DNA from: a virus
Strand: one strand, 5' to 3'
IMG/VR virus record: IMGVR_UViG_3300036828_001091
Coordinates: 1-41,568 of that record
Length of the DNA: 41,568 nt
Positions 1 to 41,568 of this stretch are shown one piece after another. The number at the start of each line of letters is the position of its first letter. The stretch's first letter is position 1. The notes under the pieces are model-generated. The model did not search any database, was not told the DNA's origin, and worked only from the letters and a program-made list of their open reading frames with translations. The translations under genes and the position numbers were made by a program.

Positions 1-1063
1 CCATCATCTCGCACGGGTGCAAGTGCTCCATCACCTCCGGGGTCAATCCATAGATAGGAATTCCGACCACTTCTTTGCGCGTCAGGTGGCTGTAGGGATA
101 ATCGGGCACGCTCAGGACCACGCCGGTGGAAATCCGATCGTAGATCGGTTTCCTTACCGGGCTCCCGTCCACCAGATCGAGTATCCATTCGCAGCAATCT
201 CCAGTGTGCAGGCATTGCTGGATGTTGAAGGTGGGCCACCCTGGCCGCATTGTAAACTCCAGCGGCCAGGGCGTGCCCTTGTCATCGAGGATGCAGTTGA
301 CGTCCACATACCCAGTATGACCCGTGCGGCGGATGTCATCGGTAAGAGGTGCCAAGACTGCGTCGGCAAGCTTCGATGAGCGCACGTACCTTAGCACGGT
401 TCCTTGTTCCCCGGTCGCGCAGCCCAGGTTGCCAGTACATAATTTTTTGAACTCCCAGTTCTCGCACCAGCCCGGAGCCCAGCCCTCGGGGCCGAACCAG
501 CCGCCGACGGCCATCTCGATGCCTTCGACCTTCTCCTGTAGGATGAATGGTCCCTTGAGCTTGCTGTTCTTCTTCCAGCGCTCAAGCATGTAAATCAGAT
601 CGGTGGGACTTTGCGCGACGTAGCTCAGTGCCTTGTCAGCGTCCCCGGAAGGCTTCGAGACGAATGCCCGGTCATTACGCTTTACATGTCGGATGGCGTC
701 GTCGTAATTGTTGAACTCGCGATAAGCCGGGACCTCTATTCCATTCTCCTGCAGCATCTCCATGCCGATGGTGCGGTCCAGCTCCCAATCGGCGCTTTCT
801 ACTGTAGCCCCGCAGACGGCCACGCCTTCGCGGCGAGCCGCAGCCATATTATGAAGATAGGTTGTGTTATCTGTGAGAAATATCAGATCTGCCCACCCGA
901 CGCTGGGGGCGAACTCCTGTATGCGCTGGACCAGCCCTTCGCCGATCCACTTGTTTTTCTCATCCGGGGGATAGAACCAACGCACTGAGTGCCCGTCGCG
1001 CTGGGCGCGCATGACGAAATCGAGGCCATGAGCGTGCTTACTGTCGAGGACCAGAAGCTTCAT
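1..1063 (-). CDS. ATP-grasp ligase, PurD-like (3' end beyond window)
   Basis: The 354 codons seen here have no stop, so the gene continues past the left edge. The fold reads as an ATP-grasp carboxylate-amine ligase resembling phosphoribosylamine-glycine ligase (PurD). An N-terminal Rossmann-like start (MKLLVLDSKHAHG) is followed by an ATP-binding strand with FVSKPSG (about residues 134-140), a lid strand QEKVEGIEMAVGGW (176-189), and a metal-binding segment GYVDVN then LEFTMRPGWPTF (251-279), the equivalent of the PurD Glu/Asn Mg-binding strand. The usual second metal ligand Asn appears to be Thr. The start ATG at 1063 has no clear Shine-Dalgarno; an in-frame TTG lies 18 codons upstream. It follows three internal-virion-type genes in the same direction. 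The substrate cannot be read from sequence: purine synthesis and peptide or capsid modification are both possible. Confidence 0.85.
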   Translation of the reverse strand, partial: MKLLVLDSKHAHGLDFVMRAQRDGHSVRWFYPPDEKNKWIGEGLVQRIQEFAPSVGWADLIFLTDNTTYLHNMAAARREGVAVCGATVESADWELDRTIGMEMLQENGIEVPAYREFNNYDDAIRHVKRNDRAFVSKPSGDADKALSYVAQSPTDLIYMLERWKKNSKLKGPFILQEKVEGIEMAVGGWFGPEGWAPGWCENWEFKKLCTGNLGCATGEQGTVLRYVRSSKLADAVLAPLTDDIRRTGHTGYVDVNCILDDKGTPWPLEFTMRPGWPTFNIQQCLHTGDCCEWILDLVDGSPVRKPIYDRISTGVVLSVPDYPYSHLTRKEVVGIPIYGLTPEVMEHLHPCEMM

Positions 1064-1140
1064 CTTGGGGTTCGTCAGCCAGATCCGCGGGGATCCTGGT
1101 TCCAAACAATTGTCTTAGAAAATGGTCATCTGACAGTTTT

Positions 1141-4107
1141 TTATTGGCTTGCCCACTTGCGAGCGATGTCTTCGAGTCGCGCTCTGTTGACTTCCTGTCG
1201 TTTGTACCATGGGGCATTGCCTGCCTCCGTCACCTTGAAGTTTCGTGGTACCACTCCTGCCGCTGGTTTCTTGATTTCCTCAAGGAACGCGCGAAAGGAT
1301 GGAATGCTGAAATTATACTTCTTTCCCGAGGGAGTTGGATAGCTAAAATATGGGGTGCCACTACGATCGCGACCATATTTGGCACCATACTGGTAAGAGC
1401 CGTACTCCCCTTCCTTGGCGGTGACCTTCGCTATCTTCCCGGGGTCCATGACCGCTTCCAGCGTGCCGTGCGAGGCCTCCTGCTGCGAGTGCGCGACCCA
1501 GCTCTCCCAGTGATACCGCCCGATGCTGGCGTCCTGCGGACGTCCTGCCCTGGTGTAAATATCCTTGATCCTCTTCCCCAAGGCACGCTCGATCGCCTCG
1601 TACTGCAGCAGCCCGCGCGCACCAGAGGTTATGGTGGACATCGGCGTGCCAGTGATGACGTTGCCTTCCGCGTTCTTCATCCCATCGTAAATGTTACGTC
1701 CGGCAAAACGCCCATCATCCCACAGCTGCCGCATCTGCACGCGATCGAGCACCATGACGTCAGGGTGCCCCGCCACCAGCAGGGTGAAAGACATGACCTT
1801 GTTGTCGATGCCTACGCCTTCGCTGATCTTGGAAAACTCCCGGCGGATCTGTTGACCGGTCTTGCTCGGATCTGACAACAGATCGTGCATGCGCTGCAGA
1901 TGCGTTTTTCCATCCGCGCCGCGCTCTCCCATCTTCAACAAAAAATTGGCACCAAAAGCGTTCAAGTTAAGCTGCGCGCCTGCACCGGGCTGACCCGATC
2001 CCTTTGGCGCCACGTCGGCCATTGCCTGCTTGAACGCGGGGACGTCCGCAGCAGTGAATTTTCCCTCGACTGCTTTTTGTATCCAGGGATCAACCCTGCT
2101 GAAGGCATCAATAAACAAGCTTTCCTGCGTATAAGGCGATACGCCACGAGACAGGAACGACCACAGGAACAGCTTGCCAGTCTGCGCCGGGCTCACCCGT
2201 CCAGCCTCGTAGTCTGCACGGGTCTTGCGCGCATTGGCAAATCCGTGGTCCGCATCTTTGATCTGCCCCGGTGTCAGGCTCTTGATCTTCTCTACTGCGC
2301 CCGCACCATTGATGTCACGGATGAAGGCGTAAGGCGGGACCGGCACCTCATCGCTCCCGAGAGCGTGCGCCATCATCTGCGACCATGCTTCCGGTGAGGT
2401 CTCAGGCGCGGGATGTTTGCTCAGAACTGTATCGATTGCTTCCAGCTGCTTGGGCGCATTGGCGTTGGTCGTGGTCTGCGTGAATAGTGGTTTTTCCGGC
2501 AGCTGCTCTGAACTGACACCAACCTTCACACGCAGATCGGGCACCAGCCCGTGCTTGTTCTCTGCTGCTACGTTGACCCCTGGCTGCAAGAGGCGACCAC
2601 CCCCGACCCCCGCCGTACCTGGGCCGGCGAACGGCATGCGCCCCATCACCGTCTTCGCCATCTCCAGGGTTTCTCCCGGCTTGAACCGGTCCGGGTCACC
2701 CTCGGCAGCACCCCAGGCGCTCTCGCGCGCCCGCGGCCCCATCGTCCGCAGCTGGTCCCACATGCCGGCCAGGACGAACTCGGGGAGCGTCTTCCCGCCA
2801 TGTTTGGGTGCATCACTGGGGCCATAGGCAGGGGCGCCGCCAAGGCCCGGGGATTGGCCGGGGAGGTTGAGTGGGGTTTCGCCGGTCATCTCCGGTGCCG
2901 TTCCAGGCGGCGCCGCGCCGGGCCGAGGCTGCGCCTGTCCCACGTCCATGCCCCCGTAGGGGCTCTTCACCGCCGTGCTGCGGGCGCCCAGGATGCGCGA
3001 GGCAGCCAGCATGGTGCTGCTGTCCGCGTCCCCCCGTGCCGCCTTGCGCAAGGTCTTGACGTCGTCGTTGGCCAGCTCCTTCTTCGCCTCGGGGTTACGA
3101 AGCAGTTCAGCAGCGCCAGCAATGATGGGGGCGCGCGCCCCCGGCAAGGCACCCAGGCCGCGCTCGGCAGCGCCCAGGCCGTACATGGCCGTGCCCATCG
3201 CACTAGGCGAGGCCGCCGTGGCAGCAGCTGCCGTCCCTGCTCTTCCCCCGAGCAGGCCACCAGCAATGAGGGCCTGGGGAGAGGCGCCTGCACTGCCCAG
3301 CCTCTGCCCCGCCTGCCCGTAGGGGGCGAGCTTGGCCTGCTCCGCCTCGCGCTGCGCTGCCAGCGCCTTCTGAGCTTCCTGCGCCTTTGCCACCCCGATC
3401 TTAGGCTCGATATCGAGCCCTGCCGGCAACGGATCGTCGAACGGAGCCACAGGCTTGGCCTCGGACGTCAGCGGCCTGCCGGCCGCGCCGGCCTTGTATT
3501 CGGCCGCCTCGGCGCCGCCCTTGAGCCCCGCCTCGCCGGCCAGACGCAGGTCCGCTGCCGACGTTTGCGCAGTCACGGAGCCTATGGTGGGGAGCACCTT
3601 GCGCCCGGCCTGGGCCGCGAGCGTGCCGGCCTTGCCAGCGGCTGCAGCCCCGCCCGTCAGCGGGATCGAGACTTCGTTGAGAAAGCCGATCGGGTTGGTC
3701 TCGAAATGCTTGCGTGCCCGTTCGGTGTCGCCCCAGTTCGCACTGAACTCATCGGCAACGGCAGAAGGAATATTCTTCCACCATTCCGGGTCCTTCAGCT
3801 TGCCGTAGGTCTCGAAGTTCGTGAGCGTGTTCCAGAGCCCCTTGCCGGTGTCCCAGAGCATGCCCGCCATCTTGCCGGGGGTGGCAGGGAAATCCTTGGC
3901 CGCCTGCGTCGCAGCCCGCCCGAAGCTTCCCACGTCGCGGCTCAGTTGCGTCGTTTCCTCGGCGTGCGGGTCCCAACCATACAATTCAACATCGCCGCCA
4001 GGAGATTGGCTCTGCAGCATGCCCCAGGCCTGCTCCTGGGTCGCACCTTCAGGCCCGGTGACAGTGAAGGTCTTTCCGCGCGGCGAGGTGAACTCGAAAT
4101 CAGGCAT
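1141..4107 (-). CDS. Large internal virion-type protein (988 aa)
   Basis: A long structural protein in the distal part of the virion operon. The N terminus (about residues 4-35) carries a short module with SPRGKTFTVTGPEGATQEQAW, which I recognise as a recurrent N-terminal motif of large phage virion proteins. Residues about 150-400 are Ala/Gly/Pro-rich and low in complexity. The C-terminal third (about 560-900) looks globular and alpha-helical and includes a conserved-looking stretch around VMVLDRVQMRQLWDDGRF. No catalytic motif is evident. It starts one base after the stop of the 608-aa gene, so translation is probably coupled. By position and composition it is probably an ejected internal protein, but this is inference. 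Confidence 0.75.
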   Translation of the reverse strand: MPDFEFTSPRGKTFTVTGPEGATQEQAWGMLQSQSPGGDVELYGWDPHAEETTQLSRDVGSFGRAATQAAKDFPATPGKMAGMLWDTGKGLWNTLTNFETYGKLKDPEWWKNIPSAVADEFSANWGDTERARKHFETNPIGFLNEVSIPLTGGAAAAGKAGTLAAQAGRKVLPTIGSVTAQTSAADLRLAGEAGLKGGAEAAEYKAGAAGRPLTSEAKPVAPFDDPLPAGLDIEPKIGVAKAQEAQKALAAQREAEQAKLAPYGQAGQRLGSAGASPQALIAGGLLGGRAGTAAAATAASPSAMGTAMYGLGAAERGLGALPGARAPIIAGAAELLRNPEAKKELANDDVKTLRKAARGDADSSTMLAASRILGARSTAVKSPYGGMDVGQAQPRPGAAPPGTAPEMTGETPLNLPGQSPGLGGAPAYGPSDAPKHGGKTLPEFVLAGMWDQLRTMGPRARESAWGAAEGDPDRFKPGETLEMAKTVMGRMPFAGPGTAGVGGGRLLQPGVNVAAENKHGLVPDLRVKVGVSSEQLPEKPLFTQTTTNANAPKQLEAIDTVLSKHPAPETSPEAWSQMMAHALGSDEVPVPPYAFIRDINGAGAVEKIKSLTPGQIKDADHGFANARKTRADYEAGRVSPAQTGKLFLWSFLSRGVSPYTQESLFIDAFSRVDPWIQKAVEGKFTAADVPAFKQAMADVAPKGSGQPGAGAQLNLNAFGANFLLKMGERGADGKTHLQRMHDLLSDPSKTGQQIRREFSKISEGVGIDNKVMSFTLLVAGHPDVMVLDRVQMRQLWDDGRFAGRNIYDGMKNAEGNVITGTPMSTITSGARGLLQYEAIERALGKRIKDIYTRAGRPQDASIGRYHWESWVAHSQQEASHGTLEAVMDPGKIAKVTAKEGEYGSYQYGAKYGRDRSGTPYFSYPTPSGKKYNFSIPSFRAFLEEIKKPAAGVVPRNFKVTEAGNAPWYKRQEVNRARLEDIARKWASQ

Positions 4108-4108
4108 C

Positions 4109-5935
4109 TTATTTTATTTTCACCGACCAGCCTGGAGGCAAGCCGCCTCCGCCTCCACCAGCTGCGGGAGCAGCCCCTGCGGGGGCAGCCGCATCATCTC
4201 CGGTGCCCGACAATACCGGATCGTCGGCGATCCCCGTCAGCGGCTCCAGATTGCGGCCTTTGATACCGTACTGCTCTTCCAGTTGCTGGTACTGTTTGTT
4301 CCAAGTATCCAGCTGCTTCTTGTACGCCGCTGATTTGGTCTTGGCGTCATATTGGAACGTTCTTTTCAGTGTTTCCAATTCTGCCGGCGTTGCCACTCCG
4401 TTGATTACCTTCTCCATCTCCTTTTGCGTGTTTACGGAAAGCGCTGCATTACCCGTGGGACTGTGCAAGAGCCTTCCCAATTCGGATCGCAGGGTCTCCG
4501 CCTGCGCGTTGTACGCGGTTACTGCCGGATCACTGAGCTTACCCCTTGCATAGGCCGCCCAGTCTCTCAGGGGTCTGTATTGCGTGAGGTTCAACGGCTT
4601 GGACAGCTCTATCAGCTTGTCCAGATGCTTGGTCATGGTATCTTCCAGCACCCCGACATTGGCAGATCTGTTCATGAGTTCAGTAGTATTTTTCCTGATC
4701 CCTCCATAGCGCGGATCATTTTTCATCTGTGTCAGCTGGAATTGATCCTGCCTTCTCTGCTCTCCTGCTATTCTTACATCTTCCGATGCTTGTCGATGCC
4801 GCTCCTGCAAGTCCTGCTGATGCAGCGTGTGCTCCTTCAGGAACCGGTTGAACTGCTGCTGCTCCTGCTCGTTCACCAGCTTGAGCAGCTTCTGCATGGC
4901 ACCAAATTTGACGCCCGAAGATGCGTTGGGCATGACCTGATCGATGCGGCGCGCGGCCTGACCGATGGTGAGAGGGCCGTAGCCCTTGTCGCGCGCCTGG
5001 GCGAGGTCCTGCGGGCTGATCTTGCCAATATCTTGCTTCTGGGCCTCAAGCTGGGCCAGCACGGGTGAGGACGGCTCCTGCTGCGGCTGCGGCCCGCCGG
5101 GGCCGCGCGCGGTGGCGCCGCCGGGTCCCTGGTAGCCTACCGAGCGCGCCCAGGGCATGGTGCCGCCCTCGATGCCGGCACCCTCGCCAGTGCGATAGCC
5201 ACCGGCAAATGCCGTCTGCGGCCCGCCGGCATAACCGACCTGCCGCCCGGTGCGCGGGTCCATGGAGGCATTGCCGGTGCCGTAGCCCGCCACGTTCGCC
5301 GGGCTGACCGGGTCGAAGGTGGCCGGCGTCAGCTGCTGCCCCATGTTGGCTCCGGCCATGGCCCGGGTGCTCGACCCAGGATAGTAGTTGGGGTCGGTCA
5401 GGACCGCCTTCAGCGGCACATTGAGGGCACGCGCGCGGTTCAGGAACGTCTCGCCGGTCTGCTGCCGCTTGACCGGATCGTCGCCGGCCTCGGCCGTCAG
5501 CCGGGTGTAGAACAGCCGCGCCGTCTGCGGGTCCTGCAGCTCGTCCTGCTGCTGCTGGCGCCCCGCCCCGAGCAGGCTGGGATTGGGCTGATTAGCCTGC
5601 ATCGAAGCATTGGCCACGTTGCCCACCGGCTGGAACTGAGTGGGTATGACGGGATAGGCGCCGACCATGGTACTCGGATCGTTCCCGGGTGTAGGACCGG
5701 CCCCTCCAGGCGCAGCAGAAGCCCCAGGAGCGGTTTGCGGGGCCTGCTGGCCTCCGGCACCGGACGGGTAGGTATAGTCTGCCCCCAGCCCGCCTACGCC
5801 GCCCAGGGTGGCCGCCTTGAACGCAGCCTCGTCCTCCTGCCGCTTGCGCAGCTTCTCCTGCAGCTCGAACATGCTGGTGACACCCTCGCCGAAGCCGCCG
5901 CCGAACGAGCCGAGGGCACCAAGCGCGCCGAGCAT
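4109..5935 (-). CDS. Internal virion protein with SleB-like hydrolase segment (608 aa)
   Basis: The N terminus is hydrophobic and Gly-rich, followed by a charged helix (about 24-40) and a Pro/Gly/Gln-rich linker. Residues about 146-170 contain LTAEAGDDPVKRQQTGETF then LNRARA, which resembles the active-site helix of SleB-type cell-wall hydrolases (AEA-x-G-P ... VxLNR), with Glu149 as the likely catalytic acid. A Tyr/Pro segment (DPNYYPGSS) follows, as expected for that fold. The second half is helical and Gln-rich (coiled-coil-like, about 340-430) and the end is Gly-rich. The start codon directly abuts the previous gene's TAA. A virion-borne peptidoglycan hydrolase that helps DNA entry is the likely role. 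The hydrolase call rests on motif resemblance only. Confidence 0.7.
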   Translation of the reverse strand: MLGALGALGSFGGGFGEGVTSMFELQEKLRKRQEDEAAFKAATLGGVGGLGADYTYPSGAGGQQAPQTAPGASAAPGGAGPTPGNDPSTMVGAYPVIPTQFQPVGNVANASMQANQPNPSLLGAGRQQQQDELQDPQTARLFYTRLTAEAGDDPVKRQQTGETFLNRARALNVPLKAVLTDPNYYPGSSTRAMAGANMGQQLTPATFDPVSPANVAGYGTGNASMDPRTGRQVGYAGGPQTAFAGGYRTGEGAGIEGGTMPWARSVGYQGPGGATARGPGGPQPQQEPSSPVLAQLEAQKQDIGKISPQDLAQARDKGYGPLTIGQAARRIDQVMPNASSGVKFGAMQKLLKLVNEQEQQQFNRFLKEHTLHQQDLQERHRQASEDVRIAGEQRRQDQFQLTQMKNDPRYGGIRKNTTELMNRSANVGVLEDTMTKHLDKLIELSKPLNLTQYRPLRDWAAYARGKLSDPAVTAYNAQAETLRSELGRLLHSPTGNAALSVNTQKEMEKVINGVATPAELETLKRTFQYDAKTKSAAYKKQLDTWNKQYQQLEEQYGIKGRNLEPLTGIADDPVLSGTGDDAAAPAGAAPAAGGGGGGLPPGWSVKIK

Positions 5936-7003
5936 TTACGTCCATCCGAACAGGCTCTTGGCCCCGGACAGGCCGCCCAGGCCAAGAAAGCCGCCGGCGA
6001 GCTTGCCCAGGCCGCCGAAGATCGAGGATTGCTGATTGAACTGCGCCTGCTGTGCCGCGAGCTGGTCCTGAAACATCTGCTGCTGCGCCTGATTGTATTG
6101 CTGCATCTGCAGATTAGGATCGGCAAACATCGCTTGTTGTGCTTGATTAAATGCCTGCCCCTGCCCCTGGAGGCCGGCACCGTAGGCGCCCAGGTTGGCT
6201 GCATTGGCTGCCTGCTGCAGCTGCCCGGTGCTCATCAGATACTGCAGGTATTGCTGGTTCATGTTCTGCTGCTGGCCAGCAGCACCGGCTCCCATTGCGC
6301 CGAGCGCGTTGATGTTGCTCAGGCCTTGGTTGCCGATCGTCTGCTGCGCCTGCCAGGGCAGGGCGGTCGACTGTCCAAACAGGTTTGCCGCACCGGATTG
6401 CAATCCGCTGCCTTGACCGAATGCTGCCCCCGCCGCGTTCAGGCCAGTGGCCTGACGATTGAGAAGATTGGATTGCCAGCCGAGCAAGGCCTGATTGTTG
6501 GCGGCATCCTCGGCGGAGACCCCGATCGGCGAGGTGCCCAGACCCGCCGCAGCATTGTTGGCGCGCGACATCTGGTCGGTCTGCTGCATGTACTGCTGGA
6601 ACTGCTGGTTCAACGGGTCAAAGGCAGTATTGAGGATCTGTCCACCTCCGCCATAGAGCTGCCCGCCGGCACCGTAGGCGCCCTGCGCCGCGCCCATGCC
6701 CATGTTGGCCGCTCCATAGGCACCGCGCTGCATGAAACCAGCCTCGGGTCCGCTCATCATGCCGCCGACGAGGTTCTGCGCCCAGGGCAGGTTGGCGCCA
6801 TACTGGTTGTAGCCGCCCAGCTGGCCGATGCCGCCGTAGGCGCCACTCTGGGCGCCGCTCATCATGCTCGGGTCGGGCTGAAAGCTCGTGGGCGGAGTTA
6901 AGTTCGGATACGGCTGCGGCGCCCCCATGTAGCCGGTAGGCGGCGTGCCGCTCGGGAAGCCGAACTGGGGAGCGTTGGGAACGTCACCGGCAAAGAGAGC
7001 CAT
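5936..7003 (-). CDS. Gln/Ala/Gly-rich internal virion-type protein (355 aa)
   Basis: Composition is dominated by Gln, Ala, Gly, Asn and Tyr throughout (for example LGGYNQYGANLPW and QAQFNQQSSIFGGL), with few charged residues. This gives a largely disordered or helical low-complexity protein with a short hydrophobic Gly-rich tail (FGGLGKLAGGFLGLGGL). I recognise no domain. It starts inside the stop codon of the 32-aa membrane ORF (TGATG), and the next gene begins at its stop. The position before the SleB-like and 988-aa proteins matches the internal-protein block of podovirus-like phages. Function is inferred from context only. Confidence 0.7.
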   Translation of the reverse strand: MALFAGDVPNAPQFGFPSGTPPTGYMGAPQPYPNLTPPTSFQPDPSMMSGAQSGAYGGIGQLGGYNQYGANLPWAQNLVGGMMSGPEAGFMQRGAYGAANMGMGAAQGAYGAGGQLYGGGGQILNTAFDPLNQQFQQYMQQTDQMSRANNAAAGLGTSPIGVSAEDAANNQALLGWQSNLLNRQATGLNAAGAAFGQGSGLQSGAANLFGQSTALPWQAQQTIGNQGLSNINALGAMGAGAAGQQQNMNQQYLQYLMSTGQLQQAANAANLGAYGAGLQGQGQAFNQAQQAMFADPNLQMQQYNQAQQQMFQDQLAAQQAQFNQQSSIFGGLGKLAGGFLGLGGLSGAKSLFGWT

Positions 7004-7101
7004 CAGTGTAACGCCCTTCCCAGCCCCGCGAACAGCTCGGAGGCTATCCAGAACGCGAAAACGAACGCGAAGACCAGCAACACCAGCCCCAGGTTGGCCA
7101 C
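7003..7101 (-). CDS. Tiny single-span membrane protein (32 aa)
   Basis: A GTG-started ORF fills the gap between the His-rich gene and the Gln-rich gene. GGAG lies eight bases before the GTG. The peptide is almost entirely one transmembrane helix (LGLVLLVFAFVFAFWIA) followed by SELFAGLGRALH. The stop TGA shares its last base with the ATG of the 355-aa gene, the same TGATG junction used elsewhere in this genome, which supports it as a real cistron. It could be an accessory lysis or entry peptide, but nothing in the sequence proves this. Confidence 0.6.
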   Translation of the reverse strand: MANLGLVLLVFAFVFAFWIASELFAGLGRALH

Positions 7102-7102
7102 G

Positions 7103-7303
7103 TCAGGCGCTCCGCGGCCCCGGCGCGCTCACGCTGGGGACGTAGTTCGCGCTGGGCCGATCGGCCACGTCGACCGACGGTCCGCTGGGGTGCGGCTCGA
7201 CCGCAGACGGGCTCGTCGTATGCATGCCCTTCTGGTGCAACGTAGGCTCGTGCTTGCCGACGTGACCGGACGGCGAGTGCGTGTGCATCTTATGCTTGTG
7301 CAT
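7103..7303 (-). CDS. Small His-rich protein (66 aa)
   Basis: The ORF is preceded by AGGAG six bases before the ATG. It begins MHKHKMHTHSPSGH and holds nine His residues in the first 38 positions, mixed with Lys, Ser, Thr and Pro; the second half is Pro/Ser-rich. No fold is recognisable, and the composition suggests a flexible metal-binding peptide. It lies between the collar-domain fibre and the internal-virion genes in the late operon, so it may be virion-associated. Family unknown. Confidence 0.65.
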   Translation of the reverse strand: MHKHKMHTHSPSGHVGKHEPTLHQKGMHTTSPSAVEPHPSGPSVDVADRPSANYVPSVSAPGPRSA

Positions 7304-7316
7304 GGTAGTTCTCCTT

Positions 7317-8525
7317 TCAATATTTGATCATCTTGTTGATGATCATCAATGGCGGCAGCGACGCCGTGAGTGCCGTTTGCGCGCCGGTGCGAGGGACAAT
7401 GATGCCGTTGACCGTGCCGCTGATCACCGTGCCTGATACATTAGCATTACTGGAGTTGACCGAGATGGCGGTGCCAGAATTGGTCCCGGTCGTAGTCGCA
7501 GGAACAGATTGTAACCCAGCCAATGCCGGACTGGTTGAGTAGACCGGACCACCACCTACCTGCACAGCAGTGAAATTGTGGGTATGGTTATCGGTGACAC
7601 CGTGGCTGTGACCGCTGTCAGAGACAGACAGTCCTGTGTTGGCCAACCCAAGCGTACTGCCACCCTGCACCGTAATGTTGGGCAGATTGGCCGCCGTGAG
7701 CATGCTGCCGCTGCCGACAGCCCCGCATAAAGTGCCCACGACCGAGCCGGCGCAGGAGGGGGGGACGAGGATGTTGGCGGGTCCCACCCCCATGTTGTCA
7801 CGGCCAGCGAGCATGCGGCCACGACCATCGGGCAGGGCAAAGTGTGCGGGGTCGCAGGCGCCGAGAGTATCGAACCCGGCGCCGATGAGATTGAACAGAT
7901 CGGTGAGCACGCCCACCCGCGGCTGGCAGGAACCGTCGGCAAACGCCCACCCGAGTGGCGGTGTTGACCCGGCATAGTCCACGATCTGGCCGACCAGATA
8001 TGGCCCGGCCAGGAGCTGGTACTGCACCCCGTCGTAGATCATGGTGATGCGCTGGCCCGATACCAGCTCGCCGCCGACCAGGGGCGAGATCCCGACCTGA
8101 GTGCGGCGGTAGAGGTGGATGGGGGGCGCGCTGCCCACGGTGACATCGACCGGGCCACTGTTGGTTGAGTTCACGCCGAAATTGACCATGTAGCCCGCCT
8201 GGGGCGAGAACACCGACGGCGTCACCGGATTGACGATGAGGCTGCTCGAAGAGCCGGTGGCGACGCCACCGAAAAACAGGGGCGTGCCGCCGTTCGAGGG
8301 CGGGAGCGGCGTCAGCAGGCCATTCAGGGTCGTGATGTCACTGTTTGTCCCGGCCGCGGCAGCTGCTGCGAGGCAGTTATAGATGGCCTGGAAATTGGCC
8401 ATGACTTGCGTCGCGTCTGCTGGTGTCCCGTTCTGCAGGTTGAAGGCCGGCCCGCAGGGCACCCCGGCAGCACAAAGTTTGGTCGCTGATATCAGCGCTA
8501 AAATAGCCAACCAAAGTTTCCTCAT
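7317..8525 (-). CDS. Tail fibre with phage tail collar domain and signal-like N terminus (402 aa)
   Basis: The centre and C-terminal half contain a tail-collar-like domain: GQIVDYAGSTPPLGWAFADG (about 178-197), then FALPDGRGRMLAGRDNMG (about 227-244) and a Gly/Ser/His-rich tip region with GHSHGVTDNHTHNF. These are hallmarks of receptor-binding fibre tips. The N terminus (MRKLWLAILALISATKLCAA) reads as a bacterial signal peptide, unusual for a virion protein. The ATG overlaps the stop of the 586-aa gene (ATGA). The product is probably a distal fibre or tip protein that contacts the host surface. Confidence 0.85.
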   Translation of the reverse strand: MRKLWLAILALISATKLCAAGVPCGPAFNLQNGTPADATQVMANFQAIYNCLAAAAAAGTNSDITTLNGLLTPLPPSNGGTPLFFGGVATGSSSSLIVNPVTPSVFSPQAGYMVNFGVNSTNSGPVDVTVGSAPPIHLYRRTQVGISPLVGGELVSGQRITMIYDGVQYQLLAGPYLVGQIVDYAGSTPPLGWAFADGSCQPRVGVLTDLFNLIGAGFDTLGACDPAHFALPDGRGRMLAGRDNMGVGPANILVPPSCAGSVVGTLCGAVGSGSMLTAANLPNITVQGGSTLGLANTGLSVSDSGHSHGVTDNHTHNFTAVQVGGGPVYSTSPALAGLQSVPATTTGTNSGTAISVNSSNANVSGTVISGTVNGIIVPRTGAQTALTASLPPLMIINKMIKY

Positions 8526-10282
8526 GCTGCGATCCCCTGCTGCAAGTAACCGAGCCCCTCGTAGCGCATGTGCAGGGTGCCAACGCGCAACTGCGAGCTG
8601 GACACCCCGGTGAGTGCCAGCTGGAGGCGCCGGAAAACGACCGGCTTGGGCCAGGGCACCGCCTGTGGGAACAGGCTCGCCAGGGCACCGCCCCAGAGCG
8701 ATTGCCCCCAGGTGAATTGCCCCCAGAACACCGGCAAGCTCGGGTTGATCAGATTAGCCGACTGCAGCACCGACATATTCTGGTTGAGCGCCTGCACGAG
8801 GTAGGTACCCGCAGACCCCGACGACATTGCCATGTACAATGTGGTCTCCAGCAGGGCATTCTCGGACATCTGATCGGTATCCGGCAGCATGCTGGTCACC
8901 CAGCTGAAGTTCATCTGCAATCCGTTCTCGATGTACGTGGAGCTGGACGACTGCAAATAGTCGCTCCGCCAGATGGCGCCGTTGGCGGCATGGGCAGCCA
9001 TGATGAAGGTCTGACCATACGCTTTGATCACAGTAGACGCGAACGTGTGCGGTCCCGACCAGATGCCGCCGCGGGCAAAGTCGAACCAGTACTCGACAAA
9101 GGGGGAATTGAGCAGGCTGCCGTCCTGCACGCTCACGCGATAGAGCACGCCGTTGGCCGCAGCCGCGACGCGCGAAGGGATGACGGCATTCAAAAAGGGC
9201 AATACTTTGCCGTCACCATCGATGCCAATTGGGTCAGAAACATTTGCCTGAAAGTCGATCAGGCGCAGGCCGTCGGGGGCGACGAACATCAGCCCCTTGG
9301 GCGTGGATGCGATCGATAAAGGTGCCAGCGTGCCGGTGTTGATGTTGAGCGCATTACGTGAGAGTGTGCCGAGCGGCGGGCCACTGCCAAGCGCAATATC
9401 ACCCGTGATCTGATACATCCGCACCGCGCCCTTGAAGACGATGATGGCCTGCACGATGCCGCCAAGAAATTGGTTCTGTAATTGCAGCGCGCCGAGCGCA
9501 GTGATGGGGATATTATCGTCGTAGGTGATGACCGGGATCACCCCCGCGACCGCGGCGGCATTGATGGTCAGCGGGGCCTGCACGTCCGAGAACACGGTGG
9601 CACTTGCGCCGACCGGTGGGTTGAAGGCCCAGTAGGCACGACCATTGAAGGCTTTGACCGCGACCGGCGCCCCGGTAGAGGCGGAGAAGCCCGGCGTGGC
9701 GCCGGAGAAGGCCGTGCCGCCCAGGTTGCCGGCGTGCCAGACCGGCAGCAGAGGATTGGAGATGTCAAACCACCCGAGCCAGTTGCCGCCGGTGCCGTCA
9801 AAGCCGGGATGCGTCACCATGAGGATGGAGCCGATCACGTCCATGCTGGGCGGCGTCCACGGTCCGGCGGTCGATGGTGCTCTAGGCCGGTTGGCCGTGG
9901 TGATGCCGCTGACGTCAACAAACGCGTTGGTCTTGAGATTGTAAGCGAAGGGAAAGTCGAGCTGCGGCAGCTCCGGCCCAAGCGCTACCAGTCCATAAAG
10001 CATGTCGCCGATGACAAACAGCGCGCTCACCGCTCCGGCCGGCTGCGGGAATGTTGAGCGCGCAAAGCCATCGCTGAAGCCATCCGAAAAAGGATTACCG
10101 CCGGCAGTGAAATCAATCAGCTCGATCGCCGCTGGCCTGCACTGCCAGAGATTGCGGGTGGACGGGTCGGGGATCAAGTTCTGCAGCACCGCCATGGCGC
10201 CGGTAGAACCCGTAGACGCATCGATGGTGTCACTCAACGAGCGCGGGTGGAAGGCGATCGGCGTACTGCGACGCAGGCTCAT
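8522..10282 (-). CDS. Tail tube/hub-like structural protein (586 aa)
   Basis: I chose the ATG at 10282 (MSLRRSTPIAFHPRS) because it overlaps the preceding stop as ATGA; an in-frame start 11 codons upstream lacks this. The protein is beta-rich with repeated short strands and Gly/Asn turns (for example GLMFVAPDGLRLIDFQ and EYWFDFARGGIWSG), compatible with a beta-propeller like the P22 gp10 or T7 tail-tubular-B type tail hub. Its size and place directly after the adaptor and fibre genes fit that role. The family assignment is inference from composition and gene order. Confidence 0.65.
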   Translation of the reverse strand: MSLRRSTPIAFHPRSLSDTIDASTGSTGAMAVLQNLIPDPSTRNLWQCRPAAIELIDFTAGGNPFSDGFSDGFARSTFPQPAGAVSALFVIGDMLYGLVALGPELPQLDFPFAYNLKTNAFVDVSGITTANRPRAPSTAGPWTPPSMDVIGSILMVTHPGFDGTGGNWLGWFDISNPLLPVWHAGNLGGTAFSGATPGFSASTGAPVAVKAFNGRAYWAFNPPVGASATVFSDVQAPLTINAAAVAGVIPVITYDDNIPITALGALQLQNQFLGGIVQAIIVFKGAVRMYQITGDIALGSGPPLGTLSRNALNINTGTLAPLSIASTPKGLMFVAPDGLRLIDFQANVSDPIGIDGDGKVLPFLNAVIPSRVAAAANGVLYRVSVQDGSLLNSPFVEYWFDFARGGIWSGPHTFASTVIKAYGQTFIMAAHAANGAIWRSDYLQSSSSTYIENGLQMNFSWVTSMLPDTDQMSENALLETTLYMAMSSGSAGTYLVQALNQNMSVLQSANLINPSLPVFWGQFTWGQSLWGGALASLFPQAVPWPKPVVFRRLQLALTGVSSSQLRVGTLHMRYEGLGYLQQGIAA

Positions 10283-11658
10283 TGCCAGACCGTGCCAATC
10301 ATGCCCGAGACCCACAAGTTATCAGCGCCGCTCAAGCTGGCCGGACGGCCCCAAAATGATCCTCCTGCAGAGATAGTACTGCTCAACTCCAGCCATGACA
10401 TGGTGTGCAGGCCGATGCCGGCATAGCCGCGGAAGACGCCCGAGGGGTTGTCTAGTGAAAAAGTGGAGAGGCTTGTAACCCCCAAATTTGCCGGAACACC
10501 TGACACCCAGTCGAGCGCCGCAGCTGACTGGCAAAAGCCATCGCTGATAGTACACGCCAGATTGGCATAGAAATCGACGTAGAAACCGGCCTGGGTGGGA
10601 TCAACAAAGCTGCCGGGAAGGCAAACAACAAAGTTACAGACATTGGCAGCCTTGCCATTCACTCGACGAAAAAGGCCATCGCCGAGGGTTGGCCAGCTCT
10701 CAGTAAGCTCGACCACCGACATGTGACGCGGAACAGGGTTATAGGCGTTGCACACGTAGCGCGTCAGATGGCTGTCCACTAACTGCGACGAGGCGTTCGA
10801 GCGCACGGTACCGACGAGCGTGCCGCGGCCAGCCAGCGGTCCGTTGGTGATGCCGAATTTGTTGGTCGGATATATTGCAGTGAAATCAATCTCACTAGTG
10901 CTGACACCAGTGCCGCGGCTGGTGTCGGTCAGCCATGCCGGACCGCGGGTGGCGCGTGCGACGGCGCCGTCCATCCAGGCGAAGATATCGTAGTTGCTGT
11001 TGGCAACCACCGCCGCCGGCGACTTGGACAGATCCGCCGTCGCCTGCGAGCACTCGGGAAAACGCACCATCGCAAAATTGCCGGAGCCGTCGTTGAGTGG
11101 CACTCCCGAGCCGGCAGCCGAAGGCGTGTAGAACAGCGTGCTGCCAGTGACGTCTGCACTGCTCACCGGCATGCCCGAGGTGAGCGTGAGCCGCCCCTGC
11201 GGCGTCGTGGTGCTGCCGCCCGCGCGTGCGATCGACACCACTGCCTGCCAGTTGCTGCCATCAGAGACGACCAGGGCGTTCTGCCCCGAGTTGACGGTGA
11301 GGCTGGACAGGCCGTTGATCGTGCTGGCAGTGGGGACGATCGAGACCGACCCCGCGCCGGTCGCCGTCATCCAAAAATTGAACACAGTGAAATCAGGCGA
11401 GGCCTGACTGCCAGGAGGGAGAGAAAGGGTCGAGGCTCCGCTGCCGGTGAAGATCAGCAACTGGCCGAAGTCGGCGCGCTGCAAGGCGTAGCTGCCAGCC
11501 TGGACGTTGGTCCCGGTGGCTTGCTGCCAGGATACGATCTGCGTGGTCTGGGTGTTGCGCAGATTGGCCGGCGTAATCGCACCGGTGTGGTTGTCTGGAT
11601 AGCCGCCAGAGGCACTTAAGTTAGCAAGCAGCGTATCCTTGGGAGTGATGATGGTCAT
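10279..11658 (-). CDS. Tail fibre/minor tail protein (459 aa)
   Basis: The N-terminal half has the style of phage fibre shafts: repeated Ser/Thr/Gly strands (GASTLSLPPGSQASPDFTVF, then TVNSGQNALVVSDGSNWQAV). The second half looks like a globular beta domain (ARGPAWLTDTSRGTGVS and later YNPVPRHMSVVELTESWPT). No enzymatic motif is visible. GGTGAGAG precedes the ATG, and the stop of the 240-aa adaptor-like gene lies three bases upstream. It ends in an ATGA overlap with the hub-like gene, so these tail genes form one translationally coupled block. Confidence 0.65.
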   Translation of the reverse strand: MTIITPKDTLLANLSASGGYPDNHTGAITPANLRNTQTTQIVSWQQATGTNVQAGSYALQRADFGQLLIFTGSGASTLSLPPGSQASPDFTVFNFWMTATGAGSVSIVPTASTINGLSSLTVNSGQNALVVSDGSNWQAVVSIARAGGSTTTPQGRLTLTSGMPVSSADVTGSTLFYTPSAAGSGVPLNDGSGNFAMVRFPECSQATADLSKSPAAVVANSNYDIFAWMDGAVARATRGPAWLTDTSRGTGVSTSEIDFTAIYPTNKFGITNGPLAGRGTLVGTVRSNASSQLVDSHLTRYVCNAYNPVPRHMSVVELTESWPTLGDGLFRRVNGKAANVCNFVVCLPGSFVDPTQAGFYVDFYANLACTISDGFCQSAAALDWVSGVPANLGVTSLSTFSLDNPSGVFRGYAGIGLHTMSWLELSSTISAGGSFWGRPASLSGADNLWVSGMIGTVWQ

Positions 11659-11661
11659 CTC

Positions 11662-12381
11662 TCACCACCCGATGGTCTTGGTATTGCGTACGTTTGCGAT
11701 GTTAGCCTTGAACAGGCGCCGATCGAGCCCGACCGTCTTGGGCGCGGTTATCGGGTCGTCTTTCATCGCCATGTATTTGCGCAGCAGATCACCTGCACCG
11801 CCGCTGCCGTCCTGATCAGAGAGAAAGCCCTGCCAGCGATCGTCATTGGTGATCTTCATCAGCTCGCCGGCAACGCGGGTGTAGAGGTAGGTGCTGTTGG
11901 GGAACCAGGGCATCTGCGTGGTATCGGTGATATCCGGCATCACCGGGTTGTAGCGCACGGTGGCGGGATAGGCGCCGGAGGCCGGCGGCCAGACGTAGAG
12001 CGCCATCGGCACCGAGGCGACGTCGACGTAGCCAAGGTAAGGATAACTTTGCAACCCGGGCTGCTGGACGAAATTATCAAACTCTTCCTGTGTAACACCT
12101 ATGAGTTTATAAGGGACATCAAATATTTGATAAAAAACGCCATTGCGATGTAGCCTGAGAAAATCAGCAGGCATGAAATTAGGACCCGAGCCGATGGCAT
12201 AACCCAGCCCACTTGCACCGGTATCGAAAGTAAAATTGAAGCTCTTGCGGATAGTCAGAAAGTCAAAGTCCTGCAGCAGCTCCTGCTGGACAGCGTTAAG
12301 CAGCTGCAGCGCCTGCGCCGTGAAGCCAGGACACTTGGCGATCTGAGTAGAGAGATCGATGATCTGTGCTGCGGTCAACAT
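11662..12381 (-). CDS. Head-tail adaptor / tail tubular A-like protein (239 aa)
   Basis: The start follows the helical pattern of gp4/tubular-A-type adaptors: MLTAAQIIDLSTQIAKCPGF then a helix ending LLQDFDFLTIRKSF. Later segments pair beta strands (YLGYVDVASVPMALYVWPPA) with a helical C terminus (ELMKITNDDRWQGF). Size and position between head and tail genes match a tail-completion or adaptor ring protein. The ATG at 12381 shares a base with the stop of the tiny acidic ORF; a GTG one codon upstream is possible. Confidence 0.65.
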   Translation of the reverse strand: MLTAAQIIDLSTQIAKCPGFTAQALQLLNAVQQELLQDFDFLTIRKSFNFTFDTGASGLGYAIGSGPNFMPADFLRLHRNGVFYQIFDVPYKLIGVTQEEFDNFVQQPGLQSYPYLGYVDVASVPMALYVWPPASGAYPATVRYNPVMPDITDTTQMPWFPNSTYLYTRVAGELMKITNDDRWQGFLSDQDGSGGAGDLLRKYMAMKDDPITAPKTVGLDRRLFKANIANVRNTKTIGW

Positions 12382-12461
12382 CACTCATCGCTTTCGCTCG
12401 TCCAATCATCCGGGTCGTCCGGCTCGTAGCTCGCATAAGCTTCCCATTCGTCAACGGGCAA
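12381..12461 (-). CDS. Possible tiny acidic ORF (26 aa)
   Basis: A TTG start preceded by GGGAG seven bases away opens a 26-codon frame rich in Asp, Glu and Tyr (DEWEAYASYEPDDPDDW). It overlaps the end of the 142-aa gene by 11 bases, and its TGA shares a base with the ATG of the adaptor-like gene. The junction style matches its neighbours, but the start is non-ATG and the peptide short, so it may only serve translational coupling. Confidence 0.4.
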   Translation of the reverse strand: MPVDEWEAYASYEPDDPDDWTSESDE

Positions 12462-12879
12462 GTACGCTCTCCCACTTGCCCAGCTCGGTACGGAGCTGCG
12501 CCACACGTTCCTTGATCCCCTCGGCGACGGCGTAGGCCTCCTTCTGCCGCTGGATCTCGGCCTGGGTCAACCGCAGATCGCCCTTGCGCGAGCCGTTCTC
12601 CCAGTTCTGCTTGAGCGCAGTATCCGCCTGCTCGATGCGGAGCTGATGCTGCGTGGCATTGCGGCGCTCCTGCTCGATCTTGAGCTTGATGTCCTCGACC
12701 TGCCCCCAGGCATACTGCCGCTCGCCGGCATCCCGCAGCTTGTCCAGCAAAGCATTGAGCACAGGAGGATCGCAGTCTCGGTCAATGAATGACTGCAACA
12801 CCAGCTGGCGCTGGCCATGCAAGGCCACTTGCAGGGAGATCCCGATGGAAGGTGTTTTGTCATCAGCAGCAGCACTCAT
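12451..12879 (-). CDS. Coiled-coil head-operon protein (142 aa)
   Basis: I chose the ATG giving MSAAADDKTPSIG; it starts two bases after the stop of the 138-aa gene. The middle and C terminus are a long amphipathic helix rich in Glu, Gln, Arg and Leu (VEDIKLKIEQERRNATQHQL, then ALKQNWENG), strongly coiled-coil in character. No domain is recognised. Its place between the capsid and adaptor genes suggests a head or connector accessory role. Confidence 0.65.
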   Translation of the reverse strand: MSAAADDKTPSIGISLQVALHGQRQLVLQSFIDRDCDPPVLNALLDKLRDAGERQYAWGQVEDIKLKIEQERRNATQHQLRIEQADTALKQNWENGSRKGDLRLTQAEIQRQKEAYAVAEGIKERVAQLRTELGKWESVLAR

Positions 12880-12880
12880 G

Positions 12881-13297
12881 TCACACCCGCATGAAAGGGG
12901 CGTTACGCACGCCGCCGGAACCATCGAGCGCAGTAGCGCGGCGGCGCTGGAACCAGTTGCGCGAGCGGCCCTCGACCTCGGCCTGATGCTGCCACGCACG
13001 CTGCATGCTCTCGCGCAGCAGGATCGCGACGTTCGCCTTGACCGTGTAGACGAGACCTTGCAGAAAAGAATTGCCGTTGATGGCGATCCGGTCGGCATAC
13101 ATCGGCAGGTCGATGCCAATATCTTCCTGCTTTTCAGACAAGCCGCGCTGGACGCGAGCAGCCTGCAGCAGCTCCTTCTTGACACTCTCTCTGGTCTTCT
13201 CTTTCAGCTCCTTGTCAAGTTCCTTCTGGACCTCGATCTCCAGCTTGGAGAGGTCCTCGGCCGTGAGCAGAGCCTTGTCGATGTCGATGTCTGTCAT
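12881..13297 (-). CDS. Helical head-operon protein (138 aa)
   Basis: The start MTDIDIDKALLTAED is supported by an ATGA overlap with the preceding gene; an ATG four codons upstream is less likely. The N-terminal half is a charged helix (KLEIEVQKELDKELKEKTRE), followed by GIDLPMYADRIAINGNSFLQ and a basic region (GRSRNWFQRRR). It could be a head-completion or internal protein. I do not recognise the family. Confidence 0.65.
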   Translation of the reverse strand: MTDIDIDKALLTAEDLSKLEIEVQKELDKELKEKTRESVKKELLQAARVQRGLSEKQEDIGIDLPMYADRIAINGNSFLQGLVYTVKANVAILLRESMQRAWQHQAEVEGRSRNWFQRRRATALDGSGGVRNAPFMRV

Positions 13298-13608
13298 GTG
13301 TGCACCCATGAGGCTGAGGCAGCTGCGCGCGCGGAAAGCAGGATCGGCCAGCCAGTGGCGTCGATGGCGATGTAGTCACCGGAAAACAGCTTGAGGATGC
13401 CGCGTTCAGGTATGACCAGCTGGCCGGCACGCGAGATCGCAAGACCAATCGGCGGCTGTGGTCCAGTTACACCCTGAACATTTGTATTATGGCTGTCCCG
13501 CTTAACCGCCGCGGCCATCGTCGCAAAGTCAGCTGCAACGAGGCCATAGGTGAAGGGCACGGCAATTAACGTCGTAGTCGCGGCCGTGCCGAGTGTTGCT
13601 GTTGCCAT
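13294..13608 (-). CDS. Small head protein, decoration candidate (104 aa)
   Basis: The ATG at 13608 overlaps the TAA of the major capsid gene (TAATG), so translation is tightly coupled to capsid synthesis. The sequence is Ala/Thr-rich and beta-like (TATLGTAATTTLIAVPFTYG; later GLAISRAGQLVIPERGILKL), without charged helices. A small beta protein made right after the capsid protein is a typical position for a decoration or cement protein. That role is inferred from position and size. Confidence 0.6.
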   Translation of the reverse strand: MATATLGTAATTTLIAVPFTYGLVAADFATMAAAVKRDSHNTNVQGVTGPQPPIGLAISRAGQLVIPERGILKLFSGDYIAIDATGWPILLSARAAASASWVHT

Positions 13609-15026
13609 TAGTTGGGTATCCCTGACGGATGATCGAAGCTGCCGCCGAACGCCGACACGCTCTCGATCCGCATGAAGAAGTTCTGGTTGAGGACAATCGT
13701 GCCGTAGAAGGTCTTCCAACCCACGACGCGCAGCTGATTGAGCGGGTCACTCTTGTCCGCCTCTTTCAGATAGGTGAATTTTACGTCGTCAAGCTTGACC
13801 TGACCGTAGGCCCCGCGACCGATGACGAAGGTTGCGTAGGTCGTGATCCCCGAAGCCGGCGCCGCAGGAGGCTGCAACGCTGCGCCGTTGTTGTTGGCGA
13901 TCTTGATGGTGGTGGCGGGCGCAATCCCGATCGCCAAACCGGCGTAGGCGCCAGTCGTCGGCCCCAGCGCTGCGGTAGTGCTGTCGAGCACACCGAGCGA
14001 GGCGTTGGCCATGGTTGCAGACGTGGAGATGTAGACGCGATAAGTGAACCCCACGACGTTGGGGGTCAACACCGTGATCAGGCCTGTGCCCGTAGTCACC
14101 AGACCGGTGGAGATCGCATAAATCTGGCTCTCGAACTGGTTCTGACCATCGGTGCCAGTCACCTGCACGAAATACGTACCCGCGGCCAGAACGCCGCCGG
14201 CATTGGCAATCGCCGACGTCGAGCCGTTGGCAGTGGCCAGAAAACCGGTGAACGACGGCACCATGTTGCTTTCACAAAAGCGGATGCCGTTGAATTCACC
14301 GACCTCGTAATTGTAGAGCCGGTTGATGTCGCTGTAGCTCCAGGCCGTGACCACCGTCGAGTTCTGCCGCATATCGGCAGCAACGAACGGGTGAATGATC
14401 GCGGTGTAATGCGGCATCTGCCGAGGGTTGTTAGATGCCTTCGCACCGCCGGCATCCGCCTCCAGCTTGGTGTCGGTCATCTCGTCACCGGAAAACCGCG
14501 GCGCGCCGTTGTTGAAAAGCGCGGCATAGGCCCGCTGCACCTCGAACGGGGAGAGCACGTCGCCAGCCACGAGCGTCGCGCGCGAGGCGCGGCTGTTGAC
14601 GAAGTTATAGGTGAGCCCACTGAGCAGTGTGTTGAACGTATTGCGCTCAAGTGTTTCTGCCACCTGCAGGCCAACCAATTCGGTCGCCTTGGTAAAGAGC
14701 GGATGGTAGATGGTCATCTCGGCGACGTCGGTTATGGTCACCTTGTCGCCCCACTGCAGAGCCACGACGCTGACCTGCTGGATGGTCATCGTCTCGCCTA
14801 TCGGCGGGACGCCCTCCGAGATTGGAGCGATAGGAAGCGGCAGACGCATGTAGCGCGTCGCCATGTACGTAGTCCCTCTTCCCTTTGGCAGAGTAAGAGG
14901 GTCACCAAATTGGTAAGCCACCAGCTGTTTTCTTGCCAGCGGCAGGGTCTTCTCTGCGATGTAGTTGACAATGTCGCCGGAAAATTGAGTCGCGATATTT
15001 GCGGTCTGACCACCTATCGTTGCCAT
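13608..15026 (-). CDS. Major capsid protein, N4-gp56 type (472 aa)
   Basis: This is the HK97-fold major capsid protein of the N4-gp56 family. The recognisable N-terminal arm is EKTLPLARKQLVAYQFGDP, followed by LPKGRGTTYMATRYMRLPLP and the GETMTIQQVSVVALQWGDKV strand (about residues 25-95). A core segment PHYTAIIHPFVAADMRQNS (about 205-223) and a C terminus GWKTFYGTIVLNQNFFMRIE complete the fold. Residues about 268-375 interrupt this with a Gly/Thr/Ser-rich beta segment resembling an immunoglobulin-like insertion (AAGTYFVQVTGTDGQNQFES). GGAGGG precedes the ATG by five bases. Scaffold lies just upstream, the normal order. Confidence 0.92.
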   Translation of the reverse strand: MATIGGQTANIATQFSGDIVNYIAEKTLPLARKQLVAYQFGDPLTLPKGRGTTYMATRYMRLPLPIAPISEGVPPIGETMTIQQVSVVALQWGDKVTITDVAEMTIYHPLFTKATELVGLQVAETLERNTFNTLLSGLTYNFVNSRASRATLVAGDVLSPFEVQRAYAALFNNGAPRFSGDEMTDTKLEADAGGAKASNNPRQMPHYTAIIHPFVAADMRQNSTVVTAWSYSDINRLYNYEVGEFNGIRFCESNMVPSFTGFLATANGSTSAIANAGGVLAAGTYFVQVTGTDGQNQFESQIYAISTGLVTTGTGLITVLTPNVVGFTYRVYISTSATMANASLGVLDSTTAALGPTTGAYAGLAIGIAPATTIKIANNNGAALQPPAAPASGITTYATFVIGRGAYGQVKLDDVKFTYLKEADKSDPLNQLRVVGWKTFYGTIVLNQNFFMRIESVSAFGGSFDHPSGIPN

Positions 15027-15041
15027 GGCAACCCTCCGTTA

Positions 15042-15059
15042 AGAGGGCCGCGGCCCTCT
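15042..15059. repeat. 18-bp perfect palindrome between scaffold and capsid genes
   Basis: AGAGGGCCGCGGCCCTCT is its own reverse complement. It lies one base beyond the scaffold stop codon and five bases upstream of the capsid GGAGGG ribosome-binding site, with no following T-tract. As RNA it would form a GC-rich hairpin in the capsid leader. It may stabilise the capsid message or block upstream exonucleases; attenuation is also possible. Confidence 0.75.
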
Positions 15060-15060
15060 G

Positions 15061-15816
15061 CTAGATCAGCACATCTTTCAGACGATCCTCGGCCGTGCTC
15101 AATTTCCGAGAAGACGTTGCTGCTTGGTCGCCCGCCGGACGTGAGGGCTTCACAGTCTGATTCTCCACGCGCTTGCGCGCTCCCCGCTTCGCCGGGCCAG
15201 AGTTCGCTGCCCCATCGAGCGCTTGCAAACCAATCAAATAGGCCAAGATAGTACGGCGATCGGTCGGCTTGCCCTGGCGCATCTGCTCCTGAAAAGTTTG
15301 CTCGACCTGAGCCTGCATGCGCTTGTAGACCGGGTTGATTGCCGCCTGATTGTCGTAGGTAGACTTGTCGAGCTGCGCCTGCATATGGATGTCGCGCTGA
15401 CTGTCGCGCTGGCGCTGGGCCTGCTCGAAGCGCGTAATGCGATAGTCCGCCCGCTCGTCCGGCGTCATCAACGCCACACGGTCGCGATCCTCTCGCTCCT
15501 GTATCTGCTGCTCGCGCTGCCATTGCTGGCGCTTGAACTCCTCTAGCTCCTGTCGAGCCCGCCCGGCCTCCTCGCGCGCGGTGCGCGCGTCATTGGCTAA
15601 TCGTTGGAAGCGTGCGCTCCCTCGCGGCTCCGCTTCTGGCTCCCCGGGGCTCCGCGACGGTGGTTCCCCATCGTCTTCTTCCCCGTCACCGCGTTGGGCG
15701 GATAGATCGCCCTCTTCGTTCCCGTCTCCGGTGTCCTGCCCGCTGGGCTCTTCACTTTCGGTGGGTGATGCTTCCGGCTGCTCGGCATGTGCAACATCCT
15801 CCTCGTCATCTCTCAT
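15061..15816 (-). CDS. Scaffolding protein (251 aa)
   Basis: Directly precedes the major capsid gene. The N-terminal third is extremely acidic and disordered (MRDDEEDVAHAEQPEASPTE). The centre is a long coiled coil rich in Gln, Arg and Glu (EEFKRQQWQREQQIQERED), followed by a helical C terminus with basic residues (AKRGARKRVEN) that could bind the inner capsid surface. This is the classic layout of a phage scaffolding protein. I chose the ATG at 15816 because AAGGAG sits ten bases upstream; an in-frame GTG at 15852 has weaker context. Confidence 0.8.
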   Translation of the reverse strand: MRDDEEDVAHAEQPEASPTESEEPSGQDTGDGNEEGDLSAQRGDGEEDDGEPPSRSPGEPEAEPRGSARFQRLANDARTAREEAGRARQELEEFKRQQWQREQQIQEREDRDRVALMTPDERADYRITRFEQAQRQRDSQRDIHMQAQLDKSTYDNQAAINPVYKRMQAQVEQTFQEQMRQGKPTDRRTILAYLIGLQALDGAANSGPAKRGARKRVENQTVKPSRPAGDQAATSSRKLSTAEDRLKDVLI

Positions 15817-15860
15817 GACGTGGGCACTCCTTCTCAGTGACTTACGAGCCACAAGTCGCA

Positions 15861-15930
15861 GGCCCCTTACGAGGGGCTAGTCGATGCGATGGGTAGACAG
15901 GTCGTCGGCCCCTTACGGGGGGCTAGTCGA
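15861..15930. repeat. Two tandem 24-bp hairpin repeats in a divergent promoter region
   Basis: GGCCCCTTACGAGGGGCTAG plus TCGA occurs at 15861-15884 and again, with one base changed, at 15907-15930. Each copy folds into a 6-bp GC stem (GCCCCT/AGGGGC) around a four-base loop (TACG on the plus strand, CGTA on the minus). They sit between the scaffold gene (minus) and endolysin (plus), so on the minus strand they would lie in the leader of the scaffold/capsid message. Confidence 0.75.
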
Positions 15931-15940
15931 GAGTTCCTTA

Positions 15941-15969
15941 AAATAATCCCTGTTTGTTCTGCCCGTCAA
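15941..15969 (-). promoter_or_regulatory. Candidate sigma70-type promoter for scaffold/capsid operon
   Basis: On the minus strand TTGACG (15969-15964) is followed after 17 bases by TTATTT (15946-15941), a reasonable -35/-10 pair. Transcription would start about 110 bases upstream of the scaffold ATG and run through both tandem hairpins. A promoter is expected here because the preceding structural genes are cut off by the oppositely oriented lysis cassette. Confidence 0.45.
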
Positions 15970-16010
15970 GCCGTGTTATTGGGTATTCGACCCTATGGGA
16001 GACCTGTCCC

Positions 16011-17270
16011 ATGCCAGCCATTGTCATCAGCAGTGGCCACGGAAAGTACATCCGTGGCGCTTCCGGCTCACCTATTCCGCCGCAATTGGACGAGGTGAAC
16101 GAGGCAAGACGTGTCGTGGAAAAGGTAGCGGAGCTGCTCCGCGGCGCTGGGGTGAGTGTACAGACATTTCATGACAATACATCTCATGACCAGAGTACAA
16201 ATCTCTCGACGATCGTCAATTATCACAACTCCCATTTGCAGCCACATGACCTCGACGTCTCGGTTCATTTCAACGCCTATCAGAACACTAGTAAGCCGAT
16301 GGGCGTGGAGGTGCTTTTTGTTAGCCAACAGGCACTGGCTGATGTTACCTCGGAGGCCATTGCTACAGCCGGCAAGTTCATCGATCGAGGTCCAAAAAAA
16401 CGTACCGACCTCTATTTTTTAAACAATACACATGAACCGGCTGTATTAATAGAAACCTGTTTCGTGGACAGCAGCGAAGACGCGAGACTGTATAACGAGC
16501 ATTTTGAAGCGATCTGCATTGCCATTGCCGAGAGCATCGGCGACGTCGAGATCGGCGAAGGCATCGAGGAGCCGCCGGAGCCACCGGACGAGCTGCCCCC
16601 TGGCACCGAGCCGCCTCCAACCCAGGTCGTGGGCACCGTGCACGGGCTGGAGGGCGGTGATGTCCTGAACATCCGCGCCACCAGCAGCAGCTCGGCCCCG
16701 ATCATCGGCCGGGCCGAGAACAACGACCTGCTCACCGTCATCGGCTCGGCCATGAACGGCAGCACCATGTGGTACAAGTGCCAGTGGGGCGACGACCACA
16801 TGGCCGGGGTCGCGGTCTACGGCTGGGTCTCGGCAAGCTACGTCAGGGTCGACGAGGATATCCCCGACACCGACGAGGCTTGGCGCTACGACATCACCGC
16901 GACCGAGTTTGGCGGGGGCAGCGACGAGCAGGACAGCGCCTACCCGGATATCGATTGGATCACCAGCTCCACCCACGGGATCGCGCTCCCCTACAAGTGG
17001 GCAACCAAGCCGCGCCCCAAGGTGACGATACGCGGCCCCAGGGGCGAGGTGACCACCGACATCGTCGACCTGGGGCCGTGGAACACCAACGATCCCGACT
17101 ACGTGCTCAACGGCGATCGTCCCCTCTCCGAGCAACAGTACGAGGATGGCATCAAGGCGCAAAACGGGCAGGTGCCATCAAATGATGCCGGCATCGACCT
17201 GACGCCGCCGGTCGCCAGCGCCGTAGGCATCTCAGGTAAAGGAAAAGTCTCGTGGCGGTTCGAGCCATGA
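16011..17270 (+). CDS. Endolysin: amidase_3 + SH3 + RlpA-like C terminus (419 aa)
   Basis: The N-terminal domain (1-178) is a zinc N-acetylmuramoyl-L-alanine amidase of the Amidase_3 type. The zinc ligands are His10 (SSGHG), Glu31 and His86 (VSVHFNAY), with the catalytic Glu148 in AVLIETCFVD. A Pro/Glu linker (186-203) leads to a bacterial SH3-like domain (about 205-281: GDVLNIRATSSSSAPIIG ... YGWVSASYVRV). A third domain (about 294-419) has HGIALPYKW, VDLGPWN and NDAGIDLTPP, resembling a double-psi beta-barrel of the RlpA kind. No signal peptide is present, so release would need a holin. GGGAG precedes the ATG. It reads against both flanking structural operons. Confidence 0.88.
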   Translation: MPAIVISSGHGKYIRGASGSPIPPQLDEVNEARRVVEKVAELLRGAGVSVQTFHDNTSHDQSTNLSTIVNYHNSHLQPHDLDVSVHFNAYQNTSKPMGVEVLFVSQQALADVTSEAIATAGKFIDRGPKKRTDLYFLNNTHEPAVLIETCFVDSSEDARLYNEHFEAICIAIAESIGDVEIGEGIEEPPEPPDELPPGTEPPPTQVVGTVHGLEGGDVLNIRATSSSSAPIIGRAENNDLLTVIGSAMNGSTMWYKCQWGDDHMAGVAVYGWVSASYVRVDEDIPDTDEAWRYDITATEFGGGSDEQDSAYPDIDWITSSTHGIALPYKWATKPRPKVTIRGPRGEVTTDIVDLGPWNTNDPDYVLNGDRPLSEQQYEDGIKAQNGQVPSNDAGIDLTPPVASAVGISGKGKVSWRFEP

Positions 17271-17515
17271 TGAACCCCGGACCTGTAGAAGAGGCTGGCC
17301 AAACCGCACGCAGCATAGTGACCACACTTGGTGGTCAGCCGATGATACTAGGGATGCTATTGGTCAATCTGGCACTGTTGGGTTTTATGTTTTACGCTTT
17401 GAAAGGCGCTGCGTCCTCGCGTGACATGCTCGTCCAACAGGTGCTGACCAACAGTCAGGCAGTGCATCAATTGCTGCAGCAGCGTGCAGTACCGTGTCCA
17501 CCTAGCGGCGGGTAG
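17267..17515 (+). CDS. Single-span membrane lysis protein, holin/spanin candidate (82 aa)
   Basis: The ATG overlaps the endolysin stop as ATGA; a GTG at 17252 with AGGA upstream could add five residues. An N-terminal hydrophilic segment is followed by one strong transmembrane helix (ILGMLLVNLALLGFMFYAL) and a Gln-rich helix (VLTNSQAVHQLLQQ) ending with a Cys and PPSGG. Membrane topology and coupling to the endolysin suggest a lysis accessory protein (holin or inner-membrane spanin-like). Which of these cannot be decided from sequence. Its 3' end overlaps the convergent minus-strand gene by 14 bases. Confidence 0.7.
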   Translation: MMNPGPVEEAGQTARSIVTTLGGQPMILGMLLVNLALLGFMFYALKGAASSRDMLVQQVLTNSQAVHQLLQQRAVPCPPSGG

Positions 17516-17720
17516 GCGGCACTCCGCTGCGCCACAGGATCTCGTCGTCGATGAAATTGACTACATCCAGCCGATATTGAGAGCTGACGTTCACCACGCC
17601 CGGGTTGAATACCGGGACAATGCCAGCAGGCTGCAAAATCGACGCAATGTAGATGTTCCCTGCGGCGTCGCCATAAAAGGCTGACCGATCCTCGGTGATA
17701 TAATTTACAGTATCAGGCAT
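17502..17720 (-). CDS. Small tail-module protein (72 aa)
   Basis: Reads MPDTVNYITEDRSAFYGDAA and continues with beta-like segments (GNIYIASILQ, VNVSSQYRLDVVNFIDDE). The ATG shares a base with the stop of the 89-aa gene (TGATG). It is the last gene of the spike operon and ends tail-to-tail against the lysis cassette. No family recognised; probably a small tail or spike-associated protein. Confidence 0.6.
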   Translation of the reverse strand: MPDTVNYITEDRSAFYGDAAGNIYIASILQPAGIVPVFNPGVVNVSSQYRLDVVNFIDDEILWRSGVPPTRR

Positions 17721-17989
17721 CAGGGAAACATCTTCAGGAGCGCAGCGGCCTGCGTAGGCGTGCCGCTGTTGTAAGTGAACAGCATCTGCACGATCGCAGC
17801 CTGGGCATTCTCTACATCCGCCGCTACGATATCAGTCCGAGGCGGCGGTATAGTCGAGGCAAAGTAACGAGTGACCAGAGTAGGGTCCTCTGTGAGCTGC
17901 TGATTTTTTGTTTGTAGATCCATAAGCAAGTTCACGAAGTTCTGGATCTGCGCAGAATAGAGATGCATGAAGTTGCTTGCATCAGCCAT
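17720..17989 (-). CDS. Small helical tail-module protein (89 aa)
   Basis: AGGAG lies six bases before the chosen ATG (MADASNFMHLYSAQIQNF); an upstream in-frame start lacks a ribosome site. The N-terminal half is an amphipathic helix (NLLMDLQTKNQQLTED) and the rest is helical (VENAQAAIVQMLF). It lies just downstream of the tail spike. I do not recognise the family; tail assembly or spike chaperone are possible roles from position only. Confidence 0.6.
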   Translation of the reverse strand: MADASNFMHLYSAQIQNFVNLLMDLQTKNQQLTEDPTLVTRYFASTIPPPRTDIVAADVENAQAAIVQMLFTYNSGTPTQAAALLKMFP

Positions 17990-17999
17990 CTTTCTCTCC

Positions 18000-20489
18000 T
18001 TACGGCATGTCGTGGACGATGAAGTATGAGCCACGCTTTGCTATGGTAGCTGTAGCGTTGCTTGTATTCTGGGCAATCTGAACTGTCAGCGTACCGGCTG
18101 CGTTCACGGTGATGGTGCCCTTTATCTGTATAACGACACCGGTGGTTGCTGTAGTCGTAGAAGAGGCAACTGTACCACCGAGTGCCACAGAGTTGGCTTG
18201 GCCCTTCATGACATTGGTATCGAACATCCAACCATCGTAAATGATGTTCGTAGCAGTACACGTACCGGCGATCGCCGCCTTGGCCCCGCCAGCGGCAGCA
18301 CAGGTACAGGACAGATAGACATCAAAGCTGTACGTGCGGCCTGCCGCGACGGCGACAGATAGCCCCGTGACATTGATGAGCGTGGCCGAGGATGTTACGC
18401 TGAAATCCGATGTGACGCGAGTCTGACCGGCCCAATTGAGCCAGCCATTGGTGCCAAGTCCGGAGTCACAGAACCGTAGTACATTGGTCGCCGCCGCCTG
18501 CAAAAAGCCATTACCAATTAACCCGATAAAAGCAGCTCCAGTCGAAACAATATTACCGCCACCAGCATTCAGCCCAGTGCAATTCAGCGAAGTACAGGCA
18601 AACGAGGCTGGCGTCGTCCAAGTGGCTAGATTGGTTATACCATAATCAAGCTGATTGGCCCCACCAACGACAAACTTGAGATTTCTGACAGTCCCGGTCC
18701 CGGCTGCCTGCGTTCCAATGCTCAGGACGTTGGCAGTCGTCGTCCAATCTATAGCCGCACGCTCGTAGTTGCTCGCATCGGTGAAGGTGTTGTAGACATA
18801 CTTGGATTGTGCGTTAACGCCATTGCGCTGACCAAGTACGTTAGCACTCTCAACAAAGAGATTAACACCGCCGAAGGCACCGGCATTGTTGTACTGAACC
18901 TGAAGCGTTGAACCGCCAGGAGTTCCTCCGCCACCGCCTGTAGGCGTGACCCAGCTGGTGACGCCAGTTCCATCAGTTTGCAGAACCTGATTGACGGTGC
19001 CGGTAGTAGTGGGAAATTTCAATGTCCATGTGCCAGCAGCGTCCTGTGTCGAAAGCGTAACCTGTCCGCTGGTCGTTCCAAGCAACTTAAGTTGTCCGGT
19101 ATTAACACCCTGCTGACCAATATTAACCGAGGGCCCATAGATCGTATACGCACTCCCCGCTGCTGGATTGCTCCCAGTAATAGTCTGGGTGTTAACAAAG
19201 TCATTTAATATACCACCCCTTATTACAACTGATAGGAGTGTACCGGGTAAAAGATTAAGCCCTTGCACAGTCAGAAATGAATTGGCTTCAACTTGACACT
19301 TTGGACCTATAACCGTTCCAGCAATTCCTACTGTGGCATCAACCTCGAACTGTGTCCCGGACCCATGCCAGATAAAGCCCTTGCCGACGGTTAAGGTCCC
19401 ACCAACAATCTGCCAGTTATCCAAAAACAATCGTGAGTTATAAATTGTCTCCTGGCCAATAGTAGTGAAAAAGGCCTCGAAAGAATTAAACAAACTCACG
19501 TCGAAAGTGGAAATAGCCCCAGAGAAATCCATAATAGCGTTTAGTAATATCGTTCTAACAGCGCCTCCGATGGCTAGGCTAGGTTTATAATAGTTCTTTG
19601 AAGGCTGACTATTCGAAGGCTCTCCTAAAAAGACCGTGACGCTGGCATCGATAGCCCCATTGGCATTGCCAGTAAAGGTAAAGCCGCTGACCCATACTGT
19701 CTGAGTGACACCACTAGTTCCCTTGCCAGTAGTGATAGTACAAGCGCCGTTGATCTGCGGATTGGTGGTCAGAATTACAGGACTAGGTGTGCCAACGGCG
19801 ACACTGTTATCACCAATCAAAGCAAATGCATTGCAGTTAATAAGCGTCGTATTAACATTCAGACCCTGGAAAGTGCCAGGCCCGACTTGGATTGTAAAAT
19901 TAAATCCACCAAAATTAAAAGTTCTAGTACCAACAGCAAACGCATTCTGGATGGTGGCGAATGGAGCGCCGACGCTCCCGTCACCAGTAGTGTCGTTGCC
20001 AGTGGCTGTCACATGATAAGTGACATCAGCTGTAGCAAAAGTCAGATTTCCAGCTCCTACCGCCACCCAACTGGTATGACCAGAACCATCCGTGTTCAGC
20101 ACAAACCCAGGACTGCCTGGAGTAGTCGGCAGCTGCATGGTCCAAGCACCAGCAGCAGGAGCCGCAGCTAAGGCTACAGTCCCGCTGGTATTGCCTTTAA
20201 GACTTAAAGCCCCGCCAGTACCAGAACCGACCGATCCTAATGCCGCTTTGCCATTACCACCGTACGTGAAGCCCACATCCCCGCCGAATGCACCAGAACT
20301 ATTGAACTGCACCTGTGTAGGAGAGCCACCAGGAACACCGCCGCCACCTCCCCCTGGCAGGCCCGCCGCCACCTGCACGGGTGTGAACAACAAGTCGGTA
20401 GCACCACTAACACCAACAAGCTTATCCCCTGCCCCCAGATTGTTGGATGAGGGAGTGATCTGGCTTAGAAATTTGATCTCGTCTGCCAC
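18000..20489 (-). CDS. Tail spike/fibre with beta-helix segment (829 aa)
   Basis: The start is GTG (MADEIKFLSQITPSSNNLGA) with AAAGGG upstream. The protein is a modular fibre. A module with QVQFNSSGAFGG recurs as QVQYNNAGAFGG (about residues 60 and 535), and another with TSGTVALAAAPAAGAWTMQL ... LNTDGSGHTSWV recurs as TSGQVTLSTQDAAGTWTLKF ... LQTDGTGVTSWV (about 105 and 475). Between them a segment starting VTATGNDTTGDGSVGAPFAT (about 157) is typical of right-handed beta-helix tail spikes. The C-terminal 140 residues form a beta-sandwich-like receptor-binding tip. The middle (19200-19960) is visibly more AT-rich than its surroundings, suggesting exchange of host-range DNA. Confidence 0.85.
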   Translation of the reverse strand: MADEIKFLSQITPSSNNLGAGDKLVGVSGATDLLFTPVQVAAGLPGGGGGGVPGGSPTQVQFNSSGAFGGDVGFTYGGNGKAALGSVGSGTGGALSLKGNTSGTVALAAAPAAGAWTMQLPTTPGSPGFVLNTDGSGHTSWVAVGAGNLTFATADVTYHVTATGNDTTGDGSVGAPFATIQNAFAVGTRTFNFGGFNFTIQVGPGTFQGLNVNTTLINCNAFALIGDNSVAVGTPSPVILTTNPQINGACTITTGKGTSGVTQTVWVSGFTFTGNANGAIDASVTVFLGEPSNSQPSKNYYKPSLAIGGAVRTILLNAIMDFSGAISTFDVSLFNSFEAFFTTIGQETIYNSRLFLDNWQIVGGTLTVGKGFIWHGSGTQFEVDATVGIAGTVIGPKCQVEANSFLTVQGLNLLPGTLLSVVIRGGILNDFVNTQTITGSNPAAGSAYTIYGPSVNIGQQGVNTGQLKLLGTTSGQVTLSTQDAAGTWTLKFPTTTGTVNQVLQTDGTGVTSWVTPTGGGGGTPGGSTLQVQYNNAGAFGGVNLFVESANVLGQRNGVNAQSKYVYNTFTDASNYERAAIDWTTTANVLSIGTQAAGTGTVRNLKFVVGGANQLDYGITNLATWTTPASFACTSLNCTGLNAGGGNIVSTGAAFIGLIGNGFLQAAATNVLRFCDSGLGTNGWLNWAGQTRVTSDFSVTSSATLINVTGLSVAVAAGRTYSFDVYLSCTCAAAGGAKAAIAGTCTATNIIYDGWMFDTNVMKGQANSVALGGTVASSTTTATTGVVIQIKGTITVNAAGTLTVQIAQNTSNATATIAKRGSYFIVHDMP

Positions 20490-20507
20490 GTTGGCCGCCC
20501 TTTCCTC

Positions 20508-20708
20508 TCAGGGCGTGGTGGACATTCTCAGCTGCCCCGAAGTGTTGCAGGTGAACGTCACGCGCTGCCCCGCAGTATAGGTGGGCGCCGCGCTCACCAC
20601 GATGCAGCCATCAATATTATTAGGCGCCGATTGCTGCGCCACAGCATAGCTGACGATGCCGGCTACCAGCGCGACCCAGGTCAGCAGCAGCGCGCGTTTG
20701 AAGGTCAT
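20508..20708 (-). CDS. Small secreted-type protein in tail operon (66 aa)
   Basis: An N-terminal signal peptide is clear: basic start MTFKR, hydrophobic ALLLTWVALVAGIVSYA and a likely cleavage at AVAQQ. The mature part is about 40 residues with two Cys (DGCIVVSAAP and TFTCNTSGQLR) that could form a disulfide. The ATG overlaps the preceding stop (ATGA). It could act in the periplasm during infection or lysis. Family unknown. Confidence 0.65.
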   Translation of the reverse strand: MTFKRALLLTWVALVAGIVSYAVAQQSAPNNIDGCIVVSAAPTYTAGQRVTFTCNTSGQLRMSTTP

Positions 20709-20977
20709 CTCCGCTTTCCGCTGGAAGGATGCGAGGCGGCGTGCCGCTCCTCGAGAGGCGGCTCCACCTCCGGCGCCTCGACCTTGGCAGCAGTGGCGAG
20801 TGTCCCGCCGCGGTTGAAATGCAGCTCGTAAGAGCTGCCGTCCTCACACTGCAGCGTCAGCGTACAAATCTGTGCCGAAGCATCAGAGCTACTGAACCGC
20901 AGCCTGACAAGGTGCGGATGATCATCCCCGGCAAACGCTGCTGCTGCTACGCTCTGCTCGCCTACTGCCCAGGTCAT
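20705..20977 (-). CDS. Small beta protein of packaging-tail operon (90 aa)
   Basis: A strong AAAGGAGG precedes the ATG. The first 60 residues look like a small beta sandwich (HLVRLRFSSSDASAQICTLT then DGSSYELHFNRGG). The C-terminal 30 residues are charged and disordered. No family recognised. It may be a small head or tail accessory protein by position. Confidence 0.6.
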   Translation of the reverse strand: MTWAVGEQSVAAAAFAGDDHPHLVRLRFSSSDASAQICTLTLQCEDGSSYELHFNRGGTLATAAKVEAPEVEPPLEERHAASHPSSGKRR

Positions 20978-20989
20978 TAGTTTCCTCCT

Positions 20990-21262
20990 TTAAAATTCAA
21001 ACCAGTCCTTCTCGCGCAGGCACTCGCCCAGCGAGCTGCCAAACTCGGTATCCCCCCAGACGCGCATCCCACCCCATCCCCGCTCGTGCAACGTACACCA
21101 TTCTTTTATTGTGGACGAGTAGATGACAAAAGCCAGCCCGAGGAGTATGAGAACGATGCCGGCGCTGCGACGTCCCCTGGACCCAGCGATCAAGCCCCCC
21201 GCGATCGCAATGATCCCCCCAACCAGCGCCGGCAGCTTCCGCGTCATCCGTACGTCGTTCAT
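20990..21262 (-). CDS. Two-helix membrane protein (90 aa)
   Basis: Starts MNDVRMTRKLPALVGG with the ATG sharing a base with the portal stop (TGATG). Two transmembrane helices (ALVGGIIAIAGGLIAG and AGIVLILLGLAFVIYS) are separated by a short basic loop GSRGRRS, a hairpin topology. The C terminus has a cluster of Trp and Gly (ERGWGGMRVWGD). It could be a class II holin-like or superinfection-exclusion protein; it lies far from the endolysin, so its role is open. Confidence 0.65.
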   Translation of the reverse strand: MNDVRMTRKLPALVGGIIAIAGGLIAGSRGRRSAGIVLILLGLAFVIYSSTIKEWCTLHERGWGGMRVWGDTEFGSSLGECLREKDWFEF

Positions 21263-23481
21263 CACGCGACCTTCTGCATCGCACGAGGATCCTGCATCTG
21301 ATCACGCGGGATCATCCCCGGCGGACCCTGCGGCCTGGGCAGTCCGGGCTGGGCGCCAGGACGCGGCTGCCCCGGCACTCCCGGCTGGGCCTGACCGCCG
21401 ATCGCGCCGCCCGGCGCCCCCGGCTGGCCGCCCTGCTGCTGCATCTGCGCCTGCTGCTTCCCTTGCATCTGCTGCATGTGCTTCCAGATATGCGTCTGAA
21501 CTTTTTTCACCGCCCCGGCGCCCGAGCCAGTGACCTGCAGCTGCTGCATCAGCATCCCGTGCGCCATGACGTGCTGCTGGTCGTCGTCCATCTGGTGCGT
21601 GGGCACCTCGAAGCCCTCCCGCAGCAGGAAGTTCTCCTGCTCGACCGGCACCGGCAGCTGCTGCTCCGGTGAGACGAACACCAGCGGCGCTAGCCGCGGC
21701 CCGAACGTATTCTCAACCAGCTGCGTGATCACCGGCACCATGTTGACCTGATAGCCGTTGAGCTGCTGCGGAGGGATGCCACGGATGACGTTCATCGCCG
21801 CAATCTGCTGCTGGATCTGCTGGGCACCACGCGCCTGCTCCACCCCGAACCAGCGGAACTGATAGCGCTTGTCCATCTGAATTGGCGGGATCTTCTCCAT
21901 CTCCGCGCGCAGCCCCATCTCGCCGAAGGCGCGCACGGTGACATCGGCGTTACGATACTGGTGATCCAGCTCCACCATCATCTCGATCATGGGAGTGAGG
22001 ATGCCCTCCTCCATGACCGTCACCGCGTCGGCCGTAGTAAGAATGTCGATCTGCTGCTCCTGCGCGACCTGCGCCTGATTTTGCCGCGTCTTGCCCGCGG
22101 CCGACGTGCCCTGCGTGATCGCAGCTGGACTTACCGCAAGCGTCTGACTGACCTCCTGCTTGCACTCGTTCACCATCGCGAAGCCGTCCTTCCACAGCTG
22201 TGGAAAGTTCACCACCTGCGTATCCTTTGGCGAGGTCTCCCACACCGCAGCCATGCTCATGACCATGGTGCCGACGCGCGGGTTACGCTCCGGGTCGGTC
22301 ATCACGATCGGCAGCAGAGAGTAGCCGGCGCTGTCCCAGGCAAGGTTGACCGCATCGTTCGCGGCGTACTGCATGTCGGCGCAGTCCGCGATCTTGCTGC
22401 GCCCCTTAAAGGAGCTGCCCACCTTCTCGACTGGAGCTGATATGATGGGGATCTTGTCACACCATAATGGATTGCGCCGGCAGCCGAGCACGCGCTCATC
22501 GCCGCCGAAGAACGCCTGACAGAGCAGGTCCTCGCCCTTCACCTCCAGGCGCAGGAACGTCTCGTACACCAGCGCAAATTTCTTGCCGCCCTCGCCCTTG
22601 ATGCCGGCCGCATCCGCCATGTGCTTGGCCTGATGCACCACCTCGGGCGGGCTCTTCTTCGACATCTGATCGATCAGCGCCTCACCCTCATCCTTGCGGA
22701 TGGCGCCGTCGGCGATCATGCGCTTGAGCTTCTCCTTGCCCCACCGCCGTATAACCGTGACACTACCGCCTTCGTCCAGCGCATCTTCAATGTCGTCGGC
22801 AGTAACAGGAAGCACAAGCACGTCGCAGTCCGCCAGTACCTCCACTGCAGGGTAACCCACCTCGATGGTCTCATGCCGGATGTCCATGATCGGAGCCGCG
22901 GCAGGGTTGGGCATGCCCTGCATCAGCTCGGGCTGCACCGGCGCTCGCCACGTCACATGCCGTTTGCGCTCGCACCAGCCGATGTAGACGTTGTATTGCC
23001 CCTCGATATCGCCGGCCTTGCATAAAGCAGGCATGACCTTGGTACGCAGCTTGGCCTTGCGCACGTAATATTCCAGCAGGGACGAGATCGCATCGGGGCG
23101 CGTCCCATCCGAGCTGGTGACCTCGACGTAGCGCCCGGCCTGCGGAAAAATCTGGTTGGTGAACCTTGTCTTGCGCGCATTGACCGCATTATGCACGACC
23201 GGCACGTAGATCTTCGAATTGCCGACGTAGAACTGTTTGCTGCTCAGGGTGCAGTTGTAAGTGTCCCAGTAGTCTTGCTGGTCGTTGCTCCGGTTCCACT
23301 GATCGCGATAGCCGGCATCGATCTCGTCGAACGCCCTGATCAGAGCCTTGCGCACACCGGCGCGCTTGGACAGATCCTGCTTGCGCGAAACCCCGAGCGC
23401 TTCTTCTTCCGCAGTCTCTGCTGCAAGCTCTTCAATGTCATCTTCATCATCCGCATAAGCGGATGCATCATCGCCGGCCAT
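21262..23481 (-). CDS. Portal protein (739 aa)
   Basis: Directly follows terminase with a 14-base overlap. The N terminus is acidic, followed by a conserved helical segment DEIDAGYRDQWNRSNDQQ and a long alpha/beta core (IPIISAPVEKVGSSFKGRSK, then ADCADMQYAANDAVNLAWDS). The helix SQTLAVSPAAITQGTSAAGK is typical of podovirus-like portals. The C-terminal 100 residues are a Gln/Pro/Gly-rich tail (barrel or disordered). Length is usual for N4-type or T7-like portals with a C-terminal extension. It forms the dodecameric DNA gate at the unique capsid vertex. Confidence 0.88.
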   Translation of the reverse strand: MAGDDASAYADDEDDIEELAAETAEEEALGVSRKQDLSKRAGVRKALIRAFDEIDAGYRDQWNRSNDQQDYWDTYNCTLSSKQFYVGNSKIYVPVVHNAVNARKTRFTNQIFPQAGRYVEVTSSDGTRPDAISSLLEYYVRKAKLRTKVMPALCKAGDIEGQYNVYIGWCERKRHVTWRAPVQPELMQGMPNPAAAPIMDIRHETIEVGYPAVEVLADCDVLVLPVTADDIEDALDEGGSVTVIRRWGKEKLKRMIADGAIRKDEGEALIDQMSKKSPPEVVHQAKHMADAAGIKGEGGKKFALVYETFLRLEVKGEDLLCQAFFGGDERVLGCRRNPLWCDKIPIISAPVEKVGSSFKGRSKIADCADMQYAANDAVNLAWDSAGYSLLPIVMTDPERNPRVGTMVMSMAAVWETSPKDTQVVNFPQLWKDGFAMVNECKQEVSQTLAVSPAAITQGTSAAGKTRQNQAQVAQEQQIDILTTADAVTVMEEGILTPMIEMMVELDHQYRNADVTVRAFGEMGLRAEMEKIPPIQMDKRYQFRWFGVEQARGAQQIQQQIAAMNVIRGIPPQQLNGYQVNMVPVITQLVENTFGPRLAPLVFVSPEQQLPVPVEQENFLLREGFEVPTHQMDDDQQHVMAHGMLMQQLQVTGSGAGAVKKVQTHIWKHMQQMQGKQQAQMQQQGGQPGAPGGAIGGQAQPGVPGQPRPGAQPGLPRPQGPPGMIPRDQMQDPRAMQKVA

Positions 23482-25459
23482 CGCTGGTCACCACAGGTCG
23501 CGACGAAATATACTTTCGTCCCTCTGGTGTATAAGCCCAGTTCACCGGCATGTCATCCTCATTCAATCTTGCCGACCTTATTATGGCAGCAAACGACTCG
23601 AGCCCCTCCATCAACACCTTGTAGGGGCCGATCGCGGCCTCCGGCTCCAGCATGCCCTTTCTGCTGACCTCGCGAGCATATCCGCCGGCGAAGGCATTGA
23701 GGCTCCAGCGCGCCTCTGCGCTGACCTGCAAGGCGGGACGGCCGTGGCTCAACCGATTGATCTGAGCGGAAAGCTCCGACCTGCCCGCGGTCACGTCGCC
23801 GCCGCGGGCAGCCTCGGCCGGCAGTGCGCGGATCGCCGCGCGCAACCCTATCGGCGAGAACGAGGCGTAGTGCACAGGCGGGATGAGAAGGCGAGGTCGA
23901 GCGCCAGCATCAAGCGACAGCTCCTGCACCATATCTGCAAGATAGCCTGCGGGCTCCCCTTCTCTGGCCCGGTCTGCCAGTACCACGAGTGCTCCGTCGA
24001 CAAGCTGGACGAGCACCGCGGCAGTGCAACGTCCGTCCGAATTAATGGCCAGCCACGTTGGGCGTCCGGGCCGGCAGCGGAGCCCATCGACAACGTGAGA
24101 GTGATTAAACCCATCGTAGACGGGTTGCCCTGGTCGCAGGGCCAGGGCGTAGGCAAGCGCGTTGGGGATATCGATCCGCCCGGACGGGAACGAGAGGAAC
24201 TGCGCACGAGCCTCGGGACACTCCTTGGCAAAGATCACCTCCCCTGCCTTGAAATAGGGCTGCAGCCCCGTGATGAAATTAAGCTTGCCAGCGGGAGCCT
24301 TCATCGGCCGGATCGGAATGCTGTAGCCTCTTCGCAGCTGCTCGTGGCGCAGGGGCTGCAGGATGAACTCCTCCAGGCCGTCACGCTCGATCCCGATCGC
24401 CACCGGAGAATAAGTCTGGTCGGTCTTGAAGATCTCCGCGACTATCTGGTCGGGCTGCCAGAAACCACACCATGCGTCCCACACAATGAGGCGATTTGAA
24501 AGCCAGCTCCAGACTGCCATCCCAGTTGAAGCAGAGGTCGATTTCACTGACCGAGCGGGGTCGCACATCGCGTAGACAGCGTGCCATGTGCGGACAGTCG
24601 GCTCGACACGGATCAAACCAGCCGTGAACGGTTTGCTCGAAGGATCTTCGCTCTGACACATGTACTCCTGGGCAAACGCAGTCGACATGCCGATGCGGCG
24701 GTAGTCCTCGCGCATGCGGGCGATGTCGTCAAGCGCGAACCGGTCGGGCCAGAGCGGCTGCTCCTCGCCGCTCTCGTTGACGTAGCTGATGGGGAACGTA
24801 CGCGCGACCCAGGCGGGATCGGCGGCGAGCTGGCAGATGAGGCTGCGCGGATTGAGCGGCGTGCCGTTGACGCGGACGGCGGCGCCGGGCTCCAGCGCCG
24901 GGAGCACGACCGCCATCATCCACTGCTTGGTCTTCTCGATCGACTCTGCCGATACACAACTCTCCTCGTTCTCGATGTCGTCGCAGAAGCAGCGGTCGGG
25001 GCGCCAGTCCAGATGCTTGGATCCTCTGAGTGATTGACCTCTTCCGAAGGCCTGGATGATAGCTCCGTTGTTGAGAACGATCTTGCTTTCGCTCCACGTC
25101 GGGCCGACCTGATCGCCGAACAGTTCCTCGATCAGATTGTTGGTTTCTATTTCATGTTTTATTGCACGCAGGCGCTCCACTGCACGCTCGTAGGTCTCGC
25201 CGAGGATGATGCCGTTGTGAAATTTACGTAAGAGGGCCTGTATTATTATGGCCTCCTCGGCCAGCGTGCTCTTGGCCGCGCCGCGGAAGGCCTGGATGAT
25301 CACGCGCTCGTCGCTGCCGTGCCAGAGCTTGACGATCTCGATGTGAAAGCGCGGCGTGTCGTTGGGGTGGCGGTGGCGGAACAGCAGCTGGTGCGCGAGC
25401 CAGGGATCACGAGCAAGGCTCGTGACGACCTCTTCTTTGTCCGGTTCAGAGCCGTTCAA
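23468..25459 (-). CDS. terL: Terminase large subunit with C-terminal extension (663 aa)
   Basis: ATPase domain: Walker A FRGAAKST (58-65), Walker B RCFCDDIE (156-163) with the following Glu, and a coupling segment RVNGTPLNPRS (196-206). RNase-H-like nuclease domain: Asp300 in YAMCDPARS, Glu358 in IGIERDGLEEF and a C-terminal DIPNALAYALAL helix providing the third acidic position. A roughly 190-residue extension follows (from PTWLAINSDGRC), longer than the usual 450-550-residue terminase. The start is TTG at 25459, overlapping the KTSC gene by 14 bases, with AAGGG upstream; no in-frame ATG lies near. It packages DNA into the procapsid at the portal. Confidence 0.92.
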   Translation of the reverse strand: MNGSEPDKEEVVTSLARDPWLAHQLLFRHRHPNDTPRFHIEIVKLWHGSDERVIIQAFRGAAKSTLAEEAIIIQALLRKFHNGIILGETYERAVERLRAIKHEIETNNLIEELFGDQVGPTWSESKIVLNNGAIIQAFGRGQSLRGSKHLDWRPDRCFCDDIENEESCVSAESIEKTKQWMMAVVLPALEPGAAVRVNGTPLNPRSLICQLAADPAWVARTFPISYVNESGEEQPLWPDRFALDDIARMREDYRRIGMSTAFAQEYMCQSEDPSSKPFTAGLIRVEPTVRTWHAVYAMCDPARSVKSTSASTGMAVWSWLSNRLIVWDAWCGFWQPDQIVAEIFKTDQTYSPVAIGIERDGLEEFILQPLRHEQLRRGYSIPIRPMKAPAGKLNFITGLQPYFKAGEVIFAKECPEARAQFLSFPSGRIDIPNALAYALALRPGQPVYDGFNHSHVVDGLRCRPGRPTWLAINSDGRCTAAVLVQLVDGALVVLADRAREGEPAGYLADMVQELSLDAGARPRLLIPPVHYASFSPIGLRAAIRALPAEAARGGDVTAGRSELSAQINRLSHGRPALQVSAEARWSLNAFAGGYAREVSRKGMLEPEAAIGPYKVLMEGLESFAAIIRSARLNEDDMPVNWAYTPEGRKYISSRPVVTSDGRR

Positions 25460-25691
25460 ACGGTGCGCCCTTCAGGTTGGAGTGGAACCAGCCGCCGGGG
25501 GAGCTGGCCTCGGCAAGGCCCGCGGCCATGCCGGCGTCGATGTTGAAATATCTATACACGCGCCCGCCGTGGAACTGGATCTCCAGGGCACGTGCTTCGC
25601 GATCGTAGCGGAAGGCGTCGACGTTGGTGGAGGAGACGTAATGCCACGAATTATCATCCCACCACTCGGAGGCCTCGTCCTCGTCAGCCAT
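25446..25691 (-). CDS. KTSC-domain protein (81 aa)
   Basis: The body matches the KTSC domain pattern: Ser-x-Asn-Val then FRYDREARALEIQFHGGRVY (a beta hairpin), the conserved YRYFNIDAG and a helix ending ASSPGGWFHSNLKG. This small domain occurs alone in many phages and at the N terminus of some lysyl-tRNA synthetases; its biochemical role is not established. The ATG at 25691 overlaps the zinc-ribbon gene by eight bases. It lies directly before terminase. Confidence 0.8.
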   Translation of the reverse strand: MADEDEASEWWDDNSWHYVSSTNVDAFRYDREARALEIQFHGGRVYRYFNIDAGMAAGLAEASSPGGWFHSNLKGAPFERL

Positions 25692-26286
25692 TGTCGTCAA
25701 GCTCCTGATCGATCGTCAAGCCGGTCTCGGAGTCAACATAGGGCTGGAAGACGGGCTTGCGGCGAAACTCCTCCTCCAGATCCAGGGCAGCCTGGGATAC
25801 CGGCAGCTGCGACCGCGGAGCCGCCGCCTCCGCGTCCATCTTCGCCTTCATCTTCGCCTTCCATTGTGCGTGCCACGCCGCATCATCCAGATCTTCCTGC
25901 CTGGGCGCAGGCTCCGGCTCCGGCCGTAAGATGTCAGCGGGCAGAGACAAGCCCAAGCGATCGGCAACGTCCCACGCCCTGCGAGCGGTGCCGTCAGGGG
26001 CGCCACCCTTGTAGCTGCGATCGTAGGTGTGAGCGTCGAAAAAGAAGAGCACCGCGTGACGTTCGACCTCGGGCAGGGTGGGCCAGCCAGGGTGCGCCCG
26101 GAACTCCGCCAGCTGCGCGGCTAAGATGCTCTTCTGGGTGGGACGGGGAAGGGGGGCAGCGGGCTGGATATCATCCCAATGCTCCGTCGTCATGCCTACA
26201 AAGCTACAATTTGGGCAGCTCCGTTTTCTATGGGGATGCATAGATCTGATCACATTTGTTCTAACCTGACATTTTGGGCAGATCAT
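25684..26286 (-). CDS. Zinc-ribbon protein, possible small terminase (200 aa)
   Basis: Starts MICPKCQ with GAGG six bases upstream; a start seven codons earlier lacks a ribosome site. The N terminus (1-32) is a zinc ribbon, CPKC ... CPNC, with the basic loop HPHRKR between, resembling the NrdR-type DNA-binding ribbon. The middle is helical (ILAAQLAEFRAHPGW ... YKGGAPDGTARRAWDVADR) and the C terminus charged. A DNA-binding protein first in the packaging operon, just before terminase, fits a small-terminase or late regulator role. This is inference from position; no family is firmly recognised. Confidence 0.65.
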   Translation of the reverse strand: MICPKCQVRTNVIRSMHPHRKRSCPNCSFVGMTTEHWDDIQPAAPLPRPTQKSILAAQLAEFRAHPGWPTLPEVERHAVLFFFDAHTYDRSYKGGAPDGTARRAWDVADRLGLSLPADILRPEPEPAPRQEDLDDAAWHAQWKAKMKAKMDAEAAAPRSQLPVSQAALDLEEEFRRKPVFQPYVDSETGLTIDQELDDNG

Positions 26287-26306
26287 CGACGCCTCGTTGG
26301 TGCACA

Positions 26307-26367
26307 TGTGGTCTAGCTAGTACTAGCTAGGCCCAGCTAGACCAAGCTAGACCACACTGGACTAGCT
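26307..26367. promoter_or_regulatory. CTAG-rich operator-like repeat array
   Basis: The decamer AGCTAGACCA occurs twice in perfect tandem (26335-26354) and as an inverted copy at 26309-26318, with a fourth inverted copy carrying one mismatch at 26358-26367. An 18-bp perfect palindrome CTAGCTAGTACTAGCTAG lies at 26313-26330, and 12-bp arms TGTGGTCTAGCT/AGCTAGACCACA (26307-26318, 26345-26356) flank it. Eight CTAG tetramers fall in 71 bases. It lies about 20 bases upstream of the zinc-ribbon start and probably controls the leftward operon. Confidence 0.65.
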
Positions 26368-26482
26368 TCTTGTCCAAGGCTAGACACATTTATCAAAACT
26401 TGTAAATCCTCCAACGCCACATTGTACTACACACGTCGGGTTTCTAGGATTGGTTGCGGTTTGCGAACAGGGTCCCTTTTTC
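26368..26482. other. Intergenic stretch, no clear gene
   Basis: Part of the large intergenic region between the leftward and rightward gene blocks. It contains two more CTAG sites (26380 and 26444). I see no convincing coding sequence or strong promoter; open frames across it show no ribosome site and run through the hairpin region. Confidence 0.4.
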
Positions 26483-26508
26483 GAGGCCCCCCTCCCTGGG
26501 GGGGCCTC
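26483..26508 (+). terminator. GC hairpin, terminator-like
   Basis: Arms GAGGCCCCCC (26483-26492) and GGGGGGCCTC (26499-26508) pair perfectly around a short loop and are followed by TTT on the plus strand; TTTTT also lies just before the stem. The shape is that of a Rho-independent terminator, though the T-tract is short. It separates the operator array from the hairpin cluster. Confidence 0.6.
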
Positions 26509-26524
26509 TTTACCCTGAGTTGTG

Positions 26525-26748
26525 CAAGAAGTGCCTGCGCTGCAGGCACTTCTTGTGTCACGCTTGGCGTGACACAAGCCATGCATTCTTGACATACGTC
26601 AAGCGCAAAACACGTAGTGTTTTGCGCTTGACACGCAAGGGGGGAAGGGGGAGGGAGGGGTATTGTTACCCGTGGCGTTACCCGCGGCGCGCAGCGCCGC
26701 GGGTAACGCAACGATTGCAAGTACTTATGGTGCACGTCGACGTGCACC
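26525..26748. repeat. Cluster of perfect hairpins with trinucleotide loops plus G4 motif
   Basis: Four perfect inverted repeats lie almost end to end: 26525-26555 (14-bp arms, loop GCT), 26552-26578 (12 bp, loop TTG, sharing four bases with the first), 26598-26632 (16 bp, loop GTA) and 26675-26709 (16 bp, loop GCA). A 20-bp palindrome GGTGCACGTCGACGTGCACC is at 26729-26748. Between the third and fourth lies a purine run with four G-tracts (26639-26660) matching a G-quadruplex pattern. None of the hairpins has a T-tract. A replication origin or single-strand recognition region is the best reading. Confidence 0.75.
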
Positions 26749-26850
26749 TCGAGCACGGCACGGGCAACGGAGGCATGCCGCAGAGCCATGGCCAGCTCTG
26801 CAACTGCAAGCTGCAGAAGCAGCGCCGCTCCGGCTCTTCGAGCTTTTTGG

Positions 26851-26877
26851 GTTGTATTTTTTACAACTTGTGGATAA
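26851..26877. promoter_or_regulatory. DnaA box next to small hairpin; possible origin element
   Basis: TGTGGATAA (26869-26877) is a perfect reverse complement of the DnaA consensus TTATCCACA. It follows an AT-rich hairpin GTTGTA/TACAAC (26851-26867) and precedes about 200 bases of AT-rich DNA, including a TACTA/TAGTA inverted repeat at 26915-26926. A single box can occur by chance, but the setting favours an origin. Confidence 0.5.
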
Positions 26878-27093
26878 CTTTTTAAAACGTCAACAATCAC
26901 AATAGTTTAGAAGGTACTATGTAGTATGTGACCTATTTAGGGTAAAAAGGGCATCTACGGTTTTCGTTTTTTTGTGGCGGGGGACGAGCAAAAACCATTT
27001 TTCAAAACAGGGCTCTCCCCGTTCTCAAATATAGTTATAGGGCCAGTATTGACTACATCTGTGGGTGTGCTAAGGCCTCCTAGTCAACAAACC
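26878..27093. other. AT-rich intergenic leader of early region
   Basis: About 215 bases with long T and A runs and no convincing gene. TTGACT at about 27049 and TATAGT at about 27030 are possible promoter pieces but lack good partners at standard spacing. It would serve as unwinding element and/or early promoter for the ribbon-helix-helix gene. Confidence 0.4.
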
Positions 27094-27108
27094 ATGGAGC
27101 AGATCACA

Positions 27109-27297
27109 ATGAAGGCGCACACGTCCATAAGCTTACCCATTGAACTCATTGCTAAAATAAAGGAGCTTGCTGAGCGCAATCGCCGCTCGTTCAGCGCTGA
27201 GCTGACGGCCATACTTGAGGCAAACCCCGAAGTTCGCCGTGAAATTGCTCGTCTGCGCGCTGCCATGCGCGCTCCAGACACTGAAGAAATTCAATAG
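27109..27297 (+). CDS. Ribbon-helix-helix DNA-binding protein (62 aa)
   Basis: The sequence MKAHTSISLPIELIAKIKEL ... RNRRSFSAELTAILEANPEV has the Arc/MetJ/CopG layout: a short beta strand (TSISLP), helix A, and a helix B beginning with the Ser-rich turn RSFSAEL. Members act as dimeric repressors. GGAG lies nine bases before the chosen ATG; an ATG at 27094 would add five residues. It is the first rightward gene after the origin-like region, so it is a good candidate for the regulator binding the nearby operator array. It is followed by terminator-like hairpins. Confidence 0.8.
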   Translation: MKAHTSISLPIELIAKIKELAERNRRSFSAELTAILEANPEVRREIARLRAAMRAPDTEEIQ

Positions 27298-27312
27298 CGC
27301 AGGGAACAAAAA

Positions 27313-27375
27313 AGCCCGTAAAACCGGGCTCGTAACACCTCGGGGTGGGCATGCGCCAGCATGCCCACCCCGAGG
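27313..27375. terminator. Bidirectional terminator hairpins between convergent genes
   Basis: AGCCCG/CGGGCT (27313-27330) follows a run of A, and a larger perfect hairpin with 17-bp arms (27338-27354 and 27359-27375, loop GCCA) follows directly. They lie between the stop of the rightward ribbon-helix-helix gene and the stop of the leftward 148-aa gene, the expected place for shared termination. Confidence 0.65.
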
Positions 27376-27388
27376 CGACTTTGTCAAC

Positions 27389-27835
27389 TTAAAGCTTGCC
27401 GGCGCACTCCGGGCCGATGCCCCGCTCGATGCTCTCCGGCACCGTGAGCGTGCGCCCGCACCCGCACCTGCCGCAGCGCCCTTCGTGCCAAGCCTTCACG
27501 CTGGCCGGCAGCCTGCCCGCGCTCACCTGCCGCCAGAACCACTTGAACGCGATCACCGAGGGCGCCTGCTCGCCCGCGCAGCTCTTTGCCGTCAAGCGAA
27601 AGCTCATCGGATCGTCCTTAGGGATGATGCCGAGGTAGGAGTAGTCCGAGGTGTTCTCGGGCCCGGTGAGCAAGCTGACGAAATAAACACCTCGTCCGGC
27701 GCGCGTGCCCTCGTCCTTCGATGCGACGACCTTGTAGGTGAAGCGCACGCCGGTGCCGGTGCTCTCGATCGTGAACAGCGCATTACCGGCCAGGACGAAC
27801 TCTCGGACTGCGTTGGGGTCGGTGAACTGTGTCAT
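27389..27835 (-). CDS. Leftward protein with C-terminal Cys motif (148 aa)
   Basis: AGGAG lies eight bases before the chosen ATG (MTQFTDPNAVREFVLAGN). The body is alpha/beta (FTIESTGTGVRFTYKVVASK, later DYSYLGIIPKDDP). The C terminus holds CGRCGCGRTLTVPESIERG followed by IGPECAGKL, a pattern seen in short phage and actinobacterial proteins of the DUF6011 kind, where the Cys residues probably bind zinc. Function unknown. It is the only minus-strand gene between the origin region and 30 kb and is driven by the divergent promoter at 27.88 kb. Confidence 0.75.
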   Translation of the reverse strand: MTQFTDPNAVREFVLAGNALFTIESTGTGVRFTYKVVASKDEGTRAGRGVYFVSLLTGPENTSDYSYLGIIPKDDPMSFRLTAKSCAGEQAPSVIAFKWFWRQVSAGRLPASVKAWHEGRCGRCGCGRTLTVPESIERGIGPECAGKL

Positions 27836-27867
27836 CCTCGTTCTCCTCATTTGTCATCAACAGCTGC

Positions 27868-27909
27868 ATCCTACCACCCCCTTGACAGCTGTCAAGAGCG
27901 ATGTATGAT
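27868..27909. promoter_or_regulatory. Divergent promoters sharing a palindromic -35
   Basis: The 16-bp palindrome CTTGACAGCTGTCAAG (27881-27896) supplies a consensus -35 TTGACA to both strands. Rightward: TTGACA (27882-27887), 16 bases, TATGAT (27904-27909). Leftward: TTGACA (27895-27890), 16 bases, TAGGAT (27873-27868). The two promoters overlap head to head, so they probably compete or share a regulator binding the palindrome. Confidence 0.7.
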
Positions 27910-27937
27910 GTGACCATTGTCAACAAGGAGAACGACG

Positions 27938-28135
27938 ATGATGAGGACGGCGAACTTTCAGGTGATCTTCCAGTCGGCCAATGGCGAGGGCGACCGGTGG
28001 CTGGACTACTGCCGCGAGCAGGCACCCGTCGAGACGCTTGCGCAGGCCGAGGCGTGGGCGGCGACCGAGGCGAAAGCCCTGGAGCGGCGGATGGGCTTTG
28101 GCGTGCGTTTCCGCATCGAAGATTGGAGCGAGTGA
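27938..28135 (+). CDS. Small early protein (65 aa)
   Basis: First gene of the rightward transcript from the 27.88 kb promoter; AGGAG lies seven bases before the ATG. The peptide (MMRTANFQVIFQSANGEGDR ... AQAEAWAATEAKALE) has a short beta strand followed by a helix and an end FRIEDWSE. No family recognised. It belongs to a string of tiny early ORFs and its stop shares a base with the next ATG. Confidence 0.65.
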   Translation: MMRTANFQVIFQSANGEGDRWLDYCREQAPVETLAQAEAWAATEAKALERRMGFGVRFRIEDWSE

Positions 28136-28313
28136 TGACCCAGGATCAGTACATCCCTGTTCCGCACGAGCTGCTGCTCGACCTCCTCGACTGAAACGCG
28201 AAGCCGATCAGCTGTCGAGGCGGCGCGGGGTGAAAGTCGCCCTGGACGATCGCCGCCGCGTGATCCGCGAAACACGCGAATTGCTTTCGGAATACGAACC
28301 ACTGGGAGAATGA
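28135..28313 (+). CDS. Small early ORF, apparently frameshifted (about 59 aa if fused)
   Basis: ATG at 28135 (TGATG junction) opens MTQDQYIPVPHELLLDLLD and meets TGA at 28192-28194. The -1 frame from there reads LKREADQLSRRRGVKVALDD and continues RRRVIRETRELLSEYEPLGE to TGA at 28311. The two halves read like one helical protein. No standard slippery heptamer is visible, so a one-base assembly error or an eroded gene is as likely as programmed shifting. A GTG at 28230 could start the second half separately. Confidence 0.45.
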
Positions 28314-28315
28314 TG

Positions 28316-28483
28316 ATGAGCAAGCTCTACGATCACATGCACTTCGTGCGCGACGACCCGCGCCTCTTCGCCTCGCTGGTCGAGGAGATGCAGCACGAGC
28401 TGGAGCGTGAGGCGCGCGAGTGCCTGCGCGTGCACTGTCCGGCCTTCGAGCGCGACTGCCGCGTGGTGTGGGAGGATGCGTGA
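28316..28483 (+). CDS. Small early protein (55 aa)
   Basis: Three ATG codons in a row (28310, 28313, 28316) follow GGGAGA; the third has the best spacing. The peptide MSKLYDHMHFVRDDPRLFAS ... MQHELEREARECLRVHC is acidic and helical with three Cys in the second half (ECLRVHC ... RDCRVVW). No family recognised. It belongs to the string of short early genes and ends two bases before the next ATG. Confidence 0.6.
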   Translation: MSKLYDHMHFVRDDPRLFASLVEEMQHELEREARECLRVHCPAFERDCRVVWEDA

Positions 28484-28484
28484 G

Positions 28485-28667
28485 ATGACGAACGACGAGA
28501 AGATCAAGATCTTGCGCGGCATCCGCGTACGCATCGCCGCAGCTTACCGTTCGGTCGAGCGTAAGCGCAGCTGGCGTCCATCCGAGAAAGCCATGGCGAA
28601 AACCTCCTACGTCATCGAGCTGGAAGCGCTCGATGCTGCAATCCAGCGGATGGAGGTGACGTCATGA
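28485..28667 (+). CDS. Small basic early protein (60 aa)
   Basis: GGAGG lies about ten bases before the ATG. The sequence MTNDEKIKILRGIRVRIAAA ... SYVIELEALDAAIQRMEV is a pair of charged amphipathic helices around a basic middle (ERKRSWRPSEKAMAK). No family recognised. Its stop overlaps the next start (ATGA). Confidence 0.6.
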   Translation: MTNDEKIKILRGIRVRIAAAYRSVERKRSWRPSEKAMAKTSYVIELEALDAAIQRMEVTS

Positions 28668-28825
28668 GCTACGATCAGCGCTGCTACGACCTCGCCCTCG
28701 TCTTCCTTGAGGACGAGATCGTCAACCCGCGCGAGCGCGCGGCCTGGGCGCACCGTCTCGCCCAGGAGATCCAGTCCACGATCGAGACCACGATCGAGGA
28801 CGTGCGGTGCCGCGATGAAGCGTAA
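28664..28825 (+). CDS. Small acidic early protein (53 aa)
   Basis: GGAGG lies six bases before the ATG, which overlaps the previous stop (ATGA). The peptide MSYDQRCYDLALVFLEDEIV ... RLAQEIQSTIETTIEDV is helical and acidic. I recognise no family. It overlaps the next, strongly basic ORF by 11 bases, so acidic and basic partners would be made together. Confidence 0.6.
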   Translation: MSYDQRCYDLALVFLEDEIVNPRERAAWAHRLAQEIQSTIETTIEDVRCRDEA

Positions 28826-28961
28826 GCGTAACCCGCACCCCGACTACGTGCGCGATCGCCTGCGGCGGTGGCGCACCCGCCTGATGCGCGCCCTCAACGA
28901 GGTCGCCAAGCTGGAGAAGGCGCTCATACGCGCCGAGAAGAAGCGAGGAGTTGAACGATGA
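28815..28961 (+). CDS. Small basic early protein (48 aa)
   Basis: Begins MKRKRNPHPDYVRDRLRRWR and continues as a very basic helix (TRLMRALNEVAKLEKALIRA). Composition suggests nucleic-acid or acidic-protein binding. It overlaps both neighbours (11 bases upstream, ATGA downstream). No family recognised. Confidence 0.6.
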   Translation: MKRKRNPHPDYVRDRLRRWRTRLMRALNEVAKLEKALIRAEKKRGVER

Positions 28962-29143
28962 GCTGGAAGCCCGAGGTGATCGCCGACGGCAGCGGCAAGT
29001 GGAGCGGCAACGCACTCCGCTTCGCCACCTACGCCGAGGCCAAGGAGTACGTGCTCGACCTCGCGCTGCGCTGGTCTGCGGTGCGCGAGGTGCGCGTGAT
29101 CGAGAGCGACGACCCTGTGAACGAGGGGAGGCACGCGCGATGA
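28958..29143 (+). CDS. Small early alpha/beta protein (61 aa)
   Basis: GAGGAG lies upstream of the ATG, which overlaps the previous stop. The sequence MSWKPEVIADGSGKWSGNAL ... FATYAEAKEYVLDLALRWSA ... VREVRVIESDDPVN has a beta-helix-beta layout. This W-x-G-N-x-L-R-F-x-T-x-x-E-A pattern recurs in short phage proteins of unknown function. Confidence 0.7.
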   Translation: MSWKPEVIADGSGKWSGNALRFATYAEAKEYVLDLALRWSAVREVRVIESDDPVNEGRHAR

Positions 29144-29343
29144 ACGAGGAGACCGTGTACGAACGCGTGGCGCGCGAGCAGCGCGTGCGCGAGCAGCGCG
29201 CGCGACCCGGGACGAGTGTCAAGCGCGTGCTGCTGCGGGCTGTCTGCTTTCCGCTGTTCCTGCTCGTGCTGCCGCTCAGCGCGTGGGGAAGATACTGCAT
29301 GCGCAGGGATGCACGGAGATGGGCACGCGGAGAGCCGCGATGA
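29140..29343 (+). CDS. Small membrane protein (67 aa)
   Basis: Starts with a charged helix (MNEETVYERVAREQRVREQR) followed by one transmembrane segment (VLLRAVCFPLFLLVLPLSAW) and a basic tail (MRRDARRWARGEPR). The topology (acidic/basic front, one span, Arg-rich cytoplasmic end) is that of a small inner-membrane protein. Overlaps both neighbours with ATGA. Role unknown; host takeover or superinfection exclusion are possibilities. Confidence 0.65.
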   Translation: MNEETVYERVAREQRVREQRARPGTSVKRVLLRAVCFPLFLLVLPLSAWGRYCMRRDARRWARGEPR

Positions 29344-29474
29344 AGCTCCACCACACTATCACCGGCGAAAAGCTGAAACTCGGGGGACGTATATCCAGGC
29401 CGGATAAACGTCCCCTTAACTTTTCCGATTTAACGGTATGCGCCCACGTACTGTTACTAAGGAGAACGAAATGA
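29340..29474 (+). CDS. Small early ORF (44 aa)
   Basis: MKLHHTITGEKLKLGGRISR, then PDKRPLNFSDLTVC. The ATG overlaps the previous stop and its own stop overlaps the next ATG (both ATGA), the main support for it being real. No family recognised. Confidence 0.5.
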   Translation: MKLHHTITGEKLKLGGRISRPDKRPLNFSDLTVCAHVLLLRRTK

Positions 29475-29581
29475 GTACTGAACTGATTGAGATCTGCGGT
29501 ATCCTTGAGGTCGCCGCCCTCACAGCCTTGATTTTGGGCATCCTGCTGGCGCCCAGGTATCCCAGAGCCCCCCTCGGTTAA
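29471..29581 (+). CDS. Tiny single-span membrane protein (36 aa)
   Basis: GGAG lies six bases before the ATG. The peptide is MSTELIEICGI followed by a transmembrane helix (LEVAALTALILGILLA) and a short Pro/Arg tail. The ATGA overlap upstream and the strong ribosome site support expression. It is the last gene before the terminator at 29.7 kb. Function unknown. Confidence 0.6.
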   Translation: MSTELIEICGILEVAALTALILGILLAPRYPRAPLG

Positions 29582-29684
29582 AAACCGCTGTACGGGCTTC
29601 CCTGTGGCTCTCCCGGCAGCTAAAACCTCTCTACGGACCGCTGTACCGCCTACCTCCCCGCCCAGCCCTCGCACAGCGACGATT

Positions 29685-29714
29685 AAACCCCCCAGGCTTG
29701 CCCTGGGGGGGTTT
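29685..29714 (+). terminator. Rho-independent terminator
   Basis: AACCCCCCAGG pairs with CCTGGGGGGGTT around a short loop and is followed by TTTTGATTT. It closes the run of small early genes that begins at the 27.88 kb promoter. The roughly 100 bases before it (29582-29684) hold no gene. Confidence 0.8.
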
Positions 29715-29746
29715 TGATTTAAGCTGTTCAGGGGAGATGCGGGAAG

Positions 29747-29842
29747 ATGCCGGAAAGATTCTGGGAAAAGTGGAAGCAGCGGCTGCTCGGGGCTTGGGGG
29801 GTGCTGCGCGGCCATGCATTTGCCCACTGGTACCGGCCGTGA
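29747..29842 (+). CDS. Tiny basic/aromatic ORF (31 aa)
   Basis: MPERFWEKWKQRLLGAWGVL then RGHAFAHWYRP; five Trp in 31 residues with several Arg and Lys give an amphipathic, membrane-active character. GGGAAG lies just upstream and its TGA overlaps the GTG of the next gene (GTGA). Function unknown. Confidence 0.5.
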   Translation: MPERFWEKWKQRLLGAWGVLRGHAFAHWYRP

Positions 29843-30258
29843 GCGACCGCTCGGTCTTTCTCTATCTCGACCCCAAGCCGGGCGCCGACAGCCAGTGCGG
29901 CACCTGCTTCCTGTGGATCAAGGGCGACCGCTGCTGGATCCACGGCCCCAAGGTCAAGGTCACCGCTTCCATGGCCTGCTGCTTCTACCTCAAGGGCAAG
30001 CCGCTCCCCACTACCGTGAGCCCTCCTCCTGCCATGATCACGCCGGAGGAGAGCGGACTGGTCGACCGCGAGGTGCGCTGTGAGAATTGCTGGCACTATG
30101 ACGATCGTCGCTGTCGCTTTTTTGCTCTCCTCAACAGCCGTCTATCTGCTCTATTCGAGCTTACGACTGATGTTGACCCTCGCGGCTGCTGCACGGCGCA
30201 GGAGCCGAAGCCTGAAGGGAAGCAGCGGGAGGAGCGCCTAGCTGGCGCGGAGCTGTAA
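29839..30258 (+). CDS. Cys-rich protein with duplicated C-x2-C-x8-C...CC module (139 aa)
   Basis: GTG start overlapping the previous stop. Two matching Cys modules are visible: CGTCFLWIKGDRC ... ACC (about residues 18-47) and CENCWHYDDRRC ... GCC (about 79-114). In both, a CxxC pair is followed after eight residues by a third Cys and later by an adjacent CC pair. The spacing resembles iron-sulfur or zinc-binding modules seen in short phage proteins (HiPIP-like pattern), but the metal cannot be told from sequence. The 3' 98 bases overlap the oppositely oriented gene at 30161-30466. Confidence 0.7.
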   Translation: MSDRSVFLYLDPKPGADSQCGTCFLWIKGDRCWIHGPKVKVTASMACCFYLKGKPLPTTVSPPPAMITPEESGLVDREVRCENCWHYDDRRCRFFALLNSRLSALFELTTDVDPRGCCTAQEPKPEGKQREERLAGAEL

Positions 30259-30466
30259 ACCAGTCCGCCGCCGGCTCGTCGAGCCGCAGCGCCATGCCGC
30301 GGAAGACCCAGAACAGTCCATGCAGGTCGATGCCACGGCGGGCGAGCGCCGCGCGGATGATCCTGCGCGAGATGTCCAATCGGTCGAGGTCGTAGAACAC
30401 CAGCTTGAACAGCGGCCGCAGCCGCCCGTCCGTGATCGCGACCTCCACGCTTGACAGTGGTCGCAT
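30161..30466 (-). CDS. Leftward protein facing HTH gene (101 aa)
   Basis: Reads MRPLSSVEVAITDGRLRPLF, then KLVFYDLDRLDISRRIIRAA and a C terminus GLFWVFRGMALRLDEPAADW. The first half looks like a compact alpha/beta protein and codon third positions are GC-rich like the neighbours. It lies alone on the minus strand, antisense to the 3' end of the Cys-rich gene, and starts inside a tandem repeat. A GTG six codons in (30448) is an alternative start. No family recognised; possibly one half of a control pair with the HTH gene. Confidence 0.55.
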   Translation of the reverse strand: MRPLSSVEVAITDGRLRPLFKLVFYDLDRLDISRRIIRAALARRGIDLHGLFWVFRGMALRLDEPAADWFTAPRQLGAPPAASLQASAPAPCSSREGQHQS

Positions 30467-30563
30467 GCTTGGTCCACACTTGACAGCGGTCGCAGCAGGC
30501 TAGAGGTGGTTTACAGGTCCCATCTCGACGGCATGCGGTCCGTAGTCGTGCTGCCTGCTGCGA
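30444..30563. promoter_or_regulatory. Tandem 22-bp repeats and flanking inverted repeat upstream of HTH gene
   Basis: TCCACRCTTGACAGYGGTCG followed by CA (22 bp) occurs at 30444-30465 and 30473-30494, two differences, 29-bp period. An inverted repeat TCGCAGCAGGC/GCCTGCTGCGA (30490-30500, 30553-30563) continues from the second copy. Each direct repeat contains CTTGACAG, also half of the palindrome at 27.88 kb. The region separates the leftward 101-aa gene from the rightward HTH gene and looks like an operator/promoter block. Confidence 0.6.
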
Positions 30564-30585
30564 TCGCTCGTGCGAGGTTACACCA

Positions 30586-30789
30586 GTGCCAGAAGAAGAC
30601 AAGTACACCCGCGAACGCCTTTTGCACTTGTTGAAGACCGGGCTGCTCACCCAGACCGAGGCAGCTGCGCTGGCCGGGATCAAGCGGCAGGCTGTGCACC
30701 AGTGGGTGCGTCTTGCCGGCATCGACCCGCTGGTCACGCGCAAACGCCACCTGACCCACCTGTGGCAGGCCTATGGCAATTTTGATTAG
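30586..30789 (+). CDS. Helix-turn-helix regulator (67 aa)
   Basis: GTG start with GAGG about eight bases upstream. A clear HTH: TGLLTQTEAAALAGIKRQAV then HQWVRLAGI (helix 2 TQTEAAALAG, turn, recognition helix KRQAVHQWVRL). A short basic C terminus (TRKRHLTHLWQ) follows. It sits directly after the repeat block, so autoregulation through those repeats is plausible. It overlaps a possible upstream start of the next gene. Confidence 0.75.
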   Translation: MPEEDKYTRERLLHLLKTGLLTQTEAAALAGIKRQAVHQWVRLAGIDPLVTRKRHLTHLWQAYGNFD

Positions 30790-30856
30790 GGAAACGGACG
30801 CAGGCGAGGAGCGCCGGTCTGCCGGGGACGTCAACAGATTGTGGAGGGCAGCGAGC

Positions 30857-31324
30857 ATGGACATCATGAAGCGCAGGCAGGAGTACCTGCCGGGGACGCC
30901 TGGATACACGCGCAAGCAGAGCGAAGCGTTCCTCGATGACTTTGCCGAGACCAAGAAAGAGAACGGCATCCTGCATCGTGCGCTCGAAGACGCCGGCATC
31001 GAGCACGAGAAGCTGCAGAGCCAGCTGGCTTGGCACAAGGATGAGATGAAGCGCATTGCGCGCGGGCGCGAAGAATACAGAAACCAGTACAGCGAGCTGC
31101 TGATCCAGCTGAAAGTAATCGTGACTACCGCGACCTTGTCCGGCGAGAGCTGCCAGCAGGCCGTCGATGCGGTGGTCCGGCAGGCGAAGCTCTCGATGGA
31201 GGCGGTGAACGCGGCCATGGTCGTGGCGGGGGTCGATCCGGTCGCCGGGGAGCTGCCGCCGGCTGACGAGGGCACGCTCAAGGTTGCCGCGCTCTACGGC
31301 GCCAACAACCGGAAAGCCGAATGA
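30857..31324 (+). CDS. Coiled-coil early protein (155 aa)
   Basis: GGAGG lies about ten bases before the chosen ATG (MDIMKRRQEYLPGTPGYTRK); an ATG at 30773 would add 28 residues but has weak context. A long helix follows (ALEDAGIEHEKLQSQLAWHK ... IARGREEYRNQYSELLIQL), strongly coiled-coil. The second half is Ala/Val-rich and helical. No enzymatic motif. Its stop overlaps the next start (ATGA). Confidence 0.65.
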   Translation: MDIMKRRQEYLPGTPGYTRKQSEAFLDDFAETKKENGILHRALEDAGIEHEKLQSQLAWHKDEMKRIARGREEYRNQYSELLIQLKVIVTTATLSGESCQQAVDAVVRQAKLSMEAVNAAMVVAGVDPVAGELPPADEGTLKVAALYGANNRKAE

Positions 31325-31710
31325 GCGCGTCGCCGCATAAGCGCGACTATGACCGCAGCTGGCGGAAGCGCAACATCGAGCATGTCCGCGCCTACGAGCG
31401 CAGACGATACCACCTCGTGAAAAAGTACAAGCTCAAGGCCCGCTACGACGAGCGGACCGGCAAGACTGCAAGGCTTGCTCAGGGGATCTTCGACGTTTGC
31501 CGAGGTGCCGGCAAGCACATCAATCCAGTACGTGACAGCACCGGACGCTGTCTGTCGTGCAGACAGACAAAAGTGAAAGGAATGCAAGAGCTATGGCAAA
31601 ATCGAAAGCAGCTGAAAGCGGTACGAAAGGTATTACTCGCGCGGAGCAATCCCGCTCTATTCCAATCGCACTTGAAGGAATTGCGGACAGCAGGGATTTT
31701 GCCAAGCTGA
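31321..31710 (+). CDS. Basic HNH-like/zinc-type early protein, overlapping next gene (129 aa)
   Basis: Starts MSASPHKRDYDRSWRKRNIE, a very basic first half rich in Arg, Tyr and Lys like phage proteins that precede a zinc finger. CLSCRQTKVKG (about residues 77-87) gives one CxxC, with a further Cys at about 60. The last 39 codons overlap the next gene by 118 bases in another frame, where composition fits the other frame better, so a frameshift or stop loss is possible. Function unknown. Confidence 0.55.
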   Translation: MSASPHKRDYDRSWRKRNIEHVRAYERRRYHLVKKYKLKARYDERTGKTARLAQGIFDVCRGAGKHINPVRDSTGRCLSCRQTKVKGMQELWQNRKQLKAVRKVLLARSNPALFQSHLKELRTAGILPS

Positions 31711-31874
31711 TGGCGGCCATGATGACTGACGCGATCCTGCAGACGCTCACGCCACAGGTCGTCAACGCCACCTGCAATGCGGCTGGCAAGCTCCTGAAAG
31801 TGACCGAGCTTCAGCAGAAGCTCAGTAACACGGGAAGACCCGTCAACTTTCCGCTCATCGGTCCCGCGGTTTGA
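31593..31874 (+). CDS. Small helical early protein (93 aa)
   Basis: MAKSKAAESGTKGITRAEQS, then a helix DFAKLMAAMMTDAILQTL and TPQVVNATCNAAGKLLKVTE. The second part (PQVVNATCNAAGKLLKV) is a recurring sequence pattern in short phage proteins encoded near replication genes. Function unknown. It starts inside the 3' end of the preceding ORF and is followed by the structured leader at 31.9 kb. Confidence 0.7.
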   Translation: MAKSKAAESGTKGITRAEQSRSIPIALEGIADSRDFAKLMAAMMTDAILQTLTPQVVNATCNAAGKLLKVTELQQKLSNTGRPVNFPLIGPAV

Positions 31875-31877
31875 ACA

Positions 31878-31948
31878 GTCCGGTCAGCGGAGCTTGCCGG
31901 ACCGTCGGCCGGGAGGCCTCTGGCACCGAGTAGGAGGTCTCCCGTGCT
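31878..31948 (+). ncRNA. Predicted structured leader with H-type pseudoknot
   Basis: Hairpin 1: GTCCGG (31878-31883)/CCGGAC (31897-31902), 13-base loop. Hairpin 2: GGGAGGCCTC (31911-31920)/GAGGTCTCCC (31934-31943) with one G-U pair and a 13-base loop. Loop bases GGCAC (31922-31926) can pair with GTGCT (31944-31948) directly after the stem, making an H-type pseudoknot eight bases before the GGAGA ribosome site of the next gene. The layout is riboswitch-like, but no known class is recognised. Confidence 0.45.
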
Positions 31949-31966
31949 GTCTGTTGGAGAAAAACC

Positions 31967-32173
31967 ATGAAGCTCAAAGAACTCAGAGAATACCCGGACG
32001 GGAAAACCCCTCCTCTTAATGAAGCAAACGATCTGACTTTCAGAGCATTGGCCGACTATAGGATCATTCATGTCAAATTTGGCAAGCCTGTAGAGTGGCT
32101 GGCAATGTCACCGGAGAAGGCGCGTGAGTTTGCTGGGCTGCTGGTAAAGTATGCTGACAAATACGAAATGTGA
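31967..32173 (+). CDS. Small early protein under structured leader (68 aa)
   Basis: GGAGA lies six bases before the ATG. MKLKELREYPDGKTPPLNEA, then ADYRIIHVKFGKPVEWLAMS and a C-terminal helix PEKAREFAGLLVKYADKYEM. A beta-hairpin plus helix similar to short phage proteins near DNA polymerase genes. Function unknown; the leader suggests controlled translation. TGATG junction with the next ORF. Confidence 0.65.
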   Translation: MKLKELREYPDGKTPPLNEANDLTFRALADYRIIHVKFGKPVEWLAMSPEKAREFAGLLVKYADKYEM

Positions 32174-32343
32174 TGCTGCTGTTCGTTCTGATCCTGCACT
32201 TCTGCGGCGATGCATCGCCGCCCTGCCGGAGCATCGAGATGGGACGGTTCGAGCACGAGGCCGACTGCCAGCGCGAGGCGCGGATGCTGCGCAGGGAGCA
32301 TCGCACTGGGACCTACAGCTGTGTGGTGCGGGTGGTGGAGTGA
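32173..32343 (+). CDS. Small Cys-containing secreted/membrane-type protein (56 aa)
   Basis: MLLFVLILHFCGDASPPCRS is a short hydrophobic N terminus like a signal sequence, followed by an Arg/Glu-rich helix and SCVVRVVE. Four Cys could form disulfides if exported. The ATG shares a base with the previous stop. Function unknown. Confidence 0.5.
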   Translation: MLLFVLILHFCGDASPPCRSIEMGRFEHEADCQREARMLRREHRTGTYSCVVRVVE

Positions 32344-32347
32344 GCGG

Positions 32348-32479
32348 ATGGCACGAGTGATTTTGGAGACGCTCAAGGTGGAGATGACGGCGGCGCATTT
32401 GAACCAAAGCAGCCTTCCACCGGTCCATTTGAAATTGATGCCGCCGGTAAGGATTGGTCGCTCTAAGTCTGCGAACTGA
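32348..32479 (+). CDS. Possible small ORF before DNA polymerase (43 aa)
   Basis: MARVILETLKVEMTAAHLNQ, then SSLPPVHLKLMPPVRIG. It fits exactly between the preceding ORF (4-base gap) and the polymerase GTG (two-base gap), the main support. No ribosome site stands out and no family is recognised. Confidence 0.4.
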   Translation: MARVILETLKVEMTAAHLNQSSLPPVHLKLMPPVRIGRSKSAN

Positions 32480-32481
32480 TC

Positions 32482-34290
32482 GTGCAGATCGTCACACTCG
32501 ATTTCGAGACCTTCTACTCGAAGGAATACACGCTCTCGAAGCTCACCACTGAGAGCTACGTCAGAGATCCACGCTTCGAGCCGCACGGCTGCGCTGTGCG
32601 CGGCCCCGATGGCACGACCGGGTGGATACACGCGCTCGATCTGGGCAGGTTCTTTGCCCAGGTCGATTGGTCGAAGCTCGCCATCCTCTGCCACCACGCC
32701 CATTTCGACGGCCTGATCATGTCGCACTACTATCGCGTCAGGCCGAAGGCGTGGCTCGACACGCTCTCGATGTCGCGGCTGGTGCACGGCAACCACATCA
32801 AAAACGGCCTCGACAGCCTCGCTAAGCACTACGGCTTGCCGGCCAAATCTGTTCCTTATAACGCATTCAAAGGGCGGCACTGGGACGAGCTGAGTGGCGT
32901 GACCCAGGAGATGCTTGCCAGGGGCGGCGAGCATGATGTCGAGCTCACCTACGAGCTGTTTACTCGGATGCTGCCCTTCGTGCCAGACGAGGAGCTGCGG
33001 CTGATCGATCTCACCGTACGCATGTTCGTGGAGCCATCGTTGCGCGGCGACGTGGACAAGCTGCGCGAGCTGATCAGGACCGAAGGCCTGCGCAAGACCG
33101 AGCTGCTGGCCGAGCTGAAGCTGCAGCCCGGGGATCTGCAGTCATCCGAGAAATTTGCTACGCTGCTGCGCGCCGAGGGGCTCAATATCCCCACCAAACA
33201 AACTGACAAGGGCGAGGTGTACTGCTTCGCCCGGACCGACAAATTCATGCAGGAGGTCGTACTTGAGCACCCCAACCCGACAATATGTGCACTCGGTGAG
33301 GCTCGACTTGGAATTAAGTCGTCCATTGAGCAAACTCGCGCTGGACGTATTGCGGATATGGCTGACCGAGGTCAACTCCCAGTGTACCTTACGTATTGTG
33401 GCGCGCACACTACCCGCTGGTCGGGGGGAGACCGAGTTAACTGGCAGAATATCAAACGTGGAAGCGCTATCCGTTCATCCATCCGAGCGCCGGCTGGGTA
33501 CAAGATAGTCAAGGCTGACAAGTCGCAGGTCGAGTGCCGCTTTCTCAATTTCCTCGCCGGACAGGACAGCGTGATCGAACGCTTCCGCCGCAAGGAAGAT
33601 CCCTACACCACGATCGCGAGCGCAGTTTATGGCGAGGACGTCTACAAGCCGAAGGAGGGCGATCCGCGCTATGCCGAGATGTTAGCCAAGCGCGGTACCG
33701 GTAAGCAGCTGGAGCTGTCATGCGGCTATGGCGCCGGTGCCCAGACGATAAAGATCACCGCGGCACGGGGGACCTATGGCCCGCCGGTATCAATCGACGA
33801 CGCGACCGCCGTGCACTGGCGCAACGTCTACCGCAAGACCCACAACGCGGTGGTCAACTACTGGTACCAAGCCGAGCAACTGTTTGACAAGCTGCAGCGG
33901 AAGTTGACTTTCAGCTGGTCGATCTTCGAGTGCCGTGGCGGCGCTATCTACCTGCCCAACGGCACCGCGCTGCAGTATCCCGATATCGAGTACAAGCCCG
34001 ACGGCTGGTGCTACCGGGGACGCTATGGCTTGCGCCGGCTGTGGGGAGGCTTTCTGGTCGAGAACCTGATCCAGGCAGTGAGCCGCATCGACATGGGGCA
34101 GTGCATGCTGCGCATCGCCGCCAACTACCGTATCGTGCTGATGGAGCATGATGCGGTCGGTGTGCTGGTGCGCGAGCAGACAGCAGAACAGGACCTGCAG
34201 GTGATCCTCGAAGAGATGCGGCGGCCACCTGCATGGCTGCCCGATATCCCGCTCGACGCCGAGGCGACGATGGGAGAGACCTACTCATAG
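32482..34290 (+). CDS. Family A DNA polymerase with 3'-5' exonuclease (602 aa)
   Basis: GTG start. Exonuclease motifs: Exo I LDFETFYS (6-13), Exo II CHHAHFDGLI (70-79), Exo III EHDVELTY (150-157). Polymerase motif A KADKSQVECR (344-353) with the metal Asp346; the usual Tyr after Asp is Lys. Motif B (O helix): Arg404, Lys408 and Tyr416-Gly in RGTGKQLELSCGYGAG. Motif C MEHDAVG (554-560) with Asp557. Compact phage-type replicative polymerase without a 5' nuclease. It works with the primase-helicase and nucleases encoded downstream. Confidence 0.93.
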   Translation: MQIVTLDFETFYSKEYTLSKLTTESYVRDPRFEPHGCAVRGPDGTTGWIHALDLGRFFAQVDWSKLAILCHHAHFDGLIMSHYYRVRPKAWLDTLSMSRLVHGNHIKNGLDSLAKHYGLPAKSVPYNAFKGRHWDELSGVTQEMLARGGEHDVELTYELFTRMLPFVPDEELRLIDLTVRMFVEPSLRGDVDKLRELIRTEGLRKTELLAELKLQPGDLQSSEKFATLLRAEGLNIPTKQTDKGEVYCFARTDKFMQEVVLEHPNPTICALGEARLGIKSSIEQTRAGRIADMADRGQLPVYLTYCGAHTTRWSGGDRVNWQNIKRGSAIRSSIRAPAGYKIVKADKSQVECRFLNFLAGQDSVIERFRRKEDPYTTIASAVYGEDVYKPKEGDPRYAEMLAKRGTGKQLELSCGYGAGAQTIKITAARGTYGPPVSIDDATAVHWRNVYRKTHNAVVNYWYQAEQLFDKLQRKLTFSWSIFECRGGAIYLPNGTALQYPDIEYKPDGWCYRGRYGLRRLWGGFLVENLIQAVSRIDMGQCMLRIAANYRIVLMEHDAVGVLVREQTAEQDLQVILEEMRRPPAWLPDIPLDAEATMGETYS

Positions 34291-34299
34291 GAGATGTAG

Positions 34300-34452
34300 A
34301 TGGGAGATATACCTGTTTGTTCCGAGTGCGGGTACGAAGAACCTTGCATCTGCGACTATCCTATCTGTGAAGAGTGTGGACAACAGCAGTTCGACTGCTT
34401 CTGCGATCACAATTTTGAGTTTCACTATGGCGAGGAGCTAGCAAGGAAATGA
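34300..34452 (+). CDS. Small Cys-rich zinc-binding protein (50 aa)
   Basis: GGAG lies seven bases before the ATG. MGDIPVCSECGYEEPCICDY, then PICEECGQQQFDCFCDH: two C-x2-C ... C-x-C sets, a double zinc-ribbon-like layout, acidic overall. It lies directly after DNA polymerase and overlaps the next gene by ATGA. Function unknown. Confidence 0.65.
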   Translation: MGDIPVCSECGYEEPCICDYPICEECGQQQFDCFCDHNFEFHYGEELARK

Positions 34453-34595
34453 AAAAGACCAAAGAGCACAAGGTGATGGGCGAATATAAGCGCGGCAAGC
34501 TACATAGCGGGAGCAAGACCGGTCCCAAGGTCAAGTCGCGCAAGCAGGCGGTCGCGATCGCAATGTCGGAGGCTGGTAAGTCAAAAAAGAAATGA
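34449..34595 (+). CDS. DUF6496-like small basic protein (48 aa)
   Basis: KVMGEYKRGKLHSGSKTGPK, then VKSRKQAVAIAMSEAGKSKK. This matches the short DUF6496 pattern (VMGEFKxGxLHSGSKxGPxVxxRKQAxAIAxSEA), common in phages and bacteria, biochemical role unknown. Strongly basic. Confidence 0.75.
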   Translation: MKKTKEHKVMGEYKRGKLHSGSKTGPKVKSRKQAVAIAMSEAGKSKKK

Positions 34596-34623
34596 TACTG
34601 TAGAGACGCGCCTCACCAGAGCA

Positions 34624-34776
34624 ATGCCGTTTGTTAGGTCCTACGTTGGACGTGTGTACGTGGACGAAGCAGCTAGCCCAGGTAAGTCTGGTCTGCCTAG
34701 GTTGAAGCGGGTCCTTAAGGCGGGTTTTCGTGGAGCCATTTCGCACACCCTTGGCCGCGAGCAAAAACCTGAATGA
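34624..34776 (+). CDS. Possible small basic ORF (50 aa)
   Basis: MPFVRSYVGRVYVDEAASPG, then RLKRVLKAGFRGAISHTLG. It fills most of the gap before the nuclease gene. No ribosome site is obvious. A 16-codon frame (34773-34823, MTQGPPDIHQLWEAYI) overlaps its stop by ATGA and ends at the nuclease ATG, with GGAGG inside it serving the nuclease gene. Both are tentative. Confidence 0.4.
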   Translation: MPFVRSYVGRVYVDEAASPGKSGLPRLKRVLKAGFRGAISHTLGREQKPE

Positions 34777-34823
34777 CGCAGGGGCCACCTGACATTCACC
34801 AACTCTGGGAGGCGTACATATAA

Positions 34824-35483
34824 ATGAATAATCTTCCAGCCGCCTCACACTCGTTCCACAGCGCCTTCAACCAGTGCCCGTCCAAGGCCTATCACCGCTA
34901 CATCGCGCGTGACACTCCGATCGAAACGTCTGATGCCATTAAGTGGGGCAACAAGGTGCATGCTGCGTTAGAGGAGCATCTCCGCACCGGTGCGCTGCTG
35001 CCTGCTGCCTTCGGACACTATTCGGATCTGTACAAATTTCCTCTCGGGTACAAGCGGCTGGTGGAACTGAAGCTGGGCATACGCACCGATGGCAGCGCGT
35101 GCGACTTTTTTGCTGATGACGTCTACGCCCGCGGCGTGCTCGATCTGGTAATATTCTCGTCCGAGCATCCCGACGCGGCGGTGATGATCGATCATAAGAC
35201 GGGCAAAGTGCGCGAGGATGCAAGCGAGCTGCGCTTTCACGCCGTGCTGCTCAAGGCGCACCGCCCAAGCTTGCGCAGCATCAAAGGCTGGTACAATTGG
35301 CTGAACGTCTGCCAGATGGGGAACGTATACGATCTGTCGGATACCGAGCAGTACTGGGCACGGATCAGGATGCAGCACGCGCGGATCTTGCAGCTGCTCG
35401 CACTCGGCGAACCGGCGTTCGCCCCCAGGCAGGGGCCGCTGTGCCCCTGGTGTCCGGTCGTCGCCTGCAGGTTTCATCCTTGA
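34824..35483 (+). CDS. PD-(D/E)XK exonuclease, RecB/Cas4-like (219 aa)
   Basis: Conserved start SHSFHSAFNQCPSKAYHRYI (the Cys of the FeS-type pattern) and helix WGNKVHAALEE. The nuclease core is ARGVLDLVI (Asp of motif II) and AVMIDHKTGK (Asp-x-Lys), then a Tyr-containing helix near WYNWLNVCQMGNV. The C terminus LCPWCPVVACRFHP supplies three more Cys, so a 4Fe-4S cluster like Cas4/AddB nucleases is possible. Probably an early DNA-end-processing exonuclease in replication or recombination. Its stop overlaps the TTG of the next gene. Confidence 0.85.
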   Translation: MNNLPAASHSFHSAFNQCPSKAYHRYIARDTPIETSDAIKWGNKVHAALEEHLRTGALLPAAFGHYSDLYKFPLGYKRLVELKLGIRTDGSACDFFADDVYARGVLDLVIFSSEHPDAAVMIDHKTGKVREDASELRFHAVLLKAHRPSLRSIKGWYNWLNVCQMGNVYDLSDTEQYWARIRMQHARILQLLALGEPAFAPRQGPLCPWCPVVACRFHP

Positions 35484-35797
35484 CAATTGTCCCGCTGGAG
35501 AGCAAGGTTAAGGCCAAGCTCAGGAGTTGGCTGGAGGCCCGCAAGGCCTACTGGTTCATGCCGGTGCAAACCGGATACGGCGCCGCTACGCTAGATTTTT
35601 TATGTTGTATCGAAGGACGTTTTATCGCCTGCGAGACCAAGCGCCCGGGGAAGCATTTGACTCCCCGCCAGTTTCTGGTTGCCGCTCTGATTAGGGCAGC
35701 AGGAGGCACGGTTTACCGGGTGACGTTGAATGACGATGGTGATCTCGTGTTCGAGGAGCAGATAGATGTGGATAAGCGGAGACCTGATAGTCTATGA
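35480..35797 (+). CDS. VRR-NUC nuclease (105 aa)
   Basis: TTG start overlapping the previous stop (TTGA). VRR-NUC core: TGYGAATLDFLCCIEGRFIA (Asp), CETKRPGKHLTPRQ (Glu-x-Lys and Gln), matching the PD-(D/E)XK-derived VRR-NUC family of phage junction or nicking nucleases. Overlaps the helicase start by 32 bases, so the pair is coupled. Likely role in recombination or replication-fork processing. Confidence 0.85.
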   Translation: MTIVPLESKVKAKLRSWLEARKAYWFMPVQTGYGAATLDFLCCIEGRFIACETKRPGKHLTPRQFLVAALIRAAGGTVYRVTLNDDGDLVFEEQIDVDKRRPDSL

Positions 35798-37478
35798 CGA
35801 GCCTACCCAGGCCGAGCGGGCGGTAAAGACAATCCCTGGGGCCAAGGCCCTGGCGAACGGCTATTTCGCCTTCCCCAACACGCTCTACAACGTGCAGCTC
35901 GCGCGCTGGATCGGTCTGCCGGTTCCGCCGCCGCTGGCAGCATACGACTGGCCCGGGCAATTCACCCCGTTCGCGGCGCAGAAGACCATGGCCAATTTCA
36001 TGACGGTGCACCCGCGCTGCCTGAACCTGAGCGACATGGGCACTGGCAAGACACTGGCCGCGCTCTGGGCGAGCGATTTTTTGATGCAGAAAAATCCGGG
36101 GATGAAAACCCTTATCGTATCCCCGCTATCCACACTCTACCGGGTCTGGCAGGACGCGATCTTCCAGCACCTCCTCGGCCGGCGCAAGTGCGTGGTGCTG
36201 CACGGTGACGCCAAGAAACGCAAGAAGCTGCTGGCCGAGCCAGCGGACTACTACATCGTCAATTTCGACGGCGTGGGCGTGCTGCGCAAGGAGCTGGCCG
36301 AGCGCAAGGATATTGCGATCGTCGTCGTCGACGAGGCCTCGGCCTACCGCGACGGCACCACCAAGAGACATCGTATTGCGCGCGCCATCCTGGGCGGGCG
36401 CGCCTATTTCTGGCTGATGACGGGAACGCCTACCCCGAACAGCCCCCTCGACGCCTACGGGCTCGCCAAGCTGATCAACAATAGTTTTGGCGAAAGCTTT
36501 CTCGGTTTCAAAAGCAGAGTGATGGAGCAGGTGAGCAAGTGGGTGTGGATGCCGCGCCCCGGCGCGCACGAGATGGCGCACCGGCTGATGCAGCCGTCGA
36601 TCCGGTTTGCGATCGAGGACTGCATGGACCTGCCCGCGCAGCTGGTACAGCAGCGCGATGTGGCATTCTCGCCAAAACAGACCGCGGCGTATGAAAGGCT
36701 GAAAGCCGATCTGGTTCTGCGGCTGAAGGAGAAGGATACGATCATCACCGCCGTCAATCAGGCGGTGCTGCGTCTCAAGCTCATTCAGATTGCGGCCGGC
36801 GCTGTCTACGACAGCGAGCACGAGGTGCACCTGATGGACGCCGCTCCGCGCATCGCCATCCTGCGCGAGGTGATGCAGGAGTGCAGGGAGAAGATCATCA
36901 TCTTTGCTCCGCTCACCAGCGTCGTGAACATGCTGTTTGCCGAGTTGTCTCGTGACAACTCGTGTGCCGTGATCACCGGAGCAGTCAGCTCGAAGGTCCG
37001 TGCCGACATCTTTCGCGACTTTCAGGAAGCTGAGAACCCGCGCGTGCTGATCGCCGACCCGGCGACCATGTCGCACGGCCTAACCCTGGTCCGCGCGACA
37101 TGTATCATCTGGTACGCGCCCACCGATCGAACCGAGCTGTACCTGCAAGCAAACAAACGGATCGACCGGCCAGGGCAGACCAAGACGAACGTGGTCATAC
37201 AACTCGCAGCAACAAGAATAGAGCGTGAGATCTATCGACGATTGGCAACCAACGAAAGCATGCAGGGACTTATACTTGAATTAGCAAAGGGAGAAGGTGA
37301 TGCAGGAGCAGCAGAATACAGCACAGAAACCAACGGTAGCGGAGATGATCAAAAAGTATCTGGAACTGAGGACAACGAAGGAGTTGAAAACGAAACAGCA
37401 CGAGCAGGAGATAGCGCCTTACACGGCGAGCATGACGCTGATCGAGAACCTGTTGATGGACGAGATCAACAAGCTTGA
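35766..37478 (+). CDS. SNF2-family DNA helicase/translocase (570 aa)
   Basis: Motif I LSDMGTGKT (88-96), motif Ia LIVSPLSTL, motif II VVVDEAS (186-192), motif III LMTGTPTPNS (217-226), motif V/VI region ADPATMSHGLTL ... QANKRIDRPGQ (about 470). These are the helicase motifs of the SNF2-like superfamily 2 helicases common next to phage nucleases. The last 59 residues (from GEGDAGAAEYS) overlap the next gene in another frame and are hydrophilic and disordered. Likely remodels DNA with the VRR-NUC partner. Confidence 0.9.
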   Translation: MWISGDLIVYDEPTQAERAVKTIPGAKALANGYFAFPNTLYNVQLARWIGLPVPPPLAAYDWPGQFTPFAAQKTMANFMTVHPRCLNLSDMGTGKTLAALWASDFLMQKNPGMKTLIVSPLSTLYRVWQDAIFQHLLGRRKCVVLHGDAKKRKKLLAEPADYYIVNFDGVGVLRKELAERKDIAIVVVDEASAYRDGTTKRHRIARAILGGRAYFWLMTGTPTPNSPLDAYGLAKLINNSFGESFLGFKSRVMEQVSKWVWMPRPGAHEMAHRLMQPSIRFAIEDCMDLPAQLVQQRDVAFSPKQTAAYERLKADLVLRLKEKDTIITAVNQAVLRLKLIQIAAGAVYDSEHEVHLMDAAPRIAILREVMQECREKIIIFAPLTSVVNMLFAELSRDNSCAVITGAVSSKVRADIFRDFQEAENPRVLIADPATMSHGLTLVRATCIIWYAPTDRTELYLQANKRIDRPGQTKTNVVIQLAATRIEREIYRRLATNESMQGLILELAKGEGDAGAAEYSTETNGSGDDQKVSGTEDNEGVENETARAGDSALHGEHDADREPVDGRDQQA

Positions 37479-37716
37479 AGGACAATCGATCAAGACCCAA
37501 TTCGGAACGGCGTATCGGTCAACGATCACAAGTTTCCGGGTTGCCGATCGCGAGGCTTGGCTGGAGTTCGTATTCGGCGGCAACCATCGCGATTTCGTTA
37601 CCGCAAACATAGCCAAGGATGCAGTCAAGGAGTACAGCGACCAGCATGGCAACCCGCCCGGGTTGAACGTGACGCAGATCTACAAGATGAACATCAGAGC
37701 AGGAGAACCGGCATGA
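37300..37716 (+). CDS. Gp157-like replication-associated protein (138 aa)
   Basis: GGGAG lies six bases before the ATG. The protein is charged and helical at the start (PTVAEMIKKYLELRTTKELK) and ends with GQSIKTQFGTAYRSTITSFR, then ADREAWLEFV and GLNVTQIYKMNIRAGE. The KT-x-FGTAYR-x-T ... F-x-V-x-D-x-x-A-x-L-x-F pattern is that of Gp157-type proteins found near phage ssDNA-binding proteins. The first 182 bases overlap the helicase 3' end. The next gene begins inside its stop. Confidence 0.75.
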   Translation: MQEQQNTAQKPTVAEMIKKYLELRTTKELKTKQHEQEIAPYTASMTLIENLLMDEINKLEGQSIKTQFGTAYRSTITSFRVADREAWLEFVFGGNHRDFVTANIAKDAVKEYSDQHGNPPGLNVTQIYKMNIRAGEPA

Positions 37717-38708
37717 ACCAGCTGTCCACGATGCGCGAAGGAAAGCGTTTCCTCGATGAGGCCGCGACCGGCAATCAGATGCCACCGCGGGTATCAATCG
37801 ATCATAACCAGTTCAGCCTGATCGACCCCAGCGGACAGAGCACGCACGTCCCTTCCCTGCCGGATGGGCCGGCGCTCGACATGGTCGTCGTCGATCTGAA
37901 CAATATGACTTCCAAGTTGTACTGGGGCAAGGCGTTCTCTCGCAGCGAGGTCGCGCCTCCGATCTGCTGGTCGGACAATGGCACTGCGCCTTCATCGCTT
38001 GCCCAGGCCCCGCAGTCAGTGACCTGCGCAACCTGCCCGCACAATGTAATAGGATCTGCGATCGGGTTCAGCGGTGCACGCATCAAGGCGTGCGGCGATC
38101 TGAAAAAGTTTGCCGTAATCGTGAAGGGCTTCCAGGGTGTCTATCAGTTCACGGTCAAGCCTGGAAGCTTCAAGAAATGGAACGAGTACACGCGCATGCT
38201 GCAGCTGCAGAAGCTGCCCCAGGGCGGGCAACCCGATCTATGCGACATCGTCACCCGCGTGCGCTTCATTGGTCAGGGCGTACACTCGTTTGAACCTCTT
38301 GAATTGGTTGATGGCGAGCTGGCCGATCGCGTGATGGAGATCTGGGAGAAGAACAAGACACAGGACATAACCGGTATGATCGTCGGACGTTATGACCAAC
38401 CCCATACCGGGGCGCTGCCGGAGCCGCATCACACTGTCCTGGGAGCAAGAATGCAATCCGCACCCACAGCTCCCATTGCGCAGCCACAGGTTCCGCCGCC
38501 GCCACCCAAGCCGGCGTTGTTCGCGCAGCAACCTGCGGCTTCTCCTCCCGCAGCGGAACCCAAGAAGCCGCGTGCTGCCCCCAAGCCGGCGGCAACCGAT
38601 CTGGCCCCGCCGGTGCCACCGCATGGCCTGCAGGAACCGCAGCAGGGGCTGTCCGCCGAGGTGCAAGATCGGCTATTCGGTGCGTTCAATCTGCCCACCG
38701 TAAAGTGA
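37713..38708 (+). CDS. Replication accessory protein, possible ssDNA-binding role (331 aa)
   Basis: AGGAG lies seven bases before the ATG. The first 230 residues look globular and beta-rich (PRVSIDHNQFSLIDPSGQST, LDMVVVDLNNMTSKLYW). They carry a Cys cluster TCATCPHN ... RIKACGDLKK (about residues 107-131) that probably binds zinc. The C-terminal 100 residues are Pro/Ala/Gln-rich and disordered, then a short terminal helix LSAEVQDRLFGAFNL. Position after the Gp157-like gene and before primase suggests a ssDNA-binding or recombination mediator, but no family is firmly recognised. Confidence 0.6.
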   Translation: MNQLSTMREGKRFLDEAATGNQMPPRVSIDHNQFSLIDPSGQSTHVPSLPDGPALDMVVVDLNNMTSKLYWGKAFSRSEVAPPICWSDNGTAPSSLAQAPQSVTCATCPHNVIGSAIGFSGARIKACGDLKKFAVIVKGFQGVYQFTVKPGSFKKWNEYTRMLQLQKLPQGGQPDLCDIVTRVRFIGQGVHSFEPLELVDGELADRVMEIWEKNKTQDITGMIVGRYDQPHTGALPEPHHTVLGARMQSAPTAPIAQPQVPPPPPKPALFAQQPAASPPAAEPKKPRAAPKPAATDLAPPVPPHGLQEPQQGLSAEVQDRLFGAFNLPTVK

Positions 38709-38720
38709 CCTAGACATCAT

Positions 38721-38747
38721 TCCGGCGCAGGAGCATCCTGCGCCGGA
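38721..38747. terminator. Perfect 12-bp hairpin with GCA loop
   Basis: TCCGGCGCAGGA and TCCTGCGCCGGA flank GCA. It lies 12 bases after the 331-aa gene stop and 36 bases before the primase start, with no T-tract. The geometry (perfect arms, three-base loop) matches the hairpins at 26.5-26.7 kb, and the loop is the same GCA as one of them. Terminator or recognition element. Confidence 0.55.
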
Positions 38748-38782
38748 CCTGTGCTTTCACATCATCGATCTGGGGCTAGTCC

Positions 38783-41568
38783 ATGGACCTCGTGGGCTTT
38801 CTGCGGCACGTTTGGCCTGATGAAGGTTGGAAATGCACCGCAGTAAAGCTCGCAAAGGGATACGCCCACCACTTCACCGAGACCGCGGAAGAAGCCGCGG
38901 AGTACATGCTGCAGCAGGACGCGCTGGAGCGCACGGTCTATTTCGCAATCTCGGTGTTCAAGACTACCGTCAACCGCAGGGGCGAGAATGCTCTTTGTAC
39001 CAAGGTCCTGCCACTCGACATCGATGTCGGCGAGGACAAGCCATATAAGACAAGAGCCGAAGCGTCAGCAGCACTGACAGATTTCCTGGCCGAGCATCGC
39101 CTGCCCGATCACACCATCGTCCACAGCGGCCCGGTGGGGTTGCATGGCTATCTTGTGCTCGACGCACCGCTTCCGCCCGAGCGCTGGAAGCCGCTCGCGC
39201 TTGCTTACAAAGATTTGTGCATACGGAGCGGCCTGCATATCGATCCCTCGCGCTCGGCCGACCTTGCCGGAGTGATGCGGCCCCCGGGCACGCATCACCG
39301 CAAGGGCTCACCCTATCCGGTGCAGGTCGCGCATGTGGCGGAGCCGTTTTGGGCGGGGGATCTTGCGTTTGAGCCGCAGGTCCACCTGCAGCGGGAACGC
39401 AAGTATGGCCTTATCGACTATGCGCCGGTGTACGACAATCGACCCAGTGATCCGAACAAGGTGGCCGCCGGCTGCGCGCAGATTGCCGAGGTGCGCGACA
39501 AAAAGCGGGATGTTTCGTACGAGCAGTGGCTTTGGGCGATATGGGTCTTGCATCACTGCACCGATGGCGACGAGGTCGTGCACGAGTGGTCGAACTGGCA
39601 TCCTACTTATTCCGAGGAGATAACGGACCACAAGCTTGCAGAGGATAAACCACCTGTTCTTTGTACGACCTTCCATCGCACCAACCCCAATCATTGTCTC
39701 AGCTGCAAGCATTGGGGCAATATCAAAACTCCGCTGGAACTAGGACGCGAAGCGGGTGCAGATCTGGTTTTGATGAACGGTCAAGCTGCTGCGTCCTCGT
39801 TCATCAATGACGAGAAGGGGCTGCGGTACAGAACCGAGAGCAAAAAGGGGGATCCGGTAGAGATCAGGATCAGCCGCTGGCCGATCCATGTACGCTTCGT
39901 TTCCCGCGGCGAGCGCAATGACGATGAGTTCGGGTTGCTGCTGGAGCTGGAAATGCCCCACACCGGCAAGCTTCCATTGCGGATAGCTTCCGGCGTACTT
40001 GCCTCGGCGCAGGCGATGCCCGAGCTGCACCGCATGGGGGCGGTGATCCACGAGCCTGACTTGTTCCGCAAATACGTGAGACAACAGATGGACGAATTTC
40101 ATGGGAGCAACGCGCCGCAGACGCGCTACGACCAGTTTGGCTGGAAAGACTTCGACAACTCTTTCTTATTTGGCAATCAGCTCTACACCCCGACGCAGAT
40201 CCTTCCCTGCGCCGGCTCGCCGGAGATCGAGCGCCGTTCGCGTCTGCTCGGTCCCCGCGGGGGCTCTCTCAAGGCTTGGACTGCCGCAGCCAATACACTC
40301 TTCGCTGCTGGATGTGAGCCGCATAGCTTCGCACTATGCTGCGCATTCGGGGCGGTGCTTATGCATTTTCACTCCGAAGAAGGCGGTGCGATCGTCAATC
40401 TCATCTCAGAGCAAAGCGCCACTGGCAAGACCACCGGACTTGAGGCTATTGCAAGCGTATGGGGCGAGATGGACGGCATTCGTCTTACTGATGACGACAC
40501 GCGGGTATCCCGGGGCCTGCTCCTGGGTGCTCTGGGTAATCTTCCCTGCGTATTTGACGAACTGCATCGCCGCGATCCCGACGTCATCCGGCAGTTTGTC
40601 ATCATGTTCACGAACGGCCGCGACAAGCGCCGCGGGCGCCCCGATGGGACATTACGCGAGCCTGCCGGCGCGTGGCAGACCATACTCGTTCTGGGGTCCA
40701 ACGTCTCGATCGTCGACATCATGCAGGCGCAGGCCACCGAAGAAGCGCAGGCCTATCGCATCCTAGAATTTGTGGCCACTCAAAGCTTCTCCGGCAACGA
40801 AGGCGATCGGCTCCGCCGCGAGCTGCGCGCCAACAGCGGCCACGCAGGACATGCGTTCCTGAAATTCCTGATGCAGCCCGGTGTGCTGGAGCTGACCCGC
40901 CGCGAGCTGGACAATGCCATGGAGAGCCTGTGGGCGGAAAAATACGGGTTCGACAAGCGCCATCGGTTCTGGGTGCGCTGCATCGCCTGCGCCCTGGTAG
41001 CTGGCCGCATCGTCAATCACATGGGGCTGCTCAATTTCGACTACGAGCGGGTGATCAATTGGACGATCGCGCGCTGCCAGAACCGTAACATCAACGAGGT
41101 CAAACGCGACTACGTGCAGGTGCTCAACGAGGCGCTGTACGAGCTGTACGCCTACACTCTGGTGGTCGACAAGGAGTGGGTGTCAGGCATGGCGTGCTTG
41201 GTATTAGGTGCACCGCGCGGCAATGCCGGCATGTTCGCCCGGCGCGTGCGCGACAGCGGGCGCATGTACATCGCGCGCACGTGGCTGCGCAAGTGGCTGA
41301 CCGAGCGCATGGTCAACCGCACCAGCTTCATCAACCAGCTCACCGATCTGAAGGTCATCGTCAATCAGAATAAATTCATCACTCTCGGCGCCGGTACCGA
41401 TCACAACGTCGGCGGACAGATCGCCTGCTTCGAGATCGACATGCACCACGAGCTGATGAACGAGGCAGTGCTCAAGTCCGAGGATACGCTGCCTGCGAAG
41501 GTTAAGAATGCGCGCCCGCTCGGGGCCATCATTCAGTTTCAGCGCAAAGCAACTTCAGCTTTTCCTCC
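38783..41568 (+). CDS. Primase-helicase fusion: primase-polymerase N terminus and DUF927-like ATPase (3' end beyond window)
   Basis: At least 928 codons without a stop. N terminus (about 1-190): archaeo-eukaryotic primase style, with VLPLDIDVGEDKPY (acidic D-x-D), VHSGPVGLHGYLVLD and RSADLAGVMRPPGTHHRKGS, the PrimPol Arg/Pro-Gly-Thr segment. A PriCT-like helix (YEQWLWAIWVLHHC) and a Cys/His cluster NHCLSCKHW follow. From about 450 the sequence is DUF927-like: FGWKDFDNSFLFGNQLYTPT, Walker A SEQSATGKTTGL and Walker B LPCVFDEL, with a later sensor-like LVLGSN. It combines primer synthesis and unwinding for the family A polymerase upstream. Confidence 0.88.
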   Translation, partial: MDLVGFLRHVWPDEGWKCTAVKLAKGYAHHFTETAEEAAEYMLQQDALERTVYFAISVFKTTVNRRGENALCTKVLPLDIDVGEDKPYKTRAEASAALTDFLAEHRLPDHTIVHSGPVGLHGYLVLDAPLPPERWKPLALAYKDLCIRSGLHIDPSRSADLAGVMRPPGTHHRKGSPYPVQVAHVAEPFWAGDLAFEPQVHLQRERKYGLIDYAPVYDNRPSDPNKVAAGCAQIAEVRDKKRDVSYEQWLWAIWVLHHCTDGDEVVHEWSNWHPTYSEEITDHKLAEDKPPVLCTTFHRTNPNHCLSCKHWGNIKTPLELGREAGADLVLMNGQAAASSFINDEKGLRYRTESKKGDPVEIRISRWPIHVRFVSRGERNDDEFGLLLELEMPHTGKLPLRIASGVLASAQAMPELHRMGAVIHEPDLFRKYVRQQMDEFHGSNAPQTRYDQFGWKDFDNSFLFGNQLYTPTQILPCAGSPEIERRSRLLGPRGGSLKAWTAAANTLFAAGCEPHSFALCCAFGAVLMHFHSEEGGAIVNLISEQSATGKTTGLEAIASVWGEMDGIRLTDDDTRVSRGLLLGALGNLPCVFDELHRRDPDVIRQFVIMFTNGRDKRRGRPDGTLREPAGAWQTILVLGSNVSIVDIMQAQATEEAQAYRILEFVATQSFSGNEGDRLRRELRANSGHAGHAFLKFLMQPGVLELTRRELDNAMESLWAEKYGFDKRHRFWVRCIACALVAGRIVNHMGLLNFDYERVINWTIARCQNRNINEVKRDYVQVLNEALYELYAYTLVVDKEWVSGMACLVLGAPRGNAGMFARRVRDSGRMYIARTWLRKWLTERMVNRTSFINQLTDLKVIVNQNKFITLGAGTDHNVGGQIACFEIDMHHELMNEAVLKSEDTLPAKVKNARPLGAIIQFQRKATSAFP

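Follow-up and report, generated by a model that had tools for sequence, protein, structure and literature searches.

The stretch of DNA analysed here (the window) is the record of an uncultured tailed phage, 41,568 bases long. Its genes form two divergent blocks (Table 1), separated by a gap of about 785 bp that extends from position 26308 to the ATG at 27094. No open reading frame with coding-like codon usage was detected in this gap, and the original prediction of the largest gene-free gap between divergent blocks was thereby borne out. The hairpins situated in the gap were found outside any gene, which disposes of the concern, raised with that prediction, that they might belong to one. In every syntenic relative, too, this non-coding gap separates the terminase block from the replication block.

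The first gene of the leftward block (25684-26307, minus strand) has a zinc-ribbon-like stretch at its start and a weak FmdB-family match; a search for its relatives among viral contigs found none. A CTAG-rich imperfect inverted repeat (26307-26356; 25-nt arms, 84%) occupies the left edge of the gap. On the other side, the gap is adjoined by a ribbon-helix-helix gene (26974-27297, plus strand), whose best match is PHROG 795, labelled partition protein; its product is a possible binder of the dyads described below. A gene at 2-1105 (minus strand) has its counterpart after the DUF927 gene in contigs L020, L024 and L037, so the ends of the window (1-1105 and 38783-41568) probably join, and the record is probably a near-complete, circularly mapping genome.

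Table 1. Gene blocks, selected genes and features of the non-coding gap in the window
Feature	Position	Strand	Description
Leftward block			KTSC-domain gene, large terminase, portal-like gene, capsid gene, tail genes
Large terminase	23468..25459	-	Conserved part of the leftward block starts here
Frame, left part, GGATTGGTTGCGGTTTGCGAACAGGGTCCC	26447..26476	+	GCG and GTCC(C) kept clade-wide (alignment of 9 clade members)
GC-rich hairpin, GAGGCCCCCC TCCCTG GGGGGGCCTC	26483..26508	+
CCTGAGTT	26514..26521	+	Kept as CCYRAGTT / CTTGAGTT; adjoins the left side of the array
Hairpin 1	26525-26555		14-bp perfect arms, loop GCT
Hairpin 2	26552-26578		12-bp perfect arms, loop TTG
TTGACATACGTCAA dyad	26589..26602		Overlaps the left edge of hairpin 3
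Hairpin 3	26598-26632		16-bp perfect arms, loop GTA, C(GTA)G
G-quadruplex-type tract GGGGGGAAGGGGGAGGGAGGGG	26639..26660	+
Hairpin 4	26671-26713		16-bp perfect core (26675-26709) within 20-bp arms that contain one mismatch; loop GCA, C(GCA)G
Palindrome GGTGCACGTCGACGTGCACC	26729-26748		20 bp, perfect, after the four hairpins
Second G-run in the gap	26979..26983	+
Rightward block			Family-A DNA polymerase, RecB-like exonuclease, small endonuclease, SNF2 helicase, DUF927 protein
Family-A DNA polymerase	32482..34290	+	In the rightward replication block
Putative primase-helicase (DUF927)	38783..41568	+	Runs off the window; candidate user of the array

The array consists of four perfect inverted repeats with arms of 14, 12, 16 and 16 bp and 3-nt loops within 185 bp. 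All four, with the predicted loops and the 20-bp palindrome, were recovered where they had been placed, and the sharing of four bases by two of them was confirmed (26552-26555, hairpins 1 and 2); two hairpins sharing 4 bases also occur in the relative L101. The description of the elements as lying almost end to end applies to this overlapping pair but not to the later elements, which are spaced by 19, 42 and 19 nt. Three further features, the GC-rich hairpin, the CCTGAGTT element and the G-quadruplex-type tract, were absent from the original prediction.

Chance formation of such repeats is improbable: perfect arms of at least 12 bp with a 3-nt spacer are expected 0.004 times in the whole window and 2e-5 times in 224 bp, and the shuffled region yielded zero hairpins with arms of at least 10 bp and loops of 3-8 nt. 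Folded as DNA, the segment 26470-26790 gives a z-score of -9.4. Rho-independent terminators were considered and rejected, as a T-tract is missing from all four hairpins on both strands, in agreement with what had been predicted. Two further perfect hairpins were observed elsewhere in the window: one of 17 bp with loop GCCA (27338-27375), between convergent genes and beside a leftward terminator-like stem, and one of 12 bp with loop GCA (38721-38747), between two genes of the same direction, a short way ahead of the primase-helicase gene.

The orthologous gap in relatives was located via the large terminase gene; the close relative L055/L101 was reached via the DUF6011 gene and further clade members via a terminase profile. 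Nine other clade contigs, with terminases 69-72% identical, contain this gap, and eight of the nine have hairpins there (seven if the near-identical pair L104/L107 is counted once). The array is thus present at the orthologous place in the window and in L096, L098, L099, L101 (=L055), L103, L104/L107 and L106, and is absent from L100, which keeps the frame and the G-tract. No hairpin array was found in 39 more distant phages: relatives with terminases at most 61% identical have the same gap, often with a CCYGAGTT element, and no array. On the terminase tree, the array corresponds to one gain (clade support 100/100) and one loss. Single-stranded DNA folding follows this distribution, with z-scores from -3 to -11.5 in carriers, -0.25 in L100 and from -1.2 to +1.7 in seven distant relatives.

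Most clade members are metagenome fragments. L098, L103, L104 and L106 end in the gap, to the right of the array, at differing positions, which are probably assembly breaks; an assembly artefact is unlikely as the source of the array, because contigs from many metagenomes carry it independently. Gap DNA had no match among 50,697 phage records. The DNA pattern of the hairpin 1 stem matched only known clade members among viral contigs, and its matches in ten scattered bacterial genomes from unrelated phyla gave no host clue; the terminase had no match among genome contigs and thus pointed to no host. A search with the G-tract pattern yielded no additional contigs. No report of hairpin arrays of this kind was found in the open-access literature.

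The hairpins are set in a conserved frame. From left to right, it starts in the clade with a GC hairpin or C/G run and continues with CCYRAGTT or CTTGAGTT; 1-3 hairpins separate this element from GGGGGGAGGGGG or a similar tract, to the right of which more hairpins and AT-rich repeats usually follow. Every clade member has the GC hairpin or C/G run at this place, followed by a T-run in L096, L098 and L100 only. G6AG3-6 is found at the position of the G-tract in L098, L100, L101, L103, L104, L106 and L107; in L096 and L099 the tract is altered to a G-run beside TCCCCCC, and these two have a G6-7 run, placed similarly to the second G-run of the window, in the loop of a 22-23-bp hairpin.

Several dyads and repeats were noted around the frame and in other contigs. 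Dyads similar to TTGAC-N4-GTCAA occur in the relatives' arrays and at position 27882 of the window, besides the TTGACATACGTCAA dyad at hairpin 3. At 27882-27923 the palindromic TTGACAGCTGTCAA supplies the -35 hexamers of two divergent sigma-70-like predicted promoters, one for the DUF6011 gene (27389-27850, minus strand) and the other for the genes from 27917 (plus strand); this dyad is probably an operator. In the orthologous gap of distant relatives (L016, 7052-7076; L018, 2179-2199; L034, 5963-5983) a dyad TTATGCTCA-NNN-TGAGCATAA with varying 3-nt centres (AAG, TAT) looks like a regulator operator. L033, a distant polA relative, contains the stem GGACAAACGGAG three times with different 5-nt loops (522-550, 2569-2597, 4779-4811), and this stem is a dispersed repeat.

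The left part of the frame extends beyond the clade. The CCYRAGTT / CTTGAGTT element is found in many distant relatives without hairpins, and the non-coding element at 26440-26525 of the window, a C/G-rich stretch plus CCYGAGTT, is kept in L010, L015, L016, L017, L018, L023 and L026; distant relatives add GTAGCTTATTAG and CATAAAAATT further left. It is retained at the gap across phages merely 40-60% identical in terminase and is perhaps a late promoter or a pac site. That the array itself is a packaging site (pac or cos region) for the terminase encoded beside the gap is improbable. Its position just upstream of the leftward block with the KTSC gene and large terminase agrees with such a role, as does the CCYGAGTT plus C/G-rich element common to distant relatives, but the hairpins are missing in distant relatives with the same terminase type, and the conserved element, not the array, could be the pac site. 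A cos site was rejected: the window, G003, G007, G008 and other large contigs cross the gap without a break and have their ends elsewhere, and therefore no fixed genome end is located there.

Loop size was evaluated in nine gaps (4.6 kb; L107 was omitted as a near copy of L104) for perfect arms of at least 9 bp. The gaps contain 38 perfect inverted repeats, with spacers of 3 nt (21/38), 0 nt (8/38) or other lengths (9/38); simulation gave 0.02 spacer-3 repeats. In 82 kb of other sequence of these phages, 4 of 22 repeats have spacer 3. It had been proposed that the arms would covary in relatives while the loop stays at three bases. Arms do change while hairpins with mostly 3-nt loops persist, so that selection on DNA or RNA shape, as originally suggested, is well supported; a loop length fixed at three does not hold, given the other spacers and the loss of hairpins in L100.

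Turnover of the arms is rapid. The genes flanking the gap are 92% identical at the DNA level between L098 and L099, yet the hairpins of the two are entirely different between conserved blocks. Pairing is nevertheless almost complete, with 10 mismatches in 469 stem positions (about 98% paired), at most 3 of which are G-T on either strand. Stem lengths range from 10 to 27 bp across arrays, without a common sequence. The claim of unrelated arm sequences needs qualification, however, as one stem recurs in relatives: that of hairpin 1 in the window, AGAAGTGCCTGC, is found with loop AGC in L101, L103 (one compensated pair) and L106, and as AAGTGCCCGT with loop GAA in L104. This stem lies to the left of the G-tract in the window and to the right of it in L101, L103, L104 and L106. 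Within the part shared by these five sequences (AAGAAGTGCCTGC), three pairs are changed on both sides, the statistics being modest for a comparison of this size. The pentamer AAGTG was observed inside the shared stem (upstream positions 901-927 and 1185-1209 in L101; 26526-26553 in the window). AAGTG is the iteron reported for the SCC helicase Cch2 (PMC7581432); the match, a 5-mer, is possibly a coincidence.

Loops may also be reversed. In the roughly 1.7 kb that surround the left part of the gap, L104 and L107 differ at a few single bases and in one cluster, in which loop TTT is replaced by its exact reverse complement AAA between identical arms. Likewise, the core stem of hairpin 1 encloses GCT in the window and the reverse complement AGC in L101, L103 and L106. 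The TTT/AAA swap is a sign of hairpin inversion, to judge from these sequences. Interstrand template switching is the known explanation of such inversions and also yields perfect stems and simultaneous compensatory changes (PMC8794818); the perfect pairing could therefore result entirely from mutation. The array would then be a by-product of a replication-pausing site, where template switching repeatedly makes and perfects repeats that have little or no function. This is thought quite unlikely, even though loop inversions, instant perfect pairing and fast arm turnover are published footprints of template switching (PMC8794818) and L100 survives without hairpins. The array persists in seven distinct relatives at one place with a preference for 3-nt spacers and GNA loops, a hot spot alone does not explain the fixed frame and several retained hairpins, and the published compensatory template switches favour 4-nt loops, though these data are specific to rRNA (PMC8794818). 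Because several hairpins persist at one place in distinct relatives and 3-nt spacers and GNA loops are preferred, the sequence pattern argues for selection acting on the array as well as mutation.

Loops of the form GNA or its complement make up 9 of 15 distinct cases against an expected 1/8, for a motif picked post hoc. GNA triloops are especially stable in DNA, a view that also draws on the sheared G:A pair in the loop of the N4 promoter (PMC4496689). The absence of T-tracts, the rarity of G-U pairs, the three-base and GNA loops and the tolerance of loop inversions favour action of the hairpins at the DNA rather than the RNA level. The same features weigh against hairpins that function in a leader or small RNA across the gap, as stabilisers, RNase III sites, terminators or antitermination sites: T-tracts are lacking behind the array hairpins, G-U pairs are nearly absent in the 469 stem positions, the loops are not RNA tetraloops, an RNA loop would be altered freely by loop inversion, and Rfam gave 0 matches above the gathering score in the window. 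A role in RNA is therefore regarded as unlikely, despite the fact that transcripts must start in the divergent gap, that the gap folds strongly as RNA (z -8.4) and that the GC hairpin plus T-run of L096, L098 and L100 resembles a rightward terminator.

Three-base loops are also found in the hairpin promoters of phage N4, where the loop contains a sheared G:A pair and the hairpin geometry allows extrusion at physiological supercoiling (PMC4496689). By analogy, hairpins with 3-nt loops extruded by supercoiling could be bound by a phage RNA polymerase or regulator. The three-base loops and the C-G-closed GNA loops of hairpins 3 and 4 are as in N4 extrusion (PMC4496689), but this explanation is very improbable: the stems are 10-27 bp rather than short, no common sequence lies beside the loops, and no open reading frame approaches the approximately 3,500 aa of N4 vRNAP (the largest have 988 and 928+ aa). 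No RNA polymerase family matched among the scanned proteins; the record may miss a short stretch at its ends.

Taken together, these data suggest a role for the folded DNA as such, most likely in the initiation of DNA replication. The N-terminus of the DUF927 protein contains an invariant DxD and a conserved SGxGxHxYW, motifs typical of archaeo-eukaryotic primases, and of 12 homologues, 4 match LigD_Prim-Pol and 1 matches PriCT_1. The C-terminal part matches solved helicases of the SaPI Rep/SCC Cch kind (8tch, E 5e-23; 5dgk, E 1e-21); the helicase is MCM-like, of the Cch/SaPI-Rep type, and not SF3. Stem-loop origins are associated with primase-helicases of the type that these phages encode, and for this reason a function of the array as an origin or single-strand initiation site is plausible. 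It is given close to an even chance, though slightly less, that the array is the hairpin part of the phage replication origin region, acting at the DNA level. Against this, L100, inside the clade, lacks hairpins, which are thus not strictly required; outside the clade, phages with replication genes of the same type lack the array; the array is about 12 kb from the rep gene; and a mutational hot spot could make and maintain perfect hairpins without selection. No stem-loop 3' of the rep gene was found in the seven relatives examined. A DnaA-dependent origin was rejected: the single perfect box in the gap, TTATCCACA (26869-26877), is not common to the clade. GC skew was left out as support, since it is confounded by gene orientation.

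If the array is part of an origin, the repeats would fold as cruciforms or single-strand hairpins under negative supercoiling or upon origin melting. The phage primase-helicase (or host proteins) could read the hairpin shape to load and prime, and the phage family-A polymerase would extend after priming. Template switching at the hairpins would produce the perfect pairing and loop flips, and selection would retain hairpins with short, stable DNA loops. A more specific form of this scheme is doubtful: a double-stranded DNA phage lineage would have an origin or other control site set by shape, in which interchangeable triloop DNA hairpins form a bank beside a G-quadruplex tract and are read by the primase-MCM-like helicase, and template switching would continually rewrite and flip the arms while the site stays functional.

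Protein-recognised sites are usually found through the conservation of their sequence. In this clade, a hairpin architecture with a preferred 3-nt loop is retained through near-complete sequence turnover; this offers a clean natural experiment on whether proteins of replication or packaging can recognise DNA by its shape alone. In addition, the reversed loops document inversion of hairpins in phage genomes directly at the sequence level, with natural replicates from which inversion rates could be measured.

The array shares properties with several known systems. Its G-tract resembles mitochondrial CSB II in the order G-run, single A, G-run beside a putative replication region (PMC5027508); this is a resemblance only. 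Perfect stems, simultaneous compensatory changes and loop inversions are shared with template-switch-made hairpins, which are described for rRNA and microRNA genes (PMC8794818), whereas the phage case is a DNA array, at a single locus, that strongly prefers spacer 3. The N4 early promoters likewise have 3-base DNA hairpin loops of a stable G..A type, thought to extrude under negative supercoiling (PMC4496689). However, the solved N4 promoter complex has a 7-bp stem with conserved loop and stem bases (PMC4496689), in contrast to array stems without shared sequence, and the phages have arrays instead of single promoters and no N4-type virion RNA polymerase. The RSF1010 ssiA and ssiB single-strand initiation sites are also stem-loops, which are exposed in single-stranded form and serve as recognition sites for priming (PMC4234260). 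They are a pair of short stem-loops read by RepB', whereas the arrays contain 2-6 hairpins whose sequence varies, and a homologue of RepB' was not identified.

The pRN1 origin shows the greatest number of parallels. Its stem-loop is required for replication and is conserved in structure, not in sequence, between conserved flanks; stem symmetry matters, and the replication protein has a primase of the archaeo-eukaryotic superfamily (PMC4234260). A similar stem-loop lies 3' of the replication gene in Bordetella phage BIP-1/BPP-1 (PMC4234260). In the phages, too, variable sequence that always folds (with the exception of L100) lies between conserved flanks, and the same element encodes a putative fusion of an archaeo-eukaryotic-type primase and a helicase. 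Unlike pRN1, with one stem-loop of about 100 nt, the array comprises several short hairpins with 3-nt loops; the phage helicase is of the MCM-like Cch/SaPI-Rep type, not SF3, and the origin role here is putative. The origins of pRN1, BIP-1 and SaPIs are situated just 3' of the rep gene, whereas the array is located about 12 kb away in a divergent gap. The array repeats the pRN1 pattern in multi-hairpin form, and an origin recognised by shape is therefore the best reading; if the array is an origin, tailed phages would add a multi-hairpin form to the idea of stem-loop origins that comes from pRN1 plasmids.
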